A stretch of DNA of 64,000 nt, from NCBI RefSeq assembly GCF_964204645.1, contig NC_134033.1, positions 14,944,155-15,008,154 on the forward strand, written 5' to 3'. The stretch is from Tubulanus polymorphus. Taxonomy: Eukaryota; Nemertea; Palaeonemertea; Tubulaniformes; Tubulanidae. The translations under genes were made by a program, and so were the position numbers. Within the stretch, counting starts at the first letter, position 1; each line of letters starts with the position of its first letter. Positions 1 through 64,000 of the stretch are shown one piece after another. A model generated the notes under the pieces. That model saw only the letters and a program-made list of their open reading frames with translations, searched no databases and had not been told where the DNA came from.

Positions 1-313
1 TATCCACAATGAGGGCTGTTTCTTATCAAGAGGTTCCTTTTGTGCCACTTGTCACCAGCAAGAACAACAAGGCACCAGGGCGAGTTTTAATATAGACTGG
101 TATTATCTTTAACTCGATTGAAAATGAATTTCGAGTTAACCCGCAGGTTCATGTTAATACCACTCTATTAAACCGGGTCCAGAAATTCAAATTTTCCTGA
201 CTTCATGAAGAGCCAGAATTCCCCGATGTTCTGTAAGAACCTGAAAAGACCTCATTTCACTCACTGATTTACTCCGTATTTTATCTTACCGTGTGTTGGT
301 GTATGTTTTCTAG
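1..313. repeat. Intronic repeat-derived sequence left of RSRC1 exon
   Basis: No coding exon is seen here. The first 60 bases match, inverted, the interior of a dispersed element whose fuller copy is at 16808-17178. Bases about 95-182 look like half of the GGGTCCAGTT foldback family. Bases about 185-245 end with the GTTCTGTAAGAACCTG terminus of the first family. The stretch is therefore intron sequence of the RSRC1-like gene, built from old transposon pieces. Confidence 0.5.
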
Positions 314-1326
314 CTCTCGCCGACCAGAAACTAAAGAAACAAGGAGTTCTGAGTTCATCGCCGTCGTTGATACAAACCGAAGAAGAGATCAACGATCAAC
401 TGGAACGAGCGAAACTAATCGACAACATCGAGAGAGACGGATTCGATCAGACCGCTTTCAGATCAACGAAATCACAAAAGGTTCGGAATATTTCCCGGGA
501 TTCTTACAGATCGTGGAATCCGAAATTCCCTTGACCAAAATTCCCTTGTTTGAATGATAGAATAAATCCTTGTGTCAATCGTCAACAAGACACCAAAAAT
601 TCAAATTCCCTGATTGAATTATAAGATATCCTCAGTGAGGGCTGTTTCTCATCATGGAGTTCCTTGTGCCACTCGTCACAAGCAAGAATAAGACACCAAA
701 CAAAAATTCTAAATCCCTGACTTTTCAAGAAACAGGGTCAGTCCGCTTTTCCCTGCAGGGAAAAAAAGCGAAATTCCATGATCTGTAGGAACCTTAACTT
801 TGAAGACTTAAGATTGTTGCCACTTGAAAACAGTTTGAAGATTTACCGGTAGTAAAGTAGATGTTCTTATAATTCGACCATTGTAGGAGGATGGTATCGT
901 TAATCTACCCAGTCACAACGATGTTATATTCGGTGCTGAAATTCCGCAATTCGCGCCGACTAAACCTAAAATCATGTATCAGGAATCGGACACCCCGTTT
1001 CATCCAATTGTAAGTATTTCGTCCAGGTTTTCCCTTAACCTCTGCCCTTTTAAACTGATTCTCTGAAAATATTCAAATCATTGAAGTTGCTCCCGTTCAA
1101 TTTTCTCCATCTCTGGTTCGAAATCCTCGGCAATGAATTTATCAATTTCAAACCCTTCGGGTCACGTATGAAAGGCAGAAAACCTGTTATCGCTGCTTTG
1201 CAGCTATATTTGTTTACTATTATTATATTTCAGTATTACGAGAGCGATGAAGTGAAATTCGAACGCTGGAAAATAAGATTAATGGAAATGAGAAAACAGA
1301 AATTAGCAGAAATGACTATTCACTGA
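314..1326 (+). CDS. RSRC1: RSRC1-like SR-related splicing factor, C-terminal exons (5' partial)
   Basis: Three coding exons are joined: 314-480 (enters with 2 nt of a codon), 887-1009 and 1234-1326 (TGA). Acceptors are TTTCTAG, TTGTAG and TTTCAG. Donors are GTTCGG (weak) and GTAAGT. The joined 127 or so residues contain ERAKLIDNIERDGFDQTAFR and, near the end, PTKPKIMYQ and FERWKIRLMEMRKQKLAEM. From memory, this order matches the C-terminus of human RSRC1 (an acidic EIEAIESDSF-like helix, then PTAIKYQ, then a W-F-K-R-L basic helix). RSRC1 is a nuclear SR-related protein that acts in 3' splice-site choice. The RS domain would lie to the left of the window. Identity rests on a divergent C-terminus, so another SR-related coiled-coil protein is possible. 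Confidence 0.66.
485..800 (-). mobile_element. Dispersed MITE with TTCTTACAGATC-type ends, in RSRC1 intron
   Basis: Bounded by ATTCTTACAGATCGTGG on the left and CATGATCTGTAGGAACC on the right. The interior, TATCCTCAGTGAGGGCTGTT followed by a GTGCCACTCGTCAC block, is shared with 1-60, 16808-17178, 40880-41125 and 50505-50735. No protein is encoded. It starts a few bases after the donor of the 314-480 exon. Confidence 0.55.
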
Positions 1327-1412
1327 CCGCTGCCCCCCACACCCCCTAGATGTGTACATACATGCTTTATGCCTTCGTAATTATTAAATGTATCTGCAAT
1401 TTTTCTACACTC

Positions 1413-1418
1413 AATAAA
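1413..1418 (+). terminator. RSRC1 poly(A) signal AATAAA
   Basis: AATAAA lies 87 bases after the RSRC1 stop codon, followed by a T-rich stretch. A short 3' UTR is inferred. Confidence 0.5.
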
Positions 1419-2135
1419 TATATTGTACATATTTTTCAACAAGTTTCTTTACTCATGCTAAGTTCGGTTCTGTCAGGGTGGCCGCTTGTATTCGACTTGC
1501 TTCTTCTCGGCGATTATTCCCCAGCACGCACGCTTTTTTCCCTGAATTGATCTGCTACAGTCAAATAATATAAGTCGAGAATGATATTCTCTTACATGAA
1601 AATAAACTAGAAAATCTTGCTCACAAGGAAGAATCATCATCAAAGCATTACAGAGTTGTTCATCGCTGGTTTTTAACTGGAGTAGTGAACTGTGCGCTGA
1701 ATCCAGTTCCTAGTTTCATCTCTGCCGATGAAAACCGGAATAAAACAAGTTTAATATACATTCATAGTTTATTACTGGTAAATATAATCATCACAACAGT
1801 TTTAAATACATAGTCGGAAAAATCATCATTATTGAACCTAATTGGAGAAACCACTGCGAAATGAGAGATAATCACAAGATGATTGTCACCTAAAACACGA
1901 TTTATTGTTTGTTCTTTTTAGAATTAACGACTGTATTCACAAGATCTTTTATAGGTAGAATTTCGTAAAGACCGTCCCTTGTGGGGAGTTGGCATAGGTG
2001 GCGATATAATAACTCAGCCTGGACGCTGGAACCCCTTTGACATTCAGCATTTTACGAAATCCAATTTCTGATCGTCCACGCTTAACGTGTATTCAGCACT
2101 TCTCACGAGAGACAGTGTCAATTGAGAGTGAACTA

Positions 2136-2302
2136 CAGTGGAACCTCGTTAAAACGAACTCGGCTACAACGATTCATCGGATATAACAAATATAGAATAG
2201 CGTCTCAAGTAAGAAAATTTAATTAATTTCATACTGGATTTAGTGAACTATAGGTTTTAACGAACAGATTTTCTGATAGTTCACTGTAACAAGGTTCCGC
2301 TG
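2136..2302. mobile_element. pogo/Tigger-like MITE with TA target duplication
   Basis: Begins CAGTGGAACCTCGTTAAAAC and ends ACAAGGTTCCGCTG, which are imperfect inverted repeats, flanked on both sides by TA (2134-2135 and 2303-2304). The interior has the ATTCATCGGATATAACAAAT type of sequence also seen at 15417-15758. A CAGTGGAACC terminus with a TA target is typical of pogo/Tigger non-autonomous elements. No transposase remains. Confidence 0.65.
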
Positions 2303-2896
2303 TACAAACACCGGACATTAGACATTTTATCAGCGCACTTTCAAAAACTGATCATCCACACTTCACATCAGTTCAGAACTTCACCTGAGACATTTTAAAT
2401 TGAAAATGAACAACAAATGCCAGACATTAGACATTTTATCAGCACGCTTAAATGTTGAATGTCTGAAGGGCTGCAGGTTCCATGCTGTAGATTAATGCCT
2501 GCAAGAGAAGACACCCCCCAATAGGAACATTTATACAAAATATAGATATATAGAACAATAAATCTACCAGTAGCAAGAAGAGAATGCACCAATAGTAAGT
2601 ATCAGCAATATCGCTGTATCTACGCTCGTCATTCTGTGTTACTGTTATATATCCATAGCAACTGCGCGTTGCTATAGCAGATAACGATGTAACACTTCCG
2701 ACGTAACCGTAGATACAAATCACAAAGTCGAGTTTAAGCACCTACCGGTAATGTGTAAGTATATACAGAGCATAAACAAAATATATCGTGAAAATACTTT
2801 GCCTTTTTCTCAAATGAACCTTACTCGGAAACTGTCGGGTTTCATAGACCAGGTATTCACGTAATCGCCTGGAGTAAGTGGTTTGCAGTTTTACAC

Positions 2897-2984
2897 CGGG
2901 ATCCAGTTCCGCAGTTCTGAGTTAACAACATCGAAAATTAACTAATTTCAATTCCCAACTCACAACTGTAGAACCGGACCCGGG
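2897..2984. mobile_element. GGGTCCAGTT-family foldback element
   Basis: The left arm, CCGGGATCCAGTTCCGCAG, pairs with the right arm, CTGTAGAACCGGACCCGG, around an A/T-rich centre with GAGTTAAC and CAATTCCCAACTCAC. It is about 88 bp and entirely hairpin-forming. The same design recurs at 8728-8826, 29951-30076 and 37833-37898. Confidence 0.6.
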
Positions 2985-3625
2985 TAACAAAGTCACCCAT
3001 AAATTATCAACCTGGGCCTGGTGTTATAGACCGGGTATCGAAGTTACCCCTGAGGGATAAATCCTCAACCTGGGTGATAACTAACACAGTAACAATGAGA
3101 AACTATGGAAATAACTGGCAAATTTCAAAATGTTCCAGGGATTATTGTGCTCCCCCCCGACCACATCTATGAATCTCAGCCCTGAAATATACTTTCAACC
3201 CCAGAGCAACTTAAGTAAACATATCTCAGTCTTCACTCCTGGAATGACTCGCCCTCAATAACCCTAGACTATTATAACAGAAAATTACATTTCGTCCCTT
3301 CTCTCATATATGAAAATAATTTGTGTGGCTTTAAGAAAATAAAACTATTTTGTGACCTTCATTCATTCAAATCATTGCGATTACTACTAAATTAAATGCA
3401 ATCAGATAACTGAAAATCCGATCGAAGGGAAAACACCCTACGTATATACACTACTGTGATAGGACGATACATAGATATATAAAGTATGGAGTTTAGATGT
3501 AGAAATTACAACAAGTAGAAATATAGCAATATAAGATTTAAGGTAGAACCAACTAAACTAAACTATCGGGATATACTACTAAAACTATAGTCATTGTTAT
3601 CTCTGACTAGAACTACAAATATATA

Positions 3626-3628
<3 letters not shown>

Positions 3629-3661
<33 letters not shown>
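3629..3661. repeat. (TTA)n microsatellite
   Basis: About eleven perfect ATT units in the intergenic region. Confidence 0.9.
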
Positions 3662-4287
3662 TGCTATTGTAAGCTGAATCTAAAAGATTGATGAACTCGA
3701 AACTTTCTTAATCGTGGTTTATACCGGTATCAATCTGCTGCACAGACGGACCCCACTCTCTTCAGTACAGTACTTCACCCGAGGCATTCTTAAGTGGCAA
3801 TCAAACTACTAATACCAAATATTATCCATTTTATCAGTGTACTTTCAGAAACTGATCGTCCACACTTCACTTCACCTGAGACATTTTCAATTGAAAATGA
3901 ACTACAAACACAAGATATTAGACATTTAATCAGCACATTTTCAAAAACTGATTGTCCACACTTCACTTGTGTTAAGTACTTCACCTGAGACCTGACATTA
4001 GACATTTATCAGCACATTTTTGAAAACTGCTGATCATCCAGACTTCACACTACAATATTGATTACGTGAAGGCTCTGTCCAAGCGGCAGATTGATACCTG
4101 TATTAAACCAGTCTAATCTCTATTACTATATATTGCTGTTAATCTCAAGAGACATTAATCGTTTGGTAGAGTATTGATTGATATTAACAAACTAGAGGAG
4201 TATCTGTAAAGAATTGTATGAAATATTCCCAGAATTTCTAGGAATATCTAAACTATTCAAGCGGTGGTGGAGTATCCAGTGGGCGAT

Positions 4288-7200
4288 CTAAGCTACTTGT
4301 TCATATTTATCCATTTTCACGGATCTGGCCAGACAACAGGCGAGCAGCGCTCCGATCAGCTGAGGATGAAGAAAATAGAATTATTGAACTTCTATTTCTA
4401 TCCCGAAACGATTGCCTCCTCCTCCAGTAAGGATTCGAACCTGATGGCATCGAGACTCGTCACGGTACAAAACCCTGCCACACTAGACCGCTACATGCGC
4501 AACTTAGATGATGTCATTAAAATATTAGCCAATCAGAAATCCCGTTTTATTTTTGCCCGGGGTTTTTCTGTGTATAGTTCTTCCGTGAAATTTGTCACAG
4601 CAATTATACAACAGAAAATCTGATTGGTGCCGCAAGTTTTCGGTCTACTGTGGCAGGTTCGTGCCGTGGCTGAGTCTCGAGCGATGCCTTCAGATTCGGA
4701 TCCCTACCGAGGGAGGATGAAAAGTAAATCAGGTTTTATTGTATTGTGATTGATATTTACCATGAGGAACGAAACGCCGATCACCGATCCTCCGATTATA
4801 CTGAAATTATTCTTCATGAATTCCGTCACGAGTTTAAAACAGCCCTGAAAATCAAATCATCGATACGACATTTAAAAATTCCTACAGACGGCAGCGTAAT
4901 ACAGAAAGACTTTAAAAAATCCATATTTTAACCCTTTCAGTGCATTTACACCGCAGTGCGGTGTATGAATCGTTGCGGTGATGGATTTTGGTAGTACATC
5001 GCACTGCGGTGTATTGATGTAATTAGTACCATAATCAGTTTTTATCTCTATTGAAAGATGGCAGCACCTGTCAAACATAGTGAAATACTAGTAACTAACG
5101 AGACACCGCGCTGCGGTGTAGATGCACTATAGTGGTATTCCCATTATTCAACACACTAGGGTGGATTTTTTCAAAATTTTCAAATTATCTCCAGCACTAT
5201 TGGGTATTGATTAGTCAGCACTGAAAGGGTTAAACATGCTAAATTCATCAAGTTAGGTCTAGATGTATATAGATCCCTCCGGTAGTATGTAAATAGTATG
5301 TTGTAAATAACATTTATTACGGCTTAAAATAATCTTATTTCCTTTTTTTTGTAAATAATTGTAAATACTGTTTTTTCCTCCATATTCCATGGAAATGGTT
5401 GGAGTGTAATAAATATTCGTATTCGTGTATATCTCGTTTCACAGTTTTGCCCCTATAATATTGAAATCCTTCAAAATCGATGACAAATCGAGACACGACT
5501 GTTGAACGTATAAACGTACCTTGGTGTAAATGGCGTTGGGATCTTTCGTGTTGCATTTCGGTGTCTTGCAGCAGCTATCCGGAATCCGATGACCTAGTTT
5601 ATCCCAGTCGGCGGTACTATTCATTCCACAACAATGTAACTGCAATAAAAACATCACCGTAACAAAATCAACAGAATTGAAAGATAAAAAGAAGTTAATT
5701 GATATTCTGGGGTAAGTTGCTCAAAAGTGGTTTAGGCTAAAAGAAATTGATACCCTGTTTCTCATTTCTGGCCGCCTATCTATCCTGTACATAACTTCTT
5801 TTAAAATCATGATCAAGCTTATAATAACAGACCCGGCAGTTATAGAAATTAACTGATTACGAATGCTATCGCAGTTTACTAAAGTGACCCGGTCGTTTAG
5901 GAGAAACAAGGTATCATTTTTAGTCTTAGATTTAGCCTGTGGACGAACACCATGTTGACAACACATTTCAATCGTCACTAGGCCAACAGCATCGTAACGT
6001 ACCCCCTTTTGTAAATCATCGACATCCTTTGTTAATTGTTTATCAGTTCCGTACTTGCTGTATGCTTTATTCAAACCCTCTTCAAATCCGGATTCCAACT
6101 GTAAACATAAAAACATAAACATATTATATACACATGTTAGTATGAATACTTCATGGACCTACTTAAATTTGGTTTCATAAATGATCCCTAAATTATCTTG
6201 AGTAAGTTTGTCCAATTGTCCAATTATTTACTTCACTTCGTCCCCTTAATTACCTAAGTCCTCTTCATTTCCTAATTAAAGTTAGTTTGTCACCCTCTGA
6301 GTCCCAGTTACACCCCTACGTACCTCAGTAAGTCCCCTTAATTATCTCAGTAAGTCCTCTTAATTATCTCAGTAAGTCCCCCTTAATTACCTCAGTAAGT
6401 CCCCTTAATTATCTCAGTAAGTCCTCTTAATTATCTCAGTAAGTCCCCCTTAATTACCTCAGTAAGTCCCCTTAATTATCTCAGTAAGTCCTCTTAATTA
6501 TCTCAGTAAGTCCCCCTTAATTACCTCAGTAAGTCCCCTTAATTATCTCAGTAAGTCCTCTTAATTATCTCAGTAAGTCCCCCTTAATTACCTCAGAGAG
6601 TCCCCTTAATTATCTCAGTAAGTCCCCTTAATTACCTCAGAGAGTCCGCTTAATTATCCCAGTAAGTCCCCTTAATTATCCCAGTAAGTCCCTTTAATTA
6701 CCTCAGTACATCCCTACATTTCTTCAGTGTGACGTACCTGTCCTTTGAAAACAAATCCCGTTATTCCGGCAGCTAATTCAGCGATGAACATTAAAACCAG
6801 GAATACTGAAAACTAGAAAATCAAAATAACTAAAGTTAGAATCAATGAAACAATGCACTCCTCATTAGTCTGTACTGGCATCAGACCACAATTAGGTTAG
6901 TGGCTCAAAGATGCGTAGGGCCGGAGCCCAAAAATAGTACCTAGAGTGAAGTAGAGGTCCTCTATAAATGTTGCCATTATTTCTGCAAATGGGATAGGTA
7001 ACGAATTTCGGTTATATGTATGAAATCCATTAGTCCTGAGATACCCCTCCTTTCTAAAGCTTTGATTATTTCAAAAGTTAGGTTGGTTATGTGGCGCGAG
7101 AACCACTTCAATGCGTAGCTAAGATGCTGGCCTATGAGCCATAAGCAGGAATTCCCCTGAATTTACGCGCTTATATATGAACTAAACTCTCGAATTTCTT

Positions 7201-7497
7201 GTTTTTACTATAGGATATAGAAGATTTTGTAGTGGTCTGAGCTCTACTGGTAAAACTGCTCACAGTTGGGTGAATTTACTAAAATCTAGTTGGAAATACA
7301 TTATTTCCCTCGTTCTGAACTTGGACAGCCCCAATGCAGCAGTTTTAATGTACAGTTTACAGTGTTCTTCTGAATCAAAGTATCCTATCGAACAAAATTC
7401 AACCAGAAATGTGTATCAAAACCCTTTTAATGCATCAGTTTTTGATTTAGCAGTGTATTGTTTGTTGCAGTGTATTCTTATTACTAATAAAATAATG

Positions 7498-7535
<38 letters not shown>

Positions 7536-7852
7536 AATATTAGTAGTAGTTTTTATCTCAATTAAAAGATGGCAGCACCTGTCAAACATAATAAAATACT
7601 AGTAAGTAACGATACACCACACTGCTGTGTAGACGCACTTAAGTGGTAAACCTGTTATTTAACACAATAGAGTGGATTTTTTTTAAATTTTTAATTACCT
7701 CCACAGCACTTTCGGGTATTAATCAGTCAAATTTGACACGATAGTTCAATTAGTTCACCAGGGGGGTATTATTCACTCTAGATGAGTGCGAAATTAGCAT
7801 CAGGAGATTTCGTGTAAATTGATGCAGTCAGTGACGCAGTGATATTGAGAGG

Positions 7853-7886
<34 letters not shown>

Positions 7887-10745
7887 TGATTCTCTGGAGA
7901 AATGTGAATTCCAGTCACGTAGACGCAGAACAGTGAGTCACATACTAACTGCCACATAGCTGCTACTCCCACTCAATCGGTCAGAATCGTCGGATTCTAG
8001 AATTTTTTTCATGGTGGTTTCGCAACCGGACATAAATCGCGAGTCGCCCTCATTTATAAGCGCCGAGTTAACAAAACCGCGAACACACGTCGCGCGATAA
8101 ACAATAAAACATATAAATACTTAGCGCGTCACTATGGCAACAGTAAGAGACGCCGAGACTCGGGCGGTAGTTGAAATGAAATCGTGGAAATAAAACGACA
8201 CTCGAGATTGCATTTCAACAGCGCAGCTCTCGGGATAATCGCTGCTCGTTTCGAAATCACAATAAGACATTTGAAAAAAGAAAAACAGCTCCAAAAACAT
8301 TAGTAACATAAAACTAACAGCATTTTTAGAAGTCGATGAAAAGTGCTGTCAGTAACGAGCTGAAGTTTTTTCAGGAAGATTTCGTTGAAATATGAAAGAA
8401 AATTTATCTCAAATTAATCAGTAATCATTGTTGAGACCCTCGGTAACGTCATTAGTTAGGATTTGATTCAGAGTTGACACGTTGAAAACGAACTGATTTT
8501 TAACTCGAACTACTTCACAACTGTGGAACTGAATCCAGTATTTCTCACCGCGAAATCAGTGTTATTGACGAGCTGTATAACCACTAGGCAAGTGAACTAG
8601 TTCTATTGGTCTACTGGTTAGCTGTATAACCACTGACCAAGTGAACTAGTTCTATTGGTCTACTGGCAAGCTGTATAACAACTAGGCAAGTGGACTATAG
8701 TTCTATTGGTCTACTGGGTCCAGTTCCACAGTTCAGAGTTAAGATTTGACCCGAGTTAACTCATTGAAAATGAACTAATTTCAACTCAGAGTTAACTCTA
8801 ACTCACAACTGTGGAACTGGATCCTGGTTAGCTGTATAACCACTGACCAAGTGAACTAGTTCTATTAGTCTACTGGTTAGCACCCTTGCTTTCTACGTAA
8901 GACACCCGGGTTCAATTCCCAGTGAGTGCACATTATTTCACAGTCACTTCTCTTAATCATTACATCAGGAACGACAGTTGAGTTGACAGCAGTTCGGATC
9001 AAGCGATCAAAAACTCCGCAAATTACTTCCGCTGAAAAAGATGGGTTTTCAGATAAGAAGTCGCACTTACCACGTAGAGCAGAATGGAATAACCTTTAAC
9101 CGTGCAGCAACAGCCCAGTGTGCCGATGATAATAATGGCCGCCCCGATTCCGATCAGGATGTACGGGGCCTGCGGGTAGTAGGTCGTCGTCAGTTCCATG
9201 TACCGATACAAATCTAACTTCATCCATATTCCCAGAGCTAATAACGCTATACCAGTCACCTAGAAATAATACATAGTCTCAAATATTACTCTGTACCCTA
9301 TCAGGGTTCTTATAGATCAGTCATACTTGGATATAGGGAGTTTGAATCAAAGGAACAAGCCTTGAGGAAGTGTCTGCGTTGCGTTCATATCCCAATTACT
9401 ATAGACTCCTCCTAAATCAGTATTGTTTATCTCGATAAACCATTAATTCAGTGGTTTTGTAGCCTGACCAGATTTCTATCCTTAACACAACTGAATTTGG
9501 TTTATAATTCATAACTGCCTAATTGGGTAAAAACAATCCAGGTCCCAACTATAGCGATTTAGGGGTTTAGTAGTCTACTGTACAACTAAAAACTAGACAA
9601 AAATTGTTAATTACCTTTTTCTCAAAATTGAAGACGTTTCAGGCATTATAAAAGCAGTTTCAAGTACATTTGAAAGTATTTTCGATTTAGCGAGGGTTTC
9701 AACAATGTTAACAGGTACTGATTACAATTCCTCGTTTCATGTTTCAATTACAGTTTCATGAAAAACGGTTCAGTTTGAAATTGTTGCGCAAGAATCACAA
9801 TGTACATACAATCCGAATATCCCGAGGGACCGTATCGAAGTACCGCGTGTATTATCTGTTTAATCAGTCGTTGATCGCAATATCTTTGATAAAATGATAT
9901 GAGAAAAATCCCACTTGAATAGATAGCTAAAAGTTTATTCAAAAGTACTAGGTAGCAAACACCCAAAATATTTCTAATATCTTTAGTCAACTTTTAGCTA
10001 CCAATTCATTTATTGTGGGGGATTTTACTCTTATTATCCGTTGAACTCGAGGGACCATATTATCGAAGAACCATATCTGGTTAACCCGAGGGACCATATC
10101 AAAGTCAATGTATGCATCGAGTATGAAATGATATTCGACTTGAAGTCAAACAATGGGCAACACTTTCATCAAATATTTCACGCGATCAAAGTCCACATAG
10201 ATATATGAAAACTGCTGTAAGTCACGACAAATGACAAATATATCGTAGATATTAATACTTCACACGATATCATCATCGCCGCGTGGAGTATCAGCCGGTT
10301 ACCATGGTAACGTGATTCCGAAATTGCGCACACAACGCGAAACAGACACAAGTTCACTACGATAATTCACCGATAGCCTGTGAAATATAACCGCTCTCAG
10401 GGTGGAACTATAGCTGTTATTCCCATTTCGCCTTTTCCTAATTCGCCTTCAAATTAAGACAGCGTTTTGTGGATCAGATCGGACCCCAAATTTTCAAAGT
10501 GACAATCAAATAAAGCGTCATCCATTTCAAATAATCAAAATAAAAAATGCCTTACTTCGTTGGTTTGGGGTTTAAAACATGAATTACTGCCCTCTCTATT
10601 CGTGGACAGTTCAGTAATCGTAATTAGCCCATTTACGATTAATTAGGTCGTGTTTTAATTAGGTAATTCTAAAACTTACCCAGAATATGAAGTTGAAAAC
10701 CATCATTAACGTTTTCAAACATCCTATTGCTGCTTTCCCGGCCAT
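4288..10745 (-). CDS. TSPAN6/7: Tetraspanin, TSPAN6/7-like, complete
   Basis: Seven exons, minus strand: 10745-10680, 9259-9071, 6812-6738, 6098-6003, 5639-5520, 4844-4761 and 4359-4288. All junctions are phase 0, giving 233 residues. The protein shows TM1 (residues about 12-34), TM2 with GCC (about 55-80), TM3 (about 86-108), a large extracellular loop with CCG (145-147), PDSCC (162-166) and GC (183-184), then TM4 crossing the last junction and ending CCLARS. This is the normal tetraspanin four-pass layout, with six loop cysteines including the CNTKD cysteine. The end of exon 1 (CLKTLMMVFNFIFW) and the loop-TM4 join (GCFKLVTEFM) resemble TSPAN7. It organises membrane microdomains with integrins or receptors. 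The start is the first ATG of the exon. Introns carry SINEs, a piggyBac-like MITE and minisatellites. Confidence 0.9.
4420..4510 (-). mobile_element. tRNA-derived SINE copy 1
   Basis: On the minus strand it contains a perfect Pol III B box, GGTTCGAATCC, preceded by GTGTGGCAGGGTTTTGTACC and GAGTCTCGATGCCATCA. The same order occurs at 4640-4725 on the plus strand and at 22625-22715 on the minus strand. It sits in the last tetraspanin coding intron. It does not fold as an intact tRNA, so a tRNA-derived SINE is the best reading. Confidence 0.6.
4640..4725 (+). mobile_element. tRNA-derived SINE copy 2
   Basis: Shares the GTCTACTGTGGCAGG, GAGTCTCGAGCGATGCC and CAGATTCGGATCCCTAC order with the copy at 4420-4510, but on the opposite strand. 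The B box is decayed (GATTCGGATCC). The two copies make an inverted pair within one intron, so the pre-mRNA could form a hairpin. Confidence 0.55.
4932..5229. mobile_element. piggyBac-like MITE, intact ends and TTAA target duplication
   Basis: 298 bp. Terminal inverted repeats are CCCTTTCAGTGC (4932-4943) and GCACTGAAAGGG (5218-5229), flanked by TTAA on both sides (4928-4931 and 5230-5233). Inside are sub-terminal inverted motifs ACACCGCAGTGCGGTGTA and ACATCGCACTGCGGTGTA. TTAA targets with CCC(T) ends are the hallmark of the piggyBac superfamily. There is no transposase. It is inserted in the tetraspanin intron between exons 5 and 6. Confidence 0.85.
6297..6715. repeat. 22-bp minisatellite in tetraspanin intron
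   Basis: About 18 units of a 22-23 bp sequence with core CCCCTTAATTATCTCAGTAA. CCCC/CCTC and TTATC/TTACC variants alternate in a threefold higher-order pattern. It lies 22 bp from the 3' side of the exon at 6738-6812. Confidence 0.9.
7494..7531. repeat. (ATA)n microsatellite
   Basis: Perfect AAT units in a tetraspanin intron, directly beside a decayed piggyBac-like MITE fragment. Confidence 0.9.
7548..7735. mobile_element. Decayed piggyBac-like MITE fragment
   Basis: Matches the right half of the 4932-5229 element (AAAAGATGGCAGCACCTGTC, then a TAACGATACACC block, then GGGTATTAATCAGTC) but lacks both terminal repeats. Confidence 0.6.
7847..7886. repeat. (GA)n microsatellite
   Basis: Nearly pure GA dinucleotide run in a tetraspanin intron. 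Confidence 0.9.
8570..8935 (+). repeat. Tandem 50-bp units with nested foldback and tRNA-like tail
   Basis: Four units built on GCTGTATAACCACTGACC, a GTGAACTAG block and TCTATTGGTCTACTGG. A foldback element of the GGGTCCAGTT family (8728-8826) is inserted between the third and fourth. The last unit continues into GGTTAGCACCC and CCCGGGTTCAATTCCCAG. That is a good Pol III B box with a paired T-stem and suggests that the array grew from the head of a tRNA-derived SINE. No complete tRNA cloverleaf is evident. Confidence 0.55.
9300..9740. mobile_element. Diverged CAGGGTCCCTACA-type MITE fragment
   Basis: Shares interior blocks (CCCAATTACTATAGACTCC, GATAAACCATTAATTCAGTG, AACTAGACAAAAATTG) with 23285-23790, 46811-47129, 49690-50080 and 61540-61960. 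Termini are degraded here. No ORF. Confidence 0.5.
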
Positions 10746-11873
10746 CTCGTCTTCGTAGAAGTATCGGTTGCTCGGCTATATTCAGAAATGAATGAGAGAG
10801 ACTTAATTTTCTGCGATATTTTGCTTTTAGGACGTGTGACCTGTGAACACAAAAACCGTGCACGTGGGCTGAACCAATGAATTTATCTATAGCCCTAGCC
10901 CAGTCCCAGTATTTCGATTCGGGCAAGGAATTTCACCAACAACAAAAAGGAAATGGACGCTTTTTTCTGATTAGAAGACTAAAATCGGCAATTGTTCACA
11001 GAACTGGCAGTAAGCTCACGGCATGAAATCGATAGTTCCACAATTGATTAATGAATGACAATTAGTAGAATCCAATATCAGACCCCAGCCCATCATCAGG
11101 AGATTTTTTTCAAGAAGGGGGACCTCAAATTTTGATTCTAAAGTACTTAAAACTCCAAAAAGGCCGGAATTAGCGAAAAAGAAAACAATCTAACGTTAAA
11201 AACGCGAAGGCAAATTCCATTTCTGAATCAACTATGAAACTGATAAGTCGGTAAATTATCAATTTACGCAATTAAAAATGCGAAAAACAATTCTTACCTT
11301 CTCACTGTCGTACTCACTTCCTGGTAATCAGAGCCACCTGTCGACAATTGATGACACTAACCGGGGACAAAAAATAACACTAACATTTCCGATCCGATCA
11401 AATATTGTGAATTTGGTTTTAAATTACCAATTTTCTTAATGTGATTTTCATAAAAATATTTAATATTTGATAACAAACTTTCATTGAATTTGTAGTTGAT
11501 CTGTCAATAATTGACCGTCTCCTGGCGCCCTCTACACTGATAAATCTTCCGAAAAAGGTCCTTCTTAGTTTACCGGTCCTGTAAACTAACTACAGATACA
11601 GGCCAAATAGTCAAGGTAGAAAAGCCAAGATTTTTAGTCAACCCCTGATCTTATCTGGTTTAGTTTAATAATAAGATATCTGTCATTAATGTGTTTTGAT
11701 TCTATAATTAGATAAATAAGATTAGAGAAATTTGTGAAGATAAGATGTCTCCTTCCTGGCCCAGGCCCAGGGTCTTCTCTCCTCCCCTTCTTCTCTTTCT
11801 TCCCTTCTCCAAAATCCTCTCATTGATTGGTTCGATTTCAATCTTTTCTCGTAAATTTCAGATCGGCGACAAA
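10746..11873. promoter_or_regulatory. Divergent promoter region, tetraspanin (-) / NAA35 (+)
   Basis: Separates the two start codons by 1.1 kb. A plausible 3' splice site (TCGTAAATTTCAG, ending at 11861) sits 12 bases before the NAA35 ATG, so NAA35 probably has a 5' UTR intron. No clear TATA box or other element could be assigned. Confidence 0.4.
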
Positions 11874-14108
11874 ATGGACAAGAATAAAAAACCGGAGTCG
11901 GACGACGATGACTTCTACGAGGACGACGAACTGTTACCGACGGCGACGACGACAACAATCGACGCCGATATCAACTTCCAATGGTCAGAGATAACGTCTG
12001 AATTCGAACGCGCGAGTCGCGATCTAGAACTCGGCGAGTTGCTGCACGATGCGAACTTCGGATTATTCGAGGCGATGTCGGCCATCGAAATGATGGACCC
12101 GAAAATGGACGCGGGAATGTTGTGCAACCAGACGAAACGTAAAGTACGCAGTTTAGAACAGGCTATAGACGATAAAACGATCGCCGTGGACAACCTGACG
12201 CCCGAACAACTGATCGGAATAATGGACGCGACCTTGTGTTGTTTGGTAACGTGGTTAGAAGGTCATTCGTTGGCGCAGACGGTTTTCACTAATCTCTACC
12301 TGCACAACCCGAGTCTAATCGAGGACCGCAGTTTGAAAGCGTTCAGCGTCTGCGCGTTGAAACTCGTCGACATAATCCGCGAACGGATAAACCGCGCGCT
12401 CGTTTACGAGGAGGAAGATTTCCAGCCGATGAGCTACGGGTTCAAGATGTCGAGCGACGTTTCGGACGCGCGCGCGTGCGGCATGATCAAAGAGGTCGAG
12501 GACGAGTGGAGCCGCGCGATGAAGAACACGCGTTGTAAAGCGGGTGGCTCCGATACGCGGGACGAGCGCACGCAGACGCAGCACGAACTCTCGACGGCCG
12601 TCTACGCGAGGCTTCGATTCGTGCGTCTGTTCTTCTCGGCGATGGTCGCGTTCTCGCGCGATAAATGCGTCGGTTTAGACGACGCGGTGAAGTGTCTGAA
12701 TCAGATCGAGGATCTGTTACCGGCGATGGTGAACACGCTCGCGCTCGGTATCGTGCCGACCGAACGCTCGGCCGACGGCGACGACGACTACTCGACGCTG
12801 ATGGGATTCGAACCGTTGATCAATCAGCGTCTGCTACCGCCGACGTTCCCGCGTTACACGAAGATAAAATCGCGTGCAGAAACGATGGAGTATTTATTAG
12901 ACGTCACCGGTCGCCTTAAACTCGTCTGGCAGGTCAAAGACATCCCGAATTTACACGCGGCCCTCGAGTTCTTCATCGACTACAGTAAAACGGCGCCGTG
13001 CGTTCTGTCGCGTTCGATTTTACAACTCGTCTATCTGAGTCCGTCGCGTCGGATCCTCGGCCAGCACCTGGTCGCCGACGTGCTTCGCGACACGATACGC
13101 GCGTTCATCGCGCCGCCCGCGCTGTCGCCGAAGAACAACGCGTTGAACGGCACTCAAGCGAAGGAGTACATCGACGCGTTCCTACAACACGCCAGCCGAC
13201 CGATCTGCAGCATGCTGCAACTATGCGGTCACAACCGCGCGCGTCAACGCGATAAATGGGTCATCATTCTCGAGGAGTTATCCGGTTTACAGGACGAGGC
13301 GGATAAAGTCGACGCGTACTTACACGGCGTTTTAGTGAAATCCGAACCGAATCGGCAGCATTTAGTTTGTTTCGGAACGTGGGTTCTGTATCACACGCTA
13401 CAGACGATGATAAACTACACGTTATCGGGATTCGAGTTGGAGCTGTATTCACCTCATGAGTATCAGTACATCTACTGGTATCTGCACGAGTGTTTGTACA
13501 ACTGGTTGATATCGACGATCTCGCGCGCCGAGACGTTCGTCGTCGAGCAGCTCGAGGCGACCGCCGGCGACGCCGCGTCGCAGAAAGGCGGCCGCCAAAG
13601 CAAGAAGGCAAGCAAGAAAAAGAAGAAGACGCGTCCGATGGGGCAGGAGATCGCGATCAACCAGGCGTATCAGAGTTTGTGCACCGGTTTTTACAAGGCG
13701 GTCGTCGCGTTGAACATGGATCGCAAGATGCAGGAGGCGAAGTTCGAGTTCGACGGCGCCAAATTCGAAGAGGTGCGCTTCAACCATCGTTTCGCGCCGT
13801 TCCGCCACGTGTTGACGCCGCCCGTCATCCAGTATGGCGTCTACAAAGAGATGGCCGTACGCGAGGAAGCGGCGCCCTCTACGGCCAGCGATGTGTACAT
13901 CTCGGCGAGTAAATCGTTCCTTCACGCGCGCATGCTGCTCGAGTGTTTGACGATTCAGAGCGAGGAAGTCGAATTGTTGGTGAAGGTCGCCAAGACGAAT
14001 TTCGTCGTGATGAAACTTTGCGCCGGCGGTCACAAGAAAGACTCGACCGCAGCCGCGGAATTCGATTTCACGACTCATAGAATGTTCCCGATCATTAAAG
14101 TTAATTAA
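11874..14108 (+). CDS. NAA35: NAA35 (MAK10), NatC auxiliary subunit, single exon
   Basis: 744 residues (human about 725). NAA35 anchors the NatC N-terminal acetyltransferase (NAA30 catalytic, NAA38) to ribosomes, where it acetylates Met-Leu/Ile/Phe starts. The Mak10 block FEAMSAIEMMDPKMDAGM lies at about residues 61-80. It is followed by a WLEGHSLAQTVFTNLYLHNP block, EEEDFQPMSYGFKM, MGFEPLINQRLLPPTFPRY, GHNRARQRDKW, a basic KKASKKKKKTRP stretch and a C-terminal FVVMKLCAGGHKK. All are in the family order. I chose the ATG at 11874, just after a likely 5' UTR acceptor. An in-frame ATG at 11745 would add 43 residues of low-complexity sequence ahead of the splice site. The whole CDS is intronless and strongly GC-rich against its AT-rich surroundings. 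Confidence 0.96.
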   Translation: MDKNKKPESDDDDFYEDDELLPTATTTTIDADINFQWSEITSEFERASRDLELGELLHDANFGLFEAMSAIEMMDPKMDAGMLCNQTKRKVRSLEQAIDDKTIAVDNLTPEQLIGIMDATLCCLVTWLEGHSLAQTVFTNLYLHNPSLIEDRSLKAFSVCALKLVDIIRERINRALVYEEEDFQPMSYGFKMSSDVSDARACGMIKEVEDEWSRAMKNTRCKAGGSDTRDERTQTQHELSTAVYARLRFVRLFFSAMVAFSRDKCVGLDDAVKCLNQIEDLLPAMVNTLALGIVPTERSADGDDDYSTLMGFEPLINQRLLPPTFPRYTKIKSRAETMEYLLDVTGRLKLVWQVKDIPNLHAALEFFIDYSKTAPCVLSRSILQLVYLSPSRRILGQHLVADVLRDTIRAFIAPPALSPKNNALNGTQAKEYIDAFLQHASRPICSMLQLCGHNRARQRDKWVIILEELSGLQDEADKVDAYLHGVLVKSEPNRQHLVCFGTWVLYHTLQTMINYTLSGFELELYSPHEYQYIYWYLHECLYNWLISTISRAETFVVEQLEATAGDAASQKGGRQSKKASKKKKKTRPMGQEIAINQAYQSLCTGFYKAVVALNMDRKMQEAKFEFDGAKFEEVRFNHRFAPFRHVLTPPVIQYGVYKEMAVREEAAPSTASDVYISASKSFLHARMLLECLTIQSEEVELLVKVAKTNFVVMKLCAGGHKKDSTAAAEFDFTTHRMFPIIKVN

Positions 14109-14508
14109 CGTATTATTTATTTAGTTGGATTTAATCAAATTTAACCCGCGATTCAGTTCCACATTTCTGAGTTAACATTTGACTCATATATTAAAAATGT
14201 CAGAAAATGGTCTCAAAGTAAAGTTTTCCTTCTATTTTGAATTTTTGCTGTATGCTCTTATGTCTGACTACATATTTGATAACAAACTTCATGAAGACAC
14301 TTTGTCAAAGAAGGTATTGATTACATTGCCTGTTCTAGGGTGGCTTTGTGAAACTTAGGCCCTGAAACCCGTAAAATGGAACCTTGAAAACCCGAAAAGA
14401 ACAAACATTGTAACATTGTTTTCCTCTGCGTGATGATTCAGTCCAGATTTCTGTCGAACCCGATAAAAATTTCGTCCGGTTCCAAGAAATGATGCGGAAA
14501 TAACCTCT

Positions 14509-14648
14509 GGGGCCAGTTGCATAGTCATGGCTTAGACTTAAGACCAGTCTAAGACCAACTTAGTTCTATAGCTTATCAAACAACTTAAGACCAGTCTTAA
14601 GATTTAAGACCACTTTTGGACTTAAGTCACGACTGTGCAACTGGCCCC
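14509..14648. mobile_element. GGGGCCAGTTGCA foldback element
   Basis: GGGGCCAGTTGCATAGTCA at the left pairs with GACTGTGCAACTGGCCCC at the right. The middle is a set of inverted CTTAAGACCAGTCTTAAG motifs. No clear target duplication. Related copies: 57213-57337, 59784-59930 and the expanded array at 43700-44248. Confidence 0.7.
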
Positions 14649-15100
14649 TGGTTCTAATGCAGATCCATCGATTAAACGATGAAAGAAGTCGACGAATCCC
14701 GAAATGAGAAAAGTAACAATCGATCCTTAAGTTTGTGAAGGAGATTAATAATAATATATTTAGCTACCTTTTGATAGAAACAATCCATTATAAAAACAGG
14801 TCATTAATTTGTGGTGAATTATATATTTATCCATCGTCTTTAGTCTAAAAATCAATATTATTGATCGATTAGTTTCCGGTAGAGTCGAAGCGGTGATGAA
14901 TACACGTTTCGATCTACAGAAGCCGAAAACGGTTTCGCTCAAGAAATTTTCTCCAATAATTATCCCGAGTTAAAGCGTGAAATTAAACCTTATTTCATTT
15001 CGAGCTATTTCGAATTATCGCTCGCCGTTTTTAAACCGGTAGTATTGTTGTAACGACTGTTGCCCGGTACGGAACCGCTGTGAGTGGTCATTATTTCTCG

Positions 15101-15101
<1 letters not shown>

Positions 15102-15129
<28 letters not shown>
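15102..15129. repeat. (TA)n microsatellite
   Basis: About 13 TA units. Confidence 0.9.
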
Positions 15130-15137
<8 letters not shown>

Positions 15138-15416
15138 AAATTCGCGACGCTTTTAAATAAACTGACCCAGAATAATTCACACGTAACGCTAGTTGTTGAT
15201 TGATTATTATGCAGTTTTACTGGCTCGAGACGATGATGATATGTAATAATAGGATATTCCGTGTCTAATGCCGGGTACACGTTACTCTCATGATGGAGCA
15301 CTGATGATAATCGGTACTCTCCTCGAAGATTGATGCGGTTCAAAGATATTTGGTGCCCCTCTTGCCTCGCACCAGATCAGAGGAAATTTGTGTACCTCTA
15401 CTCGGCAAAGATATTA

Positions 15417-15758
15417 CAGTGGAACCACGTTATAACGAACTCTGATACGACGATTCATCAGATTAAACAAATAGGGATCATTCATTAATTACGTACGCAT
15501 AAAATTTGAATTTTTCAACCCCCCCTCCCTCTCTGTACGCAAAATCGGCCATTTTTTTGTATACATTAAGCATTACAGTACGCAATTGCACTGACCCCTC
15601 CCCCTCCCCTAATGCGTACGTAATAAATGAATGACCCCATATGAAATCGTGTCCCGAATTAGAGAATTTAATTATTTTCATACTGGATATAACAAACTCT
15701 CGATTATAATGAACAGATTTTCTGGTCTCCTGAAGTACGTTGTAACGAGTTTCCGCTG
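15417..15758. mobile_element. pogo-like MITE interrupted by a second MITE
   Basis: Ends are CAGTGGAACCACGTTATAAC and AACGAGTTTCCGCTG, with TA on either side. The interior GATTCATCAGATTAAACAAAT matches 2136-2302, but sequence 15474-15638 is inserted between the halves. Confidence 0.65.
15474..15638. mobile_element. MITE with GGGGTCATTCATT ends, nested
   Basis: Inverted ends GGGATCATTCATTAATTACG and CGTAATAAATGAATGACCCC, with TA nearby on each side. About 165 bp. Other copies are at 42078-42238 and 45555-45700, all sharing the GTGCAATTGCG / TGTATAC interior. Likely a Tc1/mariner-class non-autonomous element. Confidence 0.65.
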
Positions 15759-16807
15759 TAGGTGCACCTCTTAACAACAATCGCGAGATATTTGGTGTGC
15801 CCATGTAAAATGGTGTACCTCGCGGAATTGATTCGATGTGCCCCTCGTGGTGTACCCTGGGTCAGTTATAAGCTTACAGTGTTTCTATCTCAGGTAAATA
15901 ATAACCCGTTCGATTATACAGTTAGTTTACATCTGGTAGCTTACAGGCTGCGCGAGAGGGGTGGCTTTAGACGTGCTGGAGACACTTCAGCTACACTCGC
16001 GCATTTCCAACTGGCAAGCAAACAACATTAATACTCTCAGAATTGCATGAAATGCCTTTAAAATTCTGAATTTTCTGGAGGAAATCACCAACTCTCTCCA
16101 TTTTCGTGCCTAGCACTTGATGGAAGTAACATTTACAGGCTGCCAACCTCTGAAAAGGACCATCAGTAACAAACTGAATTTAATTATCAGTAACTAAATG
16201 ATCCTATCAATTAGTAATCAACAGTAAGACCCTCAGTAACATCTTTCATATTTCTGTTCAAATTAATCAGTAATCAACAGTAAGACCCTCAGTAACATCT
16301 TTCATATTTCTGTACGCTTGCAACATATTTCTTGTTATAAAATACTAACAAATACTGAAAATACTAATAGATACTGAAAATCAGGAACAGATGGCAGCTC
16401 TGCACTCCGGATTGACCTTTGGTATGGCCCCCCGTACAGTGCACCCCTCTCAACCGACTAGACACCAACCACACTGTTCTAACTGTATAATCTATAAGGC
16501 TTTTAACAAGTTGTCCCATTTAGTAGTAGTTCTATAATCAGTAGTTGTTTTTAAACATTTTCAAAGCAAACTCATAGCAGTTTCCGACCACGGTTCTACG
16601 CGCGACAGAATCCGAATTCGGTTTTTATCGAACTCGCCGCGTGTTGAATCGGGTCGTCTGCTCTCAAGACGCAATAAATATGTACGAAAACCGTAATAAT
16701 ACATTGTATTTAATGAAGAAAAAAATTAATACACATAAAATTGGTTTTTTTTTCACAATTAACAGCACTTAATATCTATCGGTAGTACAGTATGCATTTC
16801 TTGTCAA

Positions 16808-17178
16808 CAGAATTCTTACAGATCAGTGAAAATCCGGATTTTATCTTTTTCCCTGCCGGGAGTTCGTGATAATCAGTAAAAAGATGGGGGAATATGATTG
16901 TATTTGAGTTTTCAGTGTCTTATTGTTCTTACTGGTGACGAGTGGCATGAGGAACCTCTCGACAAGAAACAGCCCTCAATGAGGATGTCTTATAATCTTA
17001 ACAGGGTATATTTGAATTTTAGGTCCCTTGATGTTCTAGCTGGTGACGAGTGGCACAAGGAACATCTCGATAAGAAACAGCCCTCACTGAGGATATCTTA
17101 TAATTTAATCAGAAAATTTTTGGTCAGGGGTCAGGGAATTATCAGGGTATCTAGGATTCCCCGATCTGTAAGAACCTG
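16808..17178 (+). mobile_element. Dispersed MITE with TTCTTACAGATC ends, internally duplicated
   Basis: Begins GAATTCTTACAGATC and ends GATCTGTAAGAACCTGA, an inverted pair. The interior block (GGTGACGAGTGGCA then CGACAAGAAACAGCCCTCA) is present twice, about 118 bp apart. Partial copies lie at 1-60, 485-800, 40880-41125 and 50505-50735. Confidence 0.6.
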
Positions 17179-17644
17179 ATCTTAATTCAATGATCATGAT
17201 CATGAGTCAGAGTCATTCAACTTTGATTTCTGGATATTTTGCATAAAACTCATAAAACTTTAGTCTTTACTGACAAGAAAAGCTAGTCTCACAAGAAACG
17301 AAAATTACTCCTCTCCCTCTCTCCCTCTCCCCTATCATGTAGAGTCTTTCTAGAATTGAGGTTCTTATTTTACAGGGAGAATTACTCTTTGACCGAGAAA
17401 GAGAACGTACTTTTTAACGTTTTTACTCGTACAAAAGCAAAGAGTTCATTTAGTGCGTAACAATTATTTACAAATGATGGACAGAAAATTTATGCGATAC
17501 TCTCAACAGAAAACCGTCTGAATGAGGCTGGAACAGTTCCGGATGAGGCTGGAGCAGTTGCCGTTTAACTGATCAGCCCTCCGACTAAAGCCATGGTTTG
17601 CAACAGAACGTACATTAGTCTTTAGCTGAAGTGAGCGATATCAG

Positions 17645-17791
17645 GGGCCGCAGTTGCTCAAAGGTTGGTTAAAGATAACATTGGTTTAAGATAACCGGTG
17701 GATAAATACCATAGCAACAACGGACTTTTAAATGTCACTATTTTAACTATACACTGGTTAGTTCTGACCACACTTTAGAGCAACTGGCCCC
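17645..17791. mobile_element. GGGGCCGCAGTTGCTCAAA foldback element
   Basis: The left arm GGGGCCGCAGTTGCTCAAAG pairs with the right arm TTAGAGCAACTGGCCCC. Inner arms hold GTTAAAGATAACATTGG and AACTATACACTGGTTAG. Related copies: 30072-30168, 35845-35967 and parts of 57879-58478. Confidence 0.65.
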
Positions 17792-19254
17792 AGCAATTTT
17801 GGTGGAGAAAGGTAGCACTTTTTAGCGAATTGCGCCCATGACAGACATTGTGACGGCCAATAATGATCTGTCAAACCGTAACAATAATCTACCGTTAAAT
17901 CACAATGTCATTCATGCACAAGGACATTGTCCAGAAGTGATGTGTGTTTGGCTTTTATTACAAATGCTGTAACAAAATGGCTAACAAGTCAAAAAGCAGC
18001 ACATTTTTGTGAAAAGCAAGCAGTTAGTTGTCCAAAAAGTCGCGCCGAGTGGACTCACTACAAACCATGGAAGCGGTGATATCGACCTGATCAGTCACTC
18101 CAACTGGAGCACCTCAGCCTCTCCGACTTTCCCCCCTCTCTATCCAGAGTCTAACACTACACGTGTATTTGCGTGAATTTAAAAATCTACGAAACGAAAA
18201 GCTTTAAAAAAAAGAACGAAAAAAAAAAAAAATTGATACTTTCTTCACATCAAAAAAACACATAAAATTCTTTACATGTTACATTATGTCGAGTTAAGAT
18301 ACCGTAACCATAGCGATGAAAAAATTATCATTGTCATATATCGTAGCAAGCGGTGAAGATAATAATGAGAATCGAATTTTTTTTTCGTTTTCGAAACGTT
18401 TGAAATGATAATTCGCCCACGTTTTCGGTTACATTGTTGCCACATTATCGTTGCCATATCAATAAATATATAACGTTAAAGCCGTTTATATCAATGAATC
18501 GAGGATAGTTTGAGGCGTTCGCGAGCCGTCAAACTAAAAACCACACAACACCATCGTAGAGACCAGGCACTCCGGATCATCTCCTCTTCGTCCGGAGCTC
18601 TCCAGAAATCCTATCGGGATTAGGCATCCACGAGCTGGAGAACTGGCTCCCAATCCGTCTCCGACACCTGGAAACACTAGATGGCGTTGCGTATCAGTTT
18701 TAAAAATATCGTTAATCGGTTAATCGTAGTCCGAGGTCAAGGTCATCATGTGTCGTCGCCATTGGTCGGGTCGCCGTCGGTTGTTTTGGAGTCGAAGAAA
18801 GACCGCACGTAAATTTCGTCGCGTCGATGATCGATTCAATCGGTGACAGAATCAGACAGGGTTCAAAATACTACTCAAAAACTAAACCACACGCTTAAAA
18901 ATTCATCATAAATTCACCTTAAATTCATCATAAATTCACCTTAAAGCCGTTGAACTTTTCTTTAACCTACAATTTTCTAACCTACAGTTTTTTTAAATGC
19001 CATTGCGGCTAATTATTACGTTTTTTTTTTTCACGAGAGACACAATTTTTTTTCTAAAAAATCAGCGATATTACACGAAGAACTGGTTTTCTTAGTAAGA
19101 GAGAAAAGAATTCTTATCTATTTACAATTTTCGGTATCACAAAAATGCGTTTTAGATTTTTATGTATGTATAAAAATATTCACAATGAGATTTTGTTTGT
19201 ACAGTTTTTACCGACTGCTTTTCTCAGCTTACAACCACGTTTATTTACTCACAT

Positions 19255-19475
19255 GTTCTCTGCGTTCAATAAGGTAGTTTTCTGCGTTCATTTACTCAGT
19301 TCACTGCGTTCATTTATTCACATGTTCTCTGTGTTCAATTACTCAGTTCACTGCGTTCATTTACTCAGTTCACTGTGTTCATTTACTCAGTTCACCGAGT
19401 TCATTTACTCAGTTCACCGCGTTCATTTACTCAGTTCACCGCGTTCATTTACTCAGTTCACCGCGTTCATTTACT
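19255..19475. repeat. 22-bp minisatellite, TTCATTTACTCAGTTCACCG units
   Basis: About eight to nine tandem units of 22 bp (TTCATTTACTCAGTTCAC plus a variable CNGNG end), immediately downstream of the FMR1 coding region and possibly inside its 3' UTR. Confidence 0.85.
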
Positions 19476-19768
19476 CAAGTTTTTATAAAGCATTTATAAA
19501 TATTCGAACGCCGAAATTTACACAGAATCTACGTAACACTCAAAAACTCTAAATATCAAACAACGCGAAATCCAGTTCACACAAAAAACAAGCAGTAGAC
19601 ATTTTGAAAAAGAACTAAAAATCTTCGCATTTCGCTATTAGTAAGTAGTATGAATATTTTCAGTAGTTAGCGTTGAAGGGTCTAACAAACTAATTCTGAC
19701 TCGGGGGAGGGGTATAAACCCTGCCTGATATCTCTCACCCTCCTCTCTCTCTTTCTTTCTCTCTATCT

Positions 19769-22700
19769 TTATTTCTCTCCGTTGACCATCTGTGATTCTT
19801 TTTTCTCCGACGTGCCGTTCTCTTTACGTCCGTTCCTTGGCGCCGTCTGCTGTTGTTGTTTGCGGACAGGTGGCGCTCTTTGTTCTTTCGGGGTATGGTC
19901 GTCGCCGCCGCCGGCCGCAGCAGACGGTTCTTTACTATTCTTACCGCTAGGTGGCACCGACGATTTACCGTTAATCTGCGTTTTGTCGGAGCGCGGCGGA
20001 GGTGCGGAATTTCCGCGCACGCCGCGATAGTTCGATACGCTATTATCCGTTTCCGTTCCCGACGTCGGGCCGTTGTTGCCGCGGTTACTGCTGCCGCCCC
20101 GGTTTTTGTTTCTACGGCGACGTCTACGACGACTCTCATTGTTGCCATCCATCGATGAAACACTTTCTGTAAACGCAATAATTTCTCGTTAATAAATAAT
20201 CTCATTCAGGACCTCGCGAGGTTGGTCTGTTCATACTAATACAAATACAAATATATGCGTTTTTGAAGATAAAATAACGAGGCTTGTTTCAACTTTATAT
20301 CCGGAGATAAAGTTAACAACAACAGACCTTGATCCTGACTGGTAACACTAGAGATTTCTTGTTGATTATCTAATACAGTATCATCATCATCAGTTACACG
20401 CCTACGAGTTCCGTCATTATGTGATACTACAAATACAAACAATCAATCAATAATCAATAGTCAGTTCGGGGGGGGGGAGGGGGTAAATGAGTAAGTACCC
20501 ATGCATCAAACAGCACTACATACATACTACTTAGTTAGTGTTAGACTGAACAGTTAAATTGAATACCACCAGGGGGAGTTACACTGTTACACATCACGCA
20601 TATACTAGAACCCAGTTATCAGAATTGCTACAGTCCGGGTAGGAGGAGAAACAACAACACATACGCATTTCCTGTCTGGGGAAGAGAGCTCAGAGGTCCA
20701 GTTCAGGGAAGAGAGCTCAGAGGTCCTGTTTGGGAAAGAGAGCTCAGAGTTCCTGTCTGGGGAAGGGAGCTCAGAGGTCCAGTTCAGGGGAGAGAGAGCT
20801 CAGAGGTGCTGTCTGGGGAAGGGAGCTCAGAGATGCGGTTTGGGGAAGGGAGCTCAGAGGTGCTGTTTGGGGAAGGGAGCTCAGAGGTCGTGTCTGGGGA
20901 AGGGAGCTCAGAGGTCGTGTCTGGGGAAGGGAGCTCAGAGGTGCTGTTTGGGGAAGGGAGCTCAGAGGTGCTGTTTGGGGAAGGGAGCTCAGAGGTGCTG
21001 TCTGGGGAAGGGAGCTCAGAGGTCGTGTCTGGGGAAGGGAGCTCAGAGGTCCTGTCTGGGGGAGGGAGTTCAGAGGTCGTGTCTGGGGAAGGGAGCTCAG
21101 AGGTCCTGTTAGGGGAAGGGAGCTCAGAGGTCGTGTCTGGGGAAGGGAGCTCAGAGGTCGTGTCTGGGGAAGGGAGCTCAGAGGTCGTGTCTGGGGAAGG
21201 GAGCTCAGAGGTCGTGTCTGGGGGAGGGAGCTCAGAGGTCGTGTCTGGGGGAGGGAGTTCAGAGGTCGTGTCTGGGGAAGGGAGCTCAGAGGTCGTGTCT
21301 GGGGGAGGGAGCTCAGAGGTCGTGTCTGGGGGAGGGAGCTCAGAGGTCGTGTCTGGGGGAGGGAGCTCAGAGGTCGTGTCTGGGGAAGGGAGCTCAGAGG
21401 TCGTGTCTGGGGGAGGGAGCTCAGAGGTCGTGTCTGGGGGAGGGAGCTCAGAGGTCGTGTCTGGGGAAGGGAGCTCAGAGGTCGTGTCTGGGGGAGGGAG
21501 TTCAGAGGTCGTGTCTGGGGAAGGGAGCTCAGAGGTCGTGTCTGGGGGAGGGAGCTCAGAGGTCGTGTCTGGGGGAGGGAGCTCAGAGGTCGTGTCTGGG
21601 GGAGGGAGCTCAGAGGTCGTGTCTGGGGAAGGGAGCTCAGAGGTCGTGTCTGGGGGAGGGAGCTCAGAGGTCGTGTCTGGGAGAGGGAGTTCAGAGGTCC
21701 TGTTAGGGGAAGGGAGCTCAGAGGTCGTGTCTGGGGAAGGGAGTTCAGAGGTCGTGTCTGGGGAAGGGAGCTCAGAGGTCGTGTCTGGGGAAGGGAGCTC
21801 AGAGGTCGTGTCTGGGGAAGGGAGCTCAGAGGTCGTGTCTGGGGGAGGGAGTTCAGAGGTCGTGTCTGGGGAAGGGAGCTCAGAGGTCGTGTCTGGGGGA
21901 GGGAGTTCAGAGGTCGTGTCTGGGGAAGGGAGCTCAGAGGTCGTGTCTGGGGGAGGGAGCTCAGAGGTCGTGTCTGGGGGAGGGAGTTCAGAGGTCCTGT
22001 TAGGGGAAGGGAGCTCAGAGGTGCTGTTAGGGAAGGGAGCTTAGAGGTGCTGTTTGGGGAAGGGAGCTCAGAGGTGCTGTTTGGGGGAGGGAGCTCAGAG
22101 GTCGTGTCTGGGGGAGGGAGTTCAGAGGTCCTCACAGTAATTCACCACAAAAGGAAGCGTATACACAAGCAGGTCATGTCTGGGGAGATTCAGTTATTCA
22201 CCACCAGGGGGAGTAACTACACCACTACACAGATAGCTGACAGTTACCGATATTGGTTCTGTCTCTGTCGCTGACTGCTGCTGCTGCGGCGGCTGCTGGT
22301 GCTGGTGTAATACCCATCATACGATTCAGTAAGTACCCACCTCCTCCTCGATCGGTATAGTCTCCTCTGTGGTTGTCGTGGTAACCGCCTCGATGGCTGT
22401 CATGGTAACCGCCGCGGTGATCGTGGTAACCGCCGCGATGGTTGTTGTCGTAGTAACCACCACTCCTCCGGTCGCCGTAGTGATGATCTGTTAGTAGAAT
22501 AGATATAATCGATTCATGCACGGGTTAAACTTCTCAAATCCAAACGGTGCGAGTTAGGTCTATTTCACTAGTTATCGTGCAGAAAATCAAGAAATACACG
22601 GCCATCCCCAAACGCACACACTCTCGGCAAGGATCAGAATCTGATGGCATCGCTACACTTAGCTACCGCACAAAACCCTGCCACAGAGACCATGCGCTCA

Positions 22701-25700
22701 GCTACATGCACAGGTTTACCGCAAGATAACCACGGCACCAATAAGATTGTCCGTTGTATAATAATAGCTGTTTTCACATGTAATCTATAATCGGAAAACC
22801 CCGCGATAAAATTAAACCGGATTTCCGATTGCCCGATAATGACAGCAGTTATCATGTCGCGCAGGGTTTCGTACGAAAGTGAATCCCAACGCTATCAGAT
22901 TCGAATACATGCCGAGGGTGATTGGCGCGCGAATGTTCCCTCTTTTGAGCCAAAGTGTCCTATTTGAAATAACTTTTTTTCACTTCATCAATTACGTGGT
23001 TCATACGCTAAGATCTAGCCTCGGAATTTCAGCGGTTTTTTTTTTCATTTTAGAAGCCCTCACTACAGCGCGTGAAAGTATAAAATCTGTAATCTAATGC
23101 ATGCGGCCGTTTTCAAGTGAAATGCAGAAAATGTTCTAAGAATTCAGATGCAGGACGAGGGAGAGAGTTTTGTTAAGATAGTTCCGGTAACCGGACAATT
23201 TTGAAATTATTTTCATCTGACCAAATAATTAAGAAAATAACATGCAATATCAATCATTCTACACGCGGTCTACAAGAAAATACTCAGGGTCCCTACAGAT
23301 CGGTCATTCCGGGATATAAGCAGTTTTAACAGGATCCCTACAGACAGATCAGTCATTCCTGGATATAATCAGTTTTCAAAGAGTTTTAAAGGAGAAAATT
23401 TCGATTTCGGGGAAGTGTCGACATCACCTTCATATCCCAATTACAGTAGACTTCTCCTAAATCCTTACTGTTCATCTCAGTAAACGATTAATTCAGTGGT
23501 TTTGTAAACAAATTTCCATCTTTTATACAATTAGTTTGAAAGTTTCTCATTTTGTAACTGCCTAATTTGGTAAAAAAATTCCTGGCTCCAACTGTACCGA
23601 TTAAAACAGCTGTTTAGGGGCAGTTTACAGTACAACTACTAGAGAAAAATTTCTAATTTACTATTTCTAAAAATTGAAGAATTTTTGAAAGAGTTTCAGG
23701 CATTTGCTGAAGTAATTTTCAAGCAGCCTTTAAGTATTTCCCGTTTAGAAGGAGTTTTTATAGAATCAAGGATTCATAGGGACCCTGTAGATAAACAACT
23801 GTTCGGTAGTCATGGAAACTCGTGTTTATTAGCAGACGGACACAGACCTGGATCTCTGCCCGGAAATCTTCCGTAACGGCGGGCACCACCGCGACCTCGA
23901 CCTCGTCTGCTGAGAATACTATCGGTCAGGTAACCGGAGTGATGTCGTTCTTCCTGCGCGGTCACCTCCGCCGACCAATCGGATATTCGCTGCTGTTGTT
24001 GCTGGTTACCAGCAGGGGGCGTTGCGTTACTATCAGCTAAGCCATATATAAATACAAAGTTCTATAGTCAAGGTTAACGAGGAGCGACGACTAACGTTTC
24101 AGGGACACCGACTAATTTTCAATACCCTGAAGTGTCCTATAACAGGGTGATCACTTTCTGTCCATTTACAATGTCCCTGATTTTTCCAAATTCCCTGAGT
24201 GAATCTAAGGAAATTCAAGGTTTAAAATGTTACGATTCATTCATTTTTTATGAATCATGTATTGGAAACACATCGGAAGTGATATCCAAATTCAACGTGT
24301 TTTCCGAGGTTTTCATCAAATTTCCTGAGTTTTTTTCCCTGATTAGATTTTTCCGATTCCCTGAGTTTAGGTCAATGGCCACCCTGCATCACCAGGGACA
24401 ACAATTGTTCAGTTGACAATTCGGTTTTAGGTAGAGAGTTAAAGAGGACCAATAGAGTGGGAGAGAGAGAGAGACCGTTTTCCCTAGCTAATGATTACTG
24501 GGGTTGTAGCAGTCGAGACTAAGGCAAAATTCAGCTCTGAGGATTTTACCAGAAAATGCAAGCACTATTCTAAATAAACCCTATCCTTAATTTCTCGAAA
24601 AGCAAGCACTTTTCAGAATTCGTCAGACTTGCTATAAACCCCCTAATTCGCCGCGACACACTTCACCAGGTTCTGGAGTAGAGATAACACTTACCGCTGG
24701 CTCTCTCGTGCCTCTCCTGATTCCATCGACCACGCCCGCGACCTCGACCCCGTCCTCCGCGACCTCGACCTCTCTCGTCTAAATACGGATCGTTGCTTCC
24801 CGCCCTGACAAAAACAACAACAACACGATAATTCAAACGATCAACTTCGATTAGTCAGTTAGTCCGTAGTCCGAATCAGTAAACCGGCCACTGTTATTCA
24901 CACCTAATTCCAAGATGGCCGACACTATTGAAATTACATGTATGTGATATTGTATTTGGCTAACAATAATAACTGCAGTTCACCCTGCCTGACTGTTTAT
25001 CATTTCTCCGCACAAACATTAATTTTCTTCCCAAATCCTTTGCACTAATGACACATCCCTGCTCCTGACTGCCCGAGAATTTGCTTGCTACAGAAAAGAT
25101 TTATTACCCGCATGGGCAGTTGCAGGATTTTTAAAGGTGGGGGTAAGGGTGTGCTCTGCTGCTCATCCCCAGGGCTCTTGCATCCAAATCACCTGCCCTG
25201 GATCCGCGCCTGAACCGAGGCGCGGCAAAGTCTACTGCATCTATAGTTTTTAGTTACCTTCGTTCTCTAGGAGGAGGGAAGTACGGACCCGGTTGAGGTT
25301 GACCCCCGATACTCTTCAACTGTTGATCGATTTCTATTTTTTCTTGCCTCAAAGCTTCGACTTCCTGCGAACAACGATTCCAAAACAGGTTTTCAAAAAC
25401 AACTCTCGAAACATTGTTATACGATAAGACTGACAAGAGACCAAGACTTACCTTTAAATGAGCTAAATGATATTCTAACAAAACTCGAGCGTTGCTGATA
25501 CTTTCAACTGTTCCGACGAATATAAACGGTACTTGCCCCTGTATACGATAAGAATACAGTTATCATTGATTTACATGGCGGCTGTATGCGATGAAAATAC
25601 ACTGATCATTAATTAACAAGGTCTCTGTATGCGATAAACATACAGTGATCATTAAGACATGATCTCTCTATATGTGATAAGAATACGTTGATCATTGACA

Positions 25701-28700
25701 GACATGATCTCTATATGTGATAAGAATACAGTGATCATCAATAGTGATGATCTCTGTATGCGATAAGAATACAATGATCATTGATAGACATGATCCCTGT
25801 ATGTCATTAGAATACAGAGATCATTGTTAGACATTGTCCTTGTATGCAATAGTAAAATCAGTGTTTATGAAATAACGCTGAAGCAAAACCAGAATATCGT
25901 ATCATGCTTTTATATAATAAACTATAAGCATTGAATTTATGAAATAATAGAAGAAGGGTTCAACTGAAGGGTCTGGTCTGATAAACTGAGGTTTCATGAC
26001 AAAATCAGTAAAACAAATGTTTATAAATCATTCATCCCAGTCTATAAACCAAGCATTTACAATAAATGTATATGTATGATACAGAAATACAGGAATAATA
26101 TGAATTAAGCTTAAATGAATTGAAAGAATATCAATTGAAAAACGAAATCTCAATGAAATAAATCTTCGAGAACCGATTGAAATCATTGAAAATCACTCGA
26201 ATGAAAAGAACCTTACCAATCTAGGACCAACACCCTAAAATATATTCGAATACCCGTCAGTAATGAAAGCGATGATTTGAAAATGCACCGAACCGCTCCG
26301 AAGATTTTACGGATGAAAGCAACAGTAGCTACGAAAAGGCGGACTCCGGATCAGACTAAATATGAAATGTTTTTCTTCTTTTTTCCTTCGAAACTCGATC
26401 TTCCCTTTTTGTTGACATAAAATCTTGGCTCAAAAAATCTAACAATCGAAATAAACTAATAATTGTAAATTTCCGAAAATACCAAATTTGAACCCGATGA
26501 TTAGTCTAAAAGCTGAAAATGGTTTTGTGGGGGAACTCAACACTACAGAATCCGAAAAGACTTTTAATCACACAACAATTTGCAACAACTACCACAAGCC
26601 TTACGAAAGATTGAACGTATGGTCGAGAAAATACAAGAGAAAACCAGGGATGAAAAGATGAAGGGATGAAAACAGCCCATATTGAAAAAGTCGGAAAATA
26701 TTTTCAAAAAAAAAGAATTTTCTCGGGGAACAAAAATCAGTAACTTTTAGCCAAAAAACTTCCTTTTGGTCAAAATGTTAATAGTTTGGGCCTGAATTAG
26801 AGCCGCTTTTTGAATGAGACGCCGTATTGGTTTCTCCGACTCCACAGTTGTGCTAACAACTGCCGAAAACCATCTTAACGAGCACTCCTAACTACGGAGC
26901 GCTCCGATGTGACGCCCGCGATTTAGGTGATTAAAGCAATTGAGGTGATTTACACTGTTCTCAGGAATAAAGAAAATGTTAGAAAAGGTCGGAAATCCGT
27001 CCATGGTCGGAAGATTTTCATCCCTGACATATCCAAACTTACCGTTCCATAAGGATCGGCATAATTCTAAAAAGAGACAAAAAACAATTTTTTCAATATT
27101 GCATTCGAAAATCTCGAAACTGATCGGAAAAATGAAGAATTCAAGTAAACACTGACCTCCACTTTCAGATCATCTCCGTCCTGGTCGTTATCGCCCTCTA
27201 TTTTCACACGAACGACGCCCGATTTATCGACGATGTCCTGAATATTGCGACCGTTTTTTCCGATGACTTTAGCTGCAGAAAATACAAAACGTACTCGTAC
27301 GGAATCTTGGCATCAAAACTGTTTGCTAATTGCTTAAAAGGTGGAAAGTCTAACTCGGGTCTGATCAGCGATTTTTTAATCGGGAACATTTTCAACACGA
27401 GTTTACTTATGGTCGCAACAGATTGATCGCAGACCGATCGTAAGCCGAATCACGAGGATAGAACAAGTTCTATTTCCTCTAACTGATCTTAAGGTTGTAG
27501 CCAATCAGCGACGAGTTATGCATCAGATGACTTTTAGCGCCGAAAATGGCGAGTCAACAAACCATGAGACTCAGCGATGATCAAGTTGTAGTAAACCTGT
27601 TAAGATCGTTAGACAAACAAATCAGCAATCAGCGGTCACATGTGCACTACCGCTGTACTTACGACAATCTAGTTGGGTCAAAAGTCGACCTGAGCTAGAC
27701 TAATGGATAACCGACTATCTCAGCCTCGTTGTAATCGTGGTATTCATCGCCAACTTGAAAACCAAATAAGCAACGTTGAAACGGTGAAATACTAACCGAT
27801 TAATTCACGCGGAACGTGTATCGTTTCTTCAGCAAATTCTAACATATTTCTAGCAGTTTTTACAGCGTGTTCAGTCTATGAAATAAACAATAACATTTCA
27901 CATTACACTCTCCATTTGAGATCATCTATCATAAAGGAGGACGAGGGTCTCGATCAGCTATTTACCCCTAAAATTTAGATCATCTAAATTTTAGGGCGTT
28001 TAAAAGGAATTCAAGCTCAGGACGATTCAATTCAATATTTATTCATCGTGAAATCTTGCGCGCGCTTGTGGATAAAAGGAAAAAAATTTTTTTTTTTACA
28101 AAAAGAAAAGATGGTTTATGAAATGTGTACGTATGATGACGGCGAGAAAATAAACACTAATGCAAATTACCAAATTTAAGACTTGTGTAGTTTAAGTTTG
28201 TTTGTAGGTAAAGGAATAATATAAAGACTAAGCACCATAGGCCTATGCAGATAGCTGGACCGTAATTGGATAGCTGCAGACGTACCTCACCGCATACTTT
28301 GAACGTACACGTATTCTCGTCCAGCTCGATAGAAGTGACGCCCTCCACTTTACGAGCCTGCTGTATATTAGCGCCGTGAGTACCGATAGCTAAACCCATC
28401 AGATCTTCGCGTACGCTGAACTCTTCCATGAAATTCGCTCGACTGTGTAACTTAGTACTCTACAAGAACACGATTAATTCAGCATATCCGTCAATTTCAC
28501 AAACGATCCACAAAGAAGTTCAGGATTAACTTTTACTATTATTTGGACACTTAACTTCTTAACATCTTTTATTCTTAACTTATTTCGATATTATCGATTA
28601 TTTCATTTTCTCGGAAGATTATGTTTTAAAGGCATTTTTGTAAAACGAATGAACAGAAAAGAGATTGCAATCGACATCGGAGCACTCTTCATGTCATTTC

Positions 28701-31700
28701 AGAATTTACTTTCTCGAGAAATTACATAGTACCCGGCAGGTAATACACTTATGAAATACATCTAAAACAAGGAACACTTAAAGAAAAGACGAAAGAGAGA
28801 AATAAAAATAAACTACACGATACCTCAATAGTTACCTCCAGTTTCTTCATCGCCTCGTCAGTTCTCTGTTTTAATAACATTTTCTGACGTAGATTTCTAA
28901 AATGCATATCACCTAGTAAGGAAGCCAATTTAGTAACTTGTTCATTTGAAGACTGAAACGAAAACCAGAAACATGAGTTTATTCATCTAACACGCGAACG
29001 GGTTCTTATGGTTTCCCGAACTCATTTTCCAGACCCAGGTTATCAATTTTCCATACCTCTAAGTAACTCAACTAAAACAGGCTATGTAGGCCCATTCGAA
29101 GTAAATAAGTGCCAATTATCGATACCATCGACAAATTGTTTTCAGAAAGTTTATTATCAAATGCGTGGTAAAACATTTAGGCATATAGCCTAAAATTCAA
29201 AATAGAAGGAAAACTTTATTTTGAGATCTTTTTCTGATTTTCCACAACTTTTCCATAGCCATAGCTTTTCTAGGCGTGGAAAAAAGCCAATAATTCTCCA
29301 AAACTTGCAAGAGAACCCGCAGCTGAGTGAGATCGAAGAGAGAGGGAAACCAGCCGCATCGAGGGCGCGTTAAGCGTTAACTCACCAATACTGTAAGTGT
29401 AGAATTATTATCATCGTAAATAACGACAGCAGCTCCGCAAGCTTTACGAAAATCACGATGATTCACGTCGTCTTTACAGCTGAAATATCACATTAAACAG
29501 ACGGGATTTATAACGGCGATGATACGAGAGTTAGAAGACGAACCGACGACACGGAGCCGTACTTACACATCTCTCATATCTTGTGGAACATCGATCGTGC
29601 ATTTATAAAATGAACTAATAGATATAGGTGGACTGAAAAAAATAAACACAGCTTATTTATTAAGGATCAGCATGAGATGGAAGAGACTCGATGTCATCTA
29701 GCACGGCGGCCACTTATATTTGACTTGCTTTTTCCCTAACTATTCCCTGTCATGCACAATGTTTTCCCTGACTTGATCCGATCCATTAACACAGTCAAAT
29801 ATGTAAGATATAGACGAAAACTGTTTGATGATTTTAATCTCAATCTCAACAAATTTCCATGACTTCTAGCTTTTTCTTACAAAATTCCCCGACTTTTCTT
29901 AAAAGAAGCCACCCTGTCTAATAGGCCTTTAGACGGTGGAGTTAACTAGCAGGGGCCAGGGTCCAGTTCCACAGTTCTGAGTTAAGATCTGAGTTAAGAT
30001 TTAACTCAGAGTTAACTCATTCAAAATGAACTTATTTTAACTCAGAGTTAACTCTAACTCACAACTGTGGAACTGGGTTCAGTTGCTCGAGATTTGGTTA
30101 AAGATAACCAGCGCATCACTACGTCAACTAATCGTTTTTTGACAATTTTTTGAGCAACTGGCCCCAGGTTTATGAAACACTTACTTTTTATTAGCAGGTC
30201 TTAATTTATCAATACTAATAATATCACCCTGTCGCGGTTCGGTCGTCATAAAATCTACGACGATGAATTCTCCTTTGATCATTCGAACTTGAGCTAACCA
30301 CCAACCTTCCGGTTCACTTTCTTTTAACGTTCGATAAACCTATAAAACAATAACACGATATATCATATCTCAATGAACGTGAAATATCTAGATTTAGGTC
30401 TCAATGTATCCAAGATTAGTAACCAAATTATTCAATTTTTATACATCTATAATTTGAGTATATCTGAGATTTGTATCGCGACATAACTGGGATTGGTTTC
30501 CTGATATATCTGAGACTTTTTTTATATACCTCGCATTTGTATCTCGATATGTCTAAGATTTTTTTCTTGATAAGTCTGAGATTTGTATCTCGATATGTCT
30601 GGGATTTGCATCTTGATATGTCTAAGATTTGTATCTCGATATGTCTAAGATTTGTATCTCGATATGTCTGGGATTTGTATCTCAATATGTCTGAGATTTG
30701 TATCTCGATATGTCTGAGATTTGTATCTCGACATGTCTGAGATTTGTATCTCGATATGTCTGAGATTTGTATCTCGATATGTCTGGGATTTGTATCTCGA
30801 TATGTCTGAGATTTGTATCTCAATATGTCTGAGATTTGTATCTCGATACGTCTGAAATTTATATCTCGATATTGTAGGTTTTATCTCGATATGTCTGAGA
30901 TTTGTATCTCGATATGTCTGAGATTTGTATCTCGATATATTTAGGATTTCAGCCAGCGTGAGATACTAACCTCTACGTTATCACCGATATTGTAGGTTTT
31001 TTGAGAGCCGATATCCTCCGATGGAAGGGGAGGAAGACGCACATTGGCAAAAGGAACTTGCTGTTCCGGTTTCCAACTACAAAAATAAAAAACAATTCAT
31101 ACGTAAAAACTAAATTCTATGGGACGAAAAATTTAATAATTTCTTCAGATATTCAATTTGAAACCTACTCATTTTCATAGGTGACGGTGACTTCGTTAGC
31201 GTGAATATTTTTCAGAGATGCCTGTAAATATTAAGAGTAAAAGTGAAATAAAACGGTTGTCCTGCTGTTGGGTCTTGAACCAACTTAAAAACTAGTGAAA
31301 AGCAAACATTGAATTTTACACGACTTTATTATGAAGATTATCTCAAGATTAATTATGTATCGAGCAAACAATTGTCGAATAAACAGAACCCGTGATTTTT
31401 TACAGCGTTTAAGGGAAATGCTTCTAGTCGAGACCGGACTCTAAGTCTCCTCTACGTAGTTTTTGAGACAAGCTACGTAGAGGAGAAGGCATATTATCAT
31501 TCATTATTTAAAGAAAGTAGGTAAGGAAATTTTTCAGCGATAAGGACGGGGGCAACCCCAAAGGGAAGGCCGGGTCCGGACCCCGGAGAACCCCCCCCCC
31601 CCCTAGATCCGCCCCTGCGACACTCGAAGTGGAATTTCCACAATATCAATAGCAGTTTAATTTACTTGCCAATAATTCAATTCAAGAATTAGTAAGTGTA

Positions 31701-32118
31701 AAAGTAGGGCAAGAAGAATTAAACAGACTGAGAAAGGGTTAAGTCTATTATTACGAAAAGAGTAAAAAATCGATGAATATTCAAGAAAATTCGATTTGTT
31801 GCTGATGCTGGAAATAAATATTACTCATTCGAGTTGAGAACATTCTAAGAATCAGAAGAATGCGGCCGTGTGGGTTGTGTAATGAGTGTGCGATCGCCAC
31901 GCACTTTCATTATCACGTACGTTCGAACTGGTCATTTTAAACCCCGATTTTAACCACTTTTAAAAGGTTTTCGTACAAAATTCATACATTTCCCGAAAGA
32001 ACGGAATTTAGATTTTAATTCGTGAAAATTTATCGGAAATCGAACCGTCGCAAGTGCCTGGAATTACCTTGTAATAAACCCCATTTAGATCGCAAACTTC
32101 GACGATCAAGTCCTCCAT
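19769..32118 (-). CDS. FMR1: FMR1/FXR family RNA-binding protein (invertebrate Fmr1), complete
   Basis: Nineteen minus-strand exons: 32118-32068, 31221-31169, 31076-30971, 30339-30185, 29632-29567, 29479-29386, 28952-28836, 28459-28286, 27875-27797, 27272-27157, 27066-27043, 26234-26217, 25538-25452, 25364-25258, 24804-24695, 24036-23848, 22487-22341, 20426-20328 and 20166-19769. Phase is kept throughout; 729 residues. Order: tandem Tudor/Agenet (1 to about 130; MEDLIVEV start, [13 protein letters not shown]), KH0 region, KH1 with [12 protein letters not shown] (about 215-298), KH2 with [15 protein letters not shown] (about 299-337), [10 protein letters not shown], an RGRGRGG tract (about 425-450), an SDWSAE segment, HRGGYHD repeats, an arginine run and a VNGEK end. 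The family binds mRNA and polyribosomes and represses translation, especially in neurons. The single copy looks intermediate between vertebrate FMR1 and FXR1/2; the arginine-rich tail resembles FXR. It shares a promoter region with CUL3. Confidence 0.95.
20655..22135. repeat. 27-bp minisatellite in FMR1 intron
   Basis: About 53 units with core GGGAGCTCAGAGGTCGTGTC and a GGGGAA/GGGGGA variant. Unit length is a multiple of three, so several frames stay open for hundreds of codons on both strands. It sits between the FMR1 exons at 22341-22487 and 20328-20426. It is strongly purine-skewed on the plus strand. Confidence 0.95.
22625..22715 (-). mobile_element. tRNA-derived SINE copy 3
   Basis: Same block order as 4420-4510 on the minus strand (CTGTGGCAGGGTTTTGTGC, then GCGATGCCATCAGATTC), with a decayed B box. 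It lies in an FMR1 intron. Confidence 0.5.
23285..23790. mobile_element. CAGGGTCCCTACAGATC-type MITE in FMR1 intron
   Basis: Opens with CAGGGTCCCTACAGATCGG and closes with CATAGGGACCCTGTAG, an inverted pair. The head is duplicated (a second GGATCCCTACAGACAGATC at 23333). It shares its interior with 46811-47129. CAGGG ends suggest hAT ancestry, but I could not verify a target duplication. Confidence 0.55.
24110..24390. mobile_element. GGTGGCC-ended dispersed repeat in FMR1 intron
   Basis: Sequence rich in TTTTCCCTGA / TTCCCTGAGT motifs, ending GTCAATGGCCACCCTG. Similar pieces with CAGGGTGGC ends occur at 1476-1560, 29690-29935, 41690-41960, 56960-57200 and 59158-59405. Confidence 0.4.
25539..25850 (-). 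repeat. 43-bp array that repeats an FMR1 3' splice site
   Basis: Eight units with an exact 43-bp spacing, AG-equivalents at 25539, 25582, 25625, 25668, 25711, 25754, 25797 and 25840. The first is the real acceptor of the exon at 25452-25538. On the transcribed strand each unit contains a TGTATTCTTATCGCATACAG-like acceptor; seven of eight keep the terminal AG. Confidence 0.85.
26217..26234 (-). other. FMR1: 18-nt FMR1 microexon
   Basis: Bounded by TTTTAG and GTAAGG on the minus strand, encoding GVGPRL in frame. It can be skipped without a frameshift. Lies between KH2 and the [10 protein letters not shown] segment. Confidence 0.75.
27043..27066 (-). other. FMR1: 24-nt FMR1 microexon
   Basis: Bounded by TTTTTAG and GTAAGT on the minus strand, encoding NYADPYGT in frame. 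It directly follows the KH2 exon. Confidence 0.78.
29951..30168. mobile_element. Two foldback elements side by side in FMR1 intron
   Basis: 29951-30076 is a GGGTCCAGTTCCACAG element (right arm CTGTGGAACTGGG). It merges into a CAGTTGCTCGAG element that ends GAGCAACTGGCCCC at about 30168. Confidence 0.6.
30455..30950. repeat. 23-bp minisatellite beside FMR1 exon 3
   Basis: About 20 units with core GATTTGTATCTCGATATGTC. The array ends about 20 bp from the donor of the exon at 30971-31076. One unit contains GATATTGTAGGTTTT, which also occurs inside that exon. Confidence 0.9.
31540..31617. mobile_element. hAT-like MITE end fragment
   Basis: Ends CTAGATCCGCCCCTG, the same terminus as the 45354-45755 element, after a C homopolymer. 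Only one end is recognisable. Confidence 0.45.
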
Positions 32119-32886
32119 CTTGACGAACGCAGAATCGATTCGGCCGTCACCGAAAACCTCACTTTCCAGTGTCAGTCTTTCTAACAACCTTGGCATTCGC
32201 ACTCATCGGGTATTTGCAGAATGGTAAAATCGGCGTAAGTGAATAAATTTTTTCATCAAATATTCATTATCTTAAAACTTTCTAGGAGGGATAGGTTAAG
32301 GAAAATTTTATTTTCTTGATAATTTATTAATTGAGCAAAATTATATTTATTAACTTAATTATTTCTTGTTTCCGCCGTTTTTTAGCAGCCGAATGTGCGG
32401 TCAACCGTTCCGTCACGAGATTCATCCGCTCCATCACTTCACTTATCACGAAAACAAGCGAGATATCTATTCAAAATAACCTGAATTCATACTAAATATT
32501 TCAGAAATTAAGTTAAAACCGAATTTTGTCGAGGAAACTTCGTTTTCGTCGTGATTCATAGCATTTTCGGGTTTATATCTCCACGCGTATGTACACATTG
32601 CCAGCTCTTCGGGGATGTAATGTGGCAAAAATAAATGAAGTTTTCGGAAATGAAAAAAAACCTTCAAAATACATCGAGAAAACACCTGAAAACATCTAAA
32701 AACAAACATGGAATGGTTGAATATTTAATCACACGCTATATGAGATTTATTTAGACTTTAGAATACACAATTCAACAGTTTCCGTGTCGCTGAAAGTTGA
32801 CATTTCTGATCTCCGATCGACTGGACTGGACTCCCGACATCCGAGTTTTTAATTGATCGACGGGCGAAAATTATCAGCTGGTAAAG
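32119..32886. promoter_or_regulatory. Divergent promoter, FMR1 (-) / CUL3 (+)
   Basis: 768 bp separate the two ATGs, with no coding exon or recognisable transposon. Both first exons are short (51 and 60 coding nt). Shared or overlapping promoter function is inferred from position only; no motif is assigned. Confidence 0.5.
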
Positions 32887-35800
32887 ATGAGTGGTCTCAA
32901 TAAAGCGGGGAAAAAGGAGACGAAAATGCGCATTCGTGCGTTCCCCGTAAGTATTATACAGCAAAGTTAAATTTGAAAGATTACAGCAGAGATAAGTAGG
33001 TCGGTCGCGCGCCTTTCCGAGACTGGATGGAATCTGCTGGATGAATGACTCAAATGACTTGAGCTATATGGTGTATGGTGATATCGCGAACAAGGTGTGA
33101 GGACAAGAGAAGTGAGGACTGATTGAAGAGAGGAAAAACCCAAACCGCGGTGGTAATAATACGTCCCCGCCATATGCCATATTCCCCTTGCACTGTTTGA
33201 TCTGATGGACTGCTGTTGTAGAAGGGCCCTCCTGTTTGTGTGAGAATGGTTGCTACTTTTTTCTGCTGTGCATTGGAGATGGTTCCCTCTTTAGGTCCGA
33301 TGGACTGCTCCATGTTGGAGGACCTTAAATCTTATTTCAGTAACAGTAACCGTAAAATTAAGTGATGGACCACTTCGACGATCTTAACGCTGTTTAACGA
33401 TACACAGTTGTTAGATTTAATTTGAAATTTGGAACGATGCTCATAATTTCAGATGACGATGGACGAGAGATACGTGAATAACATATGGAACTCGTTAAAG
33501 AACGCGATTCAGGAGATACAGAAGAAGAATAACAGCGGTCTGAGTTTCGAGGAGTTATACAGAAACGCTTACACGATGGTTCTTCATAAACACGGTGAAA
33601 AACTGTACACCGGACTCAGGGAGGTCGTTACTGATCATTTAATCAGTAAGGTAAATATCTACTACAACCGGCCTCCCCCCCCCTCACCGGACTCAGGGAG
33701 GTCGTTACTGATCATTTAATCAGTAAGGTAAATATCTACTACAACCAGCCTCCCCCCTCACCGGACTCAGGGAGGTCGTTACTGATCATTTAATCAGTAA
33801 GGTAAATATCTACTGCAACCAGCCTCCCCCCCCCTTACCGGACTCAGGGAGGTCGTTACTGATCATTTAATCAGTAAGGTAAATATCTACTACAACCAGC
33901 CTCCCCCCCCTCACCGGACTCAGGGAGGTCGTTACTGATCATTTAATCAGTAAGGTAAATATCTACTGCAACCAGCTCCCCCCCCCTTACCGGACTCAGG
34001 GAGGTCGTTACTGATCATTTAATCAGTAAGGTAAATATCTACTGCAACCAGCCTCCCCCCCCCCCCGCACCGGACTCAGGGAGGTCGTTACTGATCATTT
34101 AATCAGTAAGGTAAATATCTACTATAACCAGCCTCCCCCCTCACCGGACTCAGGGAGGTCGTTACTGATCATTTAATCAGTAAGGTAAATATCTACTACA
34201 ACCAGCCTCCCCCCCCCTCACCGGACTCAGGGAGGTCGTTACTGATCATTTAATCAGTAAGGTAAATATCTACTACAACCAGCCTCCCCCCTTACCGGAC
34301 TCAGGGAGGTCGTTACTGATCATTTAATCAGTAAGGTAAATATCTACTACAACCAGCCCCTCCCCCCCTCACCGGACTCAGGGAGGTCGTTACTGATCAT
34401 TTAATCAGTAAGGTAAATATCTACTGCAACCAGCCCCCCCCCCTTACCGGACTCATGGAGGTCGTTACTGATCATTTAATCAGTAAGGTAAATATCTACT
34501 ACAACCAGCCTCCCCCCCTTACCGGACTCAGGGAGGTCGTTACTGATCATTTAATCAGTAAGGTAAATATCTACTACAACCAGCCTCCCCCCTCAACGGA
34601 CTCAGGGAGGTCGTTACTGATCATTTAATCAGTAAGGTAAATATCTACTACAACCAGCCTCCCCCCTCACCGGACTCAGGGAGGTCGTTACTGATCATTT
34701 AATCAGTAAGGTAAATATCTACTACAACCAGCCTCCCCCCTCACCGGACTCAGGGAGGTCGTTACTGATCATTTAATCAGTAAGGTAAATATCTACTACA
34801 ACCAGCCTCCCCCCCTCACCGGACTCAGGGAGGTCGTTACTGATCATTTAATCAGTAAGGTAAATATCTACTACAACCAGCCTCCCCCCTCACCGGACTC
34901 AGGGAGGTCGTTACTGATCATTTAATCAGTAAGGTAAATATCTACTGCAACCAGCCTCCCCCCCTCACTGGACTCAGGGAGGTCGTTACTGATCATTTAA
35001 TCAGTAAGGTAAATATCTACTGCAACCAGCCTCCCCCCCCTCACTGGACTCAGGGAGGTCGTTACTGATCATTTAATCAATAAGGTAAATATCTACTACA
35101 ACTAGCCTCCCCCCGCACCGGACTCAGGGAGGTCGTTACTGATCATTTAATCAGTAAGGTAAATATCTACTACAACCAGCCCCCTCCCCCTCACTGGACT
35201 AAGGGAGGTCGTTACTGATCATTTAATCAGTAAGGTAAATATCTACTACAACCAGCCCCCTCCCCCTCACCGGACTCAGGGAGGTTTTTACTGATCATTT
35301 AATCAGTAAGGTAAATATCTACTACAACCAGCCTCCCCTCACTGGACTAAGGGCAACCACCCCACCCTCCTCACTGAGTCAGGAGTTACTGATCACTAAA
35401 TCAGTGATGTGGATATTTCCATGATAAACCCAAGGGCCCAGTTTCACAAAAAGGTTTAACTCTTAAATCGATTTAATTTCTTCATTAATTCAGTTTATCT
35501 TAAATCGATTTAGGCCTTAATCCTTTTTGTGAAACTGGGCCCAGAGCTCTCCTCTATTTAGTCAGAACTGTGTGTGAAATTTAAAGGTATTTTTCAGGTT
35601 CGTGAAGATGTTCTAACTGCGTTACACAATAATTTCCTACAAACGTTGAACTCGTCGTGGAACGATCATCAAACATCGATGGTGATGATTAGAGATATTC
35701 TCATGTATATGGTAAGATATACGAGTAGCACAAGTAGTGATGTTTGTAATAGGCCTATAGCGAGTCTGATAAATTCTGTTAAGCGCTTACTTTGGAAACA

Positions 35801-38800
35801 TTAAGGTTAGACCCTGATTAGTACTTACTTTTTAGGTAAAATCCAGTTGCTGCAGTTGTTCAAAAGTTTGTTAAAGATAACCAGTGGATAGTTGGCATAG
35901 TGACTATTGAAAGTGAATTGTGGTATTTATCCACTGGTTATCTTTAACAAACTTTTGAGCACCTGACCCTTGAAAGTGACTTGTAAGCCTACTTTTTGGA
36001 ACCGAGGAATTATATTGCTATCTATTGTGTTTTTCCAAGTTAAATTATATTTCCGGATTTTAGATTTGATTGCAAATGCATTTTCTTATTAATGATATAA
36101 CAAGAAAGATGAAGTCCAGAAAGTTTCCTTAAAGCTAATGATTTATTTATTTGATGTTCGACTAGGCCTATAACCTAATTGTAGTCATCCAGTGATTCTC
36201 TACGTATCGTCACAACTCGGAAGTAGTGTTTAATCAATGGTTATGTTTGGAACTCTTCTTAGGATTCCGGAAATAGGAGTATAAAATTTTGCCCCTCGAG
36301 TCTGATCGCTACGATTAACCCCGTTATCGCCATTTCAGGATCGAGTTTACGTTTTACAAAACAACGTAGACAACGTGTATAATCTCGGACTGATCATATT
36401 CCGCGATCAAGTCGTGCGTTATCCCGTCATCCGTGACCATCTGCAGACGACGTTGTTAGAAATGGTCGCCAAGGAACGAAGAGGCGAAGTCGTCGACAGG
36501 TAGGCAAAACTTTGAAGAAATTTACCTGTTAAATTATGGAAAAAAATTCTTATTTCAAATTTTTTTAGTCAATATTAGGGGAAAAATTTATTTTGTCAGA
36601 AAAAATTTTTCGTCCAAAAACTATTTGTAATATGTTTTGTTTGTAGAGGAGCGGTGAAAAATGCGTGTCAGATGTTGATGGTGCTTGGTATCGACTCACG
36701 TTCCGTTTACGAAGAAGATTTTGAACGACCATTCCTTAAACAATCGGCCGATTTCTATAGGGTATCAGATAAAATCAGACCAGATTCGTGTGACCACTAT
36801 TTTGAGAGTAGTTTCTACTCAGATTCTCCCAGAAATATCAAAATCTTTAATAATTTCCAGTTCATCGTCCATTAACCCTTTCAGTGCATCTACACCGCAG
36901 TGCGGTGTATAAATCGGTGATAGATTTTGCTAAAACACCGCACTGCGGTGTATTGATGTAATTAGTAATTAGTAATTACCTCTCTTAAAAAATGGCAGCA
37001 CGTGTCAAACATAGTGAAATACTAGTAAATAACGATACACCGCGCCGCGGTGTAGACGCACTATAGTAGTATTCCCGTTATTCAACACACAAGGGGAAAT
37101 TTTCAAAATTTTCTCCAGCACTATGGGGTATTGATTAGTCGGCACTGAAAGGGTTAAACTACTATTTTTGATTTCAAATAAATCTCATTCATAAAAGCTA
37201 CCGCAATTAGAGCTTTCAGGTAGTCCGTGGTCTCGACTGACAACGTTTGAATTTTTGAAATTTTCCCATTTCACAGCTCGAAAGTCAGAAGTTTCTCGCC
37301 GAAAACAGCGCGTCGGTTTATATAAACAAGGTGGAGTGTCGTATTAACGAAGAGGCCGAACGAGCGACTCATTATCTCGATAAAACAACGGAGGAACCGA
37401 TCGTTCAGGTGTTAGAGGAGGAACTTATCAGTAAACATATGAAAACTATAGTAGAAGTAAGTGATTCATCGATTCATACTTCACTGGATCCCGTTCTACG
37501 TCTGACTCTGAGTAAAAAAACATCGGACACTTTAAACTAATGATCCGGTTCTACGTCTGACTCTTTGATTAAAAAAACATCGGACACTTTACACTAATGA
37601 TCCGGTTCTACGTCTGACTCTTTGAGTAAAAAACATCGGACACTTTAAACTAATGATCCGGTTCTACGTCTGACTCTTTGAGTAGAAAAACATCGGACAC
37701 TTTAAACTAATGATCCGGTTCTACGTCTGACTCTTTGAGTAGAAAAACATCGGACACTTTAAACTAATGATCCGGTTCTACGTCTGACTCTTTGAGTTAA
37801 AAAACATCGGACTTTTCAAACTTTAATGATCCTGTGCCCGGTTCCACAGTTGCGAGTTGAGAACGAACTCTAATTCACAACTGCGGAACTGGATCCTGAT
37901 TCATACAAAGGGTAAAGGTTTTAAGGGTGGGTCATAAATTGACAAATTCTTCGTCTGTGCATAATGCACAATCGAATTAGGAACAAAAACTAGCTTACCG
38001 GTTGAAATGTTGTGTTAACCGGTATTTGGGCTTCATGAAGTTGAACAGGTCCCCTTTCTTAGGCGAAAATTTGTGTTTTTTAATGTTTACCAAACCCAAT
38101 AATGGTATTGAAGATCGACGCGATAAGATTGATCCCTCTTTACTCGAGTAATTCAAAATTGCTAGAAATCCTGAACTGATTTGAATTCGAAGTTTTTTCT
38201 TTCTTTTCAAGATGGAAAATTCAGGTGTTGTTCACATGCTCAAAAACAACAAAACTGACGGTAGGTCATTGATTTATGATAACATTCAATAGAGAAATTT
38301 GTTGCCACTGAAATTATCGTCGTCATGAATATTGTATCGGTTGTATTTTACAGATTTAGGATGTATGTATAAATTATTTATTCGTGTACCTGATGGATTG
38401 CGTACGATGTGTGCTTGTATCAGTGCGTATCTTAGAGAACAGGGTAAAGCACTAGTCGCTGAGGAGGAGGGCAAAAACGCTATTACTTATATACAGGTCA
38501 GTCTCGTTACAGTCTTACTACTGTCTCGGTCAGATATATAGTTAACCATCCCCTGTTGTCGGGAACAGTCTCTCAGAGACTGTTCCCGACAATCAGGGGA
38601 CAGTAACCCTTTATCAGAGTCTGATAAAGGGTTACTGTCCCCTGATTGACAGGAGCAGTCTTTGAAAATGGTTTACTGTCCCCTGATTGTCGATAACAGT
38701 CCCTGAAAATTGATGGTTTACTGTCCTCTGATATTTGGGAACAGTTTCTGAAAATGGTTTACTGTCCCCTGATTGTCAGGAACAGTCTTTGAAAATGGTT

Positions 38801-41800
38801 TACTGTCCCCTGATTGTCGGGAACAGTCTTTGAAAATGGTTTACTGTCCCCTGATTGTCGGTAACAGTCTCTGAAAATGGTTTACTGTCCCCTGATTGTC
38901 GGGAACAGTCTTTGAAAATGGTTTACTGTCCCCTGATTGTCGGGAACAGTCTCTGAAAATGGTTAACTGTCCCCTGATTGTCAGGAACAGTCTCTGAAAA
39001 TGGATGGTTTACTGTGATATTTTAGTGATATTTGGGAACAGTCTCTGAAAATGGTTTACTGTCCCCTGATTGTTGGGAAGTCTCTGAAAGTAGATCCTCA
39101 ATTCCAAAATCTTCAAATATTTTTACCTGAACTGTTGCTGGGTGTTTTTGTAATGATTTGTTTTCTCTGTTATTTCTCACTTTAGAGTCTTCTAGATTTG
39201 AAAGACAGATTCGATCATTTTCTACACCTGTCGTTCAACGACGATATGCAGTTTAAACAAATGATTTCCAGTGATTTCGAACATTTCGTGAATTTAAACA
39301 CAAAATCGCCGGAATATCTATCGCTATTCATCGACGACAAACTGAAAAAAGGCGTCAAAGGGGTGAGTACGGTTATTTTCCAACCGGGTTTATTGTCTCA
39401 ACCTGATATGAGGTCGAACAGGCAAAGCTCATTGCCCTATACCAATAACATGAAAATTGGGAAATTTCTAAAATCTTCTAAATTTTTCAAAAATCTCATG
39501 AAGTGCCACTCAAGTTTCTCATCCCTTCAACCAACTCGGGCCACTCAATACTCTGAGCCCCTAGACCCACCCTGTGCATTGTTGGCAGGTTTTAAGTTCT
39601 TTTTCCCAATATATTGGAGAGGAAAAAAACTTTGACCGAACAATTCTTCTCCCATCAGGATTCGAACCAAAGAGAACCTGGGAATGATAGGAAACCATTG
39701 ACCAAACGCTTTAACAGCTTTGACTTATGAGTTAAAGATAGTTTATTCTCAATGTTTCAACTCATGAGACCTAAGCCTATCCTTTAAAGAAGAACTGGGG
39801 CCTGGGCTGCCATACCTTCCTTTGTCCTTGATCCACAGGCTGTGGCCCTGGTGGTTAACCCCAATCCCTGATAGATCAGCTCCAGCATGGAAACTGAATG
39901 TATTTATTTCCTGATTGACAGATGACGGAACAGGAAATCGAGAGTGTACTGGATAAGAGTATGGTGCTGTTCAGATTCCTACAAGAGAAAGACGTATTCG
40001 AGAGATATTATAAACAACATTTAGCGAAACGGCTACTGCTGAATAAAAGTGTCTCTGACGATTCGGAAAAAAATATGATTTCCAAATTAAAGGTAGAATA
40101 TTTTAAAGTGCCTTGTGTCTATATAGGGGTTCAATGTTATCAATCCGCTGCCTGGAAGAAAATCTTTTCACTCTTTCACTATTGTAGTGTGAAATGTAGA
40201 CGATCAGTTTTTGAAAGTGAGCTGGTAAAATATCTAATATCTGGTGTTTGTAAATCATTTTCAATTAGAAATGTCTCAGATGAAGTTCTGAACACATGTG
40301 AAGTGTGGACAAACAGTTAATGAAAGTGTGCTGATAAAATGTCGTATGTCTGATATTGGTAGTTCATTTTCGATTAAAAGTTTTCAATCAACCACATGCG
40401 AAGTGTGGACGATCACAAATTGAAAGAATTTTGATAATGTATTGAATATCTGAGAGAGGGCACTGAGGTTACAGGCTGCAGATTGATATCCTTATTGTAC
40501 TAGAACATGAAATTGTTGTTTTTGTAGACGGAATGCGGCTGTCAGTTCACGTCGAAACTAGAAGGAATGTTTAAAGATATGACGGTTTCAAATTCAACGA
40601 TGGAAGAATTTAAAGAACACGTCAAAACTAACGCCGTAAGTTAACTACATCGCAGCCACCCTCTCCCGATCGCGCTGTATTGTTATAGGCTCAAATATGA
40701 AGAATGATTATCTATTGATTGCAGAAGAATTTGTGTGGCGTTGATCTCTTTGTCAGGGTATTAACGACTGGTTTTTGGCCGACTCAATCGGCCACGCCGA
40801 AATGTACGATACCTTTAGCTCCTAGGACGGCATTCGACGATTTCAGAAGGTAAAGTAGCAATTCTGAATGCTGAGGTCTTACAGATTATGAAAAACAGGG
40901 AATTCAGGATTAATTTTTTCCCTACCGGTATATTTTTCGTCAAATATGAGAGAGGGAATTCAGGGAATTAGAGTTTTTGGTGTCTTCATGTTCTTGCTGT
41001 TGACGAGTGGCACTAGGAACCTCTTGATCACAGCCTCACGGAGGATATTTTACGATCTAATCAGAATTTCGGTCAAGGATCAAAGAACTATCAGGGAATT
41101 TTGGATTCCCTGATCTGTAAGAATGACAAGTTTCAGATCTCCCGAGAATATCGAAATACTCTCCAAGTTAGAATGATTTTAGTTCATTTTCGATTAAACT
41201 CTTATATCTGATGTCAAATGATTCTCATTTTCGATGATTATTTCATCTATATATTAATTATAATTATAAATATAGTAATTATAATATAGATATGAATATT
41301 GTTTATAATTTGTAGGTTTTATTTAGTAAAACACAACGGTCGACAGCTAACGTTACAACCGCAGCTCGGTTCGGCCGATCTGAACGCAACGTTCTTCGGA
41401 CCTCGTAAAGACGATTCGTCGTCGTCGTCGACGACGGTGGTCGCGGATAACGGCGCAGGTGGCGCCGGTGCATCGACCGGCAAATCAGGACCGAGGAAAC
41501 ACATAATACAAGTATCGACGTATCAGATGTGTATACTGATGCTGTTTAATAGTCGAGATAAATACACATACGAGGTGAGTACCTCACTGTCACTCACGAC
41601 TTTCATTCCACTCGGGGCATTATTAGAAGCAGATTCAAGAAATTCTTTTCCCCTCAACTCGCTGCGCCACTCTCAGAGTGTTGTTAATACAGGGTGTGGC
41701 CACTGACCTGTATAACCTTTTGATAACCTGGAAAACTCAGGAAATCAGAAAAATCTAGAAAAAATCTGGGAAAACTCTTGACAAATTTTACAAATCACCT

Positions 41801-44355
41801 GGAAAACTAAGGGAATTCGTATAATGCTATTGACCTATTGAAGCATTTTAAAGCAAGAAATTTCTCTGATTTACTCAGGAAATTTCATGTAATAGCATGA
41901 AACAATCAGGGAAAACTCGGGGGATTTGTAAATGGGCAGAAATTGGCACCACCCTGTAACAATTCAGGTACGTTAAGGGGGAGAGGCCACCATCAATCAA
42001 GGAATACTTCCATCAGCAGGATTCGAACCCATGAACCCTGGAATTGATGAGAAAACTGACAAATCGTTTTGAACAAGGGGTCATTCATTTATTACGTACA
42101 CATTGGGGGAGGGGGAGGGGTCAGTGCAATTGCGTAAGGTAATGCTTAATGTATATGAAAAAATGGCCGATTTTGCGTACAGAGGGGGAGGGGGTAGAAA
42201 AATTCGAATTTTATGCGTAGGTAATAAATGAATGATCCCCAACTCAACCGCATCGTCTGCCTTCATGAAGTACCATGAAATTGATTAAGACGTAAATGAT
42301 AAGTGATGATGTTGATGATATTTGACGGACGACGCTTCGATTGCAGGAATTGAAGAATGAAACCGATATTCCCGAACGCGATCTAATGAGAGCGATTCAA
42401 TCGTTGGCGCTCGGTAAAATGACGCAGAGAATTCTCTGCAAAGAACCGAAGGGTAAAGAGATCGCGGCGACCGACGTGTTCGGCGTTAACGACCAGTTCA
42501 CTTCACGGTTATTCAGAGTTAAAATACAAACTGGTACGTACGAAACAAACCCCACCCTGTAGAACCCCCTCCACTCTTAACCATCCTCTTAAACCTTTCA
42601 GTACTGACTAATTAATTCCCTGGGCCCGGTTTTATAGACTGGAATCATCTTTAATCTGGGGGTTAACTCAATTGAAAATGAATTGAAGTTAGAGTTAATA
42701 CCTGTCTATTAAACCGGGCCCTGCTGGAGATAATTTGAAAATTTTAGAAAATTCCACCCCAGTCTGTTGTATACAAGCATACCTCTAGAATGTGTCTACA
42801 CTGCGGTGCGGTGTATCATTAGTTATTCATATTTCACTATGTTTGAGTGGTGTTGCGCTTTGTTTAAAAGCTGCCGCCATCTTTCAATAGAAGAGATCTG
42901 TATGGCACAATGCGGTGTATAAGCAAAGTCCATCACCGTTTAATACACCGCACTGCGGTGAATATGCACTGAAAGGGTTTCTTATTTCTCAATCTGTATT
43001 TTGAATATTTCTATAGTTGCTGCTAAAGGAGAATCAGAGCCGGAACGCAAGGAAACGCGAAATAAAGTCGACGAAGATCGAAAACATGAATATCCTTTTA
43101 CGTATTATCAATCGTGCCACCAGGTGGCGTGACTGATGAAAGTTTTACCACCAGGTGTCATGACTTAAAGTCAGTTCAATGTCGGAATATGTCAAATTTA
43201 TTTCTTTTACGAGAAAAGTTAATTCGTTTTTAACTTGGAAGAAATTAAACGCATACTAGCTACCAGTGACACCTGGTGGTTCCACACTTGCCAGAGTAAC
43301 ATATTTGTATTTGATAATTGAATTAATTTTTCGTATGATTTTGACCTTGACCTCGGTGTTCACAATAGAAGCTGCAATCGTCCGCATAATGAAAGCACGT
43401 AAAAAGATGCAACACAATGTTCTAGTCGCTGAGGTACGTACTGGCACGGCTACTCCCCCTGGTGGTGAGATCGGTGTACTACCGTAAACCCCCTCTGACC
43501 GAGCGGTTGTTCTATTTTTCAGGTTACAGAGCAGTTAAAAGCCCGATTCCTTCCTAGCCCTGTAGTTATCAAGAAACGTATAGAAGGTTTAATAGAACGT
43601 GATTATCTAGCGAGAACTCCCGAGGATAGGTCAGTATTCAATAATACCTAATGACGTAGCTCTCGTATAACTCTGTGCGAGAACGATATAACAGGTCCAT
43701 ACGAGCTTAGACTGGTCTTAAGTTGTTAGATTGGTTATAGAACTAAAATGAGCTTAGACTGGTCACAGGTTGTTAGATTGGTTATAGAACCAAAATGAAC
43801 TTAGACTGGTCTTAAGTTGTTAGCTTGGTTATAGAACCAAAATGAGCTTAGACAGGTCTTAAGTTGTTAAGATTGGTTATAGAACTAAAATGAGCTTAGA
43901 CTGGTCACAAGTTGTTAGATTGGTTATAGAACCAAAATGAGCTTAGACTGGTCTCAAGTTGTTAAGTTAGTTATAGAACCAAAATGAGCTTAGACTGGTC
44001 TCAAGTTGTTAGATTGGTTATAGAACCAAAATGAGCTTAGACTGGTCTCAAGTTGTTAAGTTAGTTATAGAACCAAAATGAGCTTAGACTGGTCTCAAGT
44101 TGTTAGATTGGTTATAGAACCAAAATGAGCTTAGACTGGTCTCAAGTTGTTAAGTTAGTTATAGAACCAAAATGATCTTAGACTTGTCTTACATCTGAGT
44201 CATGTCCGTGCAACTGATGATAAGCCGTGATTGTGCAACTGGGCCCCGAGTTATGATTTGAATTCACACTATTAGTATATGATTGAATTTTGGAACCGAG
44301 TTTCTAATCTCGGTATTTTGTATATTTCAGGAAAGTCTATACATACGTGGCATAG
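32887..44355 (+). CDS. CUL3: Cullin-3, complete
   Basis: Eighteen exons: 32887-32946, 33453-33650, 35598-35711, 36339-36499, 36647-36761, 37277-37456, 38212-38260, 38354-38496, 39186-39362, 39922-40092, 40528-40635, 40725-40849, 41316-41574, 42347-42533, 43017-43089, 43364-43433, 43523-43629 and 44331-44355. 773 residues (human 768). CUL3 is the scaffold of BTB-adaptor RING ubiquitin ligases. Seen in order: N-terminal [17 protein letters not shown], the cullin repeats, LKKGVKG, the cullin-homology domain with [22 protein letters not shown]-binding and winged-helix parts, the neddylation motif [14 protein letters not shown] (Lys about 717) and the C-terminus RKVYTYVA. A Ser/Gly/Ala-rich loop (about 568-590) is lineage-specific. 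Exon 15 to 16 uses an AT-AC intron. Introns hold five tandem arrays. The weakest call is the GTATCA donor of exon 5. Confidence 0.97.
33609..35350 (+). repeat. Minisatellite carrying CUL3 exon 2 tail and 5' splice site
   Basis: Twenty-three copies (period 72-80 bp) of the last 42 coding nt of exon 2 plus its donor (AATCAGTAAG then GTAAATATC), about 20 intron bases and a variable C tract. The first copy is the real exon end at 33609-33650. A truncated 24th copy ends the array. Almost every unit keeps an intact AAG-GTAAAT donor. Confidence 0.95.
35430..35542. mobile_element. GGGCCCAGTTTCACAAAAAG foldback element
   Basis: Near-perfect arms GGGCCCAGTTTCACAAAAAG and CTTTTTGTGAAACTGGGCCC, with internal AAATCGATTTA palindromes. 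About 113 bp, no target duplication seen. Confidence 0.75.
35845..35967. mobile_element. CAGTTGTTCAAAAGTTTG foldback element
   Basis: Left arm GTTCAAAAGTTTGTTAAAG and right arm CTTTAACAAACTTTTGAGC around ATAACCAGTGGATA. Same family as 17645-17791. Confidence 0.7.
36876..37153. mobile_element. piggyBac-like MITE copy in CUL3 intron 5
   Basis: 278 bp, ends CCCTTTCAGTGC and GCACTGAAAGGG, flanked by TTAA at 36872-36875 and 37154-37157. Same family as 4932-5229, similarly intact. It lies wholly between exons 5 and 6. Confidence 0.85.
37485..37830. repeat. 57-bp tandem array in CUL3 intron 6
   Basis: Six units sharing TGATCCGGTTCTACGTCTGA and AAAAACATCGGACACTTTA. It begins about 30 bp after the donor of exon 6. 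Confidence 0.85.
37833..37898. mobile_element. Short GGTTCCACAGTT foldback element
   Basis: Arms GCCCGGTTCCACAGTTGCG and CAACTGCGGAACTGGATCC. Abuts the end of the 57-bp array. Confidence 0.55.
38550..39085. repeat. Palindromes leading into a 41-bp tandem array, CUL3 intron 8
   Basis: Begins with a 50-bp near-perfect palindrome (arms TTGTCGGGAACAGTCTCT and AGAGACTGTTCCCGACAA, 38550-38599), then a second palindrome (arms ACAGTAACCCTTTATCAGA and TCTGATAAAGGGTTACTGT, about 38600-38638). About eleven units of 41-45 bp follow, with core GGTTTACTGTCCCCTGATTG and GGGAACAGTC. Confidence 0.85.
39655..39740 (-). mobile_element. tRNA-derived SINE, second family, copy 1
   Basis: The minus strand has a B box, TTTGGTTCGAATCCTGATGG, preceded by ATGGTTTCCTATCATTCCCA and AAGCGTTTGGTCA. 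Similar to 42003-42065. In CUL3 intron 9. Confidence 0.45.
40880..41125 (+). mobile_element. TTCTTACAGATC-family MITE copy in CUL3 intron
   Basis: Shares the TGACGAGTGGCACTAGGAAC block and ends GATTCCCTGATCTGTAAGAA. The left end reads CTTACAGATTATG. Between exons 12 and 13. Confidence 0.5.
41690..41960. mobile_element. CAGGGTGTGGCC-ended dispersed repeat
   Basis: Starts CAGGGTGTGGCCACTGACCTG and ends TTGGCACCACCCTG, inverted ends. The interior is rich in GGGAAAACTCGGGG-type motifs shared with 59158-59405 and 56960-57200. hAT-like ends; target duplication not established. Confidence 0.45.
42003..42065 (-). mobile_element. tRNA-derived SINE, second family, copy 2
   Basis: Minus-strand B box ATGGGTTCGAATCCTGCTGA, preceded by TTCTCATCAATTCCAGGG. 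It parallels 39655-39740 and abuts the MITE at 42078. Confidence 0.45.
42078..42238. mobile_element. MITE with GGGGTCATTCATTTATTACG ends
   Basis: Inverted ends AGGGGTCATTCATTTATTAC and GTAATAAATGAATGATCCCC. The GTGCAATTGCGTAAGG and ATGTATATGAAAA interior is shared with 15474-15638 and 45555-45700. Confidence 0.65.
42593..42977. mobile_element. piggyBac-like MITE with a nested foldback element
   Basis: The right end GCACTGAAAGGG (42966-42977) and left end ACCTTTCAGTACTGA (after TTAA) belong to the 4932-5229 family. The right flank is TTTC, so the right TTAA has decayed. A foldback element, GGGCCCGGTTTTATAGAC to CTATTAAACCGGGCCC (about 42631-42721), is inserted in it. In CUL3 intron 14. Confidence 0.65.
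43090..43363 (+). other. CUL3: U12-type AT-AC intron of CUL3
   Basis: Exon 15 ends CATGA and the intron opens ATATCCTTTT, the minor-spliceosome AT-AC donor. It closes GGTGTTCAC before the exon reading AATAGAAGCTGC. A branch-site match CCTTGAC lies in TTGACCTTGACCTCGG, its A 13 nt from the 3' end. No GT-AG pair restores the conserved [11 protein letters not shown] reading; the AT-AC pair does. Confidence 0.88.
43700..44248. repeat. 47-bp satellite derived from a foldback transposon
   Basis: Ten to eleven units with GAGCTTAGACTGGTCTCAAG and GTTATAGAACCAAAAT. The array ends in GTGATTGTGCAACTGGGCCCC, the terminus of the GGGGCCAGTTGCA foldback family, whose interior carries the same TTAGACTGGTCTTAAG and GTTATAGAACTAAG words. 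In the last CUL3 intron. Confidence 0.85.
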
Positions 44356-44625
44356 ATACATCTTTAGAAAGTGTGCACGAGCGCGCGCGAGTGTCCGATC
44401 GAGTGTGCGTGACCAGGTGTGACAAGATACATGCTCAATCACGCCGTCTAGTGTGTATCCGTGTAACTATACAGAGAATCCTACTGCGTTCGTTATTTAA
44501 AAAAAAAAAAAACTGTAAAAACCGCGATCGGGTGGGAGGGGGTAGAGAGAAAACGAGGACGCGGTCTCGGATCTACGTACGTTCACGCGGGGGATTCTTT
44601 CATTCAGTGAGAACGTTTAAAATTA

Positions 44626-44633
44626 TTATTATA

Positions 44634-44664
<31 letters not shown>
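44626..44664. repeat. (TTA)n microsatellite in CUL3 3' UTR
   Basis: About a dozen TTA units after the CUL3 stop codon. A (TA)n run also occurs at about 44980-45005. Confidence 0.85.
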
Positions 44665-44665
<1 letters not shown>

Positions 44666-45146
44666 TACGTGTAAATAAGAAACTGTACAGCTATCTATAT
44701 ACCCTTAGATATACGGTAGACTCCTCCGCTCGAATCGGATCTGTTTCGAGGAATGGCGGGAATTACTCCGGGTTCGCGCGAATTCCGGACTGAACATATT
44801 TTACGTACATTTATGTATAGATGGACTGTAAATAATATCTCCGCGACGAATCGGTCGGAATCGAGCGGGTTTTTTTTTTTTAGCCGCCGCGTCTGCGATA
44901 TCGACTGATCTGGCTAGTCATGCACACCCTGCCCTCTATTGTCTATTGCTCGAACTACACGAATCAACGGCTTCTCTTCGATATATATATATATATATAT
45001 ATATATTTACGGTAAATGTATTACTGTATTAAAAATATGTGGAGGGATGTACCCGCCCACGCGCCCGTTAACTGAGCGCGGCTAATTTTAATTCAGAGCA
45101 GTAATTTTTTTCGTTTTTGTAAATATTTATATTTAAAAACGCCGTT

Positions 45147-45152
45147 AATAAA
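45147..45152 (+). terminator. CUL3 poly(A) signal AATAAA
   Basis: First good AATAAA after the CUL3 stop, giving an 0.8-kb 3' UTR, followed by a T-rich TTTGTTTAGTTTTCG stretch. A later AATAAA cluster near 46280 could be an alternative site. Confidence 0.5.
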
Positions 45153-45353
45153 ATGATTTGTTTAGTTTTCGTCGTATCGGGGGGCCTCTCGTCACGCCTG
45201 CAGTAGCTGCCATCAGTTTTACAACTTGTAATGAGTTCTCAAGAATAACAGTTAAACGATGGAAATGTGTTCGTTGTAACGAGGTTCAGCCGTAGCTATG
45301 AACACAGGACTGTTTGGTCCTAGCTACGGCTTGCCTACGTACTCAATGAACCC

Positions 45354-45755
45354 GGGGGCGGATCCAAGGTAAGGGTGCAGGGGGTGTGTGCACCCACCCA
45401 AAAATTGAATTGAAAAGTTGCCCTGAAATTTCATGGGAAAAATATTAAACTGATGCCTAAAAGAGTTAACATTCATAAGCTTGTTCCGCTATCTCCAAAA
45501 ATTAGTCGATATTTTGTGATCCTTCTTTTGGGGTGCCCTTTCAAATATATGATATGGGGTCATTCCTTGCTATGTATGCATAAGGGGTGCAATTGCGTAT
45601 TGTAATGTTTAATGTATATGAAAAGATAGCCAAATGTGCGTACAGGGGGGAGGTTGAAAAAATCTAGTATTTCTGGTACATTTACAAAATGAATGATCCC
45701 TATTCCCTATTTTGGGGGTGCATCCTCCACCAATCGGGCCCTAGATCCGCCCCTG
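45354..45755. mobile_element. hAT-like MITE with ATGAACC(C) target duplication
   Basis: Ends GGGGGCGGATCC and TAGATCCGCCCCTG are inverted. The same ATGAACCC word flanks both sides (45346-45353 and 45756-45763), fitting the 8-bp duplications of hAT elements. A GGGGTCATTC MITE (45555-45700) is nested inside. Confidence 0.75.
45555..45700. mobile_element. GGGGTCATTC MITE nested in a hAT-like MITE
   Basis: Begins GGGGTCATTCCTTGCTATG and ends AAATGAATGATCCC. Its interior matches 42078-42238. More diverged than the other two copies. Confidence 0.6.
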
Positions 45756-46810
45756 ATGAACCCTATGGGAGGTTTCCTTTGATCTTGATTTTCCACGTGT
45801 GGTAATTAAATGTCTACGGGAATGTGTTATAAAACCGTAATTCATGCATAGCGGATGCGGACCGCCTGCATTCATTGTTCCTCAGTTGGTGTAGTAACGA
45901 ATATTAGTTCCAATTGTGCTGGGTTCAATTTCACGAAAAAGTTTTTTTTCATTTAGTTGCTTCACGTTTTCTCAACGAGGTCGACAAATTCAAAAACGAC
46001 CGTTTTTAAGCGGAAACTTTTTCGCGAAACTGAACGCGGTTTTTCGATGTTGAGAATTAATTTTAAGTTGATAATTTCGATGTTTGTAGCAGCAGCAGCA
46101 GCAGCACGCACGCGGAGCCAGATTATTTCTGTATTATAATTATCGCGGCTAGGATTGATTGAAGAAATAAATTCGGTCCATTTTCTATGTTGTCAGATGT
46201 ATGTACGTATGCGTGTATGAATTCGGGGGGGTTAGTCAACGATGACTCCCGCACAATTATTCTGTTATGGAAAATATATAAATAAAATAAAGATGAATGC
46301 TTCTTTTTAAAACGGTGTTTTACTTCTGTTTATTGTTTATCTTGCTTTGCGTCATTGGAATCTTGGCAAGTTTTGCAACAAGTCTACTGTTTTACTATAT
46401 ATGCGGACACATCCTACATAGTGCACCAAACCATCTCGCTGTATTATGGAAGAAAATCTTGAATTCTTTAAAAAAATCTTTTATATTTATTAAGGGGTCA
46501 TAACCATAAGCTACGTCTACATTAGCTCATTGCATCCGTCTTACAGACAATGGATGTGGGTTCGACTTAAACCTGCATTCACAGCGTCAACACTTGCTGC
46601 GGCTTCGGTAGAATGAATACAAGCAAAAAAGCTGTTTCGCGCAAACACAGGGTACACTCTTCTTGTTCGAGGTTTTCTAAAGTTTTATACATGATAAGTG
46701 TTTCTAGTGTCGTGTAGAATTGCTAAACCCTGGGTCTAAAAACCAAGTGTAGACTTACGTGTTTATTTACGTGCACTTGTCAGGCTCAAGAAAATCCACA
46801 TTTGATATTA

Positions 46811-47129
46811 CAGGGTTCCTACAAATCAGTCGAGAATTCAAGGACTTTTCAAGAAGAAAATTTCGAGGAGTGTATGCATCACTTTCATATCTCGACTACT
46901 GTTGACACCTCCTAAATCGGTACTGTTTTACTCAGTAAACCATTTAATCAGGTGGAATCTGTGTATATAATAACTAGGCCTTGAGCCAAAAAATTGCCAA
47001 TTTCTCAAAATTCAAGGAGTTTCCAAGCACTTTTGGGCATTTTGCTCAAATTCAAGGATATTCAAGGACCTTGAAAAACATTTTTGGTTTAGAAGGAGTT
47101 TTCAAGGAATCAAGATGTAGGGACCCTGT
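46811..47129. mobile_element. CAGGGTTCCTACA MITE
   Basis: Inverted ends ACAGGGTTCCTACA and TGTAGGGACCCTGT. The interior TTCAAGGA-rich sequence is shared with 23285-23790, 49690-50080, 59980-60100, 61540-61960 and 62970-63230. hAT-like ends; target duplication unclear. Confidence 0.6.
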
Positions 47130-47432
47130 ATTACAACCAATTTAGTGTATATACTATGTCAACTCATTGGTCGTCATTTCTAATACCGCCTTCACTGATA
47201 CGGTCCTGTGGCTGGAGTTAAACAATGTTTGACTGTATAAAGAATTCAGTTGAAAATGAACCGCAAACCGGGGAGAAGGGAACAAATCCAGAACGATTCC
47301 TTTAAATGCGATCCGCCTCTAAGGACAGAAAGAGCCATTGAACGAAACTGACCTATGTCCTCTCAAGTCAAGTGGAATAAGGAGAGAAATTAATTCATCA
47401 ACTCGCTATTAATTCCTTCTGTACAATGACAA

Positions 47433-47438
47433 TTTATT
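47433..47438 (-). terminator. RPL8 poly(A) signal
   Basis: AATAAA on the minus strand, 25 nt beyond the RPL8 stop codon (an overlapping second AATAAA lies at 47437-47442). A very short 3' UTR is usual for ribosomal protein genes. Confidence 0.75.
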
Positions 47439-47462
47439 TATTTCCGCTTTGTTTGTCATAAA

Positions 47463-50400
47463 TTATTCTTTATCGGATTTCTTTTCAACTTCTTTCTTGC
47501 TTCCTCTTAATCTACCAGTACGTCTGGCAGCGATCAGACCGACCTGAAAATAAACCGAGTAACATTCAGTATACACTCTACAATATCAGACACAGAGGGT
47601 CGATGGGGAGTTGGTCAATGCCCAGTGCTTGACAACATGGTTAAAATTCAGTTCAAAGTGAAGAACTTTTATTTTTATCTCAACGCTCAGTGCCCAGTGC
47701 TTGACAACATGGTTAAAATTCAGTTCAAAGTGAAGAACTTTTATTTCCTCATCGCGTTGGAATTTTAAGGTTTACTTTAAGCTTCAGGAAAATTTTCTTT
47801 ATAAATGTTGATATTTCGAAACGCTCAGTGCCCAGTGCTTGACAACATGGTTGAGTTCAGTTCAAAGTGAAGAACTTTTATTTCCTCATCGCGTTTAGTA
47901 AGTAGTACGTAGGTCTGTGTTAGAGCAATTATAAATTTTTCTTGACGGTTTTTGATATTTCGAAACGCTCAGTGCCCAGTGCTTGACAACATGGTTAAAA
48001 TTCAGTTCAAAGTGAAGAACTTTTATTTCCTCATCGCGTTCTCAAATCTGGGATCCGAAATTCCCATAAGAATAAGATGTCTTTGCAAATAAAGCCAGCT
48101 GCTATCATTAACTGATTTCTCGAATTGAAAATTAATATTTGTTGCTCAGAAACAGCCTCTAAATGTTCCACACGGGAGTTTTTTTCAGAGATAATGATAA
48201 GAAATCATCACGGCAACAAGATATCAACGTTCGAAGAATTCAAAACAATACGCTTACCTTTCGTCCGTGTGATGTATCTCTTCGGACGGTCGAAGCGTGA
48301 CCAATATGTTGATGGTTACCACCACCGTGAGGATGCTCAACGGGCTGAAAAATAACAACAAACACAACGTGGATTACAACGAAATAAATTGCAGTTAGAA
48401 AACTAAACATGTTTCTGAAAATCCTGATTTAAGTTAATAGATATTTCAGCGCACAGTTGTTGACAACATGGTTGAAATTTAGTTCAAAGTGAAGAACTTT
48501 AATATCCTCATCGCGTTGAAATTCTAACATTTAAAATTTAAATTATCTATATATTTCTTAATCATAAACGCTCAGTGCCCAGTGCTTGACAACATGGTTG
48601 AGTTCAGTTCAAAGTGAAGAACTTTTATTTCCTCATCGCGTTTGTTAAATGTAAGTAGGTCTTAAGAAGTATAGTTCAAAATTCTTTTTAAAGGGTTTTG
48701 ATATTTTGAAACGCTCAGTGCCCAGTGCTTGACAACATGGTTAAAATTCAGTTCAAAGTGAAGAACTTTTATTTCCTCATCGCGTTGAAATTTTAAGGTT
48801 AACTTAAGCTTCATGATAATTTTCTTTATGAATTTTGATATTTCGAAACGCTCAGTGCCCAGTGCTTGACAACATGGTTGAGTTCAGTTCAAAGTGAAGA
48901 ACTTTTATTTCCTCATCGCGTTTGTTAAATGTAAGTAGGTCTTAAGAAGTATAGTTCAAAATTTTTTTTAAAGGGTTTTGATATTTTGAAACGCTCAGTG
49001 CCCAGTGCTTGACAACATGGTTAAAATTCAGTTCAAAGTGAAGAACTTGTATTTCCTCATCGCGTTCTCAAATCAGTTTTAAAATGAAAGAATAAAACTT
49101 CGCAGCTTTTAAAAAACATGAGAATAATAATTGAATGTTGCTCAGAAACAGCCTCTAAATGTTCTACACGAATATTTCAGAGAAAAGTGAATAGAAAACA
49201 TCAGCGCAACTTGAAAATCTAATCTTAAAATTATCTAGAAAATAAATTTGTCCTCAGGAAAAAATTAGAGTGAGAATTTACTAATCACGAGATATCAGTG
49301 ATTGATATTTCATCATAGGACACAAAAAAAAATGTTTATAACAAACTACAAAATATCGTCGAACTTCTAATAATTTATATCAAAATTAGTCCTCAGGAAA
49401 AAATTAGAGTGAATATTTTCATAATCATAAATGATCATACATTAAGTTTTTTCATCATAGGACTGTTGATAAAAGGAGCGTGACAAGACGGGTTGGTTTA
49501 GCGGCAGGGTTACTTACGTTCATAGCAACACCACGAACTTTAGGCCAACAGTTTCTCTTGGCCTTGTATTTGTGATAAGCACGACCGGCTTTCAACATAG
49601 GTTTATCGATACGTCCTCCTCCGGCAACAATTCCTGTCAAAACAAAAATACGATTAAAAACTTTTTCGAAACAGTCATCTCCACATTATTTGAACACGGT
49701 ACCTACAGATCCGTGATTCCTGGATACAAAAGTTCAAGAATTATCAAATTATCCCAATTACTGTAGACACCTCCAATATCGATACTGACAATCTCAGTAA
49801 AAGATGGTTTTATAAGCAAATATTTAAACTTGACTACCCCCTACCTAAAATCAGTTTCTATTTGAGTAACCTCCTATTAGGGCAAAAACTGTACCGATTT
49901 AGGCATAGTTTACTGTACAGCTTCAAACTAGACAAAAATTTCTGATTTCCAATTCCTCAAAATTGAAATTGAAGGCGTTTCCAAGGAGCATTATCCCCTA
50001 ATCGGAAGAGTTTTAACCACCTTCAAAGCACTTTCCAATTAGGAGTCATTACAGAATCAAGAAGTCGTAGGAACCCTGTAACAATGTTCATTACTAAGAA
50101 TACAGATCAGTTAAGCTGTGATGTAATACTAACCGACCATGGCTCTGTTAGCAGACGGAATTACACGTTTACTTCCCGACGGAAGTTTCACTCGCGATCG
50201 CTTCGTATCGGGATTGTGAGAGATGACGGTGGCGTAGTTTCCCGACGCTCTCGCCAGACGACCTCGGTCACCGGTCTTCTCTTCTAAACAGCAGACGATC
50301 GTACCCTCGGGCATCGCTCCGACGGGGAGGATATTACCGATCTGTAATACAGCTGAAATACAATCAATCTAAACGCGTTAATTTCCAGCGAGACAACAGT

Positions 50401-51173
50401 CATTTCAGTTTGGTCGGAGGCACTTCAATCATTTCTACCTTTTAATACCAGGGTTACTAAGGTTAGACGTACAACTGACCACCATATTTGTCGGATCCTC
50501 AATTATTCAATCAATTTGAAGGAATCCTATTGTCCCTGGTATCTCCCTAACCCCTGACCTAATTTATAAGATATCCTCAGTGGGTGCTATTTGTTAAATC
50601 AAGAAGTTCCGTGTGCCGCTCAACACACCAATGAACATCAGACAAAACATTAAAATTCCCTGATTTAAATGAAGCCGGAATTTGTGATTTTTCTTTCCAC
50701 CGGAAAAACTAAAACTGGAATTTCTGGATCCGAGACCCAAGAGTTTAGACTTCGTGTCAATGTCACGCTTGTGTTATTAAGGGTTGGGGGTTAGGCATTT
50801 TAAACAATCCCTAACCATCTAAAATCAATAAACATTTCAAAACATTGTCAATGACTCTGAAAAATAAATCAAGAATGGTGAACGTGAACTGACCTTTCTT
50901 TCCACAGTAAACAAACTGCCCGGTGTACATGCCCTCGGCCGCCAAAAAAGTCTCGGTTCTCATTCTATACTTGTACGGATCACGGAATCGAACCCTACAC
51001 AACGGAGCGCCACGTCCGGGATCGTGAAGGATCTCTTTCACGACGCCCTTGATGTAACCATTCCTCTCGGCGTAGTCGACCGGTCTCAGTTTAGCGGCGC
51101 CTTTGCGGTTTTTCGTATGCGAGCGGAAAACGCTGCCAGCACCTTTACGCTGACTTCTAATAACACGTCCCAT
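47463..51173 (-). CDS. RPL8: 60S ribosomal protein L8 (uL2), complete
   Basis: Five coding exons: 51173-50894, 50352-50134, 49633-49518, 48344-48258 and 47543-47463; 260 residues (human 257). uL2 lies at the heart of the large subunit near the peptidyl-transferase centre. Seen: start [19 protein letters not shown], then [88 protein letters not shown] (Asn215-His216, the histidine known to be hydroxylated in human RPL8) and [16 protein letters not shown] 5' UTR exon near 51431-51462 joins an acceptor 7 nt before the ATG. The last two introns contain nine copies of a box C/D snoRNA in sense orientation. Confidence 0.98.
47614..47680 (-). pseudogene. Box C/D snoRNA copy a, degenerate
   Basis: Keeps both guide stretches, but the D box reads TTGA and the C-box side is lost (no CGATGAGG). 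It abuts copy b and is the copy nearest to the 3' splice site of the last RPL8 intron. Confidence 0.7.
47682..47758 (-). ncRNA. Box C/D snoRNA copy b, RPL8 last intron
   Basis: 77 nt on the sense strand of RPL8. Terminal stem AACGC/GCGTT; C box GCGATGA (one change from RTGATGA); D' box CTGA; C'-like ATGTTGT; D box CTGA four to five nt from the 3' end. The stretch before D' (GTTCTTCACTTTGAA) and before D (AGCACTGGGCA) can pair with two sites close together in 28S rRNA as I recall it (TCAAAGTGAAGAA and TGCCCAGTGCT). By the +5 rule this predicts 2'-O-methylation of the second A of TCAAAG and the third C of TGCCC. Intron-encoded, so likely released from the RPL8 pre-mRNA. I cannot give a vertebrate name with certainty. 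Confidence 0.82.
47820..47895 (-). ncRNA. Box C/D snoRNA copy c
   Basis: Same stem, boxes and guides as copy b, with CTGAACTCAACC after the D' box in place of CTGAATTTTAACC. Confidence 0.82.
47964..48040 (-). ncRNA. Box C/D snoRNA copy d
   Basis: Identical in boxes and guides to copy b; first copy after the donor side of the last RPL8 intron. Confidence 0.82.
48446..48517 (-). pseudogene. Box C/D snoRNA copy e, degenerate
   Basis: C box, D' guide and D' region are kept, but the second guide is altered (ACAACTGTGCG before CTGA) and the terminal stem is broken. It is the copy nearest to the 3' splice site of the penultimate intron. Confidence 0.65.
48567..48642 (-). ncRNA. Box C/D snoRNA copy f
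   Basis: Intact stem, boxes and both guides; CTGAACTCAACC variant like copies c and h. Its flank on the copy-g side is nearly identical to that of copy h, showing a recent segmental duplication. Confidence 0.82.
48710..48786 (-). ncRNA. Box C/D snoRNA copy g
   Basis: Intact; CTGAATTTTAACC variant like copies b and d. Confidence 0.82.
48847..48922 (-). ncRNA. Box C/D snoRNA copy h
   Basis: Intact; CTGAACTCAACC variant. Confidence 0.82.
48990..49066 (-). ncRNA. Box C/D snoRNA copy i
   Basis: Intact boxes and guides with one change ahead of the D' guide (ACAAGTTC for AAAAGTTC). First copy on the donor side of the penultimate intron. Confidence 0.82.
49690..50080. mobile_element. CAGGGTCCCTACA-type MITE in RPL8 intron
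   Basis: Left end GGTACCTACAGATCCGTGAT, right end GTCGTAGGAACCCTG, with interior blocks shared with 46811-47129 and 23285-23790. Confidence 0.5.
50505..50735 (-). mobile_element. TTCTTACAGATC-family MITE fragment in RPL8 intron 1
   Basis: Shares ATAAGATATCCTCAGTGGG and TTCCGTGTGCCGCTCA with 485-800. The ends are decayed. Confidence 0.45.
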
Positions 51174-51179
51174 TGTCTG

Positions 51180-51462
51180 GCTGTAAAATATAATTCATAA
51201 AAGCACATGTCATCCTTGTATCATACACGATGTGTAAACCCGGAACCTTTTTGACGGTCAACGTTCGAGGTCAATTTCTAACCGTAAAAAGTATAATTAG
51301 CCACGAAATATTCACATAAAACCATTAATAAATTTGTTAACTATAATAATAATCGGCGATTAATAAACGATGTTAGTTCTAATTACTCTAATTTAGCGGA
51401 TTTTATCGATGTATCGTTCTGAAGCCATACCTGTGATAGTAGCCGACGTTTGGTAAAGGAAG
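51180..51462 (-). promoter_or_regulatory. RPL8 5' UTR exon, TOP-like start and 5' UTR intron
   Basis: On the minus strand CTTCCTTTACC (starting at 51462) is a pyrimidine tract typical of 5'-TOP starts of ribosomal protein mRNAs. CACAG followed by GTATGG makes a donor at 51431/51430, and TTTTACAG makes an acceptor at 51181. The resulting leader is about 40 nt. No transcript evidence is available. Confidence 0.5.
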
Positions 51463-52212
51463 TAACTGAGATGTCGTAAAACTGATCAGAATTATCAAAA
51501 CTCGCGAAGCGCATTTAATTTTCGAATGAACACAAACTGACGATATCTTATGAATATCTAAAGATTTATTTCGTTAATTTTTTTGCAAAATATACAAAAA
51601 TGTTTTTTAAAATTATTTTCTAGCCTCCTCAATCGCTAGGGACCGGTAAGTATTTTAAAACCCGTGGAACACGTGGGCACTACCAAAACCTCAAACCAAA
51701 AAACCGAACTACATTTAATGTGTACACCTATGATTTTTGAAATTGCTCGGTCCTGAAGAAATGTAAACCTTCGATTCAAAACCTTTGGTAAATGTTCTCG
51801 AATTTTGAGAGATCGGTGCGAGAGGGTTAGTATATGACAGACCGCTCCCTAGCTCTAGGTCGATACGGTTCAAGCGTCTTAATTCTCAATACATTTCACT
51901 CTTCTACTTCTCGCGTATTTTCTCGCCCGTTTTGGGCCCAATCTTGAACGTTATGTACCCCGATACTAAAATATTGTCATCAGAATAAACAATAAATAAA
52001 TTTGAATTTTGATAACGGTGAGCGAACGAACCGCTCCCCTCGGTGCGCCGGTCACGTGTTACGGGTTGATGAAACACGGAACGCTCCCGCGGCTGGTAGG
52101 CGGTCACGTGGTTAGTGCGAGGGTATATATACCGGGCGGCGAGTCTTTGTAAATCGGTCGCATTTTTCCACGAACTACAGAATAAATAAGTCCTCTTCAA
52201 TATATTGTAATT
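51463..52212. promoter_or_regulatory. Divergent promoter, RPL8 (-) / DDX3 (+)
   Basis: About 750 bp between the inferred RPL8 start and the DDX3 ATG. It contains TATATATACC (52124-52133) about 90 bp before the DDX3 ATG, a candidate TATA box for DDX3, and a CGGTCACGTG word twice (near 52049 and 52102), an E-box type motif. Confidence 0.45.
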
Positions 52213-63818
<11,606 letters not shown>

Positions 63819-64000
63819 TGACAATAACTCAATATATTTCGAAGCAATTATCAGAATTGATAAAATATCGATATCCACTCTGGGGCGCTATTGCACTTTT
63901 GTACCCCCCTCCCAAAAATTTTAATTTCTGTATATTATTAATCAGGGGGGTCTGTAGAGTCAAAATAAATTACTTTTGACCAGTTTTTTGGGTCAAAAGT

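Follow-up and report, generated by a model that had tools for sequence, protein, structure and literature searches.

Box C/D units in two introns of RPL8

The window analysed here, i. e. the whole 64,000-nucleotide stretch of Tubulanus polymorphus DNA, contains on its minus strand a ribosomal protein gene. The frame rebuilt from its exons was identified as uL2/RPL8 by PDB matches with E values of 8e-148 (9eho_A) and better (Table 1). The last two introns of this gene carry eight (penultimate) and five (last) box C/D units on the sense strand and are thus intronic snoRNA clusters; together they hold 13 units, 11 of which are apparently intact. In the sense direction, the order in the penultimate intron is snoA1, snoA2, snoB1, copy 1 (a), copy 2 (b), copy 3 (a), copy 4 (b) and the degenerate copy 5, and in the last intron snoB2, copy 1' (a), copy 2' (b), copy 3' (a) and the truncated copy 4'.

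The numbered copies form an array of one 76-77 nt unit, which occurs nine times on the minus strand of 47614-49066. The penultimate intron has five of the copies and the last one four; seven of the nine are intact. A genome-wide DNA search of the 268-Mb assembly found no array copies beyond these nine. Copy 5 retains the C box and guide 1, its D' box reads CTAA, and guide 2 and the 3' half of the terminal stem are gone. Copy 4' is without the C box and the 5' stem, and its D box reads TTGA. The two defective end copies are unlike in kind: copy 5, with 89% identity, is old, and copy 4', with 98% identity over 60 nt, is a recent 5'-truncated duplicate.

The original prediction had placed nine copies on the RPL8 sense strand, four in the last and five in the penultimate intron, and had called the copy closest to the 3' splice site degenerate in each intron. 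Coordinates, strand and introns all proved correct, and the last copy is defective in both introns. It had overlooked four further box C/D snoRNAs there, namely the snoA and snoB copies.

Downstream of RPL8 (46809-47130) there is a MITE-like repeat whose terminal repeats read TACAGGGTCCCTAC, and RPL8 intron 2 contains a diverged copy of it (about 49720-50080).

Table 1. RPL8 and the box C/D units of its last two introns (positions in the window)
Feature	Position	Strand	Basis or remark
RPL8 (uL2) host gene	47463..51173	-	260 aa spliced frame, GT/AG introns; PDB match uL2/RPL8
RPL8 coding exons	51173-50894, 50352-50134, 49633-49518, 48344-48258, 47543-47463	-	
RPL8 penultimate intron, 1173 nt	48345..49517	-	
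snoA1, box C/D	49388..49464	-	k-turn scan; stem AGTCC/GGACT, C box ATGATGA
snoA2, second snoA copy	49249..49322	-	k-turn scan
snoB1, box C/D	49137..49210	-	stem GTTGC/GCAAC, C box CTGATGT
Array copy 1, intact, type a	48990..49066	-	DNA search + k-turn scan
Array copy 2, intact, type b	48847..48922	-	DNA search + k-turn scan
Array copy 3, intact, type a	48710..48786	-	DNA search + k-turn scan
Array copy 4, intact, type b	48567..48642	-	DNA search + k-turn scan
Array copy 5, degenerate	48446..48517	-	89% identity over positions 1-72
RPL8 last intron, 714 nt	47544..48257	-	
snoB2, snoB copy	48139..48219	-	7-bp stem, C box GTGATGA; k-turn scan
Array copy 1', intact, type a	47964..48040	-	DNA search + k-turn scan
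Array copy 2', intact, type b	47820..47895	-	DNA search + k-turn scan
Array copy 3', intact, type a	47682..47758	-	DNA search + k-turn scan
Array copy 4', 5'-truncated	47615..47674	-	98% identity over unit positions 13-72 (60 nt)

Architecture of the array unit

All seven intact units have a terminal stem AACGC/GCGTT of 5-6 bp and the C box ATGAGGA. Read in this way, the C and D boxes adjoin the terminal stem in k-turn geometry, with GAU as a 3-base bulge, followed by tandem G-A pairing between the C and D boxes and then by a G-U and a G-C pair. AUGAGGA deviates from a perfect C box by one mismatch, and the Rfam consensus sequences of snR76 and ceN89 have this variant too; the C' box is a degenerate ATGTTGT. 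The original prediction was right that seven copies keep the boxes and two guides, but its C box, GCGATGA, had to be replaced by ATGAGGA two bases downstream. In GCGATGA, the GC is taken up by the terminal stem, where it pairs with the GC that follows the D box, and nothing remains for a k-turn bulge; ATGAGGA alone yields a stem, a 3-nt bulge and the tandem G-A pairs that make up a k-turn, and for this reason it is the C box.

A scan for k-turn geometry on both strands of the 64 kb gave ten matches, every one inside the two RPL8 introns: the seven intact units, snoA1, snoA2 and snoB2. By chance about 0.1 would be expected (mean of twenty random windows), under a tolerance of one C-box mismatch, set with the array already known and used alike for the whole window and the random sequences. 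In the Rfam search, none of the families reached its cut-off on the array; in copy 3, one half was matched by SNORD37 (E 0.01) and the other by snR76 (E 0.89).

Guides and predicted 28S targets

The D' guide forms 13 and the D guide 11 perfect base pairs with 28S in three eukaryotic 28S sequences. These come from other eukaryotes because searches of the assembly with a conserved 28S DNA query, a 5.8S query and an exact 28S pattern, the last of which had zero matches, did not bring up intact rDNA of the species itself. Both 28S and 18S were read from three rDNA contigs of eukaryotic origin that are deposited within bacterial metagenome bins; one of these contigs stems from a tubeworm symbiont sample. 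On this 28S, each guide is an rRNA-pairing stretch of at least 10 nt upstream of D or D' with a fifth-nucleotide target: the rule assigns the D' guide to the A in 28S TCA[A]AG and the D guide to the C in 28S TGCC[C]AG. The match of the guides to 28S had been foreseen, whereas the predicted gap of about ten bases was not found; the target stretches are 7 nt apart and the two predicted methylated nucleotides 17 nt.

Human Cm3701/Am3718 and Arabidopsis Cm2198/Am2215 are mapped pairs, each likewise 17 nt apart (PMC11542601). By this spacing and by base identity, on which the assignment of residues to the published methylation table rests, the predicted sites would be those matching human Am3718 (D' guide) and Cm3701 (D guide). 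SNORD37 presumably serves human Am3718, and we take snR76 and SNORD88 to serve 28S Cm3701 and yeast Cm2197, the latter as the equivalent of the D-guide site.

The k-turn geometry, the 13-bp and 11-bp 28S duplexes, the coincidence with mapped sites and the near-identity of the units against diverged linkers (see below) together make a dual-guide box C/D snoRNA, as originally predicted, a well supported reading of the array units at the sequence level. That the array is instead a non-functional intronic tandem repeat, resembling snoRNAs by chance, is hardly credible. Such repeats are common and Rfam yielded zero families above cut-off, but the excess of k-turn matches (10 vs 0.1 expected), the known methylation sites under both guides and the sense orientation of all units within a ribosomal protein gene speak strongly against a fortuitous resemblance.

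Elsewhere in the 268-Mb assembly there is no other site of guide 1 adjoining CTGA. Three other genomic matches of guide 2 (C3, C7) were rejected as their sequence is not C/D-like, the C7 pair lying within a short tandem repeat. Two isolated rDNA pieces are apparently pseudogenes, a diverged 28S fragment at C4:26396688-26396799 (locus L010) and a 5.8S copy at C8:6271837-6271975 (L011). Viral contigs scanned for exact 28S patterns gave one 3'-end fragment and nothing more. In L013, a contig of eukaryotic origin placed in a tubeworm-symbiont genome, 28S breaks off at about 470, near CTCTCTTA; R2 usually inserts close to this point, and an R2-like insertion is suspected.

snoA, snoB and other snoRNA loci

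The D guide of snoA1, CACTCTAATTTTTTC, pairs with 18S GAAAAAATTAGAGTG (18S of locus L015) in a 15-bp duplex including one G-U pair. An identification of snoA as snoR53Y from an Rfam match was dropped because the guide differs. snoB1 and snoB2 are paralogues, the C box of snoB1 being the weaker one. The snoB D guide pairs with 28S GTGAAC[A/G]GCCTCTAG, with two G-U pairs on the sequence from the tubeworm sample, and the predicted site would lie near yeast A1449 / human Am2363. Within both pairs of paralogues, identity is concentrated in the part from the guide to the end: 23/24 columns compared with 26/41 in the middle for snoA1 and snoA2 (p 0.003), and 32/34 compared with 32/48 in the remainder for snoB1 and snoB2 (p 0.003).

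A candidate guide for Am3724, a site neighbouring those of the array, appears to sit in RPL7A (locus L046, 5219-5296). An apparent snoRNA host locus beside RPL7A (L048 2661-5354, which is assembly C7:101500-107500, and L046) has at least six k-turn C/D matches, and one C/D RNA occurs twice there. This locus contains a SNORA62-like, a C/D and a SNORD110-like RNA inside 310 nt and is a second multi-snoRNA stretch of the genome; since the spacing leaves no room for exons between them, the trio counts as an intronic cluster. Strong SNORD36 matches (59.5 and 64 bits) were found 1.5 kb apart in a glutamine-rich gene (L045, 2585-2658 and 4122-4196).

Selection and history of the copies

At matching positions between the two introns, the units differ at 1/230 sites and the aligned linkers at 19/124 plus gaps (p 1e-8). 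Conservation thus favours the units over the linkers, as the original prediction led one to expect. The intact copies differ from each other solely in spacers, i. e. in one base between the C box and guide 1 and in the D'-C' spacer. Taken together, the comparisons of units with linkers and of the snoA and snoB copies favour purifying selection. Inter-copy gene conversion could be the source of some of the unit identity in the array; the comparison of snoA and snoB is informative because their other parts have diverged, which makes conversion less likely there.

Both introns share the order B, a, b, a; therefore the cassette predates its presence in both of them. Linkers 1 and 3 of the penultimate intron are identical at 66/67 positions, and this single difference indicates a recent doubling of one a-b pair in that intron. 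The history would then lead from a B-a-b-a cassette in both introns through divergence of the linkers to the recent duplication of an a-b pair in the penultimate intron.

A possible interpretation is that the box C/D snoRNA is functional and its copy number neutral, the result of unequal crossing-over and gene conversion without selection for dosage. The identity of the snoRNA is then the same as in our preferred reading and only the reason for the copy number is disputed. The regular spacing of the array, with periods of 143 and 280 nt, fits such a neutral expansion, as do the recent a-b duplication with its nearly identical linkers and the decaying or truncated end copies. However, seven copies remain intact though the linkers diverged between the introns at 15% of the aligned sites, and the a/b spacer difference recurs in the same order in both introns, which means that wholesale homogenisation from neighbour to neighbour was limited. 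We give the neutral account somewhat less than an even chance overall. Dosage amplification as the reason for the copy number is plausible but unproven, and on the narrower question of retention for dosage or by neutral expansion the odds are about even.

Proposed release of the snoRNAs from the introns

In our preferred reading, to which we assign a probability of about 0.87 as a whole, the two introns are polycistronic box C/D cassettes with an amplified dual-guide member. Both would be transcribed with RPL8, spliced out and processed to C/D RNPs of about 74-81 nt, and we infer that the RNAs themselves are produced. The D' guide of the amplified RNA would direct 2'-O-methylation of the A in TCA[A]AG, and the D guide that of the C in TGCC[C]AG.

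Exonucleases alone would release just the outer edges of an intron with several snoRNPs; for this reason internal endonucleolytic cuts would be needed, by which the internal copies would be freed. With a GC content of 10-31%, the linkers are rich in AU, and the comparison of the two introns showed no conserved processing hairpin in them, which is why we propose cuts in these AU-rich stretches. RNase III-type hairpins were considered and rejected: the 7-bp stem of linker 1 is absent in the last intron, and the folding energies are weak (-0.4 to -3.5 kcal/mol). In mammals the favoured position of a snoRNA is about 70-80 nt from the 3' splice site. Here the intact copies are 138-645 nt away from it, and the distances of 71 and 101 nt belong to the two defective copies; the working copies thus sit outside the usually favoured position.

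RNA between two snoRNPs of one intron can be protected (PMC11028025). This and the lack of a conserved hairpin in the linkers would also suit an array that acts as a precursor with several snoRNPs, like a sno-lncRNA chain or a sponge, instead of as separate guides. We consider this improbable, as the divergence of the linkers far exceeds that of the units and the guides and boxes are all retained. A more far-reaching version of the cassette reading is a composite SNORD37 + SNORD88/snR76 guide, selected to seven working copies per transcript, with up to eight snoRNPs freed per intron by an endonucleolytic route undescribed for animal C/D snoRNAs; in this full form it is doubtful.

Comparison with known snoRNA families and clusters

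The two guides of the array unit are found in different families. The Rfam consensus carries UUCUUCACUUUGAcCUGA in SNORD37 and GCACUGGGCACUGA in snR76. SNORD37 (RF00440) has the identical D' guide UUCUUCACUUUGA, followed by one base and CUGA. The array unit differs from it by a second guide, another terminal stem and the C box ATGAGGA, and by being present in many copies with RPL8 as host, whereas the vertebrate host of SNORD37 is EEF2. In snR76 (RF01209), which together with SNORD88 (RF00604) covers the other site, the guide GCACUGGGCA before CUGA is identical and the C box is AUGAgGA; this guide is in the first half of snR76, whereas in the array unit it is the D guide and is joined with the SNORD37 guide. 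On the array, the gathering scores were missed by SNORD37 (22.8 vs 45 bits), SNORD88 (at most 23.5 vs 46) and snR76 (14.6 vs 55), and no single Rfam family matched both guides at once. ceN89 (RF01662) has the identical terminal layout CGCGAUGAGGA ... CUGAGCG, but its guides do not match the array unit. The fusion of two guides kept in separate Rfam families implies that modification sites can be re-assigned among snoRNAs.

Animals have predominantly one snoRNA per intron, and intronic clusters are recognised (PMC11028025). The original prediction was right in describing the RPL8 layout as unlike one snoRNA per intron, but there are precedents, both in these clusters and in the second multi-snoRNA stretch of this genome. 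In Drosophila, Huang reportedly described in 2004 clusters of box H/ACA snoRNAs within introns (title listed among the references of PMC2246290). These are similar in having several snoRNA genes per host-gene intron; the RPL8 snoRNAs differ in being of the C/D type, with nine copies of one unit over two neighbouring introns and two other C/D types beside them. A literature search returned no relevant reports on snoRNA arrays in molluscs or annelids, and to our knowledge the copy number of such an array is unusual. The array is a natural test of whether the dosage of a guide RNA limits rRNA methylation, and also of how many snoRNPs can be released from one animal intron and in what way the inner ones get out when no conserved processing hairpin is present. 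Since intronic snoRNA clusters are already known, including another one in this genome, the RPL8 array is a familiar arrangement in unusually dense form and not a new kind of system.
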